NCBI GenBank assembly: GCA_025353105.1 | Contig: JANXRG010000067.1 | Span: 1-64,000 of the forward strand | Source of the DNA: Verrucomicrobiota bacterium | Lineage (GTDB): Bacteria; Verrucomicrobiota; Verrucomicrobiia; Chthoniobacterales; SZAS-18 | Reading direction: 5' to 3' | DNA length: 64,000 nt | In this document: piece after piece, positions 1-64,000 of the stretch | Layout: each line of letters starts with the position of its first letter | Position numbering within the stretch: the first letter of the stretch is position 1 | Notes under the pieces: generated by a model | What the model was told of the DNA's origin: nothing | Databases searched by the model: none | What the model saw: the letters and a program-made list of their open reading frames with translations, nothing else | Position numbers and translations under genes: made by a program

Positions 1-2
1 GC

Positions 3-914
3 GCCATCCATTCGTTCCGTCCGGCCGCCGCGGCTGGGCTGCTGCGGCTGCCCGCCCAGCTCCTGCCCGTGCTGCTGGTGGCGCTGGGCTACCCCGCGCG
101 CATCCCGCCCCCGCCCAAACGCCGGCCGAGTGTTTCCGCCCCACTCGTCTTCATCCTCGGGCCGTGCGTGATTGAATCGGAAAAGATGATGCAGCGCCAC
201 GCGGCGAAGATTGCTGCGATCTGCGGCGAGCTCGACGTCAACTGGGTGCTCAAGGCTTCGTACGACAAGGCCAACCGCACGTCCGGCAAGTCGTTCCGCA
301 ACGCGCTTGAACCGCGCGAAGCCTGCGCGCTGCTCGCGTTTCTCGGCCAGGAATTCGGCGTGCCCGTCACCACCGATGTGCATTCCCCCGCCGAGGCCGA
401 GCTGGCCGCGGAATGGATCGACATTCTTCAAATTCCCGCATTTCTCTGCCGGCAGACTGATCTGCTTGAGGCGGCGGCCGGGACGGGGCGGGTCGTCAAC
501 GTCAAGAAGGGGCAATTCCTTGCGCCGTGGGACGTGCAACACATCGCGGCGAAGCTGCTCGCGGCCGGGAACGACCGGTTCTTTTTCACCGAACGAGGCA
601 CAACCTTCGGCTACCAAAATCTGGTCGCTGACATGCGCTCACTTTATTGGATTCGCGAGCTCGGGTTCCGCGTCGTGTTCGATGCCACGCACTCCGTCCA
701 GCGGCCGGGTGGAGGAGATGGAAAGACGACCGGCGACGGCATGCTGGCGCCCGTCCTGGCGCGCGCGGCGGTGGCGGTCGGCGTCGATGGCGTCTTCATG
801 GAAGTGCACGAAAATCCCGCCAGGGCCCTCTCCGACGGGCCCAATCAAATTCCCCTTCGACAACTCCGCAGCGTGCTGGCTAAGCTGCTCAAGATTCATG
901 AAGCGGCAGCTTGA
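3..914 (+). CDS. kdsA: 3-deoxy-8-phosphooctulonate synthase (KdsA), apparently continuous with a nitroreductase-like C-terminus; partial at left edge
   Basis: KdsA condenses arabinose 5-phosphate with phosphoenolpyruvate to give KDO-8-phosphate for lipid A core synthesis in the cytoplasm. Recognisable KdsA blocks run from about 141 to the stop: ILGPCVIES, WVLKASYDKANRTS, VTTDVHSP, QIPAFLCRQTDLLEAA, VNVKKGQFLAPWD, FFTERGTTFGYQNL, FDATHSVQ and VFMEVHENP. No usual start codon lies just before ILGPCVIES. The only upstream in-frame starts are three GTG codons, at 69, 78 and 162; the frame is otherwise open to the window edge. The upstream residues (LPVLLVALGYPA then RIPPPPKRRP) look like the tail of a nitroreductase. 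Either the ORF is a nitroreductase-KdsA fusion, or an indel hides the boundary, or kdsA starts at GTG 69. The gene overlaps lptC by 17 bases. The KdsA call is very secure; its 5' end is not. Confidence 0.93.
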   Translation, partial: AIHSFRPAAAAGLLRLPAQLLPVLLVALGYPARIPPPPKRRPSVSAPLVFILGPCVIESEKMMQRHAAKIAAICGELDVNWVLKASYDKANRTSGKSFRNALEPREACALLAFLGQEFGVPVTTDVHSPAEAELAAEWIDILQIPAFLCRQTDLLEAAAGTGRVVNVKKGQFLAPWDVQHIAAKLLAAGNDRFFFTERGTTFGYQNLVADMRSLYWIRELGFRVVFDATHSVQRPGGGDGKTTGDGMLAPVLARAAVAVGVDGVFMEVHENPARALSDGPNQIPLRQLRSVLAKLLKIHEAAA

Positions 915-1458
915 AAGGCAGGGACGGCGGCACGCTTCGCCCTGCATTCGCCTCCTCACCATGCTCGCATTCGGCTGCGTGGCTTGGGCTCAGCCGGCGG
1001 TCGTCACGCCGGCCCCAGAACGCAGCCCCAGGACGCTCAAACCGCTGAGCGTGCCGCTGCCGATCGGCCAAAAGGCGAGTGAAATCAAGATTCCGCAGTT
1101 CAATCTCACCGGCCAGATTCTTTCGCAACTCCTGGCCGGGCAGGTGCAGCGCGTGGACGATGAGTTTTTGCAAATCAAGGAGCTGAAGCTCGACTTGTAC
1201 GACGACCGTGGGAATAGCGAATTCCGCATCGACATGCCGGCGTCAATCTTCAGCACCAAGACGCGCGTCATCACCAGCGAGGACCCGGTCTCCATCCACC
1301 ATCGCGACTTCGACCTCAGCGGCAGCAAGCTGGAATTCGACACCGCCACGCGAAAGGGCCGGCTGATGGGCCCGGTGACAATGAAAATCCGTGACGTCGA
1401 ACGCATCAGCCCCAAGGATGCCCCTGTCCCCCCGGCGACCGTTGTCCCCACCAAATGA
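898..1458 (+). CDS. lptC: LptC-like LPS export periplasmic protein
   Basis: A 186-residue protein with an N-terminal hydrophobic signal or anchor (residues about 17-32) followed by a beta-rich region resembling the LptC/YrbK jellyroll, for example VDDEFLQIKELKLDLYD and SEDPVSIHHRDFDLSGSKLE. LptC receives LPS from LptBFG at the inner membrane and passes it to LptA. I chose the ATG at 898, which overlaps the kdsA end and directly precedes the signal sequence; a longer frame is open back to 211 but only shadows kdsA. It lies in a four-gene chain with 4-bp overlaps to lptA and from lptA to lptB. Sequence conservation in LptC is low, so position in the operon carries much of the call. Confidence 0.8.
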   Translation: MKRQLERQGRRHASPCIRLLTMLAFGCVAWAQPAVVTPAPERSPRTLKPLSVPLPIGQKASEIKIPQFNLTGQILSQLLAGQVQRVDDEFLQIKELKLDLYDDRGNSEFRIDMPASIFSTKTRVITSEDPVSIHHRDFDLSGSKLEFDTATRKGRLMGPVTMKIRDVERISPKDAPVPPATVVPTK

Positions 1459-2060
1459 ATCATCTTTTCCTGAGCGTCGTCGCTGCCATGCTGCTGGTCA
1501 CCGCGACAGCCGTCCATGCGGAGGACCCGAAGCCGGCCAAAATACCCCCCGGCAACACCCCCGGGACCGAGACCGAGATCAAAGCCGTCGGCGAAGCGAC
1601 GTTTGATGCGGAAAACCATCTGGCCACGTTTTTAGGTGGCGTCACGGTCACGGATTCGCGCTTCACCATGAAATCGCAGAAGCTGACCGTGTACCTGTCG
1701 AAGGCCCGTGAGGGCGCCGGCAAGGACGAACCCGTGGGTGGAGGAATCGAGCGGGCGATCGCCGAGGGCGGCGTGGCTATTGTCCAGGCGCCGCGGCCGG
1801 GCGCAACGACGAGCGATGACGCGCAACGCGTCACAGGCCGGGCCGAACGCGCCACCTTCGATCCGAAGACGGGCGTGGTGGTCCTGTCCGGAAGTCCGGT
1901 CGTGCGTCGCGGCATCAATGAACACATCGCCACCGCTGCCTCCACGACGATGACGCTCACGCGCGAGGGCAGCCTCCGCACCAACGGTCCAAGCAAGACC
2001 GTCATTCGCGACACCAGCAAGGTCGCGGACCTGGCGGCCGGGCCGACCAAAAAACCATGA
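1455..2060 (+). CDS. lptA: LptA-like periplasmic LPS bridge protein (OstA domain)
   Basis: A 201-residue protein with a clear signal peptide (MNHLFLSVVAAMLLVTATAVHA, cleavage near residue 22) and an OstA-type repeat region: GEATFDAENHLATFLGGVTVTD, FTMKSQKLTVYL, GRAERATFDPKTGVVVLSGSP. LptA oligomerises to bridge LptC and the outer-membrane LptD. Its ATG overlaps the lptC stop (ATGA at 1455-1458), which implies translational coupling. The next gene, lptB, overlaps it in the same way. The C-terminal tail is polar and could be disordered. lptF, lptG and lptD are not in this window. Confidence 0.85.
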   Translation: MNHLFLSVVAAMLLVTATAVHAEDPKPAKIPPGNTPGTETEIKAVGEATFDAENHLATFLGGVTVTDSRFTMKSQKLTVYLSKAREGAGKDEPVGGGIERAIAEGGVAIVQAPRPGATTSDDAQRVTGRAERATFDPKTGVVVLSGSPVVRRGINEHIATAASTTMTLTREGSLRTNGPSKTVIRDTSKVADLAAGPTKKP

Positions 2061-2839
2061 GCCCCGCGGAATCACTGCTGGAAGAGCCGGCCACCGCGAC
2101 GGCGCGCCCAACCGAGACGGCGCTGCTGCAGACGCATGATCTCGTCAAGAGCTATGGCGACCGCACCGTTGTAAACAAGGTCAACATCCAGGTGGGTCGC
2201 GGACAAATCGTCGGCCTGCTGGGCCCCAACGGCGCGGGCAAGACCACCAGCTTTTACATGGTGGTGGGCCTGGTGCCCCCGAACAGCGGAAGGGTTATTT
2301 TCAACGGCGAGGACGTCACCACCCTGCCAATGTTCCGGCGCGCCCGGCGCGGCATGGGCTACCTGCCGCAGGAGGAATCGATTTTTCGCCGCATGACCGT
2401 GGAGGAGAATCTGCTCGCCATCCTCGAGACCCTTTCGCTCACGAAAGCCCAGCGTCGGGCGCGCTGCGACGAACTGCTGCACCAGTTTGGCCTCTCGCAC
2501 ATCGCCCGGAACCGCGCCCTGACGCTCAGCGGCGGCGAGAAGCGCCGCCTTACCATCGCGCGGTCGCTCATCACGAGCCCCACCCTGCTGATGCTCGACG
2601 AGCCCTTTAGCGGCGTGGACCCCATCGCGGTGTCGGAAGTCCAGCAAATCGTCCTCAAGCTGCGCGACGCGGGCCTCGGCGTCCTCATCACCGATCATAA
2701 TGTGCGCGAAACGCTTTCGATCGTGGACCGCGCCTATCTCATCTACGAGGGATCCGTGCTCCGCGAAGGCACCAAGGAGTTCCTCGTCAATGACCCCGAA
2801 AGCCGCCGGCTCTATCTCGGCGAACAATTCGAAATTTAA
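2057..2839 (+). CDS. lptB: LPS export ABC transporter ATP-binding protein LptB
   Basis: The 260-residue ATPase drives LPS extraction by the LptBFG complex on the inner face of the cytoplasmic membrane. The ABC motifs are intact: Walker A GPNGAGKTT, the Q-loop region GYLPQEESIF typical of LptB, signature LSGGEKRR, Walker B TLLMLDEPF followed by SGVDPIAV, and switch His in LITDHNVRETL. The C-terminus YLGEQFEI is the usual LptB ending. About 20 extra residues precede the conserved core. Its start overlaps the lptA stop. A long terminator hairpin begins 47 bases after the stop, so this is the last gene of the envelope operon. Confidence 0.96.
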   Translation: MSPAESLLEEPATATARPTETALLQTHDLVKSYGDRTVVNKVNIQVGRGQIVGLLGPNGAGKTTSFYMVVGLVPPNSGRVIFNGEDVTTLPMFRRARRGMGYLPQEESIFRRMTVEENLLAILETLSLTKAQRRARCDELLHQFGLSHIARNRALTLSGGEKRRLTIARSLITSPTLLMLDEPFSGVDPIAVSEVQQIVLKLRDAGLGVLITDHNVRETLSIVDRAYLIYEGSVLREGTKEFLVNDPESRRLYLGEQFEI

Positions 2840-2886
2840 TCCGCGAAGAGCGAACGCCCCGCTTCGCCCTCGTGTCCAAACGACCA

Positions 2887-2940
2887 TGCCGACTGCGCCG
2901 ATTCCGTAACCCATCGAATCGGCGCAGTCGGCACTTTTTC
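2887..2940 (+). terminator. Rho-independent terminator of the kdsA-lptCAB operon
   Basis: An 18-bp perfect inverted repeat (2887-2904 paired with 2916-2933) with an 11-nt loop is followed by a run of five T at 2935-2939. It sits 47 bases after the lptB stop and ends about 43 bases before the next start codon, so it should separate the envelope operon from the hibernation factor gene. Confidence 0.85.
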
Positions 2941-2982
2941 GTCCCCCCAAGCCATCCGAGAAACCCCAAAAAAAGTACGACC

Positions 2983-3651
2983 ATGCAAACCGTCAACGCG
3001 AACAAGCCCGTCACCGTCACCGCCCGCCACATGCCGGTCACCGACGCGATTCGCGACTACTGTTACAAGAAAATTGACGGTCTCCACCTGGACTATCCCA
3101 AGATCGTCGGTGCCCATTTCATTCTCTCGGTCGACAAACACCGGCAGCGCGCCGAGCTCGTGCTGCACTGCAACAATCACATCACGATCGAGGCGCATGA
3201 CGTCTGCGCGGATCTCTACGCGTCGATCGACGCGGTCATCAACAAGTCGGCGCGCCAGATGCGCAAGTATCACACGCGACTGCTGCGCGGCTTCCGGCCT
3301 CACCGTCAGAAGGTGCGCTATTTGAAGGAGCATGTCCTCGACACGAGCTTCCTGGAGGCCGAGGCGATCACGTCCGCGCGGAAATTGAAAAACGGCACCC
3401 TCGCGAAGGCCCGTGTCACCAAGGCGGAAAAGGCGCCCGAGCCCGCGCCCGCGCCGGAGAAGGCCGCGCCCTCCTCCAAGATCGTCTCGACCGAAAAATA
3501 CGCCGCCAAGCCGATGCTTGTCGACGAAGCCGTGCTGCAGCTCGAGTTGTGGGAACGCGAATTTATCGTCTTCCTCAACGTCGAGAACGAACGCCTCAAC
3601 GTCCTCTATCGCCGGAAGGATGGTGGCTACTCGTTAATCCAGCCCGGTTAA
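2983..3651 (+). CDS. hpf: Ribosome hibernation promoting factor, long form (HPF/RaiA)
   Basis: A 222-residue cytoplasmic protein that stabilises inactive ribosome dimers in stationary phase. The N-terminal sigma-54 modulation/S30EA fold spans residues about 5-105 (VTARHMPVTDAIRDYCYKKI, DLYASIDAVINKSARQMRKYH). After a proline/alanine-rich linker (about 145-165) there is the C-terminal dimerisation domain seen only in long HPF (PMLVDEAVLQLELWEREFIVFLN, VLYRRKDGGYSLIQP). I chose ATG 2983; the frame is open upstream into the terminator but the family begins here. The rpoN gene often found between lptB and hpf is absent here. Confidence 0.94.
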   Translation: MQTVNANKPVTVTARHMPVTDAIRDYCYKKIDGLHLDYPKIVGAHFILSVDKHRQRAELVLHCNNHITIEAHDVCADLYASIDAVINKSARQMRKYHTRLLRGFRPHRQKVRYLKEHVLDTSFLEAEAITSARKLKNGTLAKARVTKAEKAPEPAPAPEKAAPSSKIVSTEKYAAKPMLVDEAVLQLELWEREFIVFLNVENERLNVLYRRKDGGYSLIQPG

Positions 3652-3670
3652 TCGCCCCACCGCGACGCGA

Positions 3671-4234
3671 TTACAGCTCGAGAAAATTCTTCAACAGGCG
3701 CTTGCCTTCCGCGGTCAGGATTGACTCCGGATGGAACTGCACGCCATGGATCGGGTGTTGTTTGTGCCGCAGCCCCATGATCTCGCCTTCGGCCGTGCGC
3801 GCATTGATTTCCAGACAGTCCGGCACCGTCGGTGGTGCCACGAGCAGCGAGTGATATCGGGTCGCTTCGAACGGATTCGGCAGACCGCGAAAGACGCCGG
3901 TGCCGTCGTGATGGATCGGCGAAGTCTTGCCGTGCATCAACCGTTGCGCACGCACGACTTCGCCGCCGAACACCTCGCCGATGCACTGATGCCCGAGGCA
4001 GACCCCGAGCACCGGAATCCGCGGGCCAAGCCGCGTGATGAGCTGCGCGCTGATGCCCGCGTCATCCGGCGTTCCCGGCCCGGGCGAGATGCAGATCCGT
4101 TCCGGGTTCATCGCGACCACCTCGTCGACCGAGACCTCGTCGTTCCGGCACACAACCGGATCCGCCCCCAGTTCGCCGAAATATTGGACGAGATTGTAGG
4201 TGAACGAGTCGTAGTTATCGAGGACGAGCAGCAT
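3671..4234 (-). CDS. Anthranilate / aminodeoxychorismate synthase glutamine amidotransferase component
   Basis: A 187-residue class I glutamine amidotransferase subunit that releases ammonia from glutamine for a chorismate-using partner (TrpE or PabB). Visible motifs are the start [30 protein letters not shown], the nucleophile loop [11 protein letters not shown] with its Cys at about residue 79, and the His-Glu pair in [11 protein letters not shown]. Sequence alone cannot separate TrpG from PabA, and no trpE, pabB or trpD is adjacent. It is convergent with hpf across 19 bases. Confidence 0.93.
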
Positions 4235-4371
4235 CGGGGAGGATAGCCTTGGCCACTTCGTGATGCCAGACGCTTACGGCCAGTGTCGTTTCGCGGTCAG
4301 GACCGGCAAATAAAGACGAAAGTGATGAACGACAATTCGGCACTAAGCACTTGTCATTCATTCGACATTCG

Positions 4372-5157
4372 TCATTCCACGAGCCCTTCGTTGATTTCAT
4401 GCTCCAGGCCCGCGCAATCGATCCGAAGATGCGCTTCCGGCGTGAAGCCGAGCAGTCGACCGTCGACCGTCTTCCCGCCCACGACGACCCGCACCGTGCA
4501 CCCGGGCCGCAGCGCACTTCGTTCCACGCAATATTCGCGCACCGACGCAAACCCGGCGCCCGCCCAATCCCCCCGATAGTCGCGATCGAGCGCCGAGAGG
4601 ATTCCTGCGGCCAGCGCCTCCCGCTCGATGGCGCTGCCCGTGATCATCTCGACCGAGATGGCCCGGCCCCGCAAAACCTCGGGAAAATCCCCGGCGCGCT
4701 GCCGCACGTTCAGCCCGATGCCCAGCACGACAAACTCCGGCGTAGTCTCGACCAGGATTCCTGCCAGCTTGCGCGTTCCGACCGTTACATCATTCGGCCA
4801 CTTCCAATCGGCGACCACTCCCGCGACGCGGGCGGCCGTCTCGATCACCGCATGCACGGCCAGCAGGGTCAGGCGCGGCCAAGTCTCGCGCGCGGCCCGC
4901 GGTCGCAGCAAGGTGGAGAACCACAGCCCGCCACCCGAAGGCGAGACCCAGGCGCTCCCGCGCCGGCCGCGGCCGGCGCGCTGGGTTTCCGCGAAAAAAA
5001 CGAGCCCTTCGGCCGCCCCAGCCTCAGCGGCACGTCGCGCGAGATCGTTGGTCGAATCCGTTTCGGTGAAAATCTCGACTTCGCGGCCCACGAGGCAACC
5101 GGCGGCAAGGCCTGAGGCGATTCGGTCGCGATCGAGCGGGGAGAATGGTTCAGGCAT
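4372..5157 (-). CDS. birA: Biotin--[acetyl-CoA-carboxylase] ligase
   Basis: It biotinylates the carrier protein of acetyl-CoA carboxylase. The 261-residue protein starts directly with the catalytic domain and has no N-terminal winged helix, so it is a monofunctional (type I) BirA that cannot repress transcription. Seen motifs: EIFTETDSTNDLA, the biotinyl-AMP loop GRGRRGSAW, GLWFSTLLRP, KWPNDV with KLAGILVE, and a C-terminal SH3-like region ending HEINEGLVE. I chose ATG 5157; the frame also allows an ATG at 5193, but that would overlap the divergent acetyltransferase start by 2 bases. Confidence 0.93.
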   Translation of the reverse strand: MPEPFSPLDRDRIASGLAAGCLVGREVEIFTETDSTNDLARRAAEAGAAEGLVFFAETQRAGRGRRGSAWVSPSGGGLWFSTLLRPRAARETWPRLTLLAVHAVIETAARVAGVVADWKWPNDVTVGTRKLAGILVETTPEFVVLGIGLNVRQRAGDFPEVLRGRAISVEMITGSAIEREALAAGILSALDRDYRGDWAGAGFASVREYCVERSALRPGCTVRVVVGGKTVDGRLLGFTPEAHLRIDCAGLEHEINEGLVE

Positions 5158-5191
5158 GGCGAGCGCGGGATTGACATCGGAGCGCAGCCGC

Positions 5192-5902
5192 ATGAATCCT
5201 GCAATCCTGCTGATGAGCTCCCCAAACTACCAGGTTCGCAAATACCGCCCCGAAGATCGAGGCGCGGTGCGGGAACTTTGTTGCGAGACGGGATTCCTGG
5301 GCCAGCCGGTGGACCCGGTCTTCGAAGATCGCGAGCTGTTTGCCGATTTTCTCACAAGTTACTATCTGCGCTACGAGCCGGCATCGGCGTTTGTGCTGGA
5401 GCGCGACGGGCGGCTGGTGGGCTACATGCTCGGGTGCCTGCATCCGCTCCGGATCCAGTTCTACAACGCGATCCAGAACGTGTTGCTTTTCGCCCTGCTT
5501 TTGTGGCGCTACCCGCGTTACTCCGCCACGTCCCGGAAATTCATCCACTGGATTCTGTGGAACGGATGGCGCGAGGTACCAGCGGTGCCGCGGCGCACTC
5601 CGCATATGCATCTCAATTTCCTGCCCGAGGCTCGCGGCAGCCTGGCGGCCAAGAAACTGTTCGACGCCTTCATGGCGTACCTGTCCTCATCCGGAGTGAA
5701 GCGGGTCTATGGCCAGATGGCCAGTTTCGAAAGCCGGCGCGGCGAGGCGATGTTCCGTCGTTACGGCTTCAAACTAATCAATCGCGCCGAGATTACGAAG
5801 TATCGCGAATTCCGCAACGGGCCCGTGTATCTCAGCACCGTGGTGCGGGATTTTGAGGAGAGTCCGGCGGAAAGCGTCCGGGCGCAAAGCCGCGGCTCGT
5901 GA
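5192..5902 (+). CDS. GNAT-family N-acetyltransferase
   Basis: A 236-residue protein with a GNAT-like layout: an N-terminal VRKYRPEDRGAVRELCCETG helix region, LVGYMLGCLHP as the central strand, and HLNFLPEARGSLAAKKLFDAF in place of the acetyl-CoA-binding segment, ending with MFRRYGFKLINR. Substrate unknown. A hydrophobic stretch (NVLLFALLLWRYP, about residues 95-107) inside the domain is unusual for a soluble GNAT. The start could be ATG 5192 or ATG 5213. It diverges from birA and is followed by tRNA-Thr. Confidence 0.75.
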   Translation: MNPAILLMSSPNYQVRKYRPEDRGAVRELCCETGFLGQPVDPVFEDRELFADFLTSYYLRYEPASAFVLERDGRLVGYMLGCLHPLRIQFYNAIQNVLLFALLLWRYPRYSATSRKFIHWILWNGWREVPAVPRRTPHMHLNFLPEARGSLAAKKLFDAFMAYLSSSGVKRVYGQMASFESRRGEAMFRRYGFKLINRAEITKYREFRNGPVYLSTVVRDFEESPAESVRAQSRGS

Positions 5903-5975
5903 TGCGTGGCTCGCCACGGGCGCGCCTTTCCGCTTGTGGGATTCAGCGGAACGCCGTACCCATCCGGCAGAAAAC

Positions 5976-6048
5976 GCCGACATAGCTCAGTTGGTAGAGC
6001 AGCGGTTTTGTAAACCGCCGGTCATCGGTTCGAATCCGATTGTCGGCT
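5976..6048 (+). tRNA. tRNA-Thr (anticodon TGT)
   Basis: A complete cloverleaf is visible. The acceptor stem GCCGACA pairs with TGTCGGC, the D-arm is GCTC/GAGC, the anticodon stem is GCGGT/ACCGC around the loop TTTGTAA (anticodon TGT), and the T-arm contains GGTTCGAATCC. The 3' CCA is not encoded (the sequence continues TCA). Confidence 0.96.
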
Positions 6049-6050
6049 CA

Positions 6051-6073
6051 TCTATAAGACGTTCACTTATAGA
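6051..6073 (+). terminator. AT-rich hairpin directly after tRNA-Thr
   Basis: TCTATAAG (6051-6058) pairs with CTTATAGA (6066-6073) around a 7-nt loop, starting two bases after the tRNA. It may aid 3' maturation or termination, although no T-run follows. The rest of 6074-6208 shows no gene. Confidence 0.4.
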
Positions 6074-6208
6074 TATTTACCCAAGAACGACCACTGAGAC
6101 CTGCGCGTCGACTAACCATATATTGCCTTTTCATTTCCATTTGTCCCAAGCGCAATGAGGATTTTCGCGCTCTGGCGTCGTGGGGGACAAGGGGAGGTGA
6201 CTTGTCTT

Positions 6209-6772
6209 TTAATGCTTCTTCTTCGTCGCTTCGCTCAGTTCTTCTTGGCCTGAAAGACTTCGAACAAACCACTCATTCCCAATCTTCTCAAATACCCAGA
6301 AATGTCTGAACGCCCTGCTCTTGAGCGGGTGTGAATCCCTTGACGGTCGGCGCCAGACAAATCTTTCGGAGACAGTCGCAATACGAGTCCACGGCTCCGC
6401 ATTGATCATAATTGGCTCAACGACCAATTGGTAAGACCGCACTTGGCGAAGTCTAGGAATTAGCACCTGAGACACGTACTGTTCATAACTGCCCAAAAAG
6501 TGATCAGGTTCAGTAACAACCGCTTTATCGGAAAATAGTCCAGCTGCCGCCATCGGGTTCCCGCTGCAAAGCGCGACCATATATTCCTTCAGGCGGAGAT
6601 TCAGCCGGGCCTCGGCATCATTTCTAGCAAGCCGCAGCTTATTCGACGCCGCAAACAGTTGAACGGAAACCGTGCAGCTGACAAAAAGTGCTATTGAAAG
6701 ACTCACCGCAAGGAACACGGGCGGTTTGTCCGTTCGACGGGAACCGCGAGCAAGAGAGAGAGATGAGAGCAT
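6209..6772 (-). CDS. Unrecognised membrane-anchored protein with NTF2/SnoaL-like region
   Basis: 187 residues. An N-terminal transmembrane segment (about 18-42, VFLAVSLSIALFVSCTVSVQLFA) is followed by a region whose pattern suggests an NTF2/DUF4440-like fold: LKEYMVALCSGNPMAAAGLFSD at the start, and FRHFWVFEKIGNEWFVRSL at the end, as in the typical closing strands. No catalytic signature is visible, so I assign no function. It lies 33 bases after the next leftward gene and both may be distal parts of the metal-efflux operon. The patch is visibly less GC-rich than its neighbours. Confidence 0.6.
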   Translation of the reverse strand: MLSSLSLARGSRRTDKPPVFLAVSLSIALFVSCTVSVQLFAASNKLRLARNDAEARLNLRLKEYMVALCSGNPMAAAGLFSDKAVVTEPDHFLGSYEQYVSQVLIPRLRQVRSYQLVVEPIMINAEPWTRIATVSERFVWRRPSRDSHPLKSRAFRHFWVFEKIGNEWFVRSLSGQEELSEATKKKH

Positions 6773-6805
6773 TCTAAAGAGTGTTGGATGGGGTAGAATG
6801 GACCG

Positions 6806-7225
6806 CTAGAGTCGGAGATAGGGCGTGTCCCTTTCCGAACCCCTGACGGAAGGCCGATCCAGACCATTGCGGTCCCCGGACCAGCGGAATGCGCGGACCG
6901 ACTTCTTGGCGAAAATAGGGTCCTGATACCAAACCTCGACTTGCGGTCCCGTGAGCAGTGCGCTTGGATCCACCGGCTCCTCATTTCGAATAAAGCGCGG
7001 ATTCCCGTTCCAGCTTAAAAGGCGTGGAATCCTTTCCCCCGCAAACATCATCGTCAAAATCGGAGTGTGCACTTCGACTGTCTGAACGATCCCACTCCTG
7101 ACAATTGGTCCGATCGAAAGTGCGTTTGCATTCGAGGCGTGGAAAAACGGACCACAGATAAGTGAAGCAAATGGCGCAACCCAGGTAAGGTGCGAAACGA
7201 GACAAGTATTCCGTGGACTTTTCAT
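6806..7225 (-). CDS. Hypothetical secreted or membrane-anchored protein
   Basis: 139 residues. The N-terminus has a basic stretch and a hydrophobic segment (about 10-28) compatible with a signal peptide or anchor. The rest is soluble and not recognised; the centre contains GERIPRLLSWNGNPRFIRNEEP and QVEVWYQDPIFAKKSVRAF. It starts 14 bases downstream of the czcA stop on the same strand, so it may be cotranscribed with the efflux genes. Codon composition is less GC-biased than the surrounding genes, which hints at a different origin. Confidence 0.6.
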   Translation of the reverse strand: MKSPRNTCLVSHLTWVAPFASLICGPFFHASNANALSIGPIVRSGIVQTVEVHTPILTMMFAGERIPRLLSWNGNPRFIRNEEPVDPSALLTGPQVEVWYQDPIFAKKSVRAFRWSGDRNGLDRPSVRGSERDTPYLRL

Positions 7226-7239
7226 AAATGTTTAGCCGT

Positions 7240-10200
7240 TTAAGAGACTGACATCGGTTCTCTCGTGGCGGGTGCGATTTGCTTTTTTTGGATCGATTTG
7301 ATCGTGCTCACCCGCGCCAAAAAAATCGAACAGACAACGGGCAACACAATTAGGGTGAGGATCGTCGACGAGATCAGGCCGCCAACGATGACGACGGCGA
7401 AGGGCCGCGCGGTTTCGGCGCCGACTGCGTGTGAGAGGGCGGCTGGCAAAAGGCCGAGCGCCGCCATCGCGGAGGTCATCAACACGGGCCGAAGCCGGGA
7501 AAGGGCCGCCTCCCGGATCGAGTCCAACAAATCGCGGCCGGACTGATCCAGCTCGCGAATGCGTTCCAGCAGGATCACGCCGTTCTGCACGCTGGCGCCG
7601 AAGAGCGCCACGAAGCCCACCAGCGCCGACACGCTCAAGGGGAGCCCCGCAAGCCAAAGACCCACGATTCCGCCAATCGCCGACAGCGGGACGTTGAGCA
7701 AGATGATGGACGCCTGCTTAAGGCTGCCGAACGCGGTGAAGAGCAGAAAGAAGATTACGCCGAGCGTTATTGGCACCACGATGAGCAGTCGGGCGAGGGC
7801 GCGCTGTTGGTTCTCGAAGCTGCCGGACCAGACGACGCGATATCCCAGCGGAAACTTCACGCTGCCATTCACGTCGCGCTGGGCCTGCGCAATGACGGTG
7901 CCGAGGTCGCGATCCCGAACCCCAAACTTGACGGCGATCCGTCGTTCGTTGTCCTCGCGATAAATTCGCCCGTAGCCACCCCGGACGGAAACGTCGGCCA
8001 CCGCGCCCAGGGTGACGAACTCGCCTGCCGTGCCGAAGGTCGGAATCGCGCGAATGGTTTCGAGGTTTTCGACGGCGTCGGGACGAAGTTTAATCGCCAG
8101 ATCGAACGATCGTTCCCCTTCGATAATCTGCGTGGCAACTTTCCCACCCAGGGCGGTTTCAATGAGTTGATCGACGTCGCCGATGCTGAGGCCGTAACGC
8201 GCCACCGCTCCGCGATCGACGCGGATTTGGATCTGCGGCTGCCCGGCCAAGCGTTCCGCGCTCACCTCCACCGCGCCCGGCACGCGTTGGACGATTTTCG
8301 TGATTTGGTCGGCGAGCTCCTGCAACTTCTGCGGATCGGGCCCAAAAATCTTGATGCCCAGTTCCCCTTTGATGCCGCTCACCGCCTCGTTGACGTTATC
8401 CTCGATGACCTGGCTGAAGAGATAGTCCACGCCGGGTAACTTTTGTAGCGCCTCGCTCATTTTGGCGACGAGCCCCGGCCGATCCTTCGCGGTTGTCCAT
8501 TCTTCCGGGGGTCGAAGGTCCACGTAGGTCTCGCACTGGTTGAAGCCGCCGACGTCCGTCCCATCGTCGGGCCGTCCGAGTTGGCTGACCACGGTTTTCA
8601 CCTCGGGGAACGACGCGAGGGTTTCCCGGACTTTTTTCACCACGCGCGCCGCCTCCGTCGGTGCGATGGACTCGGGCATCGTGACGTGCAGCCACAAGGC
8701 GCCTTCCTCAAGTTTCGGCAGAAACTCCGACCCAAGGCGCGCCACGAGAATGACGGCGAGCACGATTGCAATCGCGGAAGTCGCGAGGACCGCGCCACGC
8801 CGGCGCAGCGCAAGATCAAGCAGGGGTGCGTAGCGGCGCCGCAGTTGGCGAACCAAACCGAATCCAATCTTTCTTTCACCTGCATCGCCCCGCTCGGTCG
8901 GGTCGCTTGGTTTGTCCGCCTTCAAAAAGAATCTCGCAAAACAAGGAACAACGATGAGCGCGAGCAGGGTGCCGACCAAAATCGCAAACGTCAGGGTGAG
9001 CGCCATCGGCCGGAAGATTCGGCCTTCGACGCGCTGCATGGTGAACAACGGCAGGAAGGCCGTGAGCAGAATCATTTTCGAAAACAGAATCGGCTTCACC
9101 ATGGACGACGTTCCTTCGACGATCGCCTGCCACACATTCAGACCGTTGTTCTTCCGATCCTCGATCAAGCGAATGATGTTCTCGATCACGACGACCGCGG
9201 AATCGACAATGATTCCAAAATCGATGGCCCCCAGGGAAATAAGGTTTGCGGGAACGTGCTGCAGATCGAGCAGCATGAAGGCTCCGAGGAGCGCGAGCGG
9301 AATGACCGATGCCACGATCAAGGCCGACCGAAAGTTTCGGATTCCCAGAAACGCGATCAGAACCGCGAGCACCAGAGCAATCCCCGCGATCATGTTCTCC
9401 CGCACGGTGTGCAGGGTTCGGGCGATGAGCTCGGTCCGATCATAATGCGGGACCAGTCGAACCCCCGGCGGAAGATGGTTTCGACTTATCTCTTCCGCCT
9501 TCGCCTTGACGCGCTGCAGCACATCAAGGGCATTTTCGCCCTTTCGCATGAGCACGATTCCCTGCACGACATCATCCTGATCCGTCTTTGCTGGTGCGAC
9601 GCCGGCCCGAGGTTTGTTCAACCCGACGCGTCCCAGCCGCAGTTGATGGCCGATTTCGACGCTCGCCACGTCGCTGACCTTGATGGGCGTGTTATTGCGC
9701 ACCGCGAGAACAATCGAGCGAACGTCGTCGAGGGTTTGAATCAGGCCGAGTCCGCGGACAATAAAGATCTGCGAACCGCGCTCGACGTACGCGCCGCCAG
9801 CGTTCTGGTTGCCGGTGCCCAACGCGTCGGCGACCTGTTTCAGACTGAGATTGTAGCTCTTGAGTTTCAGCGGATCGACGAGCACCTGGTATTGCTTCGT
9901 CGGCCCCCCAAAACCAACGACGTCGACGACGCCCGGCACGGTTCGGAACTGGCGCTCAACCACCCAATCCTCGAGGGCGCGCAACTCGGTCGGGGCGAAG
10001 TCCGGCCCGGCTTGAAGCGTGTAGCGAAAAATTTCGCCCACCGGCGTCGAATCCGGAGACAGATTTGCCTGCGCGCCAGGCGGCATGACGATGCCGGCCA
10101 ACTGCTGGCTCACCAGACTTCTCGCTTGATAGTTGTCGGCGTCGTCCTCAAAGACCACCGTCACCACTGACAGGCCGAACAACGAGATCGAGCGAAGACT

Positions 10201-10437
10201 GGCCCGCCGCGGCAGCGCGTTGAGCTGGTTTTCGATCGGAACCGTCACGAACTTCTCCACCTCTTCCGCGGCGTGGCCGGCCCAGAGTGTGATGACTTGC
10301 GCCTGGATATTCGTGACGTCGGGGTAGGCCTCGACGGGCAGGCGCTGAAACGCCAGGACTCCGGCCAGCGTGTAGCCGATCAGGAGCCCAACGACGATCA
10401 TCCGATGGCGGACAACCGCTTGGATGAATGCCTTCAT
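7240..10437 (-). CDS. czcA: CzcA-like heavy-metal RND efflux pump (HME family)
   Basis: A 1065-residue inner-membrane RND transporter that exports divalent metal ions by proton antiport as part of a trans-envelope complex. Seen: the N-terminal helix MIVVGLLIGYTLAGVLAF, PVEAYPDVTNIQAQVIT typical of HME pumps, the helix-4 signature DFGIIVDSAVVVIEN near residue 400 with both Asp and the Glu of the Co/Zn/Cd-type (CzcA) motif, and two duplicated halves each with a large periplasmic domain. CusA/SilA copper-silver pumps carry a different helix-4 motif, so Co/Zn/Cd is more likely, but ion choice is inference. Its start overlaps the czcB stop by 4 bases. Confidence 0.93.
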   Translation of the reverse strand: MKAFIQAVVRHRMIVVGLLIGYTLAGVLAFQRLPVEAYPDVTNIQAQVITLWAGHAAEEVEKFVTVPIENQLNALPRRASLRSISLFGLSVVTVVFEDDADNYQARSLVSQQLAGIVMPPGAQANLSPDSTPVGEIFRYTLQAGPDFAPTELRALEDWVVERQFRTVPGVVDVVGFGGPTKQYQVLVDPLKLKSYNLSLKQVADALGTGNQNAGGAYVERGSQIFIVRGLGLIQTLDDVRSIVLAVRNNTPIKVSDVASVEIGHQLRLGRVGLNKPRAGVAPAKTDQDDVVQGIVLMRKGENALDVLQRVKAKAEEISRNHLPPGVRLVPHYDRTELIARTLHTVRENMIAGIALVLAVLIAFLGIRNFRSALIVASVIPLALLGAFMLLDLQHVPANLISLGAIDFGIIVDSAVVVIENIIRLIEDRKNNGLNVWQAIVEGTSSMVKPILFSKMILLTAFLPLFTMQRVEGRIFRPMALTLTFAILVGTLLALIVVPCFARFFLKADKPSDPTERGDAGERKIGFGLVRQLRRRYAPLLDLALRRRGAVLATSAIAIVLAVILVARLGSEFLPKLEEGALWLHVTMPESIAPTEAARVVKKVRETLASFPEVKTVVSQLGRPDDGTDVGGFNQCETYVDLRPPEEWTTAKDRPGLVAKMSEALQKLPGVDYLFSQVIEDNVNEAVSGIKGELGIKIFGPDPQKLQELADQITKIVQRVPGAVEVSAERLAGQPQIQIRVDRGAVARYGLSIGDVDQLIETALGGKVATQIIEGERSFDLAIKLRPDAVENLETIRAIPTFGTAGEFVTLGAVADVSVRGGYGRIYREDNERRIAVKFGVRDRDLGTVIAQAQRDVNGSVKFPLGYRVVWSGSFENQQRALARLLIVVPITLGVIFFLLFTAFGSLKQASIILLNVPLSAIGGIVGLWLAGLPLSVSALVGFVALFGASVQNGVILLERIRELDQSGRDLLDSIREAALSRLRPVLMTSAMAALGLLPAALSHAVGAETARPFAVVIVGGLISSTILTLIVLPVVCSIFLARVSTIKSIQKKQIAPATREPMSVS

Positions 10438-11663
10438 AGCGGTCGAGGCGTCACCGCCGCCGCGGCACCGACGGGCGCTTTATTTTCCGCCGTTTCGTTG
10501 TCCTCCAGCAGTAATTCGTTTATCAACAGATTACCGTGCGAAACGATTCGCTGGCCCGCGCTGAGGCCACGCACGACCACGATGGGTGTCTCCCCTCCAC
10601 CTTCGCGTTCCACCGTCACCTCCCGGCGCTCAAATTTGCGTGGGGCCGCTTCCACGAACACAAAATACTTGCCGCCCAGATAAATCACGGACCGGCTCGG
10701 CACCTCAACGTCCGTCGTGGACTCCGCGACCTCGGTGACCCGGACGTTGACGTACATCTCCGCTTTGAGAAAACCTTCTGCGTTGTCGATACTGGCGCGC
10801 ACGCGTGCCACGCGGGTCAGCGGATCGAGAAAGGCGCCGATAACGTCGACCTGGCCGGTGAAAACGCGCGCCGGATACGCGGGCGTTCGGACCTCGACGG
10901 GTTGCTTCAGCTTGAGCTTGTTCAAATCGTTCTCCGGCACATCAAGGACCACCCACAGCCTGGTCGGATTCGTAATCGTGAACAAAGGCGCGGTCAGTTG
11001 CGGAGTGCTGGCCAGGATCATGTCAGATCGGATCTCCTGGCCGACGTTAAGATTCCGGTCCACCACGATCCCTTCGATCGGGGTTGCGAGGTGGTACACA
11101 TCGCTAAAATCGCCCTCGAGCGCCCCCAGAAGCTGAAGTCGCGCGGCGGCCCTTTGCTTTTCCGCCGATGCCCGCAGGAAATCAGCCTGGGCGCTGTCGA
11201 GGTCCTTCTGTGCCGCCGCACCGTGCTCGCGCAACGCCTTGACGCGCGTGAGCGTCTTGTCGGTCTGCGCAAAATCGCCCGCCGCCTTGCGGTAATCGGC
11301 CTGCGCCTGTCCAAATTCCGGCGACCGCAGGAGCGCAAGGTCGTCACCGGGATTCAGGTGCTGCCCGATTTCGGCGACGACTTTCTCGACGCGTCCGGCG
11401 ATGGGCGAGAACACCCGGTTGGTGAAGTCCTCGTTCCACGTCAGTCGGCCCGTAAAGCGGAACTCACTTTGCCGAACCGGCGTCGCCTCCGTGACTTGGA
11501 TGGAGCCGAGCTGCGGGCTTTCGCGGGGGAATTCAACGTCGTGCGCGGTGGCGCGAACGGGCGCCGCGTTCTCGGTCGAAGCGGGGGATTTGCGACAGGC
11601 GCCGATCGCGAACGGCACGAGCAGCCCGGCGAGGGCGCGAAGGATTGGGCGGGGTGCGGTCAT
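10434..11663 (-). CDS. czcB: CzcB-like efflux RND periplasmic adaptor (lipoprotein)
   Basis: A 409-residue membrane-fusion protein that joins the RND pump to the outer-membrane channel. The N-terminus carries a lipobox ending GACRKSPAS, with Cys at about residue 22, so it is likely lipid-anchored. Then come the barrel-sandwich half-motif GRVEKVVAEIGQHLNPGDDLALL, an alpha-helical hairpin (about 125-190), and the second lipoyl half with RLWVVLDVPENDLNKLKL. The C-terminal beta-barrel includes GGKYFVFVEAAPRKFERREV. It overlaps both neighbours by 4 bases, giving a tightly coupled czcC-czcB-czcA unit. Confidence 0.92.
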   Translation of the reverse strand: MTAPRPILRALAGLLVPFAIGACRKSPASTENAAPVRATAHDVEFPRESPQLGSIQVTEATPVRQSEFRFTGRLTWNEDFTNRVFSPIAGRVEKVVAEIGQHLNPGDDLALLRSPEFGQAQADYRKAAGDFAQTDKTLTRVKALREHGAAAQKDLDSAQADFLRASAEKQRAAARLQLLGALEGDFSDVYHLATPIEGIVVDRNLNVGQEIRSDMILASTPQLTAPLFTITNPTRLWVVLDVPENDLNKLKLKQPVEVRTPAYPARVFTGQVDVIGAFLDPLTRVARVRASIDNAEGFLKAEMYVNVRVTEVAESTTDVEVPSRSVIYLGGKYFVFVEAAPRKFERREVTVEREGGGETPIVVVRGLSAGQRIVSHGNLLINELLLEDNETAENKAPVGAAAAVTPRPL

Positions 11664-12979
11664 CGGGTCGGAAGTCGGTTCGGCGTGGTCGAACGAACGG
11701 GCTGGTTGAGCGCCGCGGAAAGGGCGGCGGCGGCGGAAGCACGATCCGCCTGGGCCTGGAGCGTGGCCGCTCGCACCTCATTCGCCGCGCGTTGGGCCGT
11801 GAGGAGGTCGACCAGGCTGGCACCGCCCCTTGCGTAGGCGAAGGAAACGGATTCGCGCACCCGCTCGGCCTGCGCGGAGATCTGCTCCTCGTAACGGTGG
11901 GCGCGGGCGTTGGCCTCCTGATACGCTCCGCGCGCCGCCGCTACGTCCGCCCGGTAGATGGATTGCGTCTGATCCACCTTTGCCGCGGCCTGCAACTGCG
12001 CCGCCCGCGCGGTCCGGACAGCCCCCAAATTGTAATTTGGCAACGGCAACGGAATCGTCATCGCGAAACCGAGCGATTGCAGCGTGGCGGTCGGTTCGCG
12101 TTCGTATTGAAGCTGAAACGTCGGATCCGGAATCCGGTTTGCCTTTTCCAACTTCAGATCGGCGGTTGCCTTGGCCAGCGACGCGCGCGCAGCCGCAATG
12201 TCGGGTCGGAGCGGCGCGCCGATCCCCACGCCCGACGAAATCAAATGGCCAAGACGGGAAAGCGTGTCGGCCAGCTGAATTTGGCCGTCTGGATTTGCGT
12301 TTCCCAGCAGCAGCTGCAGCTGGATGCGCGCCGCCAGGGCGGCATTGGCGGCGCTCCGGGCATTAAGTTCCAGCTGCGCGGCGGCGACCTCGATTTGGTC
12401 CCGATCTGCGTTTGAAATATCGCCGGCCTGCAATCGAGCCGCGGCGATCGAAGCCTCCCGCCGCAGACTCAAGGCAGAATTTTCCAACACGGCTCGATTC
12501 CCGTCCGCCAGCAACGCCGCGAGGTAAGCCTTGGTGACGTTCAGGTCGAGTTGCCGGCGAACTTCGTCGAGCCGCGCGCGCGCGGCCGCGACCGCCGCCT
12601 CCGCCGACGCGCGGCGTTGCGTGCGCTTTCCGCCCACCTCGACGAGCTGACCGATCGAAGCGATGGAATCGTAGCTGCGCTGGAAGAAGGAGTTGCCCTG
12701 CGTCGTCCCATTGGGCTGCGTCAGTTTGTACTTCGAACTGCTGAGGCCGAGGATGGGATTGGGAAATTGACCCGCCGTGCGTTGTTGGCCGAGAGCGACT
12801 TCGACGTCGCCCCGCGCTGCACGCAGGTCAAAGTTGCCTTCGTCGGCGAGACGCAGGGCGTCGTCGAGACTGAGTCTGCTGGGCCGACCGGAAGCACGGG
12901 CGGACCGACCGGCGCAGGAGACGGCGAATAGAATGAGCGTGGCAATACCCACAAGGCTGGAGCGGAACACGATGGACAA
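11660..12979 (-). CDS. czcC: CzcC-like TolC-family outer membrane efflux protein
   Basis: A 439-residue outer-membrane factor. It has a signal sequence, possibly a lipoprotein one (LFAVSCAGRS, Cys about residue 22), followed by two OEP repeats. The first begins LSLDDALRLADEGNFDLRAA and contains GQFPNPILGLSSSKY; the second contains LRPDIAAARASLAKATADL and a long coiled coil ending in SLVDLLTAQRAANEVRAA. The channel completes the RND efflux complex. The 125-base gap upstream of its start contains a GC-rich palindrome, so it may have its own promoter as well as readthrough from the two-component genes. Confidence 0.91.
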   Translation of the reverse strand: MSIVFRSSLVGIATLILFAVSCAGRSARASGRPSRLSLDDALRLADEGNFDLRAARGDVEVALGQQRTAGQFPNPILGLSSSKYKLTQPNGTTQGNSFFQRSYDSIASIGQLVEVGGKRTQRRASAEAAVAAARARLDEVRRQLDLNVTKAYLAALLADGNRAVLENSALSLRREASIAAARLQAGDISNADRDQIEVAAAQLELNARSAANAALAARIQLQLLLGNANPDGQIQLADTLSRLGHLISSGVGIGAPLRPDIAAARASLAKATADLKLEKANRIPDPTFQLQYEREPTATLQSLGFAMTIPLPLPNYNLGAVRTARAAQLQAAAKVDQTQSIYRADVAAARGAYQEANARAHRYEEQISAQAERVRESVSFAYARGGASLVDLLTAQRAANEVRAATLQAQADRASAAAALSAALNQPVRSTTPNRLPTR

Positions 12980-13050
12980 ACCGGCTGAGGCGGGAACGAG
13001 GACTAAATTCCCTGCGCAGAATCTGCCTCCGCGCCGGCGGCCGCGCCATT

Positions 13051-13084
13051 GGGCCGCGCCTCGTTGTCATGTTAGGCGCGGCCC
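13051..13084 (-). terminator. GC-rich hairpin between the response regulator and czcC
   Basis: An 11-bp perfect inverted repeat (13051-13061 with 13074-13084) around a 12-nt loop lies 20 bases after the response regulator stop on the minus strand. No T-run follows, so it may be a weak terminator, an attenuating structure before czcC, or a copy of a palindromic intergenic repeat. Confidence 0.5.
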
Positions 13085-13104
13085 TACACCCCGCCAACCC
13101 GCCT

Positions 13105-13797
13105 TCAGTCCGTCCCGGTCGAGCGTTCAACGAATCGAAGCGCCTCGCGCAGCAGTTCTCGCGCGTTGGCCAAGCCGAGTTTTGTTTTGATGCGCGCGCA
13201 ATACGCCTGGACCGTTTTCAAGCTGAGGTGCAGGTCGGCGGCAATTTCCGTCGTGCTCTTTCCCTGGCCAAGGAACCGAAAAACATCCAGCTCGCGGTCG
13301 CTCAACTCCGCGACGGCGGAATTCGGCCCGGGCTTGATCGGTCGTCCGGTCGCCAGGCGCTGAGCGACCACGTTGGCAAACGATTCACTCACGTAAACGC
13401 CGCCGTCCAGGACCCGTCGTACGGCCGTCAGGATCTTCGTCGTCGTCTCCCGCTTCATCACGTAGCCGCGCGCGCCAGCGCGCAGAGCCCGCTCCGCATA
13501 AAGGGTTTCATCGTGCATCGAAAGGACGACGACCGAGACATTGGGGCAATGAACCTTCAACTCCTTGACCAGTTCCATGCCGGATCCTCTCTTCAATGAA
13601 AGATCCACGACTGCGACCTCGGGTTTCTGGGCGATGATGGCCGAGAGCGCACCGGGCGCATCCTCGGCCTCACCGCAGACGATTAGGTCTCGTTGCTGGT
13701 TGAGCAGATTGCCGAGCGATTCGCGGACCAGCGGATGATCATCGACGATGAAAATCCGGTGTTTCGTGCTCTGGCGACGATCGATTTCGAGTGACAT
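13105..13797 (-). CDS. NarL/FixJ-family response regulator
   Basis: 230 residues. The N-terminal receiver domain (about 13-128) has acidic pocket D19-D20, phosphoacceptor D65 in VAVVDLSLKRGSG, Ser or Thr in VVVLSMHDE and Lys in GYVMKRE. The C-terminal LuxR-type helix-turn-helix (about 165-225) reads ELSDRELDVFRFLGQGKST and LHLSLKTVQAYCARIKTKLG. The ATG at 13797 was chosen because it leaves 4 bases after the kinase stop; a longer frame to 13881 overlaps the kinase. It is the likely activator of the downstream czcCBA genes, by position only. Confidence 0.92.
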   Translation of the reverse strand: MSLEIDRRQSTKHRIFIVDDHPLVRESLGNLLNQQRDLIVCGEAEDAPGALSAIIAQKPEVAVVDLSLKRGSGMELVKELKVHCPNVSVVVLSMHDETLYAERALRAGARGYVMKRETTTKILTAVRRVLDGGVYVSESFANVVAQRLATGRPIKPGPNSAVAELSDRELDVFRFLGQGKSTTEIAADLHLSLKTVQAYCARIKTKLGLANARELLREALRFVERSTGTD

Positions 13798-13801
13798 CAG
13801 A

Positions 13802-14944
13802 CTAGGCAGCGGTGAAATCGACGGGACGGACTTTCGCAGAATCTCCGGGCGACGGAACGGAGCAGTGGACCATCGTCCCACCTTCCGGTCGCCGCCGCAC
13901 CCAAAACGTGGCGCCCATCAACTCGGCGCGGTGAGCCATCGCGCGCAATCCCAGGCCGGCCCGGCCCCGATCCGTTGACTCCGGGATGCCAACCCCGTCG
14001 TCCGCCACCTCGAGCGTGGTGGCGTTGGTGGCGTCCCGGTTGAGGCGAATCTCGATCGCGCGCGCGCCGCCGTGCCGAACGGCGTTGGTGATGGCTTCCT
14101 GGGCGATGCGATAGAGATGCGTCGCGGCGGCGGGATCGTCGACGACCGCGTCGGTTTCACATTCGAGATCGCAAATCACCTGAAAGTGCTTGGCAGCATA
14201 GGCGCGCAGATCCTGAAACGCGGTGACGAGGCCCTCGGCATTTAGCGCCACCGGCGAGAGGCCGTGGGCCAGCGACCGCGTGATCTCAATCGCCTCGTTG
14301 ATCAATGCCACGACCCGCTCCGCCTCCGGAGCTTCCTTCGCCCCGCGGGTCATGAGGCGCTCGCTCAGGAGCTGACCGGTCAAGGCCGCACCGGTCAGGT
14401 GCTGGCCCAATCCGTCGTGCAAGTCGTGACCGATCCGGCTCTGCTCCCGCTCACTCACTTCCAGAATCTCTCGTTCGAGGCGTTCCCGCTCCCGCATCTC
14501 CCGGCTGAGCGCGGCGGTCCGTTGGACCACGCGGGATTCCAACTCAGTCAGCAGCCGGCGGAGGGTCGACAAAAGCCAGACCACGATCAGGAAAGCCACC
14601 AGCCCGATCGCCGCATTCCAGCCGACAATCCCGGCTTTCGTGTCGAGCGCGCCGGCCGCGAAATCGCCCAACAACCAAATACCAAAGCTGAGGATGGACA
14701 AGACGATCCCGTAGCTTCGATCGACAAACCAAACCCCAAGGGCGATCGGCAGGATGTAAAAGACCAGCAATGAGCGCTCGAAACCGGTGAGGTAGTCCGC
14801 CGCGCCCACCAGGAGGACCAACAGCAGCGTCAGGCCCGCGTGAAATCGGCGGGAACGTCGCGCCAGCGATCGCATCAGCCGGGCCACCAGGCCGGAGAAA
14901 TCCGGCTCGCCTGCGCTCGCTCGATCGGAGCCCCGTGTGGTCAT
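13802..14944 (-). CDS. Membrane sensor histidine kinase (HisKA_3 / NarX-DegS type)
   Basis: 380 residues. Four predicted membrane segments (about 37-50, 58-75, 78-97, 108-127) with short loops form the sensing part. A coiled coil (about 130-165) leads into the dimerisation domain SEREQSRIGHDLHDGLGQH with the phospho-accepting His at about 176. The HATPase region holds the N-box VRHGGARAIEI and the G-box EVADDGVGIPE and GRAGLGLRAMAHRAE. No periplasmic domain is large enough to bind a ligand alone, so the signal may be sensed in the membrane. It is 3 bases after the porin and 4 before its regulator. Confidence 0.92.
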   Translation of the reverse strand: MTTRGSDRASAGEPDFSGLVARLMRSLARRSRRFHAGLTLLLVLLVGAADYLTGFERSLLVFYILPIALGVWFVDRSYGIVLSILSFGIWLLGDFAAGALDTKAGIVGWNAAIGLVAFLIVVWLLSTLRRLLTELESRVVQRTAALSREMRERERLEREILEVSEREQSRIGHDLHDGLGQHLTGAALTGQLLSERLMTRGAKEAPEAERVVALINEAIEITRSLAHGLSPVALNAEGLVTAFQDLRAYAAKHFQVICDLECETDAVVDDPAAATHLYRIAQEAITNAVRHGGARAIEIRLNRDATNATTLEVADDGVGIPESTDRGRAGLGLRAMAHRAELMGATFWVRRRPEGGTMVHCSVPSPGDSAKVRPVDFTAA

Positions 14945-14947
14945 TGG

Positions 14948-16321
14948 TCAGCGCGGATATTCGAGGTGAATCCGCACGGAAAAAATGTTCGCGGGCCCTC
15001 GTTCTGAATTGTATCCGGGATTTCGCACGAATTGATAGCCAATCATGATGTTGGCAAACTTGAGCGGAGTGTTGGCATCATAGTAAAGCTCGACAAGCTG
15101 CTCCGGGGCATATCGAAGCCGTCCGTCTCCCAGCAGAATGCCGGAGCCGCCCGCTGCGAGATATTGTCCATGGATCGATGATAACCCGTTGATTGCGCCC
15201 GCGAGCCCAATCGTGTCGTTCGACCTCGCCCAACGCGAGCCCTTGAGCGTGACCCCGAGCGCGGCGCTTCGGTCCACCTCAGTGAACATCCATGACTCGG
15301 TGGCGCCGTCGTTGAGGCTCAGGCGTAGAAATGCGCCCAAGTCCTTTGCGAGTTCCTGTTCGAGGTTGACGGCGCCGCCGTATTTCCAGCGATACTTTCG
15401 GCTTTGCGTGATGTCGGCCGGGCCCGCGGCGGGATTTGTCCGGTAGCTGTTCACGGCGTCCTGATAGCTTCCCATGTGCGCATGATTGGCAAAGGTCAGC
15501 AGCCGCAATTTACCCGGTCGACCACCCAAAGCCTCGAATCGCTTCTCGAATTCGATGACCTGGGCACTCGCGTTCACCAGGTTGCTCTCCATCGCCAGGC
15601 CGTTCGCCACGCGCGGGACGGAAAAGAGGCCATAACGAATCGCCCATTTCTTCTGGTTCAGTTCGGCCACAAATCCGTAGGTGTACCCTTTCGCGTCGGC
15701 GGGATAATCCCAACCCGCGCTTTCCCATAGGCTCCAGTTCATGAAGCCGGTCCGCGGATCATGCGTGTACGAATTATCGTCGAAGAAATCTGACGCGGCC
15801 ATTTTCCCCAAGGTCAGCGTCAGGCGCGAAACATCCCGCTTGCCCGCGAGCTGATTTTTCGCGGCGGCGGCGTCTTCCTGATCACCGCCAAAGCCAAACA
15901 CCTGGCTGACATAAAATCTCTCGAGGTCCAGCTTGCCCGGAATGGAACCGGTCTTTGTCGCCTCCCCGTTTGGGAACCCCGCCACGCCATGGGTCAGATT
16001 CAGGCCCTGCCCCTGCGCATACTCCGGATTGATCACGAGCGCGGCCCCGTCCCACAGCCGGCGCGCGGCAAAGAGCGTCACGGTGACGGTTTCACGAGTT
16101 TGATTGGGAGTCAGACTATTGTCACCCCGGTACGGAGAACGGAAGTCGGTGACGCCCTGGAGGACGTTGGTGTTTTGGAAATAGAAACTCCAGCCGGCCG
16201 GTTGGGCGGGAACGGAAACGTCGGGGGGCGGACCCGCCGGGGTCGCGGGAATATCCGTGTCGCCGAGGACCGGACGAATCGTGAGGAGCAACGAACATGC
16301 GATCGAACAGAGAATTCGCAT
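14948..16321 (-). CDS. Outer-membrane carbohydrate-porin-like protein (OprB family)
   Basis: A 457-residue protein with a signal peptide (MRILCSIACSLLLTIRPVLG) and a beta-barrel pattern. Landmarks include WSFYFQNTNVLQGVTDFRSPY, FYVSQVFGFGGDQ, LTLGKMAASDFFDDNSY followed by DPRTGFMNWSLWESAGWDYPAD, and a C-terminal strand ending IFSVRIHLEYPR. These fit the OprB-type porin family. Its place at the head of a kinase-regulator-CzcCBA operon is unusual and may mean the porin serves metal or acid uptake rather than sugar; that is inference. I chose ATG 16321 at the signal peptide; ATG 16351 is an alternative. Confidence 0.8.
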   Translation of the reverse strand: MRILCSIACSLLLTIRPVLGDTDIPATPAGPPPDVSVPAQPAGWSFYFQNTNVLQGVTDFRSPYRGDNSLTPNQTRETVTVTLFAARRLWDGAALVINPEYAQGQGLNLTHGVAGFPNGEATKTGSIPGKLDLERFYVSQVFGFGGDQEDAAAAKNQLAGKRDVSRLTLTLGKMAASDFFDDNSYTHDPRTGFMNWSLWESAGWDYPADAKGYTYGFVAELNQKKWAIRYGLFSVPRVANGLAMESNLVNASAQVIEFEKRFEALGGRPGKLRLLTFANHAHMGSYQDAVNSYRTNPAAGPADITQSRKYRWKYGGAVNLEQELAKDLGAFLRLSLNDGATESWMFTEVDRSAALGVTLKGSRWARSNDTIGLAGAINGLSSIHGQYLAAGGSGILLGDGRLRYAPEQLVELYYDANTPLKFANIMIGYQFVRNPGYNSERGPANIFSVRIHLEYPR

Positions 16322-16913
16322 TCCCGTTTCGGAGTGATGGATCGGTCTCATGAATTGCGTGAACGTCGCGGATTCGATCAGATCGTCCCACTCATGGAAG
16401 CGCAAGCACGGTGGAATAGAGAACCGTGATTGGAAGGACCCCTGACAAGTTGGCGCATTTTTAAAGGTCAGGTCAGATTACAGTCAATTTGTCGCCCTCA
16501 CGTGTCCGGTATTCGTCCGTGAACACGTCAAGTTACGCCGGGATGGATTCGCGCGCACTTTCGACGTCTATCCAATTGCCGCTTGCGGGCGTCGCTGCAG
16601 CGGATACCACCGCCGCGCGTTCCTGCCTAAAGACGGTCTGCGTGCCTTGGTCGTAATCAATCCGTTCCGCATCGCGGCCCCAGGCAACAATTGTCTCAAA
16701 TGGCCGCTCCGGCTGTTCAAAGGACAGGAGAATCGCCGGCTCCTGCATGATAACGTCGGCATTTGCATGGCCATCCTTTGCCTTGCGGCGACAACCGGTG
16801 ATAATCTGAAAGAGCTGCGAAAGAACCCCAATCCAAACCTCCGAATCTCTGAGTCTCTGTGGCAAATCATTCGCCTTCCGACCCTTCCCTTTCGACCCTC
16901 GACGCTCGTTCCG
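16322..16913. other. 592-base stretch between the porin and nucleotidyltransferase genes
   Basis: It should hold the promoter of the leftward porin-efflux operon close to 16322. The segment 16440-16530 is relatively AT-rich for this genome. One minus-strand ORF lies at 16533-16865 and is listed separately with low confidence. I see no RNA gene or strong hairpin. Confidence 0.5.
16533..16865 (-). CDS. Possible small hypothetical protein
   Basis: An open frame of 110 codons; the second half (from an internal Met, MQEPAILLSFEQPERPFE) reads more like protein than the first. It has no signal peptide, membrane segment or recognised motif. It may be a real 71-residue protein, a remnant, or chance in a GC-rich genome. 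It lies in the same direction as the genes on both sides. Confidence 0.3.
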   Translation of the reverse strand: MPQRLRDSEVWIGVLSQLFQIITGCRRKAKDGHANADVIMQEPAILLSFEQPERPFETIVAWGRDAERIDYDQGTQTVFRQERAAVVSAAATPASGNWIDVESARESIPA

Positions 16914-17891
16914 TCAGAAATCCTTCCCCTTCAGCTCACCGGCTGCGACGGACCCACCGCGCACAATGCACTGACGCAATCTCGCGCCCGCCGCCACTTC
17001 ACCACCCGGCCAAATCAACGAATCCTCGACGACCGCGCCATCGCCAATCACCGCGCCCGCACCAATCGTGCTGCAGCCCAGTACGCGCGCGCCGACGCCG
17101 AGGCGCGCGTCGGGCGAAATCCATTCGCGCCATCCGCGATCCGGTGCGCCGTAGCGCGGAAAGGTCTCCGCGAGATCACTCCGCAAGGCGCGATGCACTT
17201 CCAGGTATTCCTTGCGACTGCCCAAATCACGCCACTCGCCTTCGTCGATCACGACGCCGCCGATCGCGTGCCCCTCGCGGATCAAATCGATGAAGATCGG
17301 GATGATGGAAATCTTCGTCTCGGCGGAAATGTGCTCGAGGAGCGTGGGGGCGACGAGATAGATGCCGGTGAATACGTGCTCATGCGCGTGGCCCTTGGCA
17401 AATCGGTCGCGAACATCAAGTACCACGCCGCCTGCGGCGTCAAAGGCCACATGCTTCGGTCCGCCGCCCGAGCGCAAAATCATCGTCGCGAGCCGTCCGG
17501 ACGCCCGATGCGTCGCGAGAGCGGGCGCGAGCGGTAAATCCGTCAGGATGTCGCCGTTGTAGACGAGGAGCGGTCGGTCCCCGCGCAACAGATCCGCGAT
17601 ATTGCGAATGCCGCCGCCGGTCTCGAGCAGGATCGGCTCGTGCCGAAACACAATCGGGCGTTCGCGATACGAGGCTTCCGGAAATGTCGTTGCGAAAGCG
17701 TTGGGCAAATGGTGCGTGTTGACGATGAAGGAGTCCGCACCGACGTCCGCGATGAGGTGGTCAAACGCGAACGAGATGAGCGGCTTGAGACCAACGGGCA
17801 CGAGCGGTTTGGGCAGCTGGTCGGTCAGGGGACGCAACCGGGTGCCGAGGCCGGCGCCGAGGACGAAGCAATCGGGGGGAAGGAAATTCAT
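16914..17891 (-). CDS. Sugar-1-phosphate nucleotidyltransferase (mannose-1-P guanylyltransferase / MurU-like)
   Basis: A 325-residue enzyme that would form an NDP-sugar from a sugar 1-phosphate. The N-terminal nucleotidyltransferase fold has GAGLGTRLRPLTDQLPKPLV with the catalytic Arg and Lys, then ETGGGIRN and VYNGDILTD with the metal-binding Asp. The C-terminal part (about 260-325) is a short left-handed beta-helix of hexapeptides (ISPDARLGVGARVLGCSTIG and AVIGDGAVVEDSLIW). Substrate is not set by sequence: GDP-mannose, UDP-MurNAc and others are possible. It lies 19 bases after the SDR gene on the same strand. ATG 17891 was chosen at the family start. Confidence 0.86.
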   Translation of the reverse strand: MNFLPPDCFVLGAGLGTRLRPLTDQLPKPLVPVGLKPLISFAFDHLIADVGADSFIVNTHHLPNAFATTFPEASYRERPIVFRHEPILLETGGGIRNIADLLRGDRPLLVYNGDILTDLPLAPALATHRASGRLATMILRSGGGPKHVAFDAAGGVVLDVRDRFAKGHAHEHVFTGIYLVAPTLLEHISAETKISIIPIFIDLIREGHAIGGVVIDEGEWRDLGSRKEYLEVHRALRSDLAETFPRYGAPDRGWREWISPDARLGVGARVLGCSTIGAGAVIGDGAVVEDSLIWPGGEVAAGARLRQCIVRGGSVAAGELKGKDF

Positions 17892-17910
17892 GGATGCGAC
17901 GATGATTCGA

Positions 17911-18684
17911 CTATTGCTTCCCAGGCTTCTTCGCGAGGGCCGGCCGGGCAAAGGACTGGCACGCCGGCATCATCGAGATGAGATTAACGTTTACGCGCGG
18001 CGGACGACTTGCGATCCAACCCACGGTCTCGGCGATGTCCTCGGGCGTGAGCGGCTCCAGTCCTTCGTAAACCTTCGCGGCCTTCGCGTCGTCGCCCTCA
18101 AAGCGCACCTTCGAAAACTCGGTGCCGCCCGTCATGCCGGGCTCAAGCACCGTGACGCGCACGGCCGTGCCGAGCAGATCGGCGCGCAAGCCGAAGCTGA
18201 ACTGCCGCAGGAAGGCCTTGGTCCCACCGTACACGTGCGAGCCGGGATAAGCGTATTCAGCCGTGATTGAACCGATGTTGATCACGTGTCCTCGATTACG
18301 CTCGACCATTCCGGGCAGAACGGCGCGGGTGAGATACGTGACGCCCTTGATGTTCGTGTCGATCATCCGCTCCCAGTCCTCGAGTTTCGCCTCGTGTGCC
18401 GGCTCGAGGCCAAGCGACAGGCCGGCGTTGTTGACGAGCACGTCGATGGCGGACCACGCCGCCGGCAGCGCGTTGATCGCCGCCGCCACCGCGTGGCCAT
18501 CCCGCACATCGAGCGCCAGCGGGTGAATCCGATCACCGAATTCGCCGGCGAGATCCTGCAGCTTGTCGTGCCGCCGTGCCGCGGCAATTACGCGATAGCC
18601 GTCCCGGATAAATCTTCGCGCCATCGCGACGCCAATGCCGGCGGACGCCCCGGTCACCAAGACAATCTGCGGTGCAACGCTCAT
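17911..18684 (-). CDS. Short-chain dehydrogenase/reductase (YdfG-like)
   Basis: A 257-residue classical SDR. The cofactor motif is TGASAGIGVAMARRF with AARRHDKL after strand 2, which favours NADP. NNAGLS marks the central fold, and the catalytic Ser-Tyr-Lys appear in NIGSITAEYAYPGSHVYGGTKAF. PGMTGGTEFSKVRFEGD and a closing VNLISMMPACQSFA match the YdfG/serine-type dehydrogenase group that acts on 3-hydroxy acids. The exact substrate cannot be read. It lies between tamA and the nucleotidyltransferase on the same strand. Confidence 0.9.
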   Translation of the reverse strand: MSVAPQIVLVTGASAGIGVAMARRFIRDGYRVIAAARRHDKLQDLAGEFGDRIHPLALDVRDGHAVAAAINALPAAWSAIDVLVNNAGLSLGLEPAHEAKLEDWERMIDTNIKGVTYLTRAVLPGMVERNRGHVINIGSITAEYAYPGSHVYGGTKAFLRQFSFGLRADLLGTAVRVTVLEPGMTGGTEFSKVRFEGDDAKAAKVYEGLEPLTPEDIAETVGWIASRPPRVNVNLISMMPACQSFARPALAKKPGKQ

Positions 18685-18734
18685 GCCTCGATCTAACCGC
18701 GTCGATCAAATGCGCCAGCGGAATCCCGCTCCCA

Positions 18735-20828
18735 TTAGAACGCGATGCCGAAGCTGACGTGCAGGGCGCCCCGACTCTCACCCGGTTGCGGCGAGGGATT
18801 GAGACCGTAGTCGATGCGCAGCGGTCCGATCGGCAGGTTGTAACGGAGGCCGCCGCCGACCGCGGAACGCAGTCCGCTGAAGCTCGGGTTCCGCGTGACG
18901 TTACCGACGTCATAAAAGACCGCGCCGTGCAGATCACCGCGAATTGGGAAGTTGAATTCAACGTTGCTGATCGTGTAAGCAAGGCCGCCAATCGGATTTC
19001 CAGTGACCATGTCGCGCGGACCAAGCCGGCGCTCGGTAAAGCTGCGAACCGTGGTGGCGCCGCCGTTGAAGAAGCGCTCGTCGATCGGGATGCCGCTGCT
19101 GCCGCCGCTCATCGGTTCAATCAGGCCCGCGCGGAACCCGAACGCGAGTGTCGTCTTCTTGATCGGGATGTAATAGCTTAGCCGCATCGTGGCGCGGACG
19201 AATTCGAACTTGTCGCCGCTGCCGCTGCCTTGCGTGAAATTGACCGTCGCGTTGAAGGCGAGACCGCGCGCCGGGATGATGGGGCTGTCGCGAAAATCGA
19301 GCGTGCTGGTCAGGCCAGCGGACCCGACGATGTATTTGGTCGGTCCGGTGTTTTGCGGCGACACGAAGACCTGGGAGAGGTTCACGCCCCGTCCGGTGAC
19401 AAAGCCAGCCAACTCGACCTCGCGCGTCAACTTCCGCGAAAGCTGGGCGCTGAATCCGACCTCCCGTTTGTCGTAGCTGTCGAACTTAAATCCGCCCACT
19501 CCGATTTTAAGCAAAAGTTTGTTTTCCGTTTCGAGCCAGTGCGGATCCTCGTAGGTGAGCTCGCCCGTGTACGTGCGGGTCGAATACACGGCCCGGAAGC
19601 CGAGCGGCCGACCCGTGCCGAACAGGTCGCGATCGCGGGCCTCGAAACCGACGATTGGTCCGTCAAATGTGCCGTACCCGAGGGAGAATCCCACCTCTCG
19701 CGCCTTCGCTTCTTTGACGGTGAGGCCGAGTTTCAGCGTGCCGTCGGTCTGCGGTTGCGCGTTGATCCGGAGCACTTGGTAAAGCCCAGTCTTCATTTCA
19801 TCCTGGAACACTTTGTCGAGCTTCGCGGGATCGTAGAGCTCTCCACGCAGGACGCCGAAGCGGTTCCGAACGTACGCGGGTTTCAGGCGGTCAGTCCCTT
19901 CGACGGTAATCTCGCCGATTCGATAGGCGACGCCGGCCCGCGCCACGATTCGAACCGGTACGACAGCCTGGCGTGCCGCGTTGCGGTCGGTCCGCGCGAC
20001 GACCTCGGCGGCGTAGTAGCCCTTGCGCTTGAGGAACTCCTCGACCTTTCGGGCCATCGAATTGGCGCCCTCGATCGTAAAGGGCTCCTTCCGGAGTTTC
20101 TCGATCTGGCGCTGCACTTCCGCCCACGTGTCCGGCGTGGGTCGCTGGAAAAGAATCGCGCGCCGGAACCAGGAGGTCGGCGCCGGCTTCTCGGTGAACG
20201 CCGGCACGCCTTCGATTTGCACCCGGCCAAATTGGTACCGGGGACCCTCCCTAATGCGGACCCGCACATCCGACACGCGGCCACCCTCGCGCGGGATCGC
20301 CAACAGGGGATCGATAACGACCTCCGGAAATCCCTCGCTCACATAATAATCCACGAGCGCCTCCCGACCCGCGTTGAGATCGGAAAGGATGAACGGCAAT
20401 TGAATCCGGTTGGCCGGCACACGGTTGCGGGTGGGGGCGAGGAAATATTCCTTGAGCCGGCTCTCCGGCAAAGCCCGTCCGGCAATGAAATCGATTTTTC
20501 CAAGCAGCACGGGCTGTCCCTCGTCTACGGTCAACCTCAGGCGCCCGCCGGGGAGGATCGTGTACGTGACCAGGGCCCGCGCATACCCATTCCGGCGATA
20601 GAACAACTCAAGAAAGAAAGCCGCGTCGTCCGCGGTCGCGGGCGTGACTCCCTCAAGGGTGATCGCTTCCGTGGCATCACTCAACGCGTCCCGTAGCCGG
20701 TCCGGTGGAAAGGCCACCCCGCCGGTGATCTCGATGCGCTGCGTCACATCGGTCGCCAACTGTGCCTGCACGTTCCCGGCAAGGAGACTGACGAGCAGAG
20801 CGATGGCGGAGACGCGGGCAATCCTCAT
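18735..20828 (-). CDS. tamA: TamA/BamA-family outer membrane assembly protein
   Basis: A 697-residue Omp85-family protein with a signal peptide (MRIARVSAIALLVSLLAGNVQAQ), N-terminal POTRA-like domains (about 30-330, e.g. LRLTVDEGQPVLLGKIDFIAG and YQFGRVQIEG), and a C-terminal 16-strand barrel (about 360-697) with RGLAFNATVNFTQG, GGATTVRSFTERRLGPRD and a final strand ending HVSFGIAF. The last residue is Phe, as in barrels recognised by BAM. Its start overlaps the tamB stop by 4 bases, which supports TamA over BamA. It probably inserts or transports outer-membrane components with TamB. Confidence 0.9.
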   Translation of the reverse strand: MRIARVSAIALLVSLLAGNVQAQLATDVTQRIEITGGVAFPPDRLRDALSDATEAITLEGVTPATADDAAFFLELFYRRNGYARALVTYTILPGGRLRLTVDEGQPVLLGKIDFIAGRALPESRLKEYFLAPTRNRVPANRIQLPFILSDLNAGREALVDYYVSEGFPEVVIDPLLAIPREGGRVSDVRVRIREGPRYQFGRVQIEGVPAFTEKPAPTSWFRRAILFQRPTPDTWAEVQRQIEKLRKEPFTIEGANSMARKVEEFLKRKGYYAAEVVARTDRNAARQAVVPVRIVARAGVAYRIGEITVEGTDRLKPAYVRNRFGVLRGELYDPAKLDKVFQDEMKTGLYQVLRINAQPQTDGTLKLGLTVKEAKAREVGFSLGYGTFDGPIVGFEARDRDLFGTGRPLGFRAVYSTRTYTGELTYEDPHWLETENKLLLKIGVGGFKFDSYDKREVGFSAQLSRKLTREVELAGFVTGRGVNLSQVFVSPQNTGPTKYIVGSAGLTSTLDFRDSPIIPARGLAFNATVNFTQGSGSGDKFEFVRATMRLSYYIPIKKTTLAFGFRAGLIEPMSGGSSGIPIDERFFNGGATTVRSFTERRLGPRDMVTGNPIGGLAYTISNVEFNFPIRGDLHGAVFYDVGNVTRNPSFSGLRSAVGGGLRYNLPIGPLRIDYGLNPSPQPGESRGALHVSFGIAF

Positions 20829-23800
20829 CGGAAGCGAATCAGGTAGCGCACCTGCCCTCGAAAGTTTCCCTGCGAATCAAAATCGCTGAGGAGCAGCACG
20901 CGATCCGAGACGCGGAAACGCGCGGAGACACTTTGTTTTCCCGTCTTGGGGTCGGTGGCGCCGATATCGACGTCAAATCGGTCCCCCAGCGAATCCTGCC
21001 CGGACGGCGGGTCTTTCGACTTGAAAACCTTTCGCCACAACGACTGCGCGGTCAGAATGGCGGCCTTGCCCACCAGGGCGCCCGTGTCACTGCGCAGTTC
21101 ATCCAGCGTGGAGCCAGTCGCCAGCAACGTGACAATCTGCTCTTGTGGCAGCGGCGGATCGCTTGTGAAGACCGTTTTCGGATCGTCCGCGCGACCGTAA
21201 ATCGTGACATCGATCCGGCGGTCGCGCACCTGCGACTGGCCGCTGATATCGAGCAACGGATTGAAAGGCTGATCCGGCGTGAAGTAGATCGACCCATACG
21301 CGATGTCGAGCCGGCTGAAGGGGAGCCGGGCCGTGAGCTGTTCGATCGTGACCGGCCCCTTGAGCAGCGGGTGCTCGCCCGTGCCGGTGAGCTTCAGGTC
21401 GACCACCACGCGGCCATTCGCCAGATTGCCACGCACCCGGAAGGGATCGGCCGTGACGATCGCGACGTCGAACTTCCAGTCGCGCATCGGTGGGATCTTA
21501 ATGCCGATGTCGGCGCCCGTGTTGCGGGGCTTTGGCGGAGGGGGCGCGGTCGCGGGCCGTTTCTGTTCGCCCGGTAGGGAAATGGGCAGGATGTCGATGT
21601 CCTTGAGAAACCGGCTCTTGGTCAGCGCCACCCGACCCTTGACCAGCGCCGAGGCGACCGGACCATCGATCGTGAGGTCCGAATTCACACGCACGGTGAT
21701 CGAGTCGTCGCGCAGCGCCAGTACGTCGGTCGTCTTGATTGCAACATGGATCGTGCCCTTCTGCCAGTCGTTGTAGTCAACCCGACCGGAGGCGAAGAAC
21801 CGGCCGCCGGCAACTTCGCCCTGCACCTGTTCAAGCCGAACCTCCTTTTCATCGAAGGCGAGTCGGATCTTGAAATCTCGCAGCGCGGGAATGGACAGAT
21901 TTTCGAAGCGGGCCGCCGTCAAGTCCGCGCGCAGGCTGCCGCGCAGCGTCGGTTTCCCAAGCGTGCCGCCGATTGTGATGTCAGCGCCGGCATCGCCCTG
22001 GACGAAGCGTAATCCAGGAACAACGCCGATCGCGACATTGAGTGATGAGGGCGGCAGGCGAATGGATCCGGTGATCGGTGCGGCGAGATCCAGTTTCCCC
22101 GTTTCGACCAGTCTCGGTAGATCGATGGGCATTTCTCCCCTGAGACTGACCGGCTGCATCTGCGGCTGCTTCACCGCACCGTCGGCCGTAAGCCGGTTCT
22201 CGCGGAAACTCAGCGCGAGATCCAAGTCGGCCGACTTGAACCAGGTGAAGTCAGGCTTGCGCAGACCGCGACCTTGCAGGCTGAGGTCTGCGGTCAATTT
22301 CGAAAGGCTGCCCAGCGCTTTGAGCGAGAAGGCCACGGTGCCATCGAGCGGTGGTCTGCCTTTGAGATTTGCCGCGGTCCAAAGCTCCGCGAGCGGCAGC
22401 GGCCGGGCCACCACGAGGTCGACGTCGATCTTGTCGACGTCCGCAATCTTCATGCGGTTGAGATCCACCGGAACCCGCACATAGCCGCCCGCGAGTTCAT
22501 CGTTGACCCGTCGCACCGAGATACGCTCGACGCTGACAAGCGAGTCGACGAGTTGCGCCGAGCCGCGAAACTCAACCTGCCCCGCGCGAAGGGAGATTGT
22601 TGGCAAATCGATTCGCGCGCCTCCCTGCGAGCCCTCGATGTCCCCGTCAAAGGGACCGCTCCCCCCGTAGGTCACGCCGCGAGCCGCGATGGTCCCGCCG
22701 CCCGCGATCGTTTTCACGAGCGCCGAAAAATCGATCAGCTGACCGCTGGCCCGCCACTCAATCTTCAACGCGCCCCCCAGTTTTTCGCGGACGCCAGCCG
22801 CGCGCAACAATGCCTCGAACGCAGCCAGCTTGGGCAGGTTAACGTTGACGTCCGCGCGGAAGTCGCGATCGCCCGTGAGCCGCGCGTAACCTCCCAGCGC
22901 CACCGCGTTGTCCGCGTCGATTCGCACCTCGCATTGCTCAATCCAAGCGACTTCCTGCGCGGCCGAAATCCGGACGTCGAGCGACTGGATCGCCAGGTCG
23001 CGGATCCGCAGGTCGCGTCCGCTCAGGGCCAGGTTTCCAGTCCACGCGCCCGCCGCGAGTGCAACCTTTGTCCCACCCTCGAGCCGGCCCTGCAATGGGG
23101 GCGCCTCCCCGGCAAGCGAAAGTTGGCCCAAGTCCGGTGCTTGAATGCGCAGATCGAGGTCCAGAGCCGCCCATTGCCACCGCGCCAGCTCGGGCGAAAG
23201 TTTCGTGCGACCCGCAAGCGAAACGACGTTGCTGCCGCGCACGATCTCGAGGGCTTCGATCGTCGCGTTGTCGTCCCGCGTCGTGATGCGAATTCCGGCG
23301 CGATCGGCCGCTAAATCCTTCGTCTGAGGCTGCGTCACTTCACCGGTCAACTCCGCCACCAAACCGGTGAACCACGGCACGCCGCCTTTAAGCGTAGCCT
23401 GGCTCACGACAGCGTTGAGGCCCGCGGCGACGGTGGCGGCGGCCAGCTCGTTCACCCGCAGTTCGCGGATTCGAGTCGACGCGTGGACGTCGATCCGCCC
23501 CTCATCCTTTTCCCGGTTGCCGAACGACGCGTCGAACTCATCGACCATGCCCGAGAGCTGCGGGGGCACGACGGCGGGGTCCACGAGAAGTTGGGATGGC
23601 CATGAAATCGGGAGGGCGCGGATGGAGAGGCTGCCACTGCCCGGGTACTCCCAAAGATGCAAAGACGCGGGAACGCTCGCCTTCAGATCCAAACGGCCAC
23701 CCAGCACCTCCCCCGAGGCGGAACCGATGAGCCAGCCGGTGGATAGCTTCTCGAGTTGAATCGTGATGTCCTGAAATCTTGCCACCCCTGGCAGGTTGAC

Positions 23801-24529
23801 ATCGCGCAAGCTGAGCTCGCGGTTCGCGTAGCGGCTGCTTCCGCGAATGTCGAGGATGGGTTTCAGGCCGGGGACGGACATGCTCTTGATCTCGAAGTTT
23901 CCGTCGCCTCCCGGCACGAGCTCGAGCGTCAGCCCGGTGAACTCGATGCGCCGCCCGCCGGGTTGTTCGAGCACGAGGGTGACGTTGCGGAAAAGCGCTT
24001 TCCTGGGCAGCGGAAATCTAGGAATGCCGCCGCCGGGTTCGTCCTTCCCGGACGTCGGCGGGGGCGGCGGCCGGGAGACATCGAGCACGATCGTCACGTC
24101 CTCCACCTCCACTTCGTCGACGAAATCGCGGAGACCCGAGCGTAGAAAAGCCCACAGACTGTAGGTCGACTTGAAGCGTCCGATGCGGATGTCGCGCACC
24201 GTCCCGGGGGCGGTGGGAGAAATCTGCAATCGATCGAAAGAAAGGCTGGACCACAAATTTCCACCCGGCTCAAAGGCGATCTTAAGACTTTCGTTTCGAC
24301 CGAGGCGGTCGGCGTAAAACCGCGCGACAAAGAAGGCGATGGGCCGGAGCAAGGCGAGGAAGGCAACGATAAGGATTCCGAGCACGAGCAACGTCCAACG
24401 CAGCCACCGCCAACGTTTTCGGCGCGACGAATTCGGTTTGGTGGGGGATTCAGGCACGGGATCGGAAATCGGACGCGGGCGACGGCACAGACGGGATTTT
24501 CCCTCCCGTCGCAAGCGGAAAGGTGTCAT
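20825..24529 (-). CDS. tamB: TamB-like translocation and assembly module protein (DUF490)
   Basis: A 1234-residue AsmA-like/TamB protein with one N-terminal membrane anchor (about 45-66, LRWTLLVLGILIVAFLALL) and a long beta-rich periplasmic body made of repeated strands. The C-terminal DUF490 domain contains LPFSRLDIAYGSIYFTPDQPF, ITLLATGSTLDELRSDTGALVG-like text and ends RGQVRYLIRFR. Such proteins bridge the membranes and are linked to phospholipid transport and outer-membrane protein assembly. The first about 40 residues are basic and proline-rich, and the chosen start leaves 9 bases to the divergent gene, so the true start may lie further in. Here tamB precedes tamA, the reverse of the E. 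coli order. Confidence 0.9.
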   Translation of the reverse strand: MTPFRLRREGKSRLCRRPRPISDPVPESPTKPNSSRRKRWRWLRWTLLVLGILIVAFLALLRPIAFFVARFYADRLGRNESLKIAFEPGGNLWSSLSFDRLQISPTAPGTVRDIRIGRFKSTYSLWAFLRSGLRDFVDEVEVEDVTIVLDVSRPPPPPTSGKDEPGGGIPRFPLPRKALFRNVTLVLEQPGGRRIEFTGLTLELVPGGDGNFEIKSMSVPGLKPILDIRGSSRYANRELSLRDVNLPGVARFQDITIQLEKLSTGWLIGSASGEVLGGRLDLKASVPASLHLWEYPGSGSLSIRALPISWPSQLLVDPAVVPPQLSGMVDEFDASFGNREKDEGRIDVHASTRIRELRVNELAAATVAAGLNAVVSQATLKGGVPWFTGLVAELTGEVTQPQTKDLAADRAGIRITTRDDNATIEALEIVRGSNVVSLAGRTKLSPELARWQWAALDLDLRIQAPDLGQLSLAGEAPPLQGRLEGGTKVALAAGAWTGNLALSGRDLRIRDLAIQSLDVRISAAQEVAWIEQCEVRIDADNAVALGGYARLTGDRDFRADVNVNLPKLAAFEALLRAAGVREKLGGALKIEWRASGQLIDFSALVKTIAGGGTIAARGVTYGGSGPFDGDIEGSQGGARIDLPTISLRAGQVEFRGSAQLVDSLVSVERISVRRVNDELAGGYVRVPVDLNRMKIADVDKIDVDLVVARPLPLAELWTAANLKGRPPLDGTVAFSLKALGSLSKLTADLSLQGRGLRKPDFTWFKSADLDLALSFRENRLTADGAVKQPQMQPVSLRGEMPIDLPRLVETGKLDLAAPITGSIRLPPSSLNVAIGVVPGLRFVQGDAGADITIGGTLGKPTLRGSLRADLTAARFENLSIPALRDFKIRLAFDEKEVRLEQVQGEVAGGRFFASGRVDYNDWQKGTIHVAIKTTDVLALRDDSITVRVNSDLTIDGPVASALVKGRVALTKSRFLKDIDILPISLPGEQKRPATAPPPPKPRNTGADIGIKIPPMRDWKFDVAIVTADPFRVRGNLANGRVVVDLKLTGTGEHPLLKGPVTIEQLTARLPFSRLDIAYGSIYFTPDQPFNPLLDISGQSQVRDRRIDVTIYGRADDPKTVFTSDPPLPQEQIVTLLATGSTLDELRSDTGALVGKAAILTAQSLWRKVFKSKDPPSGQDSLGDRFDVDIGATDPKTGKQSVSARFRVSDRVLLLSDFDSQGNFRGQVRYLIRFR

Positions 24530-24538
24530 GGTCTCCCC

Positions 24539-25108
24539 ATGAATCGAGTGGCGCTGGGCTTTGCGGTGGTTCTTGTCGCCGGGCGGGTCCTGGCCGGCGA
24601 CCCGCCGGAGTCAGGCCTCCAGAATCCCGGCAAGGCGGATCAGTTTTCGAGAAACTTCTTTGAGCAGCAGCAGGGTCGGCCGGAGGGGTCGGTGAATCCG
24701 ACCAGGGAAGGCGTCCCCGCGCAGCAGCTTGCCGCCGGGACGTACACGCCTCCACCCGGCCGCGCGGAGCGAGGCACGAACATGGACGGCATCCGCGGAC
24801 CCATCGTCGCGGAGCTGCGCCAGGCGGTGCTCTTCAAAGTGGAATTTCTGCGCGTGCGCGATGGGTGGACTTTTCTCAAGGCGCAACCTCGCCGGCCGGA
24901 CGGCGGCCCGATTGATTACAAGAAAACGAAGTTCCGCGAGACTGTCGCATAGGGCATGTTCGACGGCTGCGTGCAGGCCCTGCTCAAGCGAAAGGGAACG
25001 CGCTGGGAGGCGGTTGATTGGAGCCTCGGCGCAACCGATGTTCCGTACGGCGACTGGTGGAAGAAATATCGTGCGCCCCAGTCGATTTTTGATTACGCGG
25101 AACCGTGA
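24539..25108 (+). pseudogene. Secreted protein gene interrupted by one in-frame amber codon
   Basis: A signal peptide (MNRVALGFAVVLVAGRVLA) starts a frame that stops at TAG 24950-24952 after 137 residues, then continues in the same frame for 51 more codons to TGA 25106-25108. The downstream part (GMFDGCVQALLKRKGTRWEA then VDWSLGATDVPYGDWWKKY and RAPQSIFDYAEP) is clearly protein-like and follows naturally from WTFLKAQPRRPDGGPIDYKK. I recognise a family of bacterial secreted proteins sharing these segments but know no function. The codon is one base from GAG/AAG/CAG, so a recent nonsense mutation or a sequence error is likelier than recoding. tamB diverges only 9 bases away. Confidence 0.75.
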
Positions 25109-25226
25109 GGAGGCGTCGAGGGTCCGGCGGCGAGTCTGGAAGACCAGGAGACTGAGGGACCGCGCGGCCAAAGTTTTGCAAAATCGGCAATTGCAAGCGG
25201 GAGTGTGGACCCTAACTTCCGGCCAC

Positions 25227-27308
25227 ATGAGCAAACGCAAAGGTCCCGCCGCAAAAGGCCGCGCCAAAACCGCCCCGCGCGCCGTGGCCAAGGCAGACGC
25301 GAAACCCCGGGGCCGCGCTGCTGCCACGAAGGCGAAGGCCAAGACCCACTCGGCCGTGGCCGATGCGTGGTCGGTCTCCGACGCGAACGAGACCTACAAC
25401 ATCGAGCGTTGGGGCGCGGAACATTTCTCCATCAACAAGCGCGGCCACATCCAGGTGAATCCAATGCCGGGCCAGCAAACCCGGATCGACTTGATGGAAA
25501 TCGTTGCCGAGGCGCATGAGCGCGGTCTGTCGTTTCCGCTCACGGTACGATTTCAGGATTTGTTGAAGCACCGGCTGCAGGCGATCTGCGGCGCGTTCGA
25601 CACGGCGATCACCGAGATGGCCTACAAGGCGCCGTATCGCGGCGTATTCCCAATCAAGGTGAACCAGCTCCGCGAGGTGGTGGAGGAAATCATCGAGGCG
25701 GGCGGACCGTATCATTTCGGCCTCGAGGCGGGCAGCAAGCCCGAGTTGTTCGCCGCGCTCGCCGTGCATCGAGATTACGACAGCCTCATCATCTGCAACG
25801 GCTACAAGGACAGCAATTTCATCCATAACGCGTTACTCGGCAGCAAGCTCGGCAAGCTCGTGATCATGGTCGTCGAGAAGCTTGAGGAGCTGAAGCAGAT
25901 CGTCGACATCGCCAAGGAAATGGGCGTCGAGCCCATGATCGGCGTGCGCGTGCGCTTGCAGTCGAAGGGCGCCGGTAAATGGGCGACCAGCGGCGGCGAG
26001 GACGCCAAGTTCGGCCTCAGCACGGCCGACCTCGTGCAAGCCAGCGCCTATCTCCATTCCGAAGGCATGGCGCACACGCTGCGCCTGATCCACTTTCACG
26101 TCGGTTCGCAGGTGACCGACATCGGCACCATCAAGCGCGCCGTGCGCGAGGCCGCGCGCTTCTACGCCAAGCTCTCGAAGATGGGCCACGCGTTGGGTTA
26201 TCTCGATGTGGGCGGCGGCCTCGGCGTCGACTACGACGGGTCGCGCACGACCTTCGACAGCTCGATGAACTACACGCTGCAGGAGTATGCGCGCGACGTG
26301 GTTTACCACATCATGGACGTCTGCGACTCCGAGGGCGTGGTGCATCCGACCATCGTGAGCGAGAGCGGACGCGCGCTCGTTGCGCATCATTCCGTGCTCA
26401 TCGTCGAGGCGTTCGGATCGATCGAGCGCGATCAATTTGGCAAGACTGTGATCATCGGCGTGGGCGACCACAAGCTGGTGCGCGACATCGGGGACGTGGC
26501 GCGCGGCCTGACCAGGATTACGAAGAAGCGGAACGGCCGGGGCGACAATGGACCGTGGATGGAGGCGCTGCACGACGCGCAGCAATACAAGGAACAATCG
26601 CAGGCGATGTTCGAACTCGGCTTGCTCGACTTGGAAACCAAGGCGCGCGTCGAGACCGTGTTCTGGCAAATCGCCAAGGCCATCGTGGAGCATTTCCGCG
26701 ACGCGGATGCGGTGCCGGAGGAGGTGTCGGAGCTGCAGCAGAACCTCGGCGACCAATACCTCTGCAATTTTTCCATTTTTCAATCGTTGCTCGACAATTG
26801 GGCGCTCGGGCAATTGTTCCCGATTGTGCCGATTCACCGCCTGAACGAGCGGCCGGAGCGCGCGGCGACGCTGGTGGACATCACCTGCGATTCCGACGGC
26901 AAGATCGACCGGTTCATCGATCTGAAGGACGTGAAAAACACGCTGCCGTTGCACCGGTTGAAGACGGGCAAGCCGTACTACCTTGGCATTTTCCTGATCG
27001 GCGCGTACCAGGACATCATGGGCGACCTGCACAATCTTTTCGGACGCGTGAACGAGGTCCACGTGTTCCTCGACGAGGACGAGGAGGGCGGTTACTACGT
27101 CGAGGAAATCATCGAGGGCAGCAGCATTTCCCAAGTGCTCGCGTTGACGCAGTGGGAGACGCCGGACCTGGCTCGCCTGATGAAGGCGCAGGTGGACGCC
27201 GCGATCAAGAGCGACCGCCTCAAGCCGAACGAAGGCATGAAGCTGCTCGCGTCTTACGAGCGTGCCCTTACCGGCTACACGTATTTGAGCCTCAATGGCG
27301 CAAAGTGA
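25227..27308 (+). CDS. speA: Biosynthetic arginine decarboxylase
   Basis: A 693-residue PLP enzyme making agmatine from arginine for polyamine synthesis. After a lysine/alanine-rich low-complexity start (residues 1-45), the body shows WSVSDANETYNIERWG, the PLP lysine in YRGVFPIKVNQLREVV, the glycine-rich phosphate loop region DVGGGLGVDYDGS, and the late segment LGDQYLCNFSIFQSLLDNWA. NVHVFLD-type text near the end (EVHVFLDEDEEGGYYVEE) is typical of SpeA. ATG 25227 is the first Met of the protein-like region; the frame is open upstream but overlaps the interrupted gene. No agmatinase or agmatine deiminase is adjacent. Confidence 0.95.
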   Translation: MSKRKGPAAKGRAKTAPRAVAKADAKPRGRAAATKAKAKTHSAVADAWSVSDANETYNIERWGAEHFSINKRGHIQVNPMPGQQTRIDLMEIVAEAHERGLSFPLTVRFQDLLKHRLQAICGAFDTAITEMAYKAPYRGVFPIKVNQLREVVEEIIEAGGPYHFGLEAGSKPELFAALAVHRDYDSLIICNGYKDSNFIHNALLGSKLGKLVIMVVEKLEELKQIVDIAKEMGVEPMIGVRVRLQSKGAGKWATSGGEDAKFGLSTADLVQASAYLHSEGMAHTLRLIHFHVGSQVTDIGTIKRAVREAARFYAKLSKMGHALGYLDVGGGLGVDYDGSRTTFDSSMNYTLQEYARDVVYHIMDVCDSEGVVHPTIVSESGRALVAHHSVLIVEAFGSIERDQFGKTVIIGVGDHKLVRDIGDVARGLTRITKKRNGRGDNGPWMEALHDAQQYKEQSQAMFELGLLDLETKARVETVFWQIAKAIVEHFRDADAVPEEVSELQQNLGDQYLCNFSIFQSLLDNWALGQLFPIVPIHRLNERPERAATLVDITCDSDGKIDRFIDLKDVKNTLPLHRLKTGKPYYLGIFLIGAYQDIMGDLHNLFGRVNEVHVFLDEDEEGGYYVEEIIEGSSISQVLALTQWETPDLARLMKAQVDAAIKSDRLKPNEGMKLLASYERALTGYTYLSLNGAK

Positions 27309-27437
27309 CGCCGGAGACGAATGATCGTGGATTCTTAGAAAAATGCGTATTCTGACTTGGGTCCCCGCCGGGAATACGAAAATCGACGCGAGCAAACGTG
27401 ATGGTTAGCCGGCGAGCTTGCCCAACGTCGTAGGCCG

Positions 27438-29660
27438 TCACCCCACCCGCCGCTTGAACGCTACCATCCCCAGCGGGGGCAGCGTGACCGGTGCGGAGAA
27501 CTTGAACGCCTGCCACGCGACAGGTTCGCTATGGACCGCGCCGTTGTTGCCAACGTTGCTGCCGCCGTAGATCCCGGCGTCCGTGTTCATCACCTCCTCG
27601 TATTCGCCACCGGCGGGAAAGCCGAGACGGTAACCTTGGCGAACGACCGGCGTGAAGTTGAGCGCAAAGAACATCGTTTCGGCGCTGTCGGGGTCGTTTT
27701 TCGCCTTGCGCAGAAACGCGATGACGCTGTTGTCGGAATCAGAAAAATCGACCCACTCGTAGCCGTCGGAACTGTCGTCCAGCTCATACATCGCGCGATG
27801 ATTCACCAGTAACCGATTGAGGTCACCGACGAGTCGGGACACCCCGGCATGCCGTGGTTCCTGCGTGAGATGCCAGTCGAGGCTGCGCGAATGGCTCCAT
27901 TCGCTGCGCTGCGCGAATTCGCAGCCCTGGAAAATCAGTTTGCGCCCGGGATGCGCCCACATGTAGCCAAAGAGCAGGCGTAAATTTGCAAACTTCTGCC
28001 AGTCATCGCCCGGCATCTTCTCGAGCAGCGAACGCTTGCCATGCACGACCTCATCGTGACTCAACACGAGCGCGAAATGCTCGCTGAACGCGTACAGCAT
28101 CGAGAACGTGAGAATCCCCTGATGATATCGGCGGTAGATCGGGTCCTGGCTGAAGTAACGCAGCGTGTCGTTCATCCAGCCCATGTTCCACTTCATGCCA
28201 AAACCAAGTCCGCCGAGGTAGGTCGGCTTGCTCACCCCGGGCCAGCTCGTCGATTCCTCGGCGATGGTCATGACCCCCGGAAATTCCGCGTAGGTCACCT
28301 CGTTGAATCGCTTCACGAAATTGATGGCGTCCAGATTCTCGCGCCCGCCAAACCGGTTCGGCAACCACTCGCCCGTCTTGCGCGAGTAATCGAGATAGAG
28401 CATCGACGCGACCGCATCCACGCGCAGGCCGTCAATGTGATATTGCTCGAGCCAGAAAAGTCCGTTCGCGATGAGAAAATTCCGCACCTCGTTGCGGCTG
28501 TAATTGAAAATCAGCGTGCCCCATTCAGCGTGCTCGCCCTGCCGCGGGTCCGCGTGCTCATACAACGCGGTGCCGTCGAAGCGCGCGAGTCCGTGCTCGT
28601 CCTTCGGGAAATGGCCGGGCACCCAGTCGAGAATGACGCCGAGGCCCGCCTGATGACAGCGATCGACAAACGAGCGGAACTCATCCGGCGAGCCGTGGCG
28701 GCTCGTCGGCGCAAAATATCCGCAGACCTGGTAGCCCCACGAGCCGTCGAACGGGTGCTCCGCCACCGGCATCAACTCGAGGTGGGTGAAGCCCATCTCG
28801 ATCGCGTACGGAATCAATCGATCCGCCAACTCGACGTAGCTGAACATGCGGTTCTCCTCGACATGGCGCTGCCACGAACCGAGGTGGACCTCGTAAATGC
28901 TGAACGGCTGCTCGTACCAGTTCGTCCTCGCCCGCGTGGCGAGCCACTCGTCATCGTGCCATTCGTACCGGCCCAAATCATACACGATCGACGCCGTCAG
29001 GTTTCCGTGCTGGCCGAAGAACGCGTGCGGGTCGCTCTTGAGGCGGACGCGGCCGCGCGCGTCCAGGATTTCAAATTTGTAATGCGTCCCGGCGCCGATG
29101 CCGGGCAGGAAGATCTCCCAAACGCCGCTGCCGAGCAGCCGTCGCATTGGATGCACGCGGCCATCGAAATGATTCCAGTCCCCCACGATGCTGACGCGGC
29201 GCGCATTCGGCGCCCAGACGGCGAAGCTGGTGCCTTGAACATCCCCGAGTTTCCGCACCTGCGCGCCCATTTCGTCGTAAAGGCGGTGATGATTACCCTC
29301 CGCGAACAGGTGCAAATCCAAATCACCAAGGACCTGCCCGTAGCTGTACGGATCGGCCAGTCGCGTGATCGGCGCGCCGTCGGAAAACGTCGTCTCGACG
29401 ACATAATCCGGCCGCGCGTCGACGATCATCAATGCCTCGAACAGCCCGGCGCTGTGCACGCGCTCCGCGATGGTCGTCATGCCGTCCCGACCTCGAATGG
29501 TCACGGACGCGGCGCGGGGCTGAAACACGCGAATGACCCAGCGGCCATCGCGTAATCGGTGCGGCCCCAGAAACGCAAACGGATCGTGGTGCGTGGCCGC
29601 GAGCAGGCGCTCCACTTCGGCGGGCGAAAAGGTGACATCGACAATCTTCATCGCGGGCAA
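27438..29660 (-). CDS. glgB: 1,4-alpha-glucan (glycogen) branching enzyme
   Basis: A 740-residue GH13 enzyme that adds alpha-1,6 branches to glycogen. There are two beta-sandwich N-terminal modules (first about 10-110 beginning FSPAEVERLLAATHHDPFAF; CBM48 about 120-220 with SFAVWAPNARRVSIVGDWN). Then comes the catalytic barrel with YEVHLGSWQRH, ELMPVAEHPFDGSWGYQ, nucleophile Asp in GLRVDAVASMLYLDYSR, acid Glu in MTIAEESTSWPGVS, and LSHDEVVHGKRSLL. The C-terminal beta domain ends LPPLGMVAFKRR. MPAM gives two possible starts, 29660 or 29651. No other glycogen gene is adjacent, although a glycosyltransferase follows on the same strand upstream. Confidence 0.96.
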   Translation of the reverse strand: MPAMKIVDVTFSPAEVERLLAATHHDPFAFLGPHRLRDGRWVIRVFQPRAASVTIRGRDGMTTIAERVHSAGLFEALMIVDARPDYVVETTFSDGAPITRLADPYSYGQVLGDLDLHLFAEGNHHRLYDEMGAQVRKLGDVQGTSFAVWAPNARRVSIVGDWNHFDGRVHPMRRLLGSGVWEIFLPGIGAGTHYKFEILDARGRVRLKSDPHAFFGQHGNLTASIVYDLGRYEWHDDEWLATRARTNWYEQPFSIYEVHLGSWQRHVEENRMFSYVELADRLIPYAIEMGFTHLELMPVAEHPFDGSWGYQVCGYFAPTSRHGSPDEFRSFVDRCHQAGLGVILDWVPGHFPKDEHGLARFDGTALYEHADPRQGEHAEWGTLIFNYSRNEVRNFLIANGLFWLEQYHIDGLRVDAVASMLYLDYSRKTGEWLPNRFGGRENLDAINFVKRFNEVTYAEFPGVMTIAEESTSWPGVSKPTYLGGLGFGMKWNMGWMNDTLRYFSQDPIYRRYHQGILTFSMLYAFSEHFALVLSHDEVVHGKRSLLEKMPGDDWQKFANLRLLFGYMWAHPGRKLIFQGCEFAQRSEWSHSRSLDWHLTQEPRHAGVSRLVGDLNRLLVNHRAMYELDDSSDGYEWVDFSDSDNSVIAFLRKAKNDPDSAETMFFALNFTPVVRQGYRLGFPAGGEYEEVMNTDAGIYGGSNVGNNGAVHSEPVAWQAFKFSAPVTLPPLGMVAFKRRVG

Positions 29661-29684
29661 ATCTCAGGGGGAACTCATGGCATA

Positions 29685-30893
29685 TCAGCCACCCGCGAGA
29701 CCGTCCAGCAGCGGCACAAGGAATCGCGGGTAGACGGTCTCCCAGCGGAATCGGGCGAGAGCTTCGCGACGCGCGCAATTCGCCGGGTCAAACTTTAGCG
29801 TTTTCCGAACGAAGGCCGCCACGTCCGCCGCCGGTGCGTCCGACTTAAACCAATGCGCCCCGCCCAATTCCGTCAGCGGCTTGATCCTTGCCGCGAACAC
29901 CGGAACGCGGTGCACCGATGCTTCGACCAACGGCAGCCCAAATCCCTCCTGCCGGCTCGGAAAAAATAGCGCGTCGGTCAGCCGATACAACGCCGCAACA
30001 TCCGCATCGCTGGCGGAAAAATCGTCGTGCGCGAAGATGACCGCATCCTCGACGTGGCGACCGCGCACGAGACACCGCAGCGACTCCGCGTATTCCCGCG
30101 ACGGCGCGTGGTGGGGGTCGGACGCGCCCGTCACGATGTACAGCGGACGCTCGCCCAACTCGCGCAGGGCGGCGGTCACGGCGATTCCGAGCTCCACGTT
30201 TTTTCGCCGCAACAGGCGCGCGGGGTGAAAGAGCACCGGCCAGCGATCCGGCCAATCCGAGCGCTGCGCCAACGCGGCGACGGGCGGGGTCAGCGCCAGC
30301 GTGGCAGCGGCGTTGATTCCGTTTGGGACGACGGTGCATCCCGTGGTGCCGGTTAATTCCTCGAACTGCCGCCGGCGGAGTTCCGAAACGGCGACGGGCC
30401 GCACGCCGGCGGGCGGGCGCCGCAATAGATTCCAGGGAAACTTTTCGCCCGTCGGAAACTGGTAATCGGGATTCGCCGCGGCGAGATCATGAATCCAGTT
30501 CACGATTCGAGCCCGGGGACGCGATTCCGCCCACGCCCAAAGTGCGGCGGTCGCCGCCAGATGAAACGGCATTGTGAAGACGTTGTGGACGAAGACCACC
30601 GCGGTGTCCGCGAGACGAACGGTAAAAAATGTCGCGAGCCGCCGTTGCAATTCGGCGAACGCGGGTCCCGGCGCGCCGGCCGCAAGCTCAGCGTCCATCG
30701 TGGCGCGTAACGGATGGGTGGCCGCCAGCTCCGGCACAATTTCGACCCGCGCTTGGGCGTCTGATTCGCCGGATCCCGCCAGCACGTTCACCGAGTGGCC
30801 ATCACCCGCGAATCGCGCCGCGTGCTGGCGCAGGATCGACTCCACGCCCCCGATCACGGGCGGGTAGCTGTAATGGATCAGGACCACTTCCAT
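29685..30893 (-). CDS. Glycosyltransferase family 4-like protein
   Basis: A 402-residue GT-B enzyme. The N-terminal domain begins MEVVLIHYSYPPVIGGVES with GHSVNVLAGSG. The C-terminal nucleotide-sugar domain has PVLFHPARLLRRKNVELGIA, LYIVTGASDP and the donor-binding Glu region FFPSRQEGFGLPLVEASVHR. Donor and acceptor cannot be told. ATG 30893 matches the family start; the frame allows 30944. It lies 24 bases before glgB on the same strand, so it may be cotranscribed and act in glucan or surface polysaccharide metabolism. Confidence 0.86.
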   Translation of the reverse strand: MEVVLIHYSYPPVIGGVESILRQHAARFAGDGHSVNVLAGSGESDAQARVEIVPELAATHPLRATMDAELAAGAPGPAFAELQRRLATFFTVRLADTAVVFVHNVFTMPFHLAATAALWAWAESRPRARIVNWIHDLAAANPDYQFPTGEKFPWNLLRRPPAGVRPVAVSELRRRQFEELTGTTGCTVVPNGINAAATLALTPPVAALAQRSDWPDRWPVLFHPARLLRRKNVELGIAVTAALRELGERPLYIVTGASDPHHAPSREYAESLRCLVRGRHVEDAVIFAHDDFSASDADVAALYRLTDALFFPSRQEGFGLPLVEASVHRVPVFAARIKPLTELGGAHWFKSDAPAADVAAFVRKTLKFDPANCARREALARFRWETVYPRFLVPLLDGLAGG

Positions 30894-30919
30894 TTTTGGG
30901 ACGGCAACCCGCGCAAGCC

Positions 30920-31864
30920 TTATTTTATCAGGCGCTTGAGCCAACGGTCAATCTCGGCAAGAACCTTATCGCGATCGGAGTCATGCAGCAGCAGATGAAA
31001 AGAATCCGGGAAGAGCTGGAGCTGTTTGTCGCGCGACGGGATTAACGCGGCGACCCGCTCCACTTGGGGCGGTTTGATGAAGACATCGTGGCCCGCGTAG
31101 AGAATCAGGATTGGCACAGTCACCGCGCGCGCGGCCTCCGTGCTACCCTGAATGTGGCGGAATAGCGTATCGATGAAGCGCAATGAGAATTTACTGATCG
31201 CATGCGGCGCGGTTTCAAGTCCCGCCTGGTAGGCAGCATCCCGCGTCATCCGCGCGTCAACGACGCTCGACCTGCCCAGTTCCGCAAAATCCAGCCGGTG
31301 CTGTGGCGTGAACACCAGGCCCGTCCGAAAAAGCGCGGTCTGCCACCAGGTCGTGCTGTTCTCGAAATCGATCACCGGTGACGCGAGGATGAGGCCGTTG
31401 ACGACCGGTGGTCGGGCCTTCGCGACCGAATGCAGGCAAAGCATTGCGCCCATGCTTTCGCCGTAATAGACAAACTTCGCCTGCGGATGGCGCACCCGGA
31501 CCAGCGCCGTGAACTCGCCGATGTCGCGCACGCAGTCGTCGAGATTCTGCAGATTCCCCCGCCGATCGATCTGCGGGTCCGATCCCTGACCGCGCAACTC
31601 GAACGCATACACGGCGGCGCCTCGCCGCGCGAGATGCGCGCCCAACGGTTGAAAGTCTGACGAAGCGCCGCTCAACCCATGCACGGCAATTACGACGAGA
31701 CGCGCCCGCCGCGCCGGGAGCCACGCGCGCAGGCCGAAGCGCGAACCATCCGATGCGACCCAACTGCCGCATCCGGCGCGGGCCATGATTTCGAGCGCCG
31801 GCGGACTCGGTAGGACCGACGCCACGCCGAGGCTGGCAAGCACGACGCCGGACCACGAAGCCAT
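30920..31864 (-). CDS. Alpha/beta hydrolase, monoacylglycerol lipase-like
   Basis: A 314-residue serine hydrolase with an N-terminal hydrophobic anchor or signal (MASWSGVVLASLGVASVL). Oxyanion-hole strand AVHGLSGASSDFQPL, nucleophile elbow YYGESMGAMLCLHSV, the late Asp in LILYAGHDVFIKP and His in LFPDSFHLLLHD make a complete triad. ELRGQGSD-like spacing matches the lysophospholipase/monoglyceride lipase (PldB-like) group. The substrate is probably a lipid ester; unproven. Starts 31864 and 31915 are both possible. It lies 26 bases upstream of the glycosyltransferase. Confidence 0.86.
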   Translation of the reverse strand: MASWSGVVLASLGVASVLPSPPALEIMARAGCGSWVASDGSRFGLRAWLPARRARLVVIAVHGLSGASSDFQPLGAHLARRGAAVYAFELRGQGSDPQIDRRGNLQNLDDCVRDIGEFTALVRVRHPQAKFVYYGESMGAMLCLHSVAKARPPVVNGLILASPVIDFENSTTWWQTALFRTGLVFTPQHRLDFAELGRSSVVDARMTRDAAYQAGLETAPHAISKFSLRFIDTLFRHIQGSTEAARAVTVPILILYAGHDVFIKPPQVERVAALIPSRDKQLQLFPDSFHLLLHDSDRDKVLAEIDRWLKRLIK

Positions 31865-31984
31865 TCTCCAGAAATTCACGTGCCTTCTTTTGGCGGTTCG
31901 GCCGACTGTCAGCAACCGGATTCCGCGGCCGGCGGCCGCGAAACAAAACGGGCAGACGGCCCGTTCCGTGCTTATTCTCCACGC

Positions 31985-32197
31985 ATGCGGGCGTTTCTCG
32001 TCATCCTCGTCCTAGCCGTTTGTGGCTATCTTTGGATGCGCCGCACCGCCGCTCCCCCACCCGCGCCGCGACCGCCCACCAGCGAGCGGGCCGTGAGCGC
32101 GCTTGATCCAAAAGTTCCGATCGATCGCGCCAAGGCGGTCGTCGACAAGGTCCAGGCCCAGCGCAAGGAATCCGGCGAATACTCGGACCGCCGTTGA
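31985..32197 (+). CDS. Small single-pass membrane protein
   Basis: 70 residues: MRAFLVILVLAVCGYLWM forms one membrane segment, then a proline/alanine-rich linker (TAAPPPAPRPPTSE) and a charged helix (PIDRAKAVVDKVQAQRKES). There is no recognised domain. It ends 31 bases before the putative start of the hybrid kinase on the same strand, so the two may be cotranscribed, and it could be an accessory to the kinase. The region overlaps nothing else on either strand. Confidence 0.65.
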   Translation: MRAFLVILVLAVCGYLWMRRTAAPPPAPRPPTSERAVSALDPKVPIDRAKAVVDKVQAQRKESGEYSDRR

Positions 32198-32228
32198 TTC
32201 GACCCGCCGGTTCCGGCACACTTCCCGC

Positions 32229-35200
32229 GTGGCGTTCCACTGGCCCCAGACGGAAATCCTGGTCAACAGCCCCGCGACGACCCCACGTCTGGCCGGGTTC
32301 CTCCGGGCGCTTGGGTATGTCATCTTCGGCGTCACGCTGGCCGGTTTCGGGTTGTACCTTGCGTGGATCCTGCCGGGCGATCCATCCAGCGCGCTCGCGT
32401 GGGTGGAACAAGTTTTTTCGCCGCTCAAGCTGTTAAATCTGCTTTTGTGGGGCAGTGCCGCGTTCTGGGTGGCGCGCCTGTTGCAGCGCACCTCGGCGAG
32501 CCTCCGGCGTCGCGCGGGTCTGGAGCGCCGCGTCGAGGTCCACTCACGGCAGCTCGCCGACGCGAACGCGGAACTCGAGACTCGCATGTCCGAACTGCGC
32601 CTGACCGCCGCCGCGCTGCGCAAGAGCGAGGAGCGATACCAGCTCGCGATCAGCGCCTCGCGCGACGCGGTGTGGGACATCGACCTCGTCACGGGCCAGC
32701 AGTTCTTCTCGCCTCGCTTCGAGGAAATCATGAATTTCGGACCGGACGAGCCGACGGACCGGTTCAAGGCGTGGGAGCAACGGATGCACCCGGACGACTT
32801 TCCCCGCATTCGCGCCGCCTTGCGCGAGCACTTCAAGCATGGCACGCCGTACCGCGTCGAGTGCCGCATCCGCATGGCCGACGGGTCCTACCGCTGGATG
32901 ATGAACATCGGCCAGGGCGTGCGCGACGAGAAGGGCTGGGTGGTCCGCATGGTTGGCAGCACGAGCGACATCGACCCCCAGCGCCGCGCCGCCGAGGCGC
33001 TCGCGCAGGCCGCGGAGCGCTACAACTTCCTCGCCGACGCGATGCCGCTCATTGTCTGGACCGCCACACCGGACGGAAAATTCGAAGACGTCAACGCGAG
33101 CTGGGTCCGGTACACGGGCCTTAATTCGTCGGAGGTCCGCCTGCTCGGCGACGAGGCGATGCGCCGCGTGGTCCACGCGGACGAGGCGCAACTCTTTATT
33201 GACCGTTGGCACAAATCGGTCAGCACGGGGGAACCCTTTGAGCTGGAGTACCGGCTCCGGCGCGCCAGCGACGACCAGTACCGATGGCACCTCGGCCTGT
33301 CGCTGCCGCGACGCGAGGCGGACGGCGGCATCGTGCAATGGGTCGGCACCTGCACGGACATTCACGACCAGAAACTCGAGCAGGAAAGTTTGCGCCAGGA
33401 AAGCGGAGTGTACCTGCGCGAGAGCCGGGCGGCGGTCGAGGAACTGGTGAAGAGCGAGGAGCGTTTCGCCCTTTTGATCGAGAGCAGCCCGCTGGGATTT
33501 TTCGACATCAACCTGCAGACCGGCGAGGGCTATTTCTCGCCTCGGTGGAAACAGATTCTCGGCTACGAACCACTCGAGTTGCCGGATCAGTTCGTCGTCT
33601 GGATGGAACTGCTGCACCCCGACGACCTCGCGAAATTCAGTCGCGGCCTGCGCCGCCGGCCGGGGGACGACCGACCGCGCGTCAGCTTCTCGATGGAGTT
33701 CCGCATGCGGCACCGCGAGGGCCACGACGTCTGGATCGAGTCCAACGGCCTCGACTTCTACGACGAGACCGGCCAGCGCATGCGTTCGCTCGGCTTCAAC
33801 GCGGACATCTCGGAGCGCAAGCGGGCAGAGGAGGCGCTGCGCGAGGCGCGCGACGCCGCGGACAAGGCCAATCGCGCCAAGAGCGAGTTCCTCGCCAACA
33901 TGAGCCACGAAATTCGGACTCCGATGAATGCCATTCTCGGTTTTTCCGACCTGCTCGACGCCCTCGTCTCGGATCCCCGTGCGCGTTCCTACCTCTCCGC
34001 CGTCAGCACCAGCGGCCGTGCCCTGCTCGACCTGATCAACGACATCCTCGATCTCTCGAAAATCGAGGCGGAGAAACTCGAGCTGCATCTCGAGTCGACT
34101 TCGCTCCGCTCGCTGCTCGCGGACATTCAGCACGTCTTTTCCCCGCGCGCCATCGAGAAGGGGCTTTCCGTCTCGCTGCTCGTGGCCCCCTCCGTGCCCG
34201 AGCGACTGCTGCTCGACGAGGTGCGCATCCGGCAGGTGCTTTTCAACCTGGTCGGCAATGCGACGAAGTTTACGGAACGCGGTGGCATCCGACTCAACGC
34301 GCAGACCAACCCCTCGGCGAATGCCAGCATTCCCGCGAAGTACGATCTCACCCTCGAAGTTTCTGATTCCGGCATTGGCATCCCGCCGAACGAGGTGGAT
34401 CGAATCTTTGAGGCCTTCACCCAGGCTTCAGGACAGAGCACGCGCAAGTATGGGGGCACCGGGCTTGGGCTGAGCATCACGAAGCGCCTCGTCGAGCACA
34501 TGGGCGGCACGATTTCTGTGCAAAGCCGGCCCAGCCGCGGCAGCACGTTCCGGATTTTTCTTCCCGGCGTTGCCACCGCGGACAGCAGCCCGTCGACCGT
34601 GCACGATTCTCCCAACGCCGTGGCCGGGCTCGAGCAGTTTATTCCGTCCGACATCCTGCTGGGCGCTGACTCGGGGGTGAATCAACTCCTCTTCAGTGGT
34701 TACTTCGAGGATTCCGATCATCGCATCGTCATGGCCGAGGACGGTGCGACGATTCTCGAGCTCGCCGAAGAGTTGAAGCCCGCGGTCATCCTGCTCGATC
34801 TTTGGGGTGCCGGGGTCGACGGACCCGAAATCGCGCGCCTCTGCAAGGCCAACGCTGCCTTGCAGAATATTCCCATCATCATCTGCGCGGGGTTCATTGG
34901 CGACGATTCCGAGGCGCTCCACGCGATCGCCGAAGGCATCTTGCAAAAGCCCATCAGTAAGGCGGACCTTGTGCGCGAACTCCGTCGGCACCTCCAGATT
35001 CGCCCCGGCTTCGACCGCAACGCGGCTCCGACCCTCGGTGCGGGCGCGATTCCGGAACCGGTGGTCATCACGATGGCCGAGGACCGCACGCACTGGCCGG
35101 TACTCGTGGAGCGCCTGCGGATCGAGGAGAAAGACATCTGGCCCTCGTTTCGCGAGGCCCCAAACATTGATGAAGTTGAAGCCTTCGCGCTCCGCCTGTG

Positions 35201-35384
35201 CGACCGGGCCTCCACCTACCACTGTCCTTCGCTTAACCGCTACGCCCGCGATCTGCTCCGCCAAGCACAAGAGTTTGACATGGAGAACCTCCCGCGGACG
35301 CTGGAGCGGTTCCCTCATTTCATCAATGATCTCGAAGCCGCCTCTTCACCGGACCGGGTTGCGATGACTACGCCCCGCCTATGA
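32229..35384 (+). CDS. Multi-PAS hybrid sensor histidine kinase with degenerate receiver
   Basis: About 1051 residues from a GTG start at 32229 (the longer frame from 32103 overlaps the previous gene). Order: two membrane segments (about 25-45 and 65-85), a coiled coil, then three PAS/PAC units (about 132-255, 260-385, 405-540). Next come HisKA with FLANMSHEIRTPMNAILGF, HATPase with FNLVGNATKFTERGG, DSGIGIP and KYGGTGLGLSITKRL, a receiver-like domain (about 810-930), and a C-terminal helical region. The receiver keeps an Asp in AVILLDLWG but its acidic pocket reads ILLGADSG instead of the usual paired acidic residues. The stop overlaps the next kinase start by 4 bases. Confidence 0.9.
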   Translation: MAFHWPQTEILVNSPATTPRLAGFLRALGYVIFGVTLAGFGLYLAWILPGDPSSALAWVEQVFSPLKLLNLLLWGSAAFWVARLLQRTSASLRRRAGLERRVEVHSRQLADANAELETRMSELRLTAAALRKSEERYQLAISASRDAVWDIDLVTGQQFFSPRFEEIMNFGPDEPTDRFKAWEQRMHPDDFPRIRAALREHFKHGTPYRVECRIRMADGSYRWMMNIGQGVRDEKGWVVRMVGSTSDIDPQRRAAEALAQAAERYNFLADAMPLIVWTATPDGKFEDVNASWVRYTGLNSSEVRLLGDEAMRRVVHADEAQLFIDRWHKSVSTGEPFELEYRLRRASDDQYRWHLGLSLPRREADGGIVQWVGTCTDIHDQKLEQESLRQESGVYLRESRAAVEELVKSEERFALLIESSPLGFFDINLQTGEGYFSPRWKQILGYEPLELPDQFVVWMELLHPDDLAKFSRGLRRRPGDDRPRVSFSMEFRMRHREGHDVWIESNGLDFYDETGQRMRSLGFNADISERKRAEEALREARDAADKANRAKSEFLANMSHEIRTPMNAILGFSDLLDALVSDPRARSYLSAVSTSGRALLDLINDILDLSKIEAEKLELHLESTSLRSLLADIQHVFSPRAIEKGLSVSLLVAPSVPERLLLDEVRIRQVLFNLVGNATKFTERGGIRLNAQTNPSANASIPAKYDLTLEVSDSGIGIPPNEVDRIFEAFTQASGQSTRKYGGTGLGLSITKRLVEHMGGTISVQSRPSRGSTFRIFLPGVATADSSPSTVHDSPNAVAGLEQFIPSDILLGADSGVNQLLFSGYFEDSDHRIVMAEDGATILELAEELKPAVILLDLWGAGVDGPEIARLCKANAALQNIPIIICAGFIGDDSEALHAIAEGILQKPISKADLVRELRRHLQIRPGFDRNAAPTLGAGAIPEPVVITMAEDRTHWPVLVERLRIEEKDIWPSFREAPNIDEVEAFALRLCDRASTYHCPSLNRYARDLLRQAQEFDMENLPRTLERFPHFINDLEAASSPDRVAMTTPRL

Positions 35385-36577
35385 CCAGCCCTCCGCCCGC
35401 TTCCCTCGCCACCCGCACTCGCCCACCGGGAGAATCGCTCGTGCTCGTCGTCGACGATATGCCGCGCAACATCCAGGTGGTGGGCAATCTGTTGCGCGAG
35501 GCCGGCTACCAGGTGGCGGCGGCCACGAGCGGCGCGACGGCCCTGCGCGCGATGCAACAGCGCCCGGCGGACCTCATCGTGCTCGACGTGATGATGCCCG
35601 AGATGGACGGCTACGAAGTCTGCCGGCGCCTGCGCGAGGATCCGGCGACGAGCGAAGTACCGGTCGTGTTCCTGACCGCGGCCGCGGACACGGAGATGCT
35701 CGTGAAGGGATTTGCCGAGGGCGCCGTGGATTACGTCACGAAGCCGTTCAAATCCGCGGAACTGCTGGCCCGCGTGCGGAATCATCTTGATCTGAAACAC
35801 TCGCGCGAATTGCTCGTGCAGAACGCGGAACGGCTGCGACAGCTCGACGACGAGAAGAACGAGTTCCTCGGGATCCTCGCCCACGATTTGAAGAACCCGC
35901 TCGCAGGCGTCGTGGGCTTCGCCGACCTGCTGCTCGACGAGCCGGACATGGATGCGGACGAGCGCTCGGATCACATGCAGATGATTCGAACGTCCGCGCA
36001 ACGCATGATGATGATGGTGCGAAATCTCCTCGACGCGAACGCGATTGAGCGCGGGCAACTTGTGATGGACGTCGCGCCGCATGATCTCGTCGATCTCGTA
36101 AATTTCGTGGTGGAAAGCTTCCGCGCGCGCACCGCCGCGAAAGGCCAGACGCTCGAGGTGCACCGACCCGATGGACCCGTGCCGACGCTGGTGGATCGGA
36201 CGCTGGCCATTCAGGTGTTAGAAAACCTGATTTCCAACGCGGTGAAGTATTCGCCGCCCGGGAAGGCGATCCAGGTCCGCGTGCGGCGCGAACCAGGCCT
36301 CACGCATTTTGAGGTGCAGGACGAGGGACCGGGATTGAGCGAGAGCGACCAACGCAAACTCTTCACGAATTTTGCGCGACTGACCCCGGGGGTCACCGCG
36401 CTCGGAGAGGATTCCACGGGACTCGGTCTTGCGATCGTCAAGCGCGTCGTGCAAGCGATGCGTGGTCGCATTGGCGCCATCAGCCAGCTCGGCCGGGGCA
36501 GCACGTTCTGGGTGAAATTCCCCGCCGCGCATTTGACGCCGCCCGGGGATAATTTGGTGACCAGCGGGGAAGGCTGA
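35381..36577 (+). CDS. Receiver-histidine kinase fusion protein
   Basis: A 398-residue soluble protein. The N-terminal receiver (about 19-138) has acidic pocket D25-D26, phosphoacceptor D69 in LIVLDVMMPEMDG, T99 and K121 in YVTKPF. A short coiled coil leads to HisKA with FLGILAHDLKNPLAGVVGF (His about 168) and HATPase with LENLISNAVKYSPPG, DEGPGLS and GEDSTGLGLAIVKRV. It lacks any output domain, so it likely passes phosphate to another receiver or to the upstream hybrid kinase. Its ATG overlaps the upstream stop (ATGA), which suggests the two are made together as one signalling unit. Confidence 0.93.
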   Translation: MTSPPPASLATRTRPPGESLVLVVDDMPRNIQVVGNLLREAGYQVAAATSGATALRAMQQRPADLIVLDVMMPEMDGYEVCRRLREDPATSEVPVVFLTAAADTEMLVKGFAEGAVDYVTKPFKSAELLARVRNHLDLKHSRELLVQNAERLRQLDDEKNEFLGILAHDLKNPLAGVVGFADLLLDEPDMDADERSDHMQMIRTSAQRMMMMVRNLLDANAIERGQLVMDVAPHDLVDLVNFVVESFRARTAAKGQTLEVHRPDGPVPTLVDRTLAIQVLENLISNAVKYSPPGKAIQVRVRREPGLTHFEVQDEGPGLSESDQRKLFTNFARLTPGVTALGEDSTGLGLAIVKRVVQAMRGRIGAISQLGRGSTFWVKFPAAHLTPPGDNLVTSGEG

Positions 36578-36626
36578 CCGGCGGAGTCGAAGGTCGAGCG
36601 TCGAGTGCCAGAAACGCGGCACGCGC

Positions 36627-36645
36627 CACGGGCAGGATGCCCGTG
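36627..36645. repeat. Short perfect palindrome after the kinase pair
   Basis: CACGGGCA and TGCCCGTG (8 bp) surround a 3-nt loop. It lies 50 bases after the kinase stop in a gap rich in short repeats. It may act as a terminator stem, although no T-run follows, or be a small repeated palindrome. Confidence 0.45.
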
Positions 36646-36708
36646 CCCCAACCTGATTTTCTCGCCCCAGTCTTTACTTCTCCACGCGGCCCCAAGATTC
36701 TGGTGGGT

Positions 36709-37868
36709 ATGACAAATCCCGCCGCCGCCGCCGCTCGTCTTGTTCTTTTCCTGTGTTTGGCTGGCGGCGTTCCGCTCGCCTTTGCGCAAGGCCCGCTTAC
36801 GCCCCCGGGCCCGCCGTTGCCTTCGATGAAGACCCTCGACAGGTCGAGGCTCGCACCATCGTCAACGCCGCCAACACCCCCGGCGACGCCAGCAACAGCT
36901 TCGTCATTTCCCAACCCGGCTCTTACTATCTCACAGGGAATATCAACGGCACGGGCGGGAAAAACGGGATCAGCATTCAGGCCGACGGCGTGACCCTCGA
37001 CCTGAACGGGTTCGCGCTCATCGGCGAGGCGACCGGCTCCGGTATTGGGGTGACGGCGCCGGCGCCCCAGACAAGTCTCTGCGTCCGCAACGGCACGGTC
37101 CGCGGCTGGCGCAGCCACGGCGTGGGGACGCTAAATGCCTCGAGTTCGGTGCTGGAGCGACTGCGGGCTTTCAACAACGGCGGCGATGGCCTGCAGATCA
37201 GCAATGAGTCCGCGGTGCGCGACTGCGTCATGTCGGGCAACATAGGCTTGGGTCTCTTTGGCGGTGACCGCGTCCTGGTGTCGGGGTGCGTCGCCGATAT
37301 CAACACCGGCAGCGGCATCGGGCTCGGGAGCGATGTCGTGGTTGTAAATTGCCTCGTCTCCCGCGGTTTTGCCACCACTGCCCTCTTGGTAGCCGACCGC
37401 AGCACGGTCTCGCGTTGCACCGTGAGCCGCAATGCCGGTACACGGGAATCCAGATTGGCCTGGGATCGAACGTGGCCGATTGCAGCGTCGGTTCCAACAA
37501 CAACGGGATCATTGCGGGTAGCGGCAGCACCGTGCGAAACTGTACCCTCCGCGGCAACACGCAATTCGGCATCTATGTAGCGGCGGGTCAGTGTCATGTC
37601 GTCGGAAACACCTGCGATTCCAACGGGCTGCCCACCAACTCAGCCGCCATCTTCGTCGCAGGCTCCGGCAGCCGGATCGAGGGCAACACTTGCACGAACA
37701 ACTGGGGCGGCTTTAAAGTCATTGCAAATAATTTCGTGGTGCGCAATAGCGCGCGCTAATAGCCCAGGCCTTAATTTCAATCTCTCCACCGGCTCGGCGT
37801 TCGCCGACGACGTTTCTGCCATCGCAGCCTTCTTTTCGACGCAGCCTTGGGCGAACTTTGTCTATTGA
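36709..37868 (+). pseudogene. Secreted right-handed parallel beta-helix protein, broken by three frameshifts
   Basis: A signal peptide (MTNPAAAAARLVLFLCLAGG, ending AFAQ) begins in one frame and reads to SMKTLD near 36840. The sequence continues in a second frame as QVEARTIVNAANTPGDASNS and then SGSYYLTGNI-type and ADGVTLDLNGFALIG text to CTVSRNAG near 37440. A third frame carries TGIQIGLGSNVADCSV to NNFVVRNSAR (TAA 37757-37759). A fourth carries NSPGLNFNLSTGSAFADDVS and ends ISAFFSTQPWANF-like at 37868. The pieces join into one protein of the repetitive beta-helix type with regularly spaced VxxC and GI turns. Three independent frame changes make decay likely, unless the assembly is poor here. 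Confidence 0.85.
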
Positions 37869-37908
37869 ATTCAAATAACGCCATCGAGTTTCCCGTCGAT
37901 CGAACTCC

Positions 37909-38430
37909 CTAATCCGCCATCCGCACCACCCAGACGGGGCACGTCGCGTGGCGCAGCACGCGCTCGGCCACGCTGCCGAGGAAGAGATGCCGGAGGCCCG
38001 TGTAACCGTGGGTGGAGATCACAATGAGATCCTGTTTCAATTTCGCCGCCATCTCCACGATCTTCTCCGCCGGGCGCCCGGTCACGAAGACGGCATGAAT
38101 CGCCGGACCTGGCGCGGCTTTTACTGTGGTCTGAAGCTCGGTCAGCAGCTTGCGCGCGTCATCCTCGGCGCGCTGCGCGCATTCGACCATCTGCGCGGAG
38201 ACGGTTTCGTAAGCGAGATTGATCGGCTCAAACACGTGCAGCAGCGTCAGCCGCGCGTCAAACTGCTCCGCCAGCGAGCGGGCGTAATTCAACGCATCAT
38301 GGGCGTGCGACGAGAAATCCGTCGGGACCAGGATCCGTTTGATCCGCATCGACGCGGGTCGGGAAAAGACCGGTTTCGCGCGCAGCGCGGGACCGACGGA
38401 CGCCTTCGTCGCGGGGGATGACTTTTTCAT
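37909..38430 (-). CDS. Universal stress protein (UspA family)
   Basis: 173 residues, or 146 if the internal ATG at 38349 is used. The Usp fold starts MRIKRILVPTDFSSHAHDAL and contains LTLLHVFEP. It closes with the ATP-binding pattern ISTHGYTGLRHLFLGSVAER then VLRHATCPVWVV, matching G-x2-G-x9-G-S, so it is likely an ATP-binding type. The extra 27 N-terminal residues are basic and low in complexity. It is monocistronic and convergent with the broken beta-helix gene. Confidence 0.92.
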   Translation of the reverse strand: MKKSSPATKASVGPALRAKPVFSRPASMRIKRILVPTDFSSHAHDALNYARSLAEQFDARLTLLHVFEPINLAYETVSAQMVECAQRAEDDARKLLTELQTTVKAAPGPAIHAVFVTGRPAEKIVEMAAKLKQDLIVISTHGYTGLRHLFLGSVAERVLRHATCPVWVVRMAD

Positions 38431-38498
38431 GGCGGATTCATTCCAAGCGCAAAAGCGCTCTGCTGTCGACAGTCGATCCCGATGCAGGGTTCAAAATG

Positions 38499-38598
38499 GG
38501 TGGAACGCGATCTCCGAGCGCGTTGACAAAAGCAAATGCAGCCCGCCCCCGCGGGCTGCCAAGCCCTTCGCCAACGCGCCCGGAGGTCGCGTTCCACC
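38499..38598. repeat. Palindromic intergenic repeat, copy A
   Basis: A 100-nt element whose 27-nt outer arms (38499-38525 and 38572-38598) are inverted repeats with two mismatches. Inside is a second stem, 9 bp (GCAGCCCGC/GCGGGCTGC) around CCCC. The right arm and adjoining sequence are repeated in copy B at 39740-39832, in the same orientation. It has no coding capacity; it resembles REP/BIME-type or non-autonomous mobile palindromes. The remainder of 38431-38660 shows nothing else. Confidence 0.8.
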
Positions 38599-38660
38599 CT
38601 GATCACACGAGCCCGCGAAATAGCGTTGCCACTCGGAAATTCATCGTACTGTTGCCTTCC

Positions 38661-39737
38661 ATGAATCTTCGTCTCCTCAAGCGGTTGTCCCTCCCACTGA
38701 TCCTCGCCGGGTTTGGCCTGCCCCCGGCGTCGACGGCCCGCGCCGCGGATGAAATCCCGCCCGAACTAAAATACCGCGTTCTCCGCCGCGTTCCCCTCGA
38801 AGGCGAAACGGGCTGGGACTATCTGGTTGCGAGCGGTGAAAAACGTCGCTTGTACGTGACCCGTGGGACCCACGTGTCCGTGCTCGACGCGGACAGCGGT
38901 GACGTCGTCGGAAAGGTCGCCGACACGCCTGGCGTGCATGGCGTGGCGCTCGCGCCCGCGCTCGGCCGCGGCTTCACCAGCAATGGCCGCGACGATTCCG
39001 TCACGATCTTCGACCTCAAATCCCTCGCGCCGATCGGCAAAGTGAAGACCGGTGCAAATCCCGACGCGATTATCTACGAGCCGGTGACCCGGCGCGTCTT
39101 CGTTTTCAACGGCCGGAGCAAGGACGCCACCGTCATCGACGCGGAACGCGACACCGTGCTCGGGACGCTTCCGGTCGGCGGCAAACCTGAATTCGCGGCC
39201 GTGGACGGGGCTGGCATGGTTTTCGTCAATATCGAGGACACGAACGAGCTCATCGCGATCGAGGCGAAGAGCATGACCATCAAATCACGCTGGCCACTCG
39301 CGCCCGGTACCGATCCGACCGGTCTGGCCATCGATCCGAAGAGTCGGCGGCTTTTCGTGGGCTGCGGCAACAAGCAGCTCGTCGTCGTCAACGCGGACAC
39401 CGGCAAGGTCGTGACCACGCTCGACATCGGCGCCGGCGTGGACGCGGTCGAATTCGATGCGTTGGCTGGTGGCATCTTCACGTCGAATGGCGTCGATGGG
39501 ACGCTGACACTCGCGCGTCAGGAATCGCCGGAGAAATTCCGCGGGGTCGACACGGTGCCGACGCAAAAGGGTGGTCGGACGATGGCGTTCGATTCGTGGA
39601 CCCGGCACATTTTCATCGTCGCCGCGAAATACGGCCCACCGCCGGCGGCGACCGCCGAGCAGCCGAACCCGCGTCCGCCGATTCTGGCAGGGAGCGTCAG
39701 CTTGATCGAACTGGCGCCACTGGCCGAGGTGCGCTGA
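38661..39737 (+). CDS. Secreted YncE-like beta-propeller (YVTN/NHL-type) protein
   Basis: 358 residues with a signal peptide (LPLILAGFGLPPASTARA) then a seven-bladed propeller-like set of repeats. Examples are RLYVTRGTHVSVLDADSGDV, GFTSNGRDDSVTIFDLKSL, RVFVFNGRSKDATVIDAERD, RLFVGCGNKQLVVVNADTGK and GGIFTSNGVDGTLTLAR. No catalytic residues are recognised; such proteins often bind partners or redox ligands in the periplasm. ATG 38661 directly precedes the signal peptide. The gene is bracketed by two related palindromic elements, one ending 62 bases upstream and one starting 3 bases after the stop. Confidence 0.87.
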   Translation: MNLRLLKRLSLPLILAGFGLPPASTARAADEIPPELKYRVLRRVPLEGETGWDYLVASGEKRRLYVTRGTHVSVLDADSGDVVGKVADTPGVHGVALAPALGRGFTSNGRDDSVTIFDLKSLAPIGKVKTGANPDAIIYEPVTRRVFVFNGRSKDATVIDAERDTVLGTLPVGGKPEFAAVDGAGMVFVNIEDTNELIAIEAKSMTIKSRWPLAPGTDPTGLAIDPKSRRLFVGCGNKQLVVVNADTGKVVTTLDIGAGVDAVEFDALAGGIFTSNGVDGTLTLARQESPEKFRGVDTVPTQKGGRTMAFDSWTRHIFIVAAKYGPPPAATAEQPNPRPPILAGSVSLIELAPLAEVR

Positions 39738-39739
39738 AA

Positions 39740-39832
39740 GGTGGAACACGACCGCGTTGGCAAAAAACGATTTTAACCCGCGCCCGCGGGCGGCCAAGCC
39801 CTTGCCAACGCGCCCGGAGGTCGCGTTCCACC
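39740..39832. repeat. Palindromic intergenic repeat, copy B
   Basis: A 93-nt element related to copy A at 38499-38598. The right arm (39804-39832) is identical over 29 nt to copy A, including the run ending TCGCGTTCCACC. The left arm is shortened by about 6-7 nt, which leaves an imperfect outer stem. It starts 3 bases after the beta-propeller stop and could form a terminator-like structure. Confidence 0.78.
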
Positions 39833-39896
39833 TTGAGCACGCACGCTCGCGAATTTGCCTCGCGACTCGGGCGCGGCGAACCGATATTTCGCGTTG

Positions 39897-41090
39897 ATGA
39901 GTTCGACCCAGGTGCCATCCATCCCCGACTTGATCCCGCGCATCCGCGAGTTCGTGGACCATGAATTAATCCCGCTCGAACCCGCGTTCCTGAAGAATGC
40001 GCAGGCCCTCGAACCCGCGCTGCACCAGCTGCGCGGTCGCGTGAAGGAACTCGGCCTTTGGGGGCTGGCCCTGCCAGCCGATCTCGGCGGCCACGCGCTG
40101 CGCCTCACCGACTTTGCGCTGGTGTCGGAGGAACTCGGGCGCACCCCGATCGGGCACTTCGTCTTCGGCTGCCAGGCGCCCGACATCGGCAACCTCGAGC
40201 TGTTGCACCTGCACGCGACAGCAGAACAGCGGACGAAATTTCTCGAACCGCTGGCTGCCGGCCTGACGCGTTCGTGCTTCGCGATGACGGAGCCGGAAAG
40301 CGCCGGCTCCAATCCCACCGCGCTCACCACCCGGGCCGTGCGCGAAGGCGATGAATACGTGATTAACGGCCACAAATGGTTCGCCTCCAGCGCCGACGGC
40401 GCGAGTTTCGCGATCATCATGGCCGTGACAAATCCGGAGGCGGCGACCCACCAGCGAGCCACGATGCTGATTGCCCCGACGGACCAGCCCGGTTGGAAAT
40501 TTGTGCGCAACATTTCGGTGATGGGCGAGGCGCACGGCGGCTATTTTTCGCACGCAGAAATTCGCCTCGAGAATTTGCGCGTCCCCGTCGCGAACCGCCT
40601 CGGCGCCGAGGGCGAGGGTTTTAAGCTCGCCCAACAGCGGCTGGGTCCCGGACGCATCCATCATTGCATGCGCTGGATCGGCCTCTGCGCCCGCGCCCAG
40701 GAGGAGCTCTGCCGGCGCGCCGTGGCGCGGGAGATTTCTCCGGGCGTGAAACTGGCCGACACGCAAATCGCCCAGATGTGGATCGCGGAGAATGCCGCCG
40801 ACATCGCCTGCTCGCGCGCGCTTGCGCTGCAGGTGGCCGCCCGCGCCGAAGCCGACGGATTCAAGGCGGCCCGCGAGGACATCTCGATCATCAAGTTTCA
40901 GGTCGCGGGCGCGCTCCAGCGCGTGCTCGATCGCGCGCTGCAGGCGCATGGCGCGCTCGGCATGACCGACGACACCATCATCGCGTGGGCCTTCCGGCAC
41001 GAGCGCGCGGCGCGGATCTACGACGGGCCGGACGAGGTGCACAAGCTGTCGGTCGCGCGCCAAATCCTCAAGCGCTTTGGCCGGTCATGA
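39897..41090 (+). CDS. Acyl-CoA dehydrogenase family protein
   Basis: A 397-residue flavoprotein oxidising acyl-CoA to enoyl-CoA with electrons to ETF. The N-terminal helical domain begins IPRIREFVDHELIPLEP. The middle beta domain contains FAMTEPESAGSNPTAL and INGHKWFASSADGA. The C-terminal helical domain has KFQVAGALQRVLDRALQAHG and RAARIYDGPDEVHKLSVARQ. Near the catalytic position the motif reads YDGPDEVH, as in the long-branched/ACAD10-11-like group, where the base may be Asp. It overlaps the phosphotransferase gene by 4 bases, a pairing seen in ACAD10/11-type systems for 4-hydroxy acids. Confidence 0.92.
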   Translation: MSSTQVPSIPDLIPRIREFVDHELIPLEPAFLKNAQALEPALHQLRGRVKELGLWGLALPADLGGHALRLTDFALVSEELGRTPIGHFVFGCQAPDIGNLELLHLHATAEQRTKFLEPLAAGLTRSCFAMTEPESAGSNPTALTTRAVREGDEYVINGHKWFASSADGASFAIIMAVTNPEAATHQRATMLIAPTDQPGWKFVRNISVMGEAHGGYFSHAEIRLENLRVPVANRLGAEGEGFKLAQQRLGPGRIHHCMRWIGLCARAQEELCRRAVAREISPGVKLADTQIAQMWIAENAADIACSRALALQVAARAEADGFKAAREDISIIKFQVAGALQRVLDRALQAHGALGMTDDTIIAWAFRHERAARIYDGPDEVHKLSVARQILKRFGRS

Positions 41091-42148
41091 GCGTGTCGTC
41101 CGATGAAGCGGGTCGCGTGCGCGAATCCGAGAATTTCGACGCGGCGCGCATCGTGCCGTTTCTGCGCGCCCAGATCGCGGATCTCGCCGACGGGCCGGTG
41201 GAGCTCCGGCAGTTCCAAGCGGGCGCCTCGAACCTGACCTATCTCCTCCGCATCGGAGCGCGGGAAATGATCCTCCGCCGCCCGCCCGCGGGCACCAAGC
41301 CGAAGTCAGGTCATGACATGGCGCGCGAGTTCGAGGTACTCGCCCGCCTCCATCCGCATTTCCCGTGTCCGCGTCCGCTCGCGTTCTGCGCGGATGCGTC
41401 GCTCATCGGGTCCGAATTCTACGTTATGGAGAAGATCGAGGGCGTGATTCTCCGGCGCGATCTCCCCGCCGGGCTCTCGTATCGGCCGGCGGAGGCGCGG
41501 ACGCTGTGCGGGAGCCTGATCGACATGCAAATCCGGCTGCACACGCTCGATTATGCGGCCATTGGCCTGGGCGATTTCGGCAGGCCGGCGGGTTATGTGG
41601 AACGCCAGGTCAGCGGCTGGAGCGAGCGCTTTCGCCGTGCCCGGACCGATGATGTGCCTGACTATGAGGAAATCATGACGTGGCTGCAGGATCGGATGCC
41701 GGATGATGCGCCGCGGCCGGGGATCGTCCACAACGATTTCCGGTTCGACAACGTCGTGCTCTCGCCTGCGGACAACCGCACGATTATGGGCGTGCTTGAT
41801 TGGGAGATGTGCACACTGGGGGATCCGCTGATGGACCTCGGCTGTTCCCTGGCCTACTGGGTCGAGGCGACCGACCCCGCGCCGATGCAGGGTTTGCGAA
41901 TGCAACCGTCCCATCTGCCGGGGATGATGACACGCCGGGAGATCGTCGAGTACTACGCGGCCCACGCCGACCGGACGATTGTCGACTTCACTTTTTACTA
42001 CGTCTTCGGTCTCTTTCGTCTCGCGGTAATCGCGCAGCAGATTTATTTCCGCTGGAAGCTGGGCCAGTCAAAGAACCCGCGCTTCCAGTCGTTCGGGATG
42101 TTCGTCTCGGTGCTGTCGGACGCCGTCTCGCGGGCGATGACGCGGTAG
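41087..42148 (+). CDS. Phosphotransferase family protein (APH fold, ACAD10/11-associated)
   Basis: A 353-residue kinase-like protein. LRQFQAGASNLTYLLRIG and EMILRRPPAGTKPKSGHDM form the nucleotide-binding lobe. FYVMEKIEGVILRRDLP is the hinge. IVHNDFRFDNVVLS is the catalytic Brenner-type loop and GVLDWEMCTLGDPLMDLG the metal-binding loop. This group phosphorylates small molecules; fused to acyl-CoA dehydrogenase in ACAD10/11, it phosphorylates 4-hydroxyacyl-CoA so that the dehydrogenase partner can remove the oxygen. ATGA overlap with the dehydrogenase here makes the same division of labour likely, but the substrate is inference. Confidence 0.88.
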   Translation: MSVSSDEAGRVRESENFDAARIVPFLRAQIADLADGPVELRQFQAGASNLTYLLRIGAREMILRRPPAGTKPKSGHDMAREFEVLARLHPHFPCPRPLAFCADASLIGSEFYVMEKIEGVILRRDLPAGLSYRPAEARTLCGSLIDMQIRLHTLDYAAIGLGDFGRPAGYVERQVSGWSERFRRARTDDVPDYEEIMTWLQDRMPDDAPRPGIVHNDFRFDNVVLSPADNRTIMGVLDWEMCTLGDPLMDLGCSLAYWVEATDPAPMQGLRMQPSHLPGMMTRREIVEYYAAHADRTIVDFTFYYVFGLFRLAVIAQQIYFRWKLGQSKNPRFQSFGMFVSVLSDAVSRAMTR

Positions 42149-42241
42149 CGCAAATTCGCAGGATGGTCGCTGCCGGCTTGACCCCGGTTGGGCGGAATCG
42201 TAACCTGAAGGACACCACGGATTTCGCCCCCTGACCCACGC

Positions 42242-42793
42242 ATGCAAACCCCGACTTTCCCGGCGTGTCTCCGACCCCTGGTCGATTACCTGAACGACCT
42301 GGAGCGTCGCGCATCCATCGAGCGCGTGCAGCAATTGCTCGAAGCAACGAACCTGACGCTGGAGGACGTGCGCGAGTTCGTGGATTTCGACCAGGCGAAT
42401 TACCGCCGGAACCTCGTCACGATGGGTCCGTGGTACGAAATCCTCATCATCTGCTGGCGCAGCGGCCAGCGCAGCCCGATTCACAATCACGCGGCGTCCA
42501 CCTGCGGCCTCAAGGTCCTGCAGGGCGTGTGCAGCGAGACGATTTTCAGCCGCTCCAAGTGCGGCCAGGTGGTCGCGTGCAGCACGCGGGAGCTGACGGC
42601 CGGCCACATCTGCGCCTCGCAGGACGACGACACGCACCAGGTCTCGAACCTCGAGCCGCGCGGAAGCGACCTGGTCACCCTGCACATCTATTCACCGCCG
42701 TTGCGCGCGATGAAGAAATTCTCGATCACGGACAGCCAGAGCGAAGACTGGCGGCCGCCGGTGTTCGACTTCATGGGTGGGGACGGGATTTAG
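42242..42793 (+). CDS. cdo: Cysteine dioxygenase type I
   Basis: A 183-residue cupin iron enzyme oxidising cysteine to cysteine sulfinate. The metal ligands are visible: H81 and H83 in SPIHNHAASTCGLKVLQG, and H132 in DDDTHQVSN. C88 sits in the same motif, and Y150 in TLHIYSPPL is placed to form the Cys-Tyr thioether cofactor known in many CDOs. The length is typical of bacterial CDO. It is 93 bases downstream of the phosphotransferase and convergent with the MHS transporter that begins the sulfonate island, so both loci touch organosulfur chemistry. Confidence 0.93.
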   Translation: MQTPTFPACLRPLVDYLNDLERRASIERVQQLLEATNLTLEDVREFVDFDQANYRRNLVTMGPWYEILIICWRSGQRSPIHNHAASTCGLKVLQGVCSETIFSRSKCGQVVACSTRELTAGHICASQDDDTHQVSNLEPRGSDLVTLHIYSPPLRAMKKFSITDSQSEDWRPPVFDFMGGDGI

Positions 42794-42802
42794 CCGCCGG
42801 CT

Positions 42803-44131
42803 TCACTCCAGCATCGGTTTGCCGGAACGCTCCGTCATGGTGAAGGCGGCGAACACGCTGATCAGACTGACCAGGAAAACGTACCCGCAGACCAGCCAGG
42901 GCTTTCCGTCCGCCTTTTGCAGGAGCGACGTGGCGATCAAGGGCGTGAGTCCGCTCGCGAAAATACCGGAAAATTGGTACACAAACGAGACGCCGGTGTA
43001 GCGGACACGCGTCGTGAACAATTCCGAAAAGAGGGCCGCCTCCGGGCCATAGACCGCCGGGTAGACGAAGCCGAACGGGATGAGGATCGCGACAAAAATC
43101 CACAGCGGATCACGCGTGGCCGTGATAAGCCAAAAGGCCGGGAAGCAAAGCACGCCCGAGGCGATGGCGCCCCACATGAAAACCTTCCTCCGGCCGATTC
43201 GATCCGAAAGCCGGCCGAAGAACGGAATCATGAAAATCATCACGAACGCCGCGGCCGTGACCATCAACAGCGCCTGCGTGCGTGGCAGCTTGATGGCGGC
43301 CGACGTCAGGAAGCTGATGAGGAAAACGCCGTAGAGATTGAACCCGACCCCCTCGATGTAGCGCGCGCCCATGCCTTGGAATACCTCCTTGGTGCTGCTG
43401 CGAAAGAGCTCCACGAACGGCACGGCAGCATGTGTGCGGGACTCCTGCACCTTGCGAAACGCCGGCGTTTCATACAGACGCGAGCGAATGTAGATGCCCA
43501 CGAGCACAAGCAGCGCACTCAACAGGAACGCGACGCGCCAGCCCCACCGGAGAAATTGATCCTCCGGCAGCCGCGACAGGAGCGCGACCACGCCGGTGCT
43601 CAGCGCCAGGCCGGCGGGCACGCCCACCTGCGGCCAACTCCCGTAAAAGCCACGTTTCTTGTCCGGGGCATATTCCACGGCCATCAACACCGCGCCGCCC
43701 CACTCGCCGCCGATGCCGATGCCCTGAAAGATGCGGAGAATAACGAGGATGATCGGCGCCGCGATGCCGATGCTCGCGTAGGTGGGCACCAAGCCAATGG
43801 CAAATGTCGCCACGCCCATGATCACGAGCGTCAGCACGAGAATGCGCTTGCGACCGAGCCGGTCGCCGAAGTGCCCGAAGATGATGCCGCCGAGCGGCCG
43901 CGCCACAAATCCCACGGCAAACGTCGCATAGGCGAGCAGCGTGCCGACGAACGGATCGACATTCGGGAAAAACAACTTGTTGAAGACGAGCCCGGCGACC
44001 ACGCCGTAGAGAAAGAAGTCGTACCACTCGATGATGCAGCCAATGGCACTGGCGAGTGCCACCCGCTGGATCGAGGACGTCTGTTCATCGGCCACCGTAC
44101 CGGGAATAACCACTTGCGGGGGAGTGCTCAT
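42803..44131 (-). CDS. MHS-family MFS transporter (metabolite:H+ symporter), isethionate/sulfonate uptake candidate
   Basis: A 442-residue 12-helix permease. The MHS-type start IIEWYDFFLYGVVAGLVFNKLF, the loop 2-3 motif FGHFGDRLGRKRILVLTL and RIFQGIGIGGEWGGAVLM are diagnostic of the MHS subfamily (ShiA/KgtP/ProP relatives). It imports a small organic anion or zwitterion with protons. It diverges from the GMC dehydrogenase across 195 bases that contain the shared operator-like motif, so isethionate or a related sulfonate is a reasonable cargo; choline/betaine-like cargo is the alternative. ATG 44131 was chosen at the family start; a longer frame reaches 44239. Confidence 0.88.
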   Translation of the reverse strand: MSTPPQVVIPGTVADEQTSSIQRVALASAIGCIIEWYDFFLYGVVAGLVFNKLFFPNVDPFVGTLLAYATFAVGFVARPLGGIIFGHFGDRLGRKRILVLTLVIMGVATFAIGLVPTYASIGIAAPIILVILRIFQGIGIGGEWGGAVLMAVEYAPDKKRGFYGSWPQVGVPAGLALSTGVVALLSRLPEDQFLRWGWRVAFLLSALLVLVGIYIRSRLYETPAFRKVQESRTHAAVPFVELFRSSTKEVFQGMGARYIEGVGFNLYGVFLISFLTSAAIKLPRTQALLMVTAAAFVMIFMIPFFGRLSDRIGRRKVFMWGAIASGVLCFPAFWLITATRDPLWIFVAILIPFGFVYPAVYGPEAALFSELFTTRVRYTGVSFVYQFSGIFASGLTPLIATSLLQKADGKPWLVCGYVFLVSLISVFAAFTMTERSGKPMLE

Positions 44132-44247
44132 GGGGAGGGGAAAGTGAAGGGATTCTGCGAAGGGACCCGTCGCGACGAACGCGAGCCGGGAAAACAACGG
44201 ATGGCACGGGTTTTTCTGAAAACAGGCGGAAAGTGTCAATCAAAATA

Positions 44248-44270
44248 ATGAAATATTTTGTTCCATTTTC
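44248..44270. promoter_or_regulatory. Putative IclR-family operator, site 1
   Basis: The 23-nt segment beginning ATGAAATATTTTG is 19/23 identical to 53468-53490, with the first 11 bases identical. It lies in the divergent gap between the MHS transporter and the GMC dehydrogenase, in an AT-rich island rare for this genome. The AATGAAAT/ATTTCATT-type palindrome resembles operators known for IclR-family regulators such as KdgR and IclR. Confidence 0.6.
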
Positions 44271-44326
44271 TGATCATTTTCGCAAACATCCCGGTACCGC
44301 TTTCCCGTCCCGCGCCTCCCGGAACC

Positions 44327-45949
44327 ATGTCCTCTCCACCACCTGATGCCGCAACGGAATTCGATTTCATCATCGTGGGCGCCGGCTCGAGCGGTTGCGT
44401 GCTGGCGAACCGCCTGAGCGCTTCGGGCGGGCATCGCGTGCTGCTGCTCGAGGCCGGACCGCGCGACGACTACAAATGGATCCACATCCCGATGGGATAC
44501 AGCCGGACGATGTTTCATCCGGAGATCAACTGGGGGTTCTACACGCAACCGGATCCCGGAATCGCGGGGCGCAAAAATTACTGGCCGCGCGGCAGGGTCC
44601 TGGGCGGTTGCAGCGCCATCAATGGTCTGCTCTGGGTGCGGGGTCAGAGCGACGACTTCCGCATTTGGGAAGCTCTCGGCAACAAGGGCTGGGGTTGGGA
44701 CGATGTGCTGCCGCATTTCAAGGCGACCGAGTCGTACGCCCGCGGCGACGCGCGGATTCGCGGGCGAAGTGGCGAGACCAGCGTCGAGGACGGCGAGCGG
44801 CACGAGCTGGTCGACGCCTTCATCGCCGGGGCCGAGCAAGCGGGCATCCCGCGCGCGATCGATTACAACGGCGAAATCCAGGAAGGCGCGGCGTATTTCC
44901 AAATCAACAAGCGCCGCGGCATTCGCAGCAGCACTTCAGTCGCGTTTCTGCGGCCGGCCGAGCGGCGTCCAAATCTTGTGATTACGACCGGTGCGCACGC
45001 GACCCGTGTTCGGATGGAAACCGGCCGCGCCACGTCGCTCGAATATGTGCAGGCCGGCGTGAAGCGGATGGCGCGGGCGCGACACGACATCATCCTTTCG
45101 GCCGGCGCGCTGCAATCGCCGCAGTTGCTGCAGCTTTCCGGCATCGGCCCGGGGGCCCTGCTGCAGCAACATGGTGTGCCGCTCGTGCGCAATTTGCCGG
45201 GCGTCGGCGAAAACATGCAGGATCACCTGCAGATCCGGCTGCTCTTCAAAAGCTCGCGCCCCGTCACTAACAACGATGTCGTGAACTCCTGGCTGGGGCG
45301 CTTGCGCGTTCGCTGGCAGTACTTCATCCGCCGCGGTGGCCCGATGGCAAGCGGGATCAACCAGGGCGTGCTGTTCACGAGCTCCCGGCCGGCCGAGACT
45401 CGCCGGCCGGACATCGAATTTCATTTCGGCACGACCAGTTCCGATCAGCCCGGGGCCAGGCCGCATCCGTGGTCGGGCTTCACCATTTCGACGTGCCAAC
45501 TACGGCCGGAGAGCAAGGGCTGGGTGCAAATCGGATCCGCCGATCCGCTCGCCGCGCCCATCATCCAGCCGAACTATCTTTCCCACCCGCTCGACGTCGA
45601 GACGGCGTTGCGCGGCGTGAAGCTTGTGCGCAAGGTTTCACAGGCCCCGGCGCTCGCGGCGTACGTGAAGGAGGAGTTTCAGCCGGGGTCGGCGGCGCAA
45701 AGCGACGACGAGTTGCTGGCGTGGGTGCGGGAGCGGGGCGCGACGACGATTTTTCATCCGGCCGGCACGTGCAAAATGGGAACCGATTCCATGTCCGTGG
45801 TCGACGACCGGTTGCGCGTGCACGGCATTCGTGGCCTGCGCGTGGTCGATTGCTCCGTCATGCCGATCATCGTCTCGGGCAACACGAATGCCGCCTGCAT
45901 CATGATCGGCAACAAGGCTGCCCAGATGATTCTCGAGGATGCGCGCTAG
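44327..45949 (+). CDS. GMC-family FAD oxidoreductase, isethionate dehydrogenase (IseJ-like) candidate
   Basis: A 540-residue flavoprotein. The FAD-binding start DFIIVGAGSSGCVLANRL leads to LLLEAGPRDDYKWIHIPMG, then RGRVLGGCSAINGLLWVRGQ (GMC signature 1), AGALQSPQLLQLSGIGP (signature 2) and ENMQDHL. Near the end are FHPAGTCKMG with the catalytic His and SGNTNAACIMIGNKAAQMI. Usual annotation would be choline/alcohol dehydrogenase. Its neighbours (MHS transporter, Xsc, Pta, IclR regulator) match the isethionate dehydrogenase IseJ of Cupriavidus, which oxidises isethionate to sulfoacetaldehyde and belongs to this family. ATG 44327 is at the family start. Confidence 0.88.
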   Translation: MSSPPPDAATEFDFIIVGAGSSGCVLANRLSASGGHRVLLLEAGPRDDYKWIHIPMGYSRTMFHPEINWGFYTQPDPGIAGRKNYWPRGRVLGGCSAINGLLWVRGQSDDFRIWEALGNKGWGWDDVLPHFKATESYARGDARIRGRSGETSVEDGERHELVDAFIAGAEQAGIPRAIDYNGEIQEGAAYFQINKRRGIRSSTSVAFLRPAERRPNLVITTGAHATRVRMETGRATSLEYVQAGVKRMARARHDIILSAGALQSPQLLQLSGIGPGALLQQHGVPLVRNLPGVGENMQDHLQIRLLFKSSRPVTNNDVVNSWLGRLRVRWQYFIRRGGPMASGINQGVLFTSSRPAETRRPDIEFHFGTTSSDQPGARPHPWSGFTISTCQLRPESKGWVQIGSADPLAAPIIQPNYLSHPLDVETALRGVKLVRKVSQAPALAAYVKEEFQPGSAAQSDDELLAWVRERGATTIFHPAGTCKMGTDSMSVVDDRLRVHGIRGLRVVDCSVMPIIVSGNTNAACIMIGNKAAQMILEDAR

Positions 45950-45967
45950 TCGTCCCGTTGCGCTGCC

Positions 45968-46978
45968 TTAAAGCCGAAGCAACCAGCAGCCCGTGAGAAC
46001 AAACGCCAGCAGCCCGAACCAGCTGACGATGAAGGCCAACGCCGCACGCAGGCCGTGCTCACGCAGGCGCGCGTAATCCACCTGTAGGCCCAAGCCGGCC
46101 ATGCCCATTGTCATCAGGAACAGCCCCACGAAGAGCATCCAGGCGCCCATCGACCGCACGATGGCCGCCTGGCCGGTGGCGCGCAGGACGAGGAAATTAA
46201 CGACGCCGACCGCGAAGAATCCCACCACAAACCAAGGGAACGGGACGTTCACCTTCGCCTCCCCGCCGCGGCGATGCAACACCGCGACCAAAATGAGAAT
46301 CACGGGCGCCAGCAACAAGACGCGGACCAGTTTTGTGACCGTCCCCACATCGAGTGCCGCCGGAACCGGCGTCACCGCGGCCAGCACTTGCGCCACCTCG
46401 TGCAGGCTCGCGCCCGCGACCACGCCATAGTATTGCGCGTGCCAGCCCAACGCGGCCTGCACCGCAATCAGCGCCAGCGCCGCGCCGGTGCCGATCACCG
46501 TGACCAGCACGAGGGCCAGCGCCGATTCATCCTCGCGGGCCCGCACGACCGGCGTCGCCGCGACAATGGCGGACGCGCCACAGATGCCGCTCCCGATCGC
46601 CACGAGCCATCCCATTGATTCCTCCAGTCCGAAGAGGCGCGAAATCCAGCGGACGAAGAAAAGGGAAAACGTGATGACGGCCAAATCGAGGACGAGAATC
46701 TTCCAGCCGGCGCCGAGGATCAGGTCGAAATTCAATCGCACGCCCAGAAGAACGATGCCAAAGCGCAGCAAGGCCTTCGCCGCGTAGGTGAATCCCGATT
46801 TGTATTCCGCCGGTGGCGTGACGGCGGCCCGGATGATCATCGCGATCACCAGCGCTACCGCCAGCGGGCCGATGATGTTCAAGATCGGAAGCTTCGCGAC
46901 CCAATACCCAGCGGTCGCGACGACTGCCGAAAAAAGCAGACCGGGCAGAAACCCCGCTGTTTTGAACTCGGAAATCAT
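45968..46978 (-). CDS. UPF0324/YeiH-family putative sulfate (sulfite) exporter, TauZ/SuyZ-like
   Basis: A 336-residue membrane protein with about ten hydrophobic segments. LPGLLFSAVVATAGYWVAKL starts it, followed by GFTYAAKALLRFGIVLLGVRL, the conserved GSGICGASAIVAATPVV, GVVAGASLHEVAQVLAA, and a closing MGMAGLGLQVDYARLREHGL. This is the UPF0324/PSE family, in which TauZ/SuyZ of Paracoccus are proposed to export sulfate or sulfite made from sulfonates. Its ATG overlaps the acyl-CoA ligase stop (ATGA), so expression is coupled. It would remove the oxyanion released by Xsc. The exported ion is unproven. Confidence 0.88.
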   Translation of the reverse strand: MISEFKTAGFLPGLLFSAVVATAGYWVAKLPILNIIGPLAVALVIAMIIRAAVTPPAEYKSGFTYAAKALLRFGIVLLGVRLNFDLILGAGWKILVLDLAVITFSLFFVRWISRLFGLEESMGWLVAIGSGICGASAIVAATPVVRAREDESALALVLVTVIGTGAALALIAVQAALGWHAQYYGVVAGASLHEVAQVLAAVTPVPAALDVGTVTKLVRVLLLAPVILILVAVLHRRGGEAKVNVPFPWFVVGFFAVGVVNFLVLRATGQAAIVRSMGAWMLFVGLFLMTMGMAGLGLQVDYARLREHGLRAALAFIVSWFGLLAFVLTGCWLLRL

Positions 46979-48489
46979 GAATGGAGTTCCGCGAGCTTGA
47001 GCCGTTGCACCTTGCCCGACGGACCGCGCGGCAGGTCGTCCACGAAGAGAAGCACCTTGGGAGTCTTGTACTTTCCGAGTTCCGCCAGCGCGAATTCCCG
47101 CAGTTCCGCTTCCAGGCAGGCGCATCCCGACTTGAGGATCACGCAGGCCATGATCTCCTGTCCGTAATGTGGATCGGGAATGCCGACGGCGGCTGCTTCC
47201 AGCACCGCAGGATGCTTCATCAACGCCTCGTCAATCTCGCGCGGCGCGATGTTCTCCCCGCCCTTGATGATCAATTCCTTCAACCGGCCGGTCACGAAAT
47301 AGAATCCGTCCGGGTCGCGATAACCAAGATCGCCCGAGCGCAGCCAGCCGCCGGCGTAAAATGATTTTTCCGTCGCTTCGGGATTCTTGTAATAGCTGGC
47401 GAGAACGTTATCCCCGCGGATGCAAATCTCTCCGGGGGTTCCGTCCGGCACATCGCGGCCTTCCAGATCCACGATCTTGGCCTCGTTGCCGAACGCGATG
47501 CCAGGGCTTCCGTACTTGCGCTTAGCCGGATCGAGCGGGTTGGTGAAGCAGGGTGCCGCGGTCTCCGTCATGCCCATCGTTTCGATGATGCCGATGCCAA
47601 ACTTCTCCTCAAAAGCGCGGTGCAACTCCGGCGGGAGCGGCGCGCTGGCACTGCGCGCAAATCGAACGGAAGGAACTTTGACCCCCCTGGCGAGCGGCCC
47701 CGGGGCATTCAACAAATACGAAACGATCGTCGGCACAAAATTCAGCCAGGTGCATCCGTGTTCGCGCGCGGTCTGCCAGTAGTTCGTCGCGCTGAATTTG
47801 CGCGGAAGGACCACGCTGCCTCCACTGACGAGCGGCGCGACCGCCGTCACAATCTGCCCATTGATGTGGTAGAGAGGCAGGACGCAGAGCACGCGGTCAC
47901 TTTCCGTCAGGGCGTGCGCCGCACTCGTGTACTCGCCGCCGGCGACGACGTTCTGGTGCGAGAGCAAAACCCCCTTCGGCTGGCCGGTCGTGCCGGACGT
48001 ATACATCAACAGCGCGTCGTCCGGCGGGGTGACCCGGGGCAGTTGCTCCGCCGAAAGAGGATTGGCCGGAGGAAGAGCGGTCGAGTCGACATCGATTTCC
48101 AAGATCGTGATGTCGCGACCGATGGCCGCGATTGCCTCGCGCAGCCGGCCCATTTCCGCGCCGTGGGCAAAGACGACGCGCGTGTCCGAGTGTTCGAGAA
48201 CGTAGCGGAGTTGGGAGGCTTGCGAGAGCAGGTTAATCGGCGCGACCGTGAACCCGCCGTACATGATGCCGAGCAGGAGCGCACCGGTTTGGTAACCGTT
48301 GCACATCATCAACGAAACCTTTTCCCCAGGGCGCACGCCCAAGGCCAGCAACTGCGCGGTCAGAGCGCGCGCGTGACGCTGCAAGTCGCCGTACGTCAGG
48401 ATTGCGCCCGTCTCCGGTGCGATCAGAAAGACGCGGTCCGGTTGCGTGGCGGCGCGATGATCCAGATGGGCGCGAATCGTGCGAAGCAT
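46975..48489 (-). CDS. AMP-forming acyl-CoA ligase, sulfoacetate-CoA ligase (SauT-like) candidate
   Basis: A 504-residue ANL-superfamily enzyme. The ATP loop LLMYTSGTTGQPKGVLLSHQ, SSAPLPPELH-like text (RSASAPLPPELHRAFEEKFG), and MGMTETAAPCFTNPL come first. GWLRSGDLGYRDPDGFYFVT, then KELIIKGGENIAPREIDEAL, and the final Lys in GPSGKVQRLK complete the set. General annotation would be a fatty or medium-chain acyl-CoA ligase. Between an acylating aldehyde dehydrogenase and a sulfur-anion exporter it fits SauT, which activates sulfoacetate to sulfoacetyl-CoA. I chose ATG 48489 at the family start; the frame runs on into the mobile element upstream. No diagnostic substrate residue is claimed. Confidence 0.88.
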   Translation of the reverse strand: MLRTIRAHLDHRAATQPDRVFLIAPETGAILTYGDLQRHARALTAQLLALGVRPGEKVSLMMCNGYQTGALLLGIMYGGFTVAPINLLSQASQLRYVLEHSDTRVVFAHGAEMGRLREAIAAIGRDITILEIDVDSTALPPANPLSAEQLPRVTPPDDALLMYTSGTTGQPKGVLLSHQNVVAGGEYTSAAHALTESDRVLCVLPLYHINGQIVTAVAPLVSGGSVVLPRKFSATNYWQTAREHGCTWLNFVPTIVSYLLNAPGPLARGVKVPSVRFARSASAPLPPELHRAFEEKFGIGIIETMGMTETAAPCFTNPLDPAKRKYGSPGIAFGNEAKIVDLEGRDVPDGTPGEICIRGDNVLASYYKNPEATEKSFYAGGWLRSGDLGYRDPDGFYFVTGRLKELIIKGGENIAPREIDEALMKHPAVLEAAAVGIPDPHYGQEIMACVILKSGCACLEAELREFALAELGKYKTPKVLLFVDDLPRGPSGKVQRLKLAELHS

Positions 48490-48503
48490 CGGGACGGGGC
48501 GAC

Positions 48504-48783
48504 TAGGAGCCTGTTGAAATACTGGCATGGCCCGCGCGAGCGTCGCTTGGGCTGGCGGGCGGTGGCGTGAGGAGGGAGCGGGTTCCATCAACCCCGCGAC
48601 CGACGAGCAACGCCGGCAGACGGCCCAAGCCACGTTCGCCCTCCGGGTTGCGCCGCTTCTTCGCTTGGGCGGCGTCGCCGCGCTCGGGCAGGATCGCCTT
48701 GGATCCAGCCGCTTCGCGCGCTCCTTGCCCAAGCCAAAAATCGACTGCAACGCGGGTCATGCCAGTATTTCAATACGCTCCTA
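48504..48783. mobile_element. MITE-like element with 33-nt terminal inverted repeats and TA ends
   Basis: The left end (48504-48536) and right end (48751-48783) form an inverted repeat with 30 of 33 positions matching. The core TTGAAATACTGGCATG is perfect on both sides. The element is 280 nt including a TA at each outer end, which fits the TA target duplication of IS630/Tc1-mariner elements; it encodes no transposase. It separates the ligase and the aldehyde dehydrogenase genes. The right-hand TA plus the first base of the repeat forms the TAG stop of the dehydrogenase. Confidence 0.82.
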
Positions 48784-50199
48784 AACGCCGTGCTTTTTCC
48801 GGTAGGCGCCGAACAACTCCTCGTCCGTCACCTCGCGCGGCGGAATCGTGCGGGAAATGCGCGTAATATTCAGATAGTGCCGGTAATTCAGATTCTCGGA
48901 AAAATTATTCCGGCCCCACGTGCCGCAGCCCATCGAAAGCGAGAACGGCAGGCCATTGTCAAAGCTGCCGCCCGTGGCGTAACAATGGGCCTGGTTCACG
49001 ATGACGCGGCAGACTGGCAGCTCCAATCCAAGGCGGAGGATGCGCGCGTCGTCGCGCGAATGCATTCCCACCGAATGCCCGGCGCCCTGGTACGCGTAGA
49101 TTGCCGCCGTGATTTCGACGGCGTGGTCAAAGTCACGCGCCCGGTACACGGCGAGCACGGGCGAAAGCTTCTCCCCGGAGAAAGGATGGCCCGGACCCAC
49201 GCCGTTCTCTTCCACCATCAAAATTGCCGCATCGCGCAAATCAGACCGGGCCAGTCCGGCGATTTCCGCGACGCGCGCGGCGCTCTGCGCGGTGGCGATC
49301 GCCGAAAGCTTTCCACCCGGGAACATGACCGCCTGCAGCGTGGCTTTTTCCGCGGAGTCAAGCATCACGGCGCCCTCGCGCCGCAGGGCGGCAAGCATCG
49401 CATCATAAACGGCCTCGACGACGATGACCGAATTTTCCGACGAGCAACTCGTCGCGTGGTCGAACGTCTTGGACTGCCGGATTAATTCCGCCGCACTTGG
49501 GAGATCGGCGGTCTCGTCCACGATCGAGACCACGTTTCCCGCCCCCACGCCGAACGCCGGCGTGCCGGAGACCGCGGCGGCCCGCACGTTTGCGCGTGAG
49601 CCAGTCACGACCACGAGGTCGGCCTGCCGCAACAATTCCGCGCTGGTTTCCTTCGTCACCGGCGCGGGCAGCATCTGCACGAGATCGCGCGGGGCACCCA
49701 CGCGATCGAGTTCCGCGTGGATGAATTCGAGCAGCTTCGCGCAGGTGCTCCAACCTTTCGGGGACGGCGAAAGGATGACCGCGTTCCGTCCCTTCAACGC
49801 ATTGATGACCTTGTTTGCGGGCGTCGCGCCCGGATTCGTGGAAGGCGTCACGGCCGCCACCACGCCCACCGGGCGCGCAATCTCCACGAGGCCGAGCTCG
49901 GGAAATTCGGCGATGACGCCGACCGTTTTCACCCCGCGTAAATCGCGCAGCAATCCCATCGTCTTGCGCCGGTTTTTCGTGAACTTGTCTTCCGCCTTGC
50001 CCAGGCCGGTGTCCGCGACCGCGAGATCCGCGAGCAGCCGATTGCGGCCGGGTTCCACGATGGCCCAGCCGGCGGCGGTCACGACTTCATCCACCGCGGC
50101 CTGATCGTATCGCTCGAAGGCCCGCTGCGCCGCCCCTGCTCGCTCGACGAGCGAGCGCACAAGTTGCACGGCCGGCGATGACTCATTGGTCGGTTCCAT
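48781..50199 (-). CDS. Acylating aldehyde dehydrogenase, sulfoacetaldehyde dehydrogenase (SauS-like) candidate
   Basis: A 472-residue CoA-acylating aldehyde dehydrogenase without the alcohol dehydrogenase half. PVGVVAAVTPSTNPGATPAN marks the cofactor region, VVVTGSRANVRAAAVSGTPA and GVGAGNVVSIVDETAD follow, and the catalytic Cys lies in FDHATSCSSENSVIVVEA. The C-terminus has GGSFDNGLPFSLSMGCGTWG and NNFSENLNYRHYLNITRI. The motif SCSSENS, rather than the CASEQ of AdhE/EutE, and the Xsc neighbour favour SauS, which reduces sulfoacetyl-CoA to sulfoacetaldehyde. Its stop codon is formed by the end of the MITE-like element, so the last residues may differ from the ancestral protein. Confidence 0.9.
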   Translation of the reverse strand: MEPTNESSPAVQLVRSLVERAGAAQRAFERYDQAAVDEVVTAAGWAIVEPGRNRLLADLAVADTGLGKAEDKFTKNRRKTMGLLRDLRGVKTVGVIAEFPELGLVEIARPVGVVAAVTPSTNPGATPANKVINALKGRNAVILSPSPKGWSTCAKLLEFIHAELDRVGAPRDLVQMLPAPVTKETSAELLRQADLVVVTGSRANVRAAAVSGTPAFGVGAGNVVSIVDETADLPSAAELIRQSKTFDHATSCSSENSVIVVEAVYDAMLAALRREGAVMLDSAEKATLQAVMFPGGKLSAIATAQSAARVAEIAGLARSDLRDAAILMVEENGVGPGHPFSGEKLSPVLAVYRARDFDHAVEITAAIYAYQGAGHSVGMHSRDDARILRLGLELPVCRVIVNQAHCYATGGSFDNGLPFSLSMGCGTWGRNNFSENLNYRHYLNITRISRTIPPREVTDEELFGAYRKKHGV

Positions 50200-50211
50200 T
50201 GACTTGCAGAA

Positions 50212-51510
50212 TCAGCCGGCCGTCGGCGCCGTAGTCGGGGCGACCGGTGCCTCGGTGGGATCGACGACATGCTTGTTCGGGTTGATGAAGAAGGCACAGA
50301 TCGCGCCGATGGCGAGCAGGCCGGCCGAAAGCAGAAATGCCAGTTTATAGTTGCCGGTGTTTTGAATCAGGAAACCAAACGCGACCGGCGCAATCATGCC
50401 CGCGACGCCAAAGCCCGTATTCATCATTCCCGCCGCGGTCCCGCCGTAGCGGCCCGCAATGTCGATCGGGAGGCTCCAGAGCACGGCATTCGTCAGCTCG
50501 ATCATGAAGAAAGCGCCGGCGAGCAGCCAGACGGCGGTTTCCACCGATTTCGCGAACGGAGCCGGAACCATGAAACAAACCGCACCGCCCAGGCCGACGA
50601 TGAGGAGGCTTAGGCGCGCCAGGCGCAGATTGCCCGTCCGCCGGTAGATGAAGTCGGACAAAACGCCGCCGAGCGTGTCACCCACGACTCCGGCGAGCAG
50701 CGTCAGCGTGGAAAAGAGCGCCATCTTTTTCAGGTCGACCTTGTAAGTGTCGGCGAAGAAAGAAGGCAGCCACGTCAGAAACACCCACAACGACCAGCCG
50801 TAACAAAAATCCACGAAGGTCACGAGCCACATGCGCCGGATCATCTCCGCCCACGGCGTGGGGGGCGCCTTCTTCGACGATTGCGCGATTACCGCCGCGC
50901 CGATTTCATCGATTTCCTGCGGTGAGACACCCTTCTTTTGCAGGGGTGAATCACGAAACCAGAAATACCACCACACCACCCAAAGCAGGCTGACCATGCC
51001 GAGGGAGATAAACGCGAAACGCCAGTCGCGGGCGAGGACCAGCCACGCCACGATCGGGGGTGTCACCGCGCCGCCGAGCCGCGCAAAGCTGTGCGTGATG
51101 CCCTGCGCGAAGCCGCGTTCGCCTTTCGGCAGCCACCAGGTGAATGCCCGCGTGGCCGTGGGAAAGGCCCCGCCCTCGCCGATGCCCAGGAGGACGCGCG
51201 AAAGAACCAGGGTCAGGATTCCGCCGGAAAATCCCGTCCAAATCGTCGCCACCGACCAGATGACTCCCAGCAGCGTCAACGTGAAGCGCGGACCGTACTT
51301 GTCCGAAAACCACCCGCCGAGAATCTGCATCGCGGCGTACGGATAAGCGAAGGCGGAGAAGACGAATCCGAGTTGCGTCTTATTCAAGCCAAGCGCCTTG
51401 GCAATCTCCGGCCCGGCCACGGAGATGTTCACGCGGTCGATGTACGTGATGAAATACATCACGCACAGGATGCCAATCACGCCGTAGCGGTATCTGAAGA
51501 ATCGGTTCAT
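50212..51510 (-). CDS. ACS-family MFS transporter, sulfoacetate uptake (SauU-like) candidate
   Basis: A 432-residue permease with 12 predicted helices. The start YGVIGILCVMYFITYIDRVN, GFVFSAFAYPYAAMQILGGW followed by FSDKYGPRFTL, and RVLLGIGEGGAFPTATRAF mark the anion:cation symporter group. SPLQKKGVSPQEIDEI is the usual central cytoplasmic loop. It lies 12 bases upstream of the aldehyde dehydrogenase on the same strand, as sauU accompanies sauS and sauT in Cupriavidus. The cargo is likely sulfoacetate or another short organic anion, by context. Confidence 0.9.
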   Translation of the reverse strand: MNRFFRYRYGVIGILCVMYFITYIDRVNISVAGPEIAKALGLNKTQLGFVFSAFAYPYAAMQILGGWFSDKYGPRFTLTLLGVIWSVATIWTGFSGGILTLVLSRVLLGIGEGGAFPTATRAFTWWLPKGERGFAQGITHSFARLGGAVTPPIVAWLVLARDWRFAFISLGMVSLLWVVWWYFWFRDSPLQKKGVSPQEIDEIGAAVIAQSSKKAPPTPWAEMIRRMWLVTFVDFCYGWSLWVFLTWLPSFFADTYKVDLKKMALFSTLTLLAGVVGDTLGGVLSDFIYRRTGNLRLARLSLLIVGLGGAVCFMVPAPFAKSVETAVWLLAGAFFMIELTNAVLWSLPIDIAGRYGGTAAGMMNTGFGVAGMIAPVAFGFLIQNTGNYKLAFLLSAGLLAIGAICAFFINPNKHVVDPTEAPVAPTTAPTAG

Positions 51511-51627
51511 GGGGAGGACGATGGGAGACGGCGGAATGCCGGCGGGATTTTGGAGTGGTGATGCACCGTCGCAAACCGATGAGACAGCGATCGCGGGGAC
51601 GGAAACGTTCTTTCCAGAAAGCTCAGA
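51511..51627. other. Gap between the Xsc and MFS genes with a short inverted repeat
   Basis: 117 bases. GGAAA and TTTCC face each other across 5 bases at 51601-51615, 13 bases after the Xsc stop on the minus strand. This could be a weak operator half or a small hairpin; no T-run is present. The genes on both sides run leftward and could still be cotranscribed. Confidence 0.3.
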
Positions 51628-53358
51628 TTAAATGCCCGGCGCGCTGTGCGCCTTGTATTTGTCCAGGATGCGCTTCGGCTGCTTGAAGGCATCGCGGCGG
51701 AACGGGTCGCCCAGTTCACGCGTGAGATTAATGTTCACGATCGTGCACTTGTTGGACGCGACGGCCTCCCGGAGTGCATCGCCGACTTCGTCCTCGTCCG
51801 AAACCGTGATGCCGTTACCGCCCATCGCCTTCGCGACGTCAGCAAAGTCCGGATTTGTGAGATTCGAGCCCACGAAACGATCACCGAAGTAATCAACCTG
51901 GTTTTTCTTTTCGGCGCCCCATTGCTGGTTATTAAAGATCACGCCAACGACGGGAATATCCTCGCGCACGCACGTCATCACTTCCGCCAGGCTCATGCCC
52001 CAGGCGCCGTCGCCGACATATGCGATGGCCGGACGATCGGGCCGGCCAACCTTGGCGCCCATCGCCGTCGGGAACGCGTAACCGCAATTTCCAAAGCTCA
52101 TCGCCGCCATGAAACTGCCGGGCTCTTCGAAGTGCAGGTAGCTGTTCGAGACCGAGCAGACATTTCCGATGTCGGTCGCGACCATGGCGTTCTTCGGCAT
52201 GGCCTTCGCCAGCGCCGCGAGCGCGCGGCGGGGACCGATCTTCCCGGGCTCGTTGGGCGACGGCCAATTGGCCAGTTCATCGCGCCACGCGTCTTTCTCC
52301 GCTTTGATTTCGTGGAGGCGCGCTTCATTCCGCGGACGCTCGCCGCCCAGCTTTTTGAGCCGTTGGAGAATGTCCGCCGCGGCGAGTCGGGCGTCACCGC
52401 AGACCCCGACGGAGATTGGCTTCACGAGGCCGAGCATGCGGTGGTCGGCGTCGATCTGCACGATCTTCGCGTTCTTCGGCCAGTAATCGAGGCCGTGTTG
52501 CGGCAGCGTGCCGAAGGGCCCAAGGCGCGAACCGAGGGCCAGGACCACGTCCGCCTTGGCCATCAGCTTCATCGCTGCCTTCGAGCCCTGGTAGCCCAGC
52601 GGGCCGCAGGCGAGCGGATGACTCGCGGGAAACGAGTCGTTGTGCAGGTAGCTGTTGACGACCGGCGCGCTGAGATACTCCGCGAGCGCCTTGCATTCCG
52701 CCACGCCGCCGGAAAAAATCACGCCGCCGCCGGCGAGGATGACCGGGAATTTTGCCCCGGCCAGCAGCTTCGCCGCGGCTTCGAGCGACTCCGGTCCGCC
52801 GGGTCCGCGCTCAATGATCTGCGGCTGCGGGATGGCGACCTCGACGTCGCCGTAGAAATAATCGCGCGGGATGTTGATCTGCGCGGGACCGCGCTCGGCC
52901 AGCGCGAGCGTAAACGCACGGTGCGTGAGCTCCGCCAGCCGATGCGGCGAGCTCACGTGCACCTGATATTTGGTGATCTTCGAGAAGATCGGCATCTGCT
53001 CGGTTTCCTGGAATCCCCCGTGCCCCATCGAGAGGCTGCCGGATTCCGGCGTGATGACGACAATCGGGGAATGCGCCCAGTACGCCGCCGCGACCGCGGT
53101 GACGAAGTTGGTGATGCCGGGCCCGTTCTGCGCGATGCACACGCCGTGCCGACCGGTCACGCGCGAAAAGCCATCGGCCGCATGCGCGGCCGCCTGTTCG
53201 TGGGCCACGGAAATAAAGCGGATGCCGGCCAGCGGAAAGAGGTCGAGCGCATCCATGTAGGCCGAGCCGACAATGCCGAAGACCTCCTTCACCCCCTGCG
53301 CGACGAGAGTTTCGACAAACGCTTCGCTGGGGGACATGCGGATTTTTTGAGGACTCAT
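51628..53358 (-). CDS. xsc: Sulfoacetaldehyde acetyltransferase
   Basis: A 576-residue thiamine diphosphate enzyme that converts sulfoacetaldehyde and phosphate to acetyl phosphate and sulfite. The start MSPSEAFVETLVAQGVKEVF then GIVGSAYMDALDLFPLAGIR is the Xsc opening, with the catalytic Glu in SVAHEQAAAHAADGFSR and the conserved AQNGPGITNFVTAVAAAYWA. GGFQETEQMPIFSKITKYQV and LNIPRDYFYGD-like INIPRDYFYGDVEVAI are likewise Xsc-specific rather than acetolactate synthase-like. The TPP motif is GDGAWGMSLAEVMTCVRED through FNNQQWGAEKKNQ. ATG 53358 was chosen. It is the first gene of the leftward operon and the strongest evidence that the island handles C2 sulfonates. Confidence 0.95.
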   Translation of the reverse strand: MSPQKIRMSPSEAFVETLVAQGVKEVFGIVGSAYMDALDLFPLAGIRFISVAHEQAAAHAADGFSRVTGRHGVCIAQNGPGITNFVTAVAAAYWAHSPIVVITPESGSLSMGHGGFQETEQMPIFSKITKYQVHVSSPHRLAELTHRAFTLALAERGPAQINIPRDYFYGDVEVAIPQPQIIERGPGGPESLEAAAKLLAGAKFPVILAGGGVIFSGGVAECKALAEYLSAPVVNSYLHNDSFPASHPLACGPLGYQGSKAAMKLMAKADVVLALGSRLGPFGTLPQHGLDYWPKNAKIVQIDADHRMLGLVKPISVGVCGDARLAAADILQRLKKLGGERPRNEARLHEIKAEKDAWRDELANWPSPNEPGKIGPRRALAALAKAMPKNAMVATDIGNVCSVSNSYLHFEEPGSFMAAMSFGNCGYAFPTAMGAKVGRPDRPAIAYVGDGAWGMSLAEVMTCVREDIPVVGVIFNNQQWGAEKKNQVDYFGDRFVGSNLTNPDFADVAKAMGGNGITVSDEDEVGDALREAVASNKCTIVNINLTRELGDPFRRDAFKQPKRILDKYKAHSAPGI

Positions 53359-53466
53359 GGACGGTGGAGAATGGGATGGAATGGGAACAGACGTCGGCCG
53401 GACGGGGGCGTCAGCGCGACCCGTTTTGCCCCGAACGCGGCCGCTCGGCAAGAATTATTTTCTAAA

Positions 53467-53490
53467 AATGAAATATTTCATTTCGTTTTC
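53467..53490. promoter_or_regulatory. Putative IclR-family operator, site 2
   Basis: AATGAAATATTTCATT at 53467-53482 is a perfect 16-nt palindrome. The segment 53468-53490 is 19/23 identical to site 1 at 44248-44270. It sits between the xsc start (53358) and the regulator start (53515), where it could control both the xsc operon and iclR autoregulation. The surrounding 60 bases are strikingly AT-rich. Confidence 0.65.
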
Positions 53491-53514
53491 ATATTTTTTA
53501 TTCAAAATGAGGCC

Positions 53515-54435
53515 ATGCACAAGCCAAGGGCGGAAAAGCGGGCGCGGGTGGCCCATCGTACGGGGATGCAGCGCACCCCGACAAAGTCCGCGAAGATCAG
53601 CGCCCGCGCCGTGGCGGCGCCGGAACCATTTGGATCCGCGGCGCTCCGAGCCTTCCTCATCCTCGAAGTCGTCGTCGCGGCCAAGGAACCCTGCGCCCTT
53701 GATGACGTCGCGCGCGCCACCGGACTTTCCAAGCCCACGGCCTTTCGCATCCTCACCCAGCTTGAGAGTTCCGGAATGCTCGTGCGCGAACCGGGCGACC
53801 GACGTTACACCGTGGGCCATCGCCTGGCGGAACTCGCGCTGGGGGTCATGCAAAACTCCATGCTCCGATCCGAGCAGCACGCCATTCTCCAGCGCCTGGT
53901 GGAGAAAATCGGCGAGACGTGCAATGTCGCCATGCTCGATGGCCGGCAGTTGATGTATATCGACCGGGTTGAAACGTCCTGGCCGTTGCGCCTGCATCTC
54001 GCGCCCGGCTCACGCGTGCCGTTACATTGCACGTCGGGCGGCAAACTTTTCCTGAGCCGGCTGCCGCGTTCCCGCTGGGAGAAACTCATCGGGCCGGGGC
54101 CGTACGAGCGCCACACTCCGCACACCATCACCCGGGCCGATGAACTGGAGCGCCAACTGGCCCGGATTCGCGCGGAGGGCTGGAGCGCCGATCGCGAGGA
54201 GTTGCTCGCCGGCATCATCTGCCTGGCCGTGCCCGTGGTGGATCGCGCGGGGGGCTTGATCGCGACCCTCGCGTTGCAGGCCCCGCTGGCGCGCATGTCG
54301 CACGTACAGAGTCTCGACCATTTGCCGGCGCTGCGCACCGCAGCGGCCGCCCTGACGACAAGCTTTCAGCCGTCCGTCCCAGCCACGGCTTCCCGCGCGC
54401 GGCGGAAGAAGCCGAAATCTCCCGCACGCAGATAG
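53515..54435 (+). CDS. IclR-family transcriptional regulator of the sulfonate island
   Basis: 306 residues. After a basic leader (1-40) comes the IclR winged helix (about 43-105): SAALRAFLILEVVVAAKEP, LDDVARATGLSKPTAFRIL and QLESSGMLVREPGDRRYTVG. The effector domain (about 120-285) contains GETCNVAMLDGRQLMYIDRV, RVPLHCTSGGKLFLS, and GWSADREELLAGIICLAVPV with VVDRAGGLIATLALQ. IclR-type regulators (IseR) are linked to isethionate clusters in Cupriavidus. It diverges from xsc across the palindromic site and is 16 bases upstream of pta. The ligand is likely a sulfonate or sulfoacetaldehyde; unproven. Confidence 0.92.
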   Translation: MHKPRAEKRARVAHRTGMQRTPTKSAKISARAVAAPEPFGSAALRAFLILEVVVAAKEPCALDDVARATGLSKPTAFRILTQLESSGMLVREPGDRRYTVGHRLAELALGVMQNSMLRSEQHAILQRLVEKIGETCNVAMLDGRQLMYIDRVETSWPLRLHLAPGSRVPLHCTSGGKLFLSRLPRSRWEKLIGPGPYERHTPHTITRADELERQLARIRAEGWSADREELLAGIICLAVPVVDRAGGLIATLALQAPLARMSHVQSLDHLPALRTAAAALTTSFQPSVPATASRARRKKPKSPARR

Positions 54436-54451
54436 TCGATCCAATTCAAGC

Positions 54452-55363
54452 ATGACGACGTATCGCCTCTACGATCCGCTGCTGGCGATCTGCCAGGAAC
54501 GCGGCCCGCGACCGGCGGCCGTCGTGTACCCGTGCAGCGCGGAGGCGATCGCTGGCGCGATGGATTCCGCGCGACTGGGATTGATTCGCCCCATCCTCGT
54601 CGGACCCGCGCAGCAGATTCGGGCGCTCGCCGAAGCGAATCAGATCGCTCTGACCGGCGCGACCTTTGAACCCGCGGCCACGCCGAACGAGGCAGCCCGC
54701 CGCGCCGCCGCCCTCGTCGGTGAAGGACTCGTCAGCTTGCTCATGAAGGGAAGCCTGCACACCGACGAACTGATGTCGGTCGTCGTGTCCCGCGAAGCCG
54801 GCCTGCGCCGGGGACGACGTATCAGCCATTCGTTCGTGATGGACATTCCGAAGTACCCGAAGCTCCTGCACATCACCGACGCGGCCGTGAACATTGCGCC
54901 CGACCTCAAGACGAAGCGCGACATCGCCCAGAACTGCATCGATCTGGCCCAGGCCCTCGGCGTGGAGCGCCCCAAGCTCGCGATCCTCTCGGCGGTCGAG
55001 ACCGTGACCGCAGGCCTGCCCGCCACCGCCGACGCGGCCGCGCTTTGCGAGATGGCGCAGCACGGGGAAATCACCGGCGCAGACCTGAGCGGACCGCTGG
55101 CCTTTGACATCGCGATTTCGACGGAAGCGGCGCGCATCAAAGGCATTGTCTCGAGTGTCGCCGGGTCGCCTGACATCCTGCTCGTCCCCGGCATCGAATC
55201 GGGCAACATCCTGTTCAAAGCGCTGTGCTACCTCGCGGGCGCACGGGCCGCCGGCGTGGTGCTGGGGGCGCGCGTCCCGGTCGTGCTCACGAGCCGTGCC
55301 GACGACGCCACCACGCGCATCGTGTCGACCATCGTTGCGTGCCAATGTGCGATCGAGGCGTAG
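54452..55363 (+). CDS. pta: Phosphate acetyltransferase (short type)
   Basis: A 303-residue PTA/PTB-family enzyme converting acetyl phosphate and CoA to acetyl-CoA. Visible segments are AVVYPCSAEAIAGAMDSARL, LVSLLMKGSLHTDELMSVVV, RRISHSFVMDIPKYPKLLHI, GPLAFDIAISTEAARIKGI and LLVPGIESGNILFKALCYLA. It lacks the long N-terminal regulatory region of E. coli Pta. PtaS of this short type accompany Xsc in known taurine and isethionate clusters, where they use the acetyl phosphate released. A butyryl-type activity cannot be excluded from sequence, but the neighbours favour acetyl phosphate. Confidence 0.92.
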   Translation: MTTYRLYDPLLAICQERGPRPAAVVYPCSAEAIAGAMDSARLGLIRPILVGPAQQIRALAEANQIALTGATFEPAATPNEAARRAAALVGEGLVSLLMKGSLHTDELMSVVVSREAGLRRGRRISHSFVMDIPKYPKLLHITDAAVNIAPDLKTKRDIAQNCIDLAQALGVERPKLAILSAVETVTAGLPATADAAALCEMAQHGEITGADLSGPLAFDIAISTEAARIKGIVSSVAGSPDILLVPGIESGNILFKALCYLAGARAAGVVLGARVPVVLTSRADDATTRIVSTIVACQCAIEA

Positions 55364-55428
55364 TGCCGAACGCCGGGTGCAGAATGTGCTCCGCTTGAGC
55401 CTGTGCTTTCCCATCGTGCGCGCTGAAA

Positions 55429-56463
55429 ATGAAATTCCTCTCCCGGATGGTTGCGATCGGAATTGCGGTGCAACTGGCGTGCACCGGCACAGGCTGGGCC
55501 CAGACGCCCCTGCCCGCGGCGGGCGGACGTGTCCTCAAGATTGGGCATCAATTTCCGGGCGGCACCGCGGACGCGGGGGATTTTCGCGATCGGCTCTGCC
55601 GGAAGTTTGCGGCCGAGGTTGAAAGGCGCACCAACGGTTCGCTGAGATTTGAGGTTTACCCGGACAACAAGCTGGTCCGGCCGGAGGATTACGTCGACGC
55701 GCTGCAAAAATCGACGATGGATCTTTGTCTCACGCCGATGAACAATCTGTTCGCGAAAGTGCCGGAAGTGGCGGTCGCACAACTTCCCGGCGTCATCCGC
55801 GACTACGAGCAAGGGATGCGCTGGAAAGGCCAGCCCGCCGGGCAAGACCTCGCCGCGGCATTGGATAAGAACGGGGCCATCATTTTGACCTGGGTCTGGG
55901 AGGCCGCGGGAATCGTGTCGCTGATTCGACCCGTCACCGTCCCCGATGACGTGCGCGATCTGCGCGTGCGCGGCGCCGGCAAGGGCGTCGATGCGATATT
56001 TTCCGCGGCTGGCGCGAAGATGCTCACGATGCCGTCAAGCGACATCCGGCCGGCTTTTCGCGAGCGTCGCCTCGATGCCGCGGTCTCGGCGTCCACGTCC
56101 CTCGTGGCTTTTCATCTCGAGGAATACTGCCGGGCGGTCACCACCCCGCGCAACCGGTCCATTTTCTATTTTTTCGCCCCGCTGATGATTTCCAAAACCA
56201 CGTTCAACACGCTGACGCCGGACCAAAAACGAATCGTGGTCGAGGTGGGCGCCTCACTCGAGAAATTTGCGCTCGAAGCGGTCAAGGCCGACGACGAAGC
56301 GCTGGCCCGTGCCTACCTCGCGAGCAACGCGGCGGTGCTGGATCTCGATGAAGAACAGTGGTTGCTCTGGCAGCGGTTCGCAAAGGCCGCGTCGTGGCGG
56401 GATTTCGAGAAGTCCGTGCCGGACGGAGCGCGGCGCATCAAGAACGCCCTCGCGGTCCCGTGA
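55429..56463 (+). CDS. TRAP transporter substrate-binding protein (DctP family), orphan
   Basis: 344 residues with a signal peptide (MVAIGIAVQLACTGTGWAQ). The DctP fold reads LKIGHQFPGGTADAGDFRDR, FAAEVERRTNGSLRFEVYPD, NKLVRPEDYVDALQKSTMDL and ILTWVWEAAGIVSLIRPV. The specificity-Arg region is VRDLRVRGAGKGVDAIFSAA. The closing part has FYFFAPLMISKTTFNTLTPD. It would bind a carboxylate or sulfonate in the periplasm. No DctQ or DctM membrane partner is in the window, so it either uses one encoded elsewhere or serves as a sensor component. It follows pta by 65 bases on the same strand. The ligand is unknown. Confidence 0.88.
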   Translation: MKFLSRMVAIGIAVQLACTGTGWAQTPLPAAGGRVLKIGHQFPGGTADAGDFRDRLCRKFAAEVERRTNGSLRFEVYPDNKLVRPEDYVDALQKSTMDLCLTPMNNLFAKVPEVAVAQLPGVIRDYEQGMRWKGQPAGQDLAAALDKNGAIILTWVWEAAGIVSLIRPVTVPDDVRDLRVRGAGKGVDAIFSAAGAKMLTMPSSDIRPAFRERRLDAAVSASTSLVAFHLEEYCRAVTTPRNRSIFYFFAPLMISKTTFNTLTPDQKRIVVEVGASLEKFALEAVKADDEALARAYLASNAAVLDLDEEQWLLWQRFAKAASWRDFEKSVPDGARRIKNALAVP

Positions 56464-56488
56464 GATTGCCCGGCCAAGTCCGAAAAAA

Positions 56489-56560
56489 TGCCAGAGGGGA
56501 GAATCGAACTCCCGACCAAGGGCTTATGAGTCCCCTGCTCTACCGCTGAGCTACCCTGGC
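56489..56560 (-). tRNA. tRNA-Met (anticodon CAT)
   Basis: On the minus strand the acceptor stem GCCAGGG pairs with CTCTGGC, with one weaker pair. The D-arm is GCTC/GAGC, the anticodon loop is CTCATAA and the T-arm has GGGAG/CTCCC around TTCGATT. An A-G appears at the 31-39 position of the anticodon stem. The anticodon CAT with this body suggests elongator Met; an Ile-tRNA modified by TilS is possible. Confidence 0.9.
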
Positions 56561-56624
56561 TTTTGGGCTGCGCGGGACGTGGATCATATCGAGACCCCCT
56601 TGACTCGCAACTTAGTTTTCCTTC

Positions 56625-57488
56625 ATGCCGGAACTCGCTGAAGTCGAATTAAGCCGCCGCATTTGGGACCCCGCTCTCGGCGGTTCCATCCTCCGCGTCT
56701 CGTTGCAGGCTCGCAACCGCGTGTTTCGCGGCCTCCATCCCGCCGCGCTCACCCGCGCGCTCAACGGACGCACGCTCATGCGTTCGATCGCGCGCGGAAA
56801 GCAAATGGCCTTCGTCTTTGGTGACCCCACGGATCCATCCGGATCCTCGCACTGGCTCGGCCTTCACCTCGGCATGGAAGGAAGCCTGCACCTCGAGGCC
56901 GCAAGTGGATTCACGCCCGGCAAACACGATCATCTTGTGCTCTGGCAGAAGCAGCATGCGCTGGTCTTTCGCGACATCCGCCATTTCGGTCGCGTTCTGT
57001 TTCACGCCGGCGCGGACGAGCCCGCGTGGTGGTCGGCCCTCGCCCCCGATCTAACGTCGCCCGCGTTCACGCCCGCCGCGCTCACCGCCTTTCTGCAGCG
57101 TCGCCGCAACGCTCCGCTCAAGGCGGTGCTCCTGATGCAGGAACGGTTCCCGGGCGTGGGAAACTGGATGGCTGACGAAATCCTCTGGCGCGCGCGCCTG
57201 CATCCGGCGGCGCGGGCGGGAACGATCTCCGAAACTGAAATGTGGATTCTTTGGCGCGAAGTCCGGCACGTCTGCCGCGAATCGATTCGGCGCATCGACG
57301 CCGATTGGAATTACCCACCCTCGTGGCTCTTCCCGCACCGCTGGCGCAACGGCGGACGTTGCCCGCGCTGCCGCACCGCGCTGCTTCGCGAGGCCATCGG
57401 CGGCCGGACGACCTGCTGGTGCCCGCGCTGCCAGCCTGCGACCACCAAAAAACCACGTGCCAAAACTGTCACGCCAGGACGCCGATGA
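56625..57488 (+). CDS. mutM: Formamidopyrimidine-DNA glycosylase (Fpg/Nei family)
   Basis: A 287-residue DNA repair enzyme removing oxidised purines such as 8-oxoguanine. The start MPELAEVEL carries the catalytic Pro1-Glu2 and Glu residues, with Ala where Pro is more usual. HLGMEGSLHLE, VFRDIRHFGRVLF and LLMQERFPGVGNWMADEILW (helix-two-turn-helix) follow, and the zinc finger has Cys pairs in GRCPRCRTALL and TCWCPRCQ. This set is complete. A short basic tail follows the finger. Its stop overlaps the Nudix gene start by 4 bases, linking base removal with nucleotide-pool cleaning. Confidence 0.94.
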   Translation: MPELAEVELSRRIWDPALGGSILRVSLQARNRVFRGLHPAALTRALNGRTLMRSIARGKQMAFVFGDPTDPSGSSHWLGLHLGMEGSLHLEAASGFTPGKHDHLVLWQKQHALVFRDIRHFGRVLFHAGADEPAWWSALAPDLTSPAFTPAALTAFLQRRRNAPLKAVLLMQERFPGVGNWMADEILWRARLHPAARAGTISETEMWILWREVRHVCRESIRRIDADWNYPPSWLFPHRWRNGGRCPRCRTALLREAIGGRTTCWCPRCQPATTKKPRAKTVTPGRR

Positions 57489-57994
57489 AGGTTGTGCGCG
57501 CAGCCGCGCGGGACGAGGGTCCGCGTCCCATGTCCGAAGCTTCCCTTTGTTACGTCGTCCAGGAAGGGCGCATCCTGCTCATCCGGAAAAAGCGGGGGGT
57601 GGGCGCAGGCAGGATTAATGGCCCGGGCGGAAAAGTGGAACCGGGGGAGACCATGCGAGAATCGGCCGTGCGCGAAACGCGCGAGGAAATTGGTGTCACG
57701 CCGCTCGACCTCGAGCTGCGCGGCGAACTGACGTTCGATTTCGTGGGCGCGAAAGTTGTCCGCTGCGGGGTGTTCGTTGCGCCGCGCTTCGAAGGCGAGC
57801 CGATCGAGACCGACGAAGCCGTCCCGGTGTGGCACTCCACCGCGGCGCTACCGTACGACGAAATGTGGGACGACGACCGCGAATGGCTGCCGCTGTTGCT
57901 GGCGGGAAAATGCTTTCGCGGCAGCGTCCGGATCGAGCCGGGCGATCAAGTCCGCGATGTCCGCATCGCCGAAATCGGCGTCGCCGAATTATAA
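57485..57994 (+). CDS. Nudix hydrolase, MTH1/8-oxo-dGTPase-like
   Basis: 169 residues. The Nudix box is intact as GGKVEPGETMRESAVRET plus REEIGV. Flanking sequence GRINGPGGKV and the late segment YDEMWDDDREWLPLLLAGKC then FRGSVRIE resembles mammalian MTH1 (NUDT1) more than E. coli MutT, with the Asp-rich motif before WLPLLL used there to read the oxidised base. The product would prevent incorporation of 8-oxo-dGTP. ATGA overlap with the Fpg gene supports a shared role. ATG 57530 is an alternative start that gives 154 residues. Confidence 0.9.
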   Translation: MKVVRAAARDEGPRPMSEASLCYVVQEGRILLIRKKRGVGAGRINGPGGKVEPGETMRESAVRETREEIGVTPLDLELRGELTFDFVGAKVVRCGVFVAPRFEGEPIETDEAVPVWHSTAALPYDEMWDDDREWLPLLLAGKCFRGSVRIEPGDQVRDVRIAEIGVAEL

Positions 57995-58003
57995 TGCGCC
58001 GTC

Positions 58004-58153
58004 CTAAAGCGGTCGGCGACCCTGAATGACGCGCAGAACGATAACCACAAGCGCGATGACGAGCAGGATATGAATGAATCCGCCCATGGTGTACGACGTG
58101 ACGAGGCCGAGCAGCCAAAGGATGACGAGAATGATGGCGATGGTTTCGAGCAT
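58004..58153 (-). CDS. Very small lmo0937/DUF5670-like membrane protein
   Basis: 49 residues with two hydrophobic helices: IAIILVILWLLGLVTSYTMG and GFIHILLVIALVVIVLRVIQ, ending GRRPL. The pattern (LW-LLGL-TSYTMGG-IH-LL--A-V---LR-I-GR) is that of the lmo0937-family small membrane proteins found across bacteria, often stress induced. It is convergent with the Nudix gene and stops 10 bases after it. Being this short it is easily missed. Function is unknown. Confidence 0.85.
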   Translation of the reverse strand: MLETIAIILVILWLLGLVTSYTMGGFIHILLVIALVVIVLRVIQGRRPL

Positions 58154-58538
58154 GGCAGGGAAGTTTTGGAGTATTGCGCGAGGCCGGCAATTGCGCCGTT
58201 CCTCGCATTCTCTTCGGCTCCCATCTCGCCCTCGGACTTACAAATCATCCCTCCGATCGAGTGAAAGCTCGGACAATTCCCCCAACGCCAGGTGGCGGGT
58301 TGGCTGGTCGGGGGAACCCTGGATGCTCAAAACCGGCGGCGGAAAGTTGAAGGGCTCCGCCGGCAAATTTATCCGGCCGTAATATCCGGGGTTCCGCAGT
58401 CTTCCGACGCCCGAGCGGAGATGCAGGACCGCGTCCGGCCGATCACCCGAACCCATGAGCCGGCCTTGCGCCGCCCGGCGCCGCGCACTTTCGCATTGGC
58501 AATTTCCGTGCGCGCACGCGAAACTTGCGGCCTTCTCC
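58154..58538. other. 385-base stretch before the first kinase gene
   Basis: The segment 58493-58511 (TTTCGCATTGGCAATTTCC) recurs with small changes at 61413-61430 before the second kinase, so at least the last 50 bases were duplicated with the genes and may hold the promoter or leader. A minus-strand ORF of 100 codons (58238-58540) is not convincing. Nothing else is seen. Confidence 0.5.
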
Positions 58539-61388
58539 ATGTCTTCGCCCTCCGGAAAGGAAGCGCTCCACTTCGCGCACTATCGCGTGCAAACGCAGGC
58601 CGACGGCCACCCTTGGGAGCTGGGGCGAGGGGCCATGGGCGTAACGTACAAGGCGTTCGACGAGCGCCTTCGCGTCGACGTGGCGCTCAAGGTCATCACG
58701 CCGGGCCAGGTCGACGACCCAAAAACGCAGGCCCTTTTCCTGCGCGAGGCCCGCGCGGCGGCGCAGGTCCATCATCCAAACATTGCGACCGTTGTGTACC
58801 TCAACGACGTCCCCGGCGAATTCTTTTATGCGATGGAGTTTGTCGAGGGCGAAACGGTGGAAGCGTTCGTCAAGCGGCGCGGACCGCTTCCCGTGCGACT
58901 TGCCTTGCGCATTATTCTCCAGGCGGCGCAGGGACTCGCCGCCGCCCATGAGCGGGGGCTGATCCATCGCGACATCAAACCGGCGAATCTGATGCTGGCG
59001 CACGCGCCCGAAGCCGGAACCGACGCGGAGGAAGACGATGGGTTGTTGGTGAAGGTGATCGATTTCGGGCTGGCCAAGAGCATCGTTGCCGAGGAAGCGG
59101 GTGCGGCGATTTCGTTGACGGGACACGGCCCGGTGGGGACGCCGAATTACATGAGCCCGGAGCAAATCTCCCCGGCGGGCGAACCGCTGGATGCCCGCAC
59201 GGATTTTTACAGTCTTGGCGTGACGCTGTGGCATCTCCTGTTGGGCCGTCCGCCGTTCGACGGCACTTCTTTCCAAGTGCTCAGCCAGCAATTGCAAAGC
59301 CCGCCCCCATGGGAAAAACTCCACGCCGCGCGCCTGCCGCCGGATGTGATCGCGCTGTTGCACGCCATGCTGGCCAAGCGACCGGAGGATCGCCCGCCGA
59401 ATTATCCGGTGCTCGTTGCCGCGCTGAAGAAAATATTGCGCAGCGGCAGCACGACCGGCGGTCCGACGCCAGTGCTCGCAGGGTTGCCGAGTTCGAATGC
59501 GACCGGCGGGACACCTGCAACGGATGCAACGCTTCCGATAGGCCGACCCGGAACGACCGTCGTTGGTTCCGCGCCGGAGCAGCCGAACGCGCCGCGAACG
59601 CGTTCGCGACTGCTTCCGGTCGCGATCGGTGCGGTCGCGATCATCGCGGCCCTCGCCGCGTGGCAAATGCTGCGTCGGACCGCGAGCACGACGACCGCGG
59701 GCGTGCCCGAGAAGAGCGTCGCCGTGCTGCCCTTCGACAATCTGAGCAACGATCAGGACAACGCCTTTTTTGCGAACGGCATCCAGGATGAGATTCTCAC
59801 CGATCTCGCGCGCATCGCGGAGCTCAAGGTCATCAGCCGCAGTTCCGTCATGCAATATAAGAGCGGCGCGAACCGCAACCTACGCGAGATTGGGCAGGCC
59901 CTCGGGGTGGCGTACCTGTTGGAAGGCAGCGTCCAGCGCGCCGGCGGCAAGGTGCGCGTGACGGCCCAGCTCATTGACGCACGCACGGACGCGCACGTGT
60001 GGGCGAATCGCTACGACGGCGAAATCGCGGATGTGTTCGGCATCCAGAGCCAGATCGCGGAAAACATTGCCAGTCAGCTCAAGGCGCGGCTTTCACCGGC
60101 GGAGAAAGCGACGCTCGCCGAGCGACCAACCACCGACGTCCAAGCGTATGATTTGTACCTGAAGGCGCGGCAGCTGGGCGACGGAAACTTTAATCTGATC
60201 ACGGGGAAGGCGGATTTGCTGCAAACGATTCGATTGGCTGAAGAAGCCACCGCGCGCGACCCAAATTTCTTCGCGGCTCACGTCCTGCAAGCCCAGAACC
60301 ATGATTTGCTGTACTGGCAAAACTTCGAACGGTCGCCGGCCCGGCTGGCGCTGGCCAAAGCTTCGATTGATCAGGCGATTCGCCTGCGACCCGACGCGGG
60401 CGAAACCCATCTCGCCCAAGCGAAGCATTTCTATTGGGGTTACCGAGATTACGACCGGGCGCGCGAGCAACTCGCCGCGGCGCAGCGGGTTCTCCCCAAC
60501 AGCGCGGAAGTCTACTATCTGAATGGCCTGATCGACCGCCGGCAGGGGCGCTGGCAGGAGTCCAATCGCAACCTGGAGCGCTCGAGAGAGCTGAATCCGC
60601 GCGACCTCAAAACGCTGGTTGAGTTGTCGAGCAGCTACGTCCTCCAGCGGATGCAAGACGACGAAGCCCGGGTGTTGAAGCTCATGCTTGCGCTGGATCC
60701 GAAAGATCCGGAAATTCTGATCTTCCCGTCGCAGGCCATCCTGGCCCGGAGCGCAAATCCCGTTCCCTTGCGTGACACCATCTTGTCGCTGATCGCGAAA
60801 AATCCGGCGTTCGCGCCAAACCTCGCCTCGGCCGCCTTGGACGTTGCCCTGTTCGAGCGCGACCCCGCCGCCCTCGCCCGCGTCCTGGCCGCGCTGCCGC
60901 GCAGCGGCTACTCCGACGCCTCGGGTTTTGTCATTCCGTATGGTTATTACGAAGGGCGGGCGGCCCGGATGCTCAACGACCCCAAGCGCGCCGAGGCCGC
61001 ATTCCAGTCGGCGCGCGCCGAGGCCGGGCAGCGGGTGGCGGCGCAGCCCGACGATGCCAAGGCGCTCATTATTCTCGCGGTGATTGATGCAGGCCTGGGC
61101 CGGCACGACGATGCCCTGCGGGCGGGGCGCCTCGCCTGCGAGATGTTGGCCATCGATCGCGACGCGCTGGACGGAGCCATCTTGTTGCTGATCGATGCGC
61201 AGATCGCCGCGTGGGTCGGGGAGAAGGATCTCGCCTTCGAGCAGCTCGATCGACTCGCCCGGATTCCGAGCCCGTTGAGTTACGGCGATCTGAAGTTGAA
61301 TCCGGACTGGGATTCGCTGCGCAGCGATCCTCGCTTTGACGCTCTTGTCGCCCGGCTCAAGCCGACGGATCCCGCCGCGAAGAAATAG
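58539..61388 (+). CDS. Receptor-like Ser/Thr protein kinase with TolB/FlgO-like and TPR regions (copy 1)
   Basis: A 949-residue protein. The cytoplasmic kinase domain (about 15-290) has LGRGAMGVTYKA, VALKVI, LIHRDIKPANLML, VIDFGLAKS and NYMSPEQISP, so all catalytic residues are present. After a linker a membrane segment follows (about 362-380, LLPVAIGAVAIIAALAAWQM). Outside is a TolB/FlgO-like domain beginning SVAVLPFDNLSNDQDNAFFA, then GIQDEILTDLARIAELKVIS, and a TPR-rich C-terminus (about 540-949). ATG 58539 was chosen because the matching ATG starts the paralogue; the frame also opens at 58455. The periplasmic part probably senses or scaffolds; ligand unknown. Confidence 0.92.
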   Translation: MSSPSGKEALHFAHYRVQTQADGHPWELGRGAMGVTYKAFDERLRVDVALKVITPGQVDDPKTQALFLREARAAAQVHHPNIATVVYLNDVPGEFFYAMEFVEGETVEAFVKRRGPLPVRLALRIILQAAQGLAAAHERGLIHRDIKPANLMLAHAPEAGTDAEEDDGLLVKVIDFGLAKSIVAEEAGAAISLTGHGPVGTPNYMSPEQISPAGEPLDARTDFYSLGVTLWHLLLGRPPFDGTSFQVLSQQLQSPPPWEKLHAARLPPDVIALLHAMLAKRPEDRPPNYPVLVAALKKILRSGSTTGGPTPVLAGLPSSNATGGTPATDATLPIGRPGTTVVGSAPEQPNAPRTRSRLLPVAIGAVAIIAALAAWQMLRRTASTTTAGVPEKSVAVLPFDNLSNDQDNAFFANGIQDEILTDLARIAELKVISRSSVMQYKSGANRNLREIGQALGVAYLLEGSVQRAGGKVRVTAQLIDARTDAHVWANRYDGEIADVFGIQSQIAENIASQLKARLSPAEKATLAERPTTDVQAYDLYLKARQLGDGNFNLITGKADLLQTIRLAEEATARDPNFFAAHVLQAQNHDLLYWQNFERSPARLALAKASIDQAIRLRPDAGETHLAQAKHFYWGYRDYDRAREQLAAAQRVLPNSAEVYYLNGLIDRRQGRWQESNRNLERSRELNPRDLKTLVELSSSYVLQRMQDDEARVLKLMLALDPKDPEILIFPSQAILARSANPVPLRDTILSLIAKNPAFAPNLASAALDVALFERDPAALARVLAALPRSGYSDASGFVIPYGYYEGRAARMLNDPKRAEAAFQSARAEAGQRVAAQPDDAKALIILAVIDAGLGRHDDALRAGRLACEMLAIDRDALDGAILLLIDAQIAAWVGEKDLAFEQLDRLARIPSPLSYGDLKLNPDWDSLRSDPRFDALVARLKPTDPAAKK

Positions 61389-61462
61389 CGGCGGCGACTT
61401 AGCGGTGCGCATTTTCGCATTGGCATTTCCCGCGCAGCCACGCGAACCTCCCGCCGATATCC

Positions 61463-64000
61463 ATGCCTTCACCTTCGGGAAAGAAATCGCTCACCTACGG
61501 TCACTACCGCGTGTTGAAACAGCCCGACGGCCGCCCGTGGGAGCTCGGCCGCGGCGCGATGGGGGTGACGTACAAGGCGGTCGACGCACGCTTGCGCATG
61601 GAGGTGGCGCTCAAGGTGATCACACCCGGACAGGTCGACGATCCCAAGACCCAGGCCCTGTTTCTGCGTGAGGCGCGGACCGCCGCGCAGGTGCATCACC
61701 CGAATGTGGCGGGGGTCGTGTTTCTCAACGACGCGCCCGGCCGGTTTTTTTACGCGATGGAATTTGTTGACGGCGAGACGGTCGAGGCCTTTGTCCGACG
61801 GCGCGGTCCGCTGCCGGTGCGACTGGCCCTGCGCATCATTCTGCAAGCCGCACAGGGTCTGGCGGCGGCCAATGACCGTGGCTTGATCCATCGCGACATC
61901 AAGCCGGCGAATTTGATGCTCGCGCACCTGCCCGAGTCGGCGGCCGAAGATGAGGACGATGACGGGTTGCTCGTGAAGGTGATCGATTTCGGCCTGGCCA
62001 AGAGCATCGTGGCCGAGGAACAGGGGGCGGCGATTTCGCTGTCCGGTCATGGACCCGTGGGCACGCCGAACTACATGAGCCCGGAGCAAATCTCGCCCGC
62101 GGGCGAGCCGCTCGATGCCCGCTCGGACATTTACAGCCTCGGAGTCACGCTTTGGTATCTCCTGTTGGGTCGGCCGCCGTTCGAAGGCACTTCGTTCCAG
62201 GTGTTGAGCCAACAAATGCAAAGTCCTCCCGCGTGGGAAAGACTCCCGGCGGCGGGCGTGCCGCCAGACGTCGACGGACTGCTCCGAGGGATGCTCGCCA
62301 AGAACCCCGCGGAGCGGCCCAAGAATTATCCCGAGCTGCTCGCGGCGCTAAAGAAAATCCTGCGCCGAGGCAGTACGGCCGGCGGTGGTTCGGTACCGGG
62401 GTTCGCCGCGACGGTGGGCTCGGATCGGACCGAAGAGACGAACGCGACCGATGCGACGCTGCCCATTACCCGGCCCGGCACGGCCGTTTTCATCCCCGAA
62501 CTTGTCCCGCGGAAACGTTCACGACTGCTTCCAGTTGCGATCGGCGCGGTCGCGATTCTCGCAGCCCTCGCGGGGTGGCAACTGATGCGCCGGACCCAGG
62601 CCCCACCGCCCGCCGCGGTGCCGGAAAAGAGCGCGGCCGTGACCCCTGAGAAAAGCGTCGCCGTGTTGCCGTTCGAAAATCTCAGCAGCGATCAGGAGAA
62701 CGCCTATTTCGCCAACGGCATCCAGGACGAGATTTTGACGGACCTGGCCCGCATCGCCGAGCTCAAGGTCATCAGCCGCAGCTCCGTCATGCAGTACAAG
62801 AATTCGGCCGGCCGCAATCTCCGCGAGATCGGGCAGGCCCTTGGCGTGGCGTACGTGCTGGAAGGGAGCGTCCAGCGCGTCGGAGGCAAGGTGCGGGTGA
62901 ATGCCCAGCTCATCGACGCGCGCACCGACGCGCACGTGTGGGCCAATCGGTATGACGGCGACCTCGCAGATGTGTTCGGCATTCAGAGCCAGATCGCGGA
63001 AAACATTGCCGGCCAGCTCAAGGCGCGACTCACGCCGGAGGAGAAGGCAACGCTGGCCGAGCGGCCGACGAAGGACCTCGAAGCGTATGATCTCTTTCTC
63101 CGGGCCCGGCAGGCATCGACGGGCTACTTCGACTCGATCAAGGCAAAGGAAAGCACGCTCGAGGCCATCCGCTTGTTGAACGAGGCGGTGGTCCGCGATC
63201 CCAATTTTTCCATCGCTTACGTCCAGCTGGAAAACGCGCATGATTTTCTCTATTGGTTCAACTTGGATCGGACGCCCGCCCGCCTGGCGCTGGCCAAAGC
63301 CGCGGTCGACGAGGCGGTCCGCGTTCGCCCCGACGCCGGAGAGACGCACCTTGCGCAGGCCAGACACTTCTATTGGGGATACCGGGATTACGACCGGGCG
63401 CGTGAGCATCTGGCCCTGGCGCAACGCGCCTTGCCCAATGAGGTGGACGTCTATTTCCGCACCGGCCTGATCGATCGGCGTCAGGGTCGCTGGACAGAAT
63501 CCAATCGCAACATGGAGCGCGCGCGGGAGTTGAATCCGCGCGACCTCTCAACCCTCGTGGAGCTGGCATCCTCCTACGCTTTGCAGCGGATGGACGCCGA
63601 CGCAGCCCGGATTTCGAGGGCGCTCCTCTCGCTGAACCTAAAGATTCCCGAAGTCCTCATTTACCCGTCCATCCTTGGCGTGGGACGGACCGCCGACCCC
63701 GGCCCGTTGCGTGAAGCCATCGCGGCGATCCTCGCGAAAAATCCAGCGGCGGCACCAAACCTGGCGCCGTTTTCGATGCTGCTCGCGCGCTTCGAGCGGA
63801 ACCCCCAGGCCATGGCGACCGCCCTGGCGGTCATGCCGCGCACCGCCTACATCGATACCTCGGGCTTTCCCACCAGTTATGGGTACTACGTGGGACAGGT
63901 CGCCCTGGCCATGAACGATCCCAAGGGCGCCGAAGCGGCGTTCCTCTCGGCGCGCACCGAGGCCGCCCAGCGCGTGGCAGCCAAGCCCGACGATCCAAAG
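61463..64000 (+). CDS. Receptor-like Ser/Thr protein kinase with TolB/FlgO-like and TPR regions (copy 2), truncated by the window
   Basis: The frame opens at ATG 61463 and stays open to the right edge (846 codons visible). It is a close paralogue of the upstream gene over its whole length. The kinase motifs are LGRGAMGVTYKAVDARLRME, LIHRDIKPANLML and VIDFGLAKSIVAEE; the membrane helix is LLPVAIGAVAILAALAGWQL; SVAVLPFENLSSDQENAYFA and GIQDEILTDLARIAELKVIS follow, then TPR repeats. Differences concentrate in the linker before the helix, where copy 2 has a repeated VPEKS/TPEKS segment, and in the TPR part. The gap to copy 1 is 74 bases, so the two may be cotranscribed. The 3' end lies outside. 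Confidence 0.92.
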   Translation, partial: MPSPSGKKSLTYGHYRVLKQPDGRPWELGRGAMGVTYKAVDARLRMEVALKVITPGQVDDPKTQALFLREARTAAQVHHPNVAGVVFLNDAPGRFFYAMEFVDGETVEAFVRRRGPLPVRLALRIILQAAQGLAAANDRGLIHRDIKPANLMLAHLPESAAEDEDDDGLLVKVIDFGLAKSIVAEEQGAAISLSGHGPVGTPNYMSPEQISPAGEPLDARSDIYSLGVTLWYLLLGRPPFEGTSFQVLSQQMQSPPAWERLPAAGVPPDVDGLLRGMLAKNPAERPKNYPELLAALKKILRRGSTAGGGSVPGFAATVGSDRTEETNATDATLPITRPGTAVFIPELVPRKRSRLLPVAIGAVAILAALAGWQLMRRTQAPPPAAVPEKSAAVTPEKSVAVLPFENLSSDQENAYFANGIQDEILTDLARIAELKVISRSSVMQYKNSAGRNLREIGQALGVAYVLEGSVQRVGGKVRVNAQLIDARTDAHVWANRYDGDLADVFGIQSQIAENIAGQLKARLTPEEKATLAERPTKDLEAYDLFLRARQASTGYFDSIKAKESTLEAIRLLNEAVVRDPNFSIAYVQLENAHDFLYWFNLDRTPARLALAKAAVDEAVRVRPDAGETHLAQARHFYWGYRDYDRAREHLALAQRALPNEVDVYFRTGLIDRRQGRWTESNRNMERARELNPRDLSTLVELASSYALQRMDADAARISRALLSLNLKIPEVLIYPSILGVGRTADPGPLREAIAAILAKNPAAAPNLAPFSMLLARFERNPQAMATALAVMPRTAYIDTSGFPTSYGYYVGQVALAMNDPKGAEAAFLSARTEAAQRVAAKPDDPK

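Follow-up and report, generated by a model that had tools for sequence, protein, structure and literature searches.

The window, by which is meant the whole 64,000 nt stretch of DNA analysed here, carries a gene for the acylating sulfoacetaldehyde dehydrogenase SauS and, downstream of it, a gene for an acyl-CoA ligase. These are adjoined by genes for the sulfoacetaldehyde acetyltransferase Xsc, an MFS transporter and a YeiH-type putative sulfate exporter, so that the setting is a sulfonate operon. A 280 nt element with inverted ends lies between the dehydrogenase and the ligase (Table 1).

Table 1. Features of the SauS locus, with their positions in the window and the basis of each.
Feature	Position	Strand	Basis or remark
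Whole element, both TA included	48504..48783	.	280 nt; inverted ends, copies in the same genome, shuffles
Left terminal inverted repeat with its TA	48504..48536	+	End comparison, arm-pair search, covariation of ends
Hairpin 1	48537..48638	+	Fold z of whole element, covariation
Short hairpin CCC-TCC-GGG between the two large hairpins	48639..48647	+	Covariation
Hairpin 2	48648..48750	+	Covariation; covariance model R1 spans 48639-48753
Right terminal inverted repeat with its TA	48751..48783	-	End comparison, arm-pair search, covariation of ends
TAG stop codon of SauS (target TA + first G of the element)	48781..48783	-	Sequence, joined flanks
SauS, acylating sulfoacetaldehyde dehydrogenase	48781..50199	-	NF047625, 748.9 bits (cut-off 600)
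Acyl-CoA ligase gene, downstream of the element (ATG 48489-48487)	46975..48489	-	Sequence, profile match
MFS transporter	50212..51510	-	Profile match
Sulfoacetaldehyde acetyltransferase Xsc	51628..53451	-	ORF as listed; true start probably further in
YeiH-type putative sulfate exporter	45968..47125	-	ORF as listed; true start probably further in

The two extremities of the element are inverted copies of one another: TAGGAGCCTGTTGAAATACTGGCATGGCCCGCG, read from 48504, and TAGGAGCGTATTGAAATACTGGCATGACCCGCG, read from 48783 on the opposite strand, agree at 30 of 33 positions, and a repeat search on the element extended the inverted arms to 39 nt at 87%. This confirms from the sequence what the preliminary description had reported, namely inverted ends of 33 nt and TA on both sides of a 280-nt element. 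The end pattern was found at two places in the window, both of them ends of the element (0.00 expected from shuffles). Its limits were taken as the points where the likeness among 18 two-ended copies ends. ORFs within the element, or slightly overrunning its limits, are at most 99 aa in the ORF list, with no transposase gene. The preliminary description held that the element could affect expression of the ligase and exporter genes; a simple scan found no promoter- or terminator-like site in it.

Further copies, which had been named as a check on the preliminary description, were found in the same genome. A search with the element gave 61 aligned pieces, including ten of full length at 83–100% identity (window copy counted), and the end pattern had 36 matches, compared to none for the reversed control. 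The copies examined comprise 18 with two ends (ten of 279–280 nt, and eight internally deleted, at 140–241 nt) and seven lone ends; their boundaries agree and their flanks differ. The lone ends include L049, with a weak second end 193 nt off, and L050, where the second end, 111 nt off, is probably real and marks a short deleted copy. The L050 copy follows an ORF that resembles, by eye, methionyl-tRNA formyltransferase; this ORF enters the element for a few codons and stops at TGA. Among the two-ended copies, TA is present on both sides in seven, on one side in nine and on neither in two, and the target YTAR fits 12. With both TAs kept in so few, and YTAR in two thirds, the family is old in this genome, and no recent transposition is demonstrated. 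No match was found when plasmid records were searched with the element. Being short and without a transposase gene, with terminal inverted repeats, dispersed copies and a target duplication, the element is a MITE; its MITE-like nature had been suggested at the outset, and the inverted ends, TA flanks and dispersed copies bear this out.

At its right end the element meets the stop codon of SauS. As had been proposed, this codon is made of TA and the first base of the repeat, G, giving TAG at 48783-48781 on the minus strand, and the insertion is at the extreme 3′ end of the gene, the limit of the element being the stop codon itself. The gap between the element and the ligase gene, first given as 15 bases, is 14 (48490-48503). 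With its flanks joined, the site reads GGC GTT TAG TCGCCCCGTCCCG ATG, with 13 bases to the ligase start. Since the flanks join as GTT-TAG-TC, the SauS stop was already TAG before the insertion and the C-terminus is unchanged; the match to NF047625 extends to position 463 of 464. The idea that the insertion had altered the last residues of SauS was rejected on these two grounds. In the sulfonate operon, then, an intact dehydrogenase gene is separated from the ligase gene by the inserted element.

An empty SauS site was sought in relatives, but the sole SauS-bearing relative, G002, has a different palindromic repeat at the same codon. In G002 (L081 3626-3767, G002:C146) this repeat stands directly after the SauS codon, and the SauS frame continues into it for a further 22 residues. 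A search with it produced 90 aligned pieces in G002 and no match in the genome of the window element.

Both ends of the element read TA-G inwards, so that insertion at the TA of a TAA or TAG codon leaves TAG in either orientation, and with TAG regenerated the gene product is unchanged. Such landings are frequent. At 14 of the 25 sites in the genome of origin, the coding frame that scores best contains an ORF of 100 codons or more whose stop codon is the boundary of the element. Eleven of these genes were verified by Pfam/NCBIfam: SauS, an ABC transporter, a transport permease, 6-phosphogluconate dehydrogenase, FtsX, DUF362, LptF/G, an ATP-synthase-type ATPase, an MFS protein, a glycosyltransferase 2 and a dehydroquinase. 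The ORFs at the other three (L006, L008 and L051) had no Pfam/NCBIfam family match. Joining the far flank restored TAA or TAG in all ten two-ended cases, and never a tyrosine codon, so that genes cut short at a tyrosine codon do not account for the pattern in these ten. At L004, another two-ended site, the joined flanks read TAC, yet only three codons are open in that frame.

TA occurs in the window 21 times at stop codons, 148 times between genes and 622 times inside genes; for YTAR the counts are 12, 29 and 49. Compared to non-coding YTAR sites (0.29 per site expected), 14 of 25 has a P of 0.0047, and the 11 verified genes a P of 0.084; compared to all non-coding TA sites the values are 2.4e-7 and 9e-5, the null being taken from one 64-kb window with a simple home-made gene finder. 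The values for YTAR indicate that target preference, together with loss of harmful insertions, explains most stop-codon landings, and a further bias is possible. An active targeting of stop codons, over and above these two factors, would account for the excess of the 14 sites over the YTAR expectation and for the recurrence of the same pattern with three duplication lengths (see below). It is nevertheless rather doubtful: the excess shrinks when only the family-verified genes are counted, it is measured against a null from a single window, and YTAR itself fits only 12 of the 18 targets.

The pattern was also seen in other genomes. Over all groups, 184 ends were compared, and at 83 of them the longest nearby ORF (at least 100 codons) runs towards the element, a count that uses the longest ORF rather than annotation and leaves out L225 as a repeat of L138. 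Twenty-six of the 83 ORFs stop at −2, −3 or −4, within the target duplication, and no other offset has more than four. Outside the genome of origin 21 ends were read and 17 proteins compared to Pfam, of which 14 matched (TamB, cation efflux, peptidase S49, DBI_PRT phosphoribosyltransferase, Tex, ABC transporter, FtsX, SCO1, MazG, LPG synthase, histidine kinase, DnaA, TauE and AI-2E transporter); the proteins at L218, L074 and L198 had no Pfam match. At L133, in a genome from a remote part of the phylum, a dnaA gene (Pfam Bac_DnaA) has its stop codon at the element boundary.

Counting the genome of origin, 27 of 147 genomes contained similar DNA; the six further genomes of its family gave none. 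Some of the weaker matches in this search (L077, L078) proved to be chance matches in genes and were set aside. The full relatives are 273–282 nt long and share one layout (terminal repeat, hairpin, CCC-TCC-GGG, hairpin, terminal repeat), several of them with different end sequences. Model R1, a covariance model of hairpin 2 that was trained on members of this family, found 15 copies in the genome of origin. It matched 60 of 213 genomes of the order, again counting that genome and again with none of six others in the same family. In an even sample of 387 genomes across the phylum, 14 matched, that genome also counted, and members of other classes were among them. The two-hairpin architecture is visible by eye in most of the phylum loci; the weak matches rest on such inspection, which at several loci covered part of the element. 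The element thus belongs to a superfamily that spans the phylum and is marked by a conserved core of two hairpins. Its ends and target duplications vary by lineage, and they have a narrower distribution than the core. No description of the superfamily was found in the literature within reach of the search, which lay for the most part outside subscription journals. Short one-hairpin forms of about 163–172 nt, with other ends (CAGCCTGTTGAAAAA, GAGCGTTTT), were seen at L066, L074, L070 and L075 in two genera of the order.

The window element has a predicted fold of −168.7 kcal/mol (z −8.6), and the opposite strand a z of −7.5. In an RNAalifold prediction on 20 aligned elements there are 73 pairs, 48 of them with change on both sides. 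For the inner 42 pairs, 93.2% of cells are paired, compared to 31.6–40.4% with partners slid, and cells with a change on both sides number 111, compared to 16–25; none of 500 shuffles reached any of these measures, which are somewhat favoured by the structure having been taken from the alignment on which it was assessed. Covariation of the terminal repeats resembles that of the inner pairs. The two hairpins are alike as reverse complements with z of at least 2.4 in 12 of the 20 elements, and with z below 2 in the other eight (1.3 in the window copy).

Covariation across genera, the strong fold on both strands and the position of the element between co-directional genes would all be expected of a functional RNA, a regulator or mRNA processing site, whose structure is maintained and whose mobility is secondary. 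There is precedent in the ERIC and NEMIS RNAs, which are reported to act on mRNA stability in the accessible part of PMC2229807. This explanation is unlikely, however, as copies adjoin unrelated genes, the fold is about as good on one strand as on the other, species within a single genus may have a given locus occupied, scarred or empty (see below), and the structure corresponds to no Rfam family: at gathering thresholds Rfam gave two tRNAs only in the window, and at permissive thresholds two matches in the element, both far under their gathering scores.

The covariation could also be mutational instead of selective. Templated changes occur where long inverted arms stand close together, which is the setting found here, and template switching in a long quasi-palindrome would perfect the arms and mimic compensatory change. 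Two observations go against such an origin and make it somewhat improbable: the imperfectly paired apical parts are likewise conserved, and the two heads are alike as reverse complements in the 12 elements noted above. The core may be preserved by selection for mobility, or templated repair of quasi-palindromes may keep its arms alike.

Target duplications differ between lineages, counted at boundaries set by family-specific end seeds (L227, L230 and L222 gave no ends and were left out). TA duplications were found in g33 (four of six), g25 (five of six), f12 (two of four) and G331 (three of nine). An identical 3-bp duplication is present in five of nine copies in G426 (TNA) and both copies in G104, while in G358 all nine have an identical 3-bp TNA duplication; with nine perfect duplications, the G358 family looks recently active. 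In G303, G379 and G370 together, 7 of 12 copies have an identical 4-bp duplication. The nine G358 copies are L114, L126, L135 and L196-L201, and the PF01609 matches of that genome showed no matching ends.

Duplications of 2 bp (TA), 3 bp (TNA) and 4 bp are the target duplication lengths of IS5 subgroups, and those of the superfamily fit this series. IS5 itself has a 4-bp target, according to the accessible part of PMC11677980. A link to IS5-family elements comes from G044, among the f12 relatives. Its 280-bp element ends in TA-GAACCTATCCCGAAACC, and two 827-bp insertion sequences in the same genome end in TA-GAACCTATCCCAAAACC (18 of 20 alike), with TA flanks like those of the 280-bp element; in one of the two the second end is weaker. 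Their transposase is of the IS5 family (NF033580 210.7 bits, cut-off 110; PF13340 and PF01609). Several IS5-type elements in the order begin with TA-GAGCCTGTT, close to TA-GGAGCCTGTTGAAA of the window element, and one of these is in the same genus; a same-genus start such as TA-GAGCCTGTTATG is similar to the end of the window element. An IS5 parent with the window element's own ends (TA-GGAGCCTGTTGAAATACTGG) was sought and was not found in the genome of origin or among the ends identified for 30 IS5-type loci. This genome also gave no matches to PF13358 (IS630, DDE_3), to PF01609 or to an IS5-family transposase query.

The preliminary description had pointed to a parent of the IS630/Tc1 type. 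A TA target duplication is the hallmark of IS630/Tc1-mariner elements, TA stands at both ends of the window element, and pneumococcal RUP, in the accessible part of PMC2229807, is thought to be moved by IS630-Spn1. An IS630/Tc1-mariner MITE is very unlikely all the same, given that the genome has no PF13358 match, that TA is not universal in the superfamily (sister families having 3-bp TNA and 4-bp duplications), and that the insertion sequences sharing ends with the 280-bp element of G044 are of the IS5 family. The mover is likely to have been an IS5-family transposase and not IS630, judging from another genus with other ends and from similar element starts in the same genus.

The fate of the element at one site could be followed in genus g33, where three species carry it after the same TamB-type gene. 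This gene was obtained from 30 of 35 g33 genomes, and 29 loci were compared, the incomplete L256 being left out. The element occupies the TamB stop codon at seven loci; the other 22 consist of six with short remnants and 16 that are empty. The remnants lie directly after the gene (L251, L253, L265, L266, L270 and L271, with L253 doubtful), and one such as TAGGAGCCTGAGATG is what would be expected after a deletion between two CCTG motifs, one close to the left end and the other at the right end. Across L247-L276, the TamB remnants resemble palindrome deletions between CCT or CCTG repeats at the two ends; slippage between such short repeats may have removed the long palindrome after insertion. 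At plain empty sites the stop codon is TAA or TGA, in most with an ATG one base later. At occupied loci the near end reads TAG; some have TAA as the far copy and several have TGA, so that not every locus retains an intact, plain TA duplication. Mapped on the TamB gene tree, occupancy needs a minimum of six changes and shows no clustering (216 of 500 shuffles are as low). The pattern reflects repeated loss, repeated gain, or both, and the remnants favour loss.

Taken together, the feature at the SauS stop codon is probably a MITE copy whose movement depended on an IS5-family transposase acting in trans, an enzyme with a preference for YTAR and a TA target duplication. That enzyme would since have been lost from the genome, or would never have been resident there. 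Landing on a stop codon is harmless because the first base of the element restores TAG, and copies may build up at these sites as such landings are neutral for the gene. The conserved core may be kept because it aids mobility or survival of the copies, while the outer ends would follow whichever IS5-family enzyme is at hand, giving duplications of 2, 3 or 4 bp by lineage. A broader history can be offered tentatively, as possible but short of probable. One lineage of parasitic DNA, keeping its two-hairpin core, would have spread through the phylum by changing transposase; its outer ends would have been swapped several times between IS5 subgroups with 2-, 3- and 4-bp duplications, and would regenerate a stop codon on landing. 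If this were true, the superfamily would represent in bacteria what modular non-autonomous elements are in eukaryotes, and would have an inherent means of sparing host genes.

MITEs that have TA ends and give rise to folded transcripts are well known, with ERIC, NEMIS, RUP and CIR as examples in the accessible part of PMC2229807, which is also the basis of the following comparisons. Like the window element, ERIC/IRU/RU-1 of enterobacteria are small and non-coding, with TA ends, terminal inverted repeats and a strong fold, and lie between co-transcribed genes; unlike it, they are 127 bp long, with a 7-bp terminal repeat and a stem formed from the two ends, compared to 280 bp, a 33-nt repeat, two further inner hairpins and a different phylum (PMC2229807). 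The Correia/NEMIS elements of Neisseria share terminal inverted repeats, TA ends and a folded transcript possibly cut by RNase III, but have a 24-bp terminal repeat, a length of 107 or 155 bp and a different core, and the accessible text makes no mention of placement at stop codons (PMC2229807). CIR of Caulobacter and Brucella has two long arms and a linker and is conserved between genera, but has no clear terminal inverted repeat, and its arms have no enclosing terminal stem, which the window element possesses (PMC2229807). The main text of a 2024 review of prokaryotic MITEs (PMC10969869) contains neither 'Verrucomicrobi-' nor 'stop codon' by word search.

Among systems with their own enzymes, the 827-bp IS5-family insertion sequence of G044 (DUF4096 and DDE_Tnp_1, NF033580) shares its terminal sequence (18 of 20) and TA flanks with the 280-bp element of the same genome, and differs from it in encoding a transposase. 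REP/REPIN systems with RAYT resemble the window element in having palindromic units in inverted pairs. They are not known to have a target duplication, and their units, which carry a GTAG or CGTC tag, are of 20–40 bp in the accessible descriptions, compared to 280 bp with terminal repeats and a duplication; size and target duplication thus argue against a REP/REPIN identity. A verrucomicrobium, O. terrae, is rich in GTAG repeats, according to the accessible part of PMC3733652.

The landings on stop codons offer a simple explanation for the persistence of a mobile element where genes are densely packed. The usual picture of a bacterial MITE is that of a deleted derivative of a single insertion sequence, confined to a narrow range of hosts. 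In this superfamily the folded core has outlasted the ends, is common to classes of one phylum and accompanies different target duplications, which opens the questions of what role the core plays and how non-autonomous elements change transposase.

Follow-up and report, generated by a model that had tools for sequence, protein, structure and literature searches.

A predicted 27-bp IclR operator in two divergent promoter gaps of a verrucomicrobial C2-sulfonate gene island

Genes of the sulfonate island

The window (the whole 64 kb stretch of DNA analysed here) carries an island of sulfonate genes with two divergent gaps. At the first, a gene for an MFS metabolite/H+ symporter (42803–44131, minus strand) lies back to back with one for a GMC-family oxidoreductase (44327–45949, plus strand). 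The symporter is a candidate isethionate permease (IseU-like) on context only, and the oxidoreductase a candidate isethionate dehydrogenase (IseJ-like) on family and context only. IseJ is a flavin-dependent membrane-bound enzyme and IseU is an MFS transporter (PMC6453916). The GMC protein has the context expected of IseJ, being a GMC-family flavoprotein beside an MFS permease and near xsc, and its isethionate activity is putative. It is not called BetA, because its choline dehydrogenase score of 548.9 falls below the cut-off of 605.

The second gap separates xsc, encoding sulfoacetaldehyde acetyltransferase (51628–53358, minus strand), from iclR (53515–54435, plus strand). The latter encodes an IclR-family regulator of 306 residues, with an HTH_IclR domain at 43–93 and an IclR_C domain at 112–280; translation may instead begin at Met18, an ATG further along the frame. 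On the minus strand xsc is followed by the gene for an MFS transporter, SauU-like by family and context (50212–51510), then sauS, encoding an acylating sulfoacetaldehyde dehydrogenase (48781–50199), a sauT-like gene for an AMP-binding acyl-CoA ligase (46975–48540, named by family and context; the ORF runs to 48750 and the start is uncertain), and a gene for a YeiH/Cons_hypoth698 putative sulfite/sulfate exporter (45968–46951, in an ORF that runs on to 47125). Both xsc and sauS pass curated NCBIfam cut-offs (TIGR03457, 869.5 bits against 676.4; NF047625, 748.9 bits against 600). On the plus strand, iclR is followed by pta, encoding phosphate acetyltransferase (54452–55363), which has the same position downstream of iclR in betaproteobacterial clusters, and by the gene for a TRAP transporter solute-binding protein (DctP, 55429–56463), possibly within the iclR-pta transcript.

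The transporter that follows xsc varies. It is the SauU-like MFS protein in the window, and TctC at the same position in Burkholderiales and in a second genome of the same genus, G002 (compared at L033 74–1135, L132 1–2300, L039 6747–7973 and L044 6815–7816). In L039 and L044, the two betaproteobacterial loci tested, tctC sits between xsc and sauS, and G002 carries TctB/TctA-like frames, identified by eye, ahead of sauS. This suggests that the type of transporter has been swapped inside a conserved operon.

Two copies of a palindrome

A preliminary description of this DNA reported a perfect palindrome of 16 nt between xsc and iclR, repeated in the MFS/GMC gap. Both copies are there: AATGAAATATTTCATT occurs exactly at 53467–53482, and with two mismatches at 44247–44262. 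The 23-mers at 53468–53490 and 44248–44270 differ at four positions, giving the 19/23 identity originally noted. The flanking genes are also as described, with xsc(-)/iclR(+) and MFS(-)/GMC(+) both divergent, and the two gaps are AT-rich for this region (49% and 52% G+C, against 63% for the window).

The same description held that two such copies would hardly arise by chance, and the counts agree. With up to three mismatches to AATGAAATATTTCATT allowed, the 64 kb window holds these two sites and no third, while shuffled sequences of this length contain on average 0.08, and none of 100 shuffles reached two. In the genome of the window (G000; 3,724,877 bases, or 3.72 Mb; 97.6% complete), a scan for the 16-mer with up to two mismatches likewise returned this pair alone. 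Exact matches in this genome to the degenerate two-box pattern AAYGAAW-N7-TTYCRTTTT are likewise confined to the two gaps. The motif is therefore rare genome-wide, and not one that is frequent in unrelated gaps.

Conservation in betaproteobacterial xsc/iclR gaps

A genome scan with the window IclR returned 41 relatives, nearly all from Betaproteobacteria. In seven of these loci (L039, L040, L041, L043, L044, L045 and L075; IclR 44–48% identical), xsc is divergent from iclR. Beyond xsc, the six clusters long enough to show it all carry sauS and sauT, and pta lies behind iclR in five of the six. All seven gaps contain AAAAAYGAATC-N5-GTTTCATTTTT or a near variant. Its centre is always 69–70 bp ahead of the point where iclR begins, and beyond it comes a TGCATAATG-like -10 element that is likewise conserved. 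Because the seven IclRs are close to each other, these sites do not amount to seven independent events. The comparison of orthologous gaps proposed in the preliminary description thus shows the element to be present in related clusters, at the xsc/iclR gaps of both Betaproteobacteria and G002. On both refuting grounds that sequence data can address, frequency in the genome and absence from related clusters, the earlier reading survives.

A matrix was built from the seven betaproteobacterial sites, with the window sequence excluded. Symmetrised as a 27-mer, it ranks 53464–53490 (operator 1) first in the window with 26.7 bits and 44244–44270 (operator 2) second with 20.3 bits; the next match has 7.5 bits. 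Dinucleotide-preserving shuffles of the gaps reached these scores in 2 of 5000 cases for operator 1 and 10 of 5000 for operator 2, and with the plain, unsymmetrised matrix in 4 and 18 of 5000. Searched with at most three mismatches, the plain consensus of the betaproteobacterial sites finds six further places in the genome of the window (2–3 mismatches each), and some of these equal the two sites under the unsymmetrised matrix (25.7, 23.9 and 23.4 bits). Under the symmetrised matrix, both window sites stand above all six, the best of which has 19.1 bits.

An exact merged pattern was also run as a blind scan over 100 genomes around one betaproteobacterium. It gave 12 matches, nine of them xsc/iclR gaps, of which three were new; the reversed control pattern gave two matches. 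Because these sites were already known when the merged pattern was drawn up, the scan demonstrates specificity rather than discovery; with nine of 12 exact matches at xsc/iclR gaps, the element is specific enough to be usable as a marker. The nearest GMC homologues were inspected in six of the seven betaproteobacterial genomes, and none of the six has the operator. In Betaproteobacteria the motif marks the xsc/iclR gap alone, and the GMC-side site is confined to the verrucomicrobial genus of the window.

A profile made from sequence only (R1) recovered, in local mode, its own betaproteobacterial source sites and the G002 xsc gap. In local searches of whole genomes, where many matches were partial, it did not recover the two window sites among the 150 candidates scored per genome. 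The pattern searches and the matrix were used in its place.

Same-genus genomes

In G002 the element occurs in the xsc/iclR gap (C25:3063–3089, 33.1 bits symmetrised) and again, on another contig, directly upstream of the GMC orthologue (C146:6301–6327, 32.2 bits symmetrised); no shuffle out of 5000 reached the score in either gap. The G002 GMC frame (L132, G002:C146, 6163–7801) lacks about 57 internal codons, in-frame, and only a C-terminal stump remains of the MFS gene beside the intact operator. The isethionate branch of G002 looks decayed, or misassembled. Retention of the site is consequently no proof of its present use, as the GMC gene is gapped and the MFS gene reduced to a stump.

These data bear on the possibility that operator 1 alone is real, and that what lies between the MFS and GMC genes is a relic or an AT-rich sequence that matches by chance. 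Operator 2 is indeed the weaker site, with 20.3 bits and arms symmetric at 7 of 11 positions; shuffling its gap 5000 times gave ten equally high scores, and the GMC homologues of Betaproteobacteria lack it. Against this, nothing else in the genome apart from operator 1 comes within two mismatches of the 16-mer, and G002 retains a strong version of it upstream of the orthologous GMC gene. We consider this reading unlikely, and prefer one in which both sites are operators.

Two further features were seen in same-genus genomes. Between sauT and the MFS stump of G002 (L132, about 5600–6000) there is an array of short degenerate TCCAACGTTGGATG-type repeats. Genome G001, which has no xsc-linked IclR, contains AAAAACGAATCGCGTTTCGTTTTT, a palindrome of 24 bp that is almost perfect and in which 2 nt separate the same boxes (G001:C115:31628–31652; L156, about 2028). 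A scan of 388 genomes of the phylum at E < 1e-45 found no further verrucomicrobial IclR orthologues, the window's own genome aside.

Extent and register of the predicted operator

The conserved unit reaches past the 16-mer, to 53464–53490 and 44244–44270. Operator 1 reads AAAAATGAAAT-ATTTC-ATTTCGTTTTC, with arms symmetric at 9 of 11 positions, and includes the 16-mer; operator 2 reads AATAATGAAAT-ATTTT-GTTCCATTTTC. When the 11 sites are aligned, the two 11-bp arms are conserved and the 5-bp spacer is not, and all 11 keep the boxes 5 nt apart (AAAAAYGAAWC-N5-GTTTCRTTTTT). The symmetry centre of this element is 2.5 bp to the right of that of the 16-mer. On sequence grounds, the predicted operator is thus a 27-bp imperfect palindrome of 11-5-11 form, because the betaproteobacterial matrix and the same-genus genome both point to that element.

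The 16-mer takes in the whole spacer together with the left arm, and ends within the first bases of the right one. It reads as a perfect palindrome because the spacer of operator 1 happens to be ATTTC, a sequence to which the spacers of the sister species and of Betaproteobacteria bear no relation. At the second gap the 16-bp reading is imperfect and the outer arm is retained (GTTCCATTTTC). The 16-mer is therefore real as a sequence but probably not the bound unit.

The preliminary description had taken AATGAAATATTTCATT itself to be the operator, of KdgR/IclR type. In favour of this, the 16-mer is perfect at 53467–53482 and the two window sites are identical at 14 of 15 bases over left arm and spacer. 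However, its right arm is broken in the second gap (TTTTGTT), sister-species and betaproteobacterial sites have unconserved spacer where that arm would be, and it is the arm lying another 5 bp outward that 11 of 11 sites keep. Its boxes, TGAAAT and ATTTCA with 0 nt between them, are not what is conserved. Nor is the spacing that of KdgR, whose operator is GAAAC-N3-GTTTC, or GAAAC-GNC-GTTTC (PMC8222616, Table 1): it is 5 in the conserved register and 0 in that of the 16-mer. With box spacing of N5, where N3–4 has been published, the element is not KdgR-type, and we regard the 16-mer as very unlikely to be the operator. A three-box (PcaU-like) arrangement was also considered and rejected; a TTTTC box precedes the left arm of operator 1 by 7 bp, but by eye it is absent at operator 2 and in Betaproteobacteria.

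The two window spacers are alike (53475–53479, ATTTC; 44255–44259, ATTTT) and unlike those of G002, and elsewhere the spacer is unconserved. One operator may recently have been copied onto the other gap.

The IclR regulator

The regulator passes the cut-offs for both IclR domains (PF09339, 41.9 bits against 22; PF01614, 132.6 bits against 24). It scores below those of the KdgR equivalog model (NF011671, 119.6 against 275 bits) and the PcaR/PcaU/PobR subfamily model (TIGR02431, 157.6 against 284.75 bits). The recognition helix of xsc-linked IclRs is KPTVFRIL, with KPTAFRIL in the window and KPTALRLL in G002. In the sauS-linked Burkholderiaceae paralogues the helix is KQTVHRIL, and their gap holds another inverted repeat, TTTTCGGGACT-N6-AGTCCCGAAAA; GMC-linked paralogues have IPKATL.R.

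In the phylogenetic tree, the window IclR pairs with that of G002 (100/99), and the two sit with the xsc-linked proteins in a branch (97/88) from which the sauS-linked ones are absent; the inner order of this branch is weakly resolved and its branches are long. The sauS-linked IclRs form a separate branch of 24 rows (100/100). The window IclR is not placed in the SauR clade, since it groups with the G002 protein, and its operator also differs. The match between helix class and operator class, together with the tree, supports, without proving, that the divergent IclR reads the element.

The TTTTCGGGACT-N6-AGTCCCGAAAA repeat is strong and common to Burkholderiaceae in the sauS/iclR gaps of L047–L071 (for example L053, 9727–10000), and is a likely SauR operator. 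The Caballeronia GMC/iclR gaps L048 8731–9054 and L052 8680–9022 contain GTTCCACTTTC-like boxes, which resemble the right arm of operator 2, GTTCCATTTTC; the recognition helix of these IclRs differs from that of the window protein.

It could be argued that the element belongs to another regulator of sulfonate genes in both lineages, given that the assignment to IclR rests on position, conservation and a family-typical box sequence. We judge this highly unlikely. The element lies in the regulator's own gap in all nine betaproteobacterial xsc/iclR exact matches and in both verrucomicrobial genomes, the boxes YGAAWC/GTTTCR are the IclR-family half-site (TGRAAC/GTTYCA; PMC8222616), and the operator class shifts along with the recognition-helix class. 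That the two AT-rich gaps resemble each other by chance, as gap shuffles that occasionally score high might suggest, is extremely unlikely when rarity in window and genome, matrix rank, shuffles and the 100-genome scan are combined, and the fact that other species keep the element speaks against it too.

A proposed single regulon for two sulfonate branches

On the basis of these comparisons, we propose that 53464–53490 and 44244–44270 are very probably operators of the IclR encoded at 53515–54435, which would control itself, xsc and both feeder branches. An IclR dimer would bind the inverted boxes YGAAWC and GTTTCR, 5 bp apart and flanked by A- and T-tracts, within the 27-bp (11-5-11) element. 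Operator 1, which a weak sigma-70-like promoter for xsc spans, would cover the back-to-back promoters for xsc(-sauU-sauS-sauT-yeiH) and iclR(-pta). Operator 2 would cover the promoters that drive the MFS transporter and GMC dehydrogenase genes. Besides its own gene, the regulator would thereby govern the shared desulfonation step Xsc and two feeder branches, which converge on sulfoacetaldehyde: that of sulfoacetate via SauT/SauS, and that of isethionate via the GMC dehydrogenase. Binding, autoregulation and what the GMC and MFS proteins act on are inferences of ours.

Sulfoacetaldehyde is the sole intermediate common to the sulfoacetate and isethionate branches. We favour it, or else sulfoacetate, as the probable effector. 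The simple reading would be repression in both directions, lifted by a sulfonate intermediate. Repression is a tentative choice, because SauR of Cupriavidus necator answers sulfonatoacetate and 15 of the systems in the same study were of activator or dual type, with BadR the one repressor named (PMC7057948).

The single IclR regulon joining isethionate and sulfoacetate branches, as first suggested for this DNA, is well supported by conservation, rarity and the match of helix and operator, and its register is corrected to 27 bp. What stands is a conserved, non-random element, the probable operator of the neighbouring IclR, common to both gene sets; the 16-nt unit and the KdgR type do not.

More tentatively, it is possible that these sites represent a previously undescribed class of IclR operator, with outward boxes 5 bp apart and A/T-tract arms, that marks the xsc-linked regulator of Betaproteobacteria and of one verrucomicrobial genus. 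In that genus a second copy of the operator would have been gained and the isethionate uptake and oxidation pair taken over, so that one sulfoacetaldehyde-sensing protein would control both C2-sulfonate branches, which elsewhere are under separate IclRs.

What the analysis predicts is an exact operator, and with it a small regulon through which Verrucomicrobiota would control aerobic degradation of C2 sulfonates. The presence of the element in two gaps in one genus, against one in Betaproteobacteria, would provide a small worked case of regulon growth through operator gain.

Comparison with known operators and systems

Our literature search found no open paper on an IclR operator at xsc and, in the papers it covered, no published regulator binding site for xsc. 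IclR operators have been described as two types, GKTYCRY-W3-4-RYGRAMC and TGRAACA-N1-2-TGTTYCA (Suvorova and Gelfand 2021, PMC8222616), with KdgR and E. coli IclR as examples of group 2; the main text of that work makes no mention of sulfonate regulons. The present element shares with group 2 the box sequence and its outward-facing order (TGAAAC ... GTTTCA; consensus YGAAWC ... GTTTCR over 11 sites), and the position in the regulator's own divergent gap. It differs in that the boxes are 5 nt apart in 11 of 11 sites, against 3–4 published, and that A/T-tract arms are conserved outside them. The putative operator is thus group-2-like by its boxes and outside the published consensus by its spacing.

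SauR/sauSTU of Cupriavidus necator H16 is a validated system, inducible by sulfonatoacetate (PMC7057948). As there, the sulfoacetate genes lie under a neighbouring regulator, and SauS and SauT are common to both. The contrast with SauR is drawn from the sauS-linked IclRs of Burkholderiaceae, which form a separate clade with another helix and the TTTTCGGGACT-N6-AGTCCCGAAAA repeat.

In Caballeronia/Paraburkholderia (L048, L052, L058 and L062) an IclR lies beside a GMC/MFS pair. Whereas the window pair has no second IclR beside it, theirs is a separate regulator with the helix IPKATL.R.

Close counterparts are the Burkholderiales clusters xsc-tctC-sauS-sauT/iclR-pta (L039, L041, L043–L045 and L075). 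Where tested (L039 and L044), TctC stands at the place that the MFS transporter has in the window; the GMC/MFS pair is not nearby, and a second operator was not found in these genomes; the gene order at the gap, the operator and the recognition-helix class are the same as in the window.
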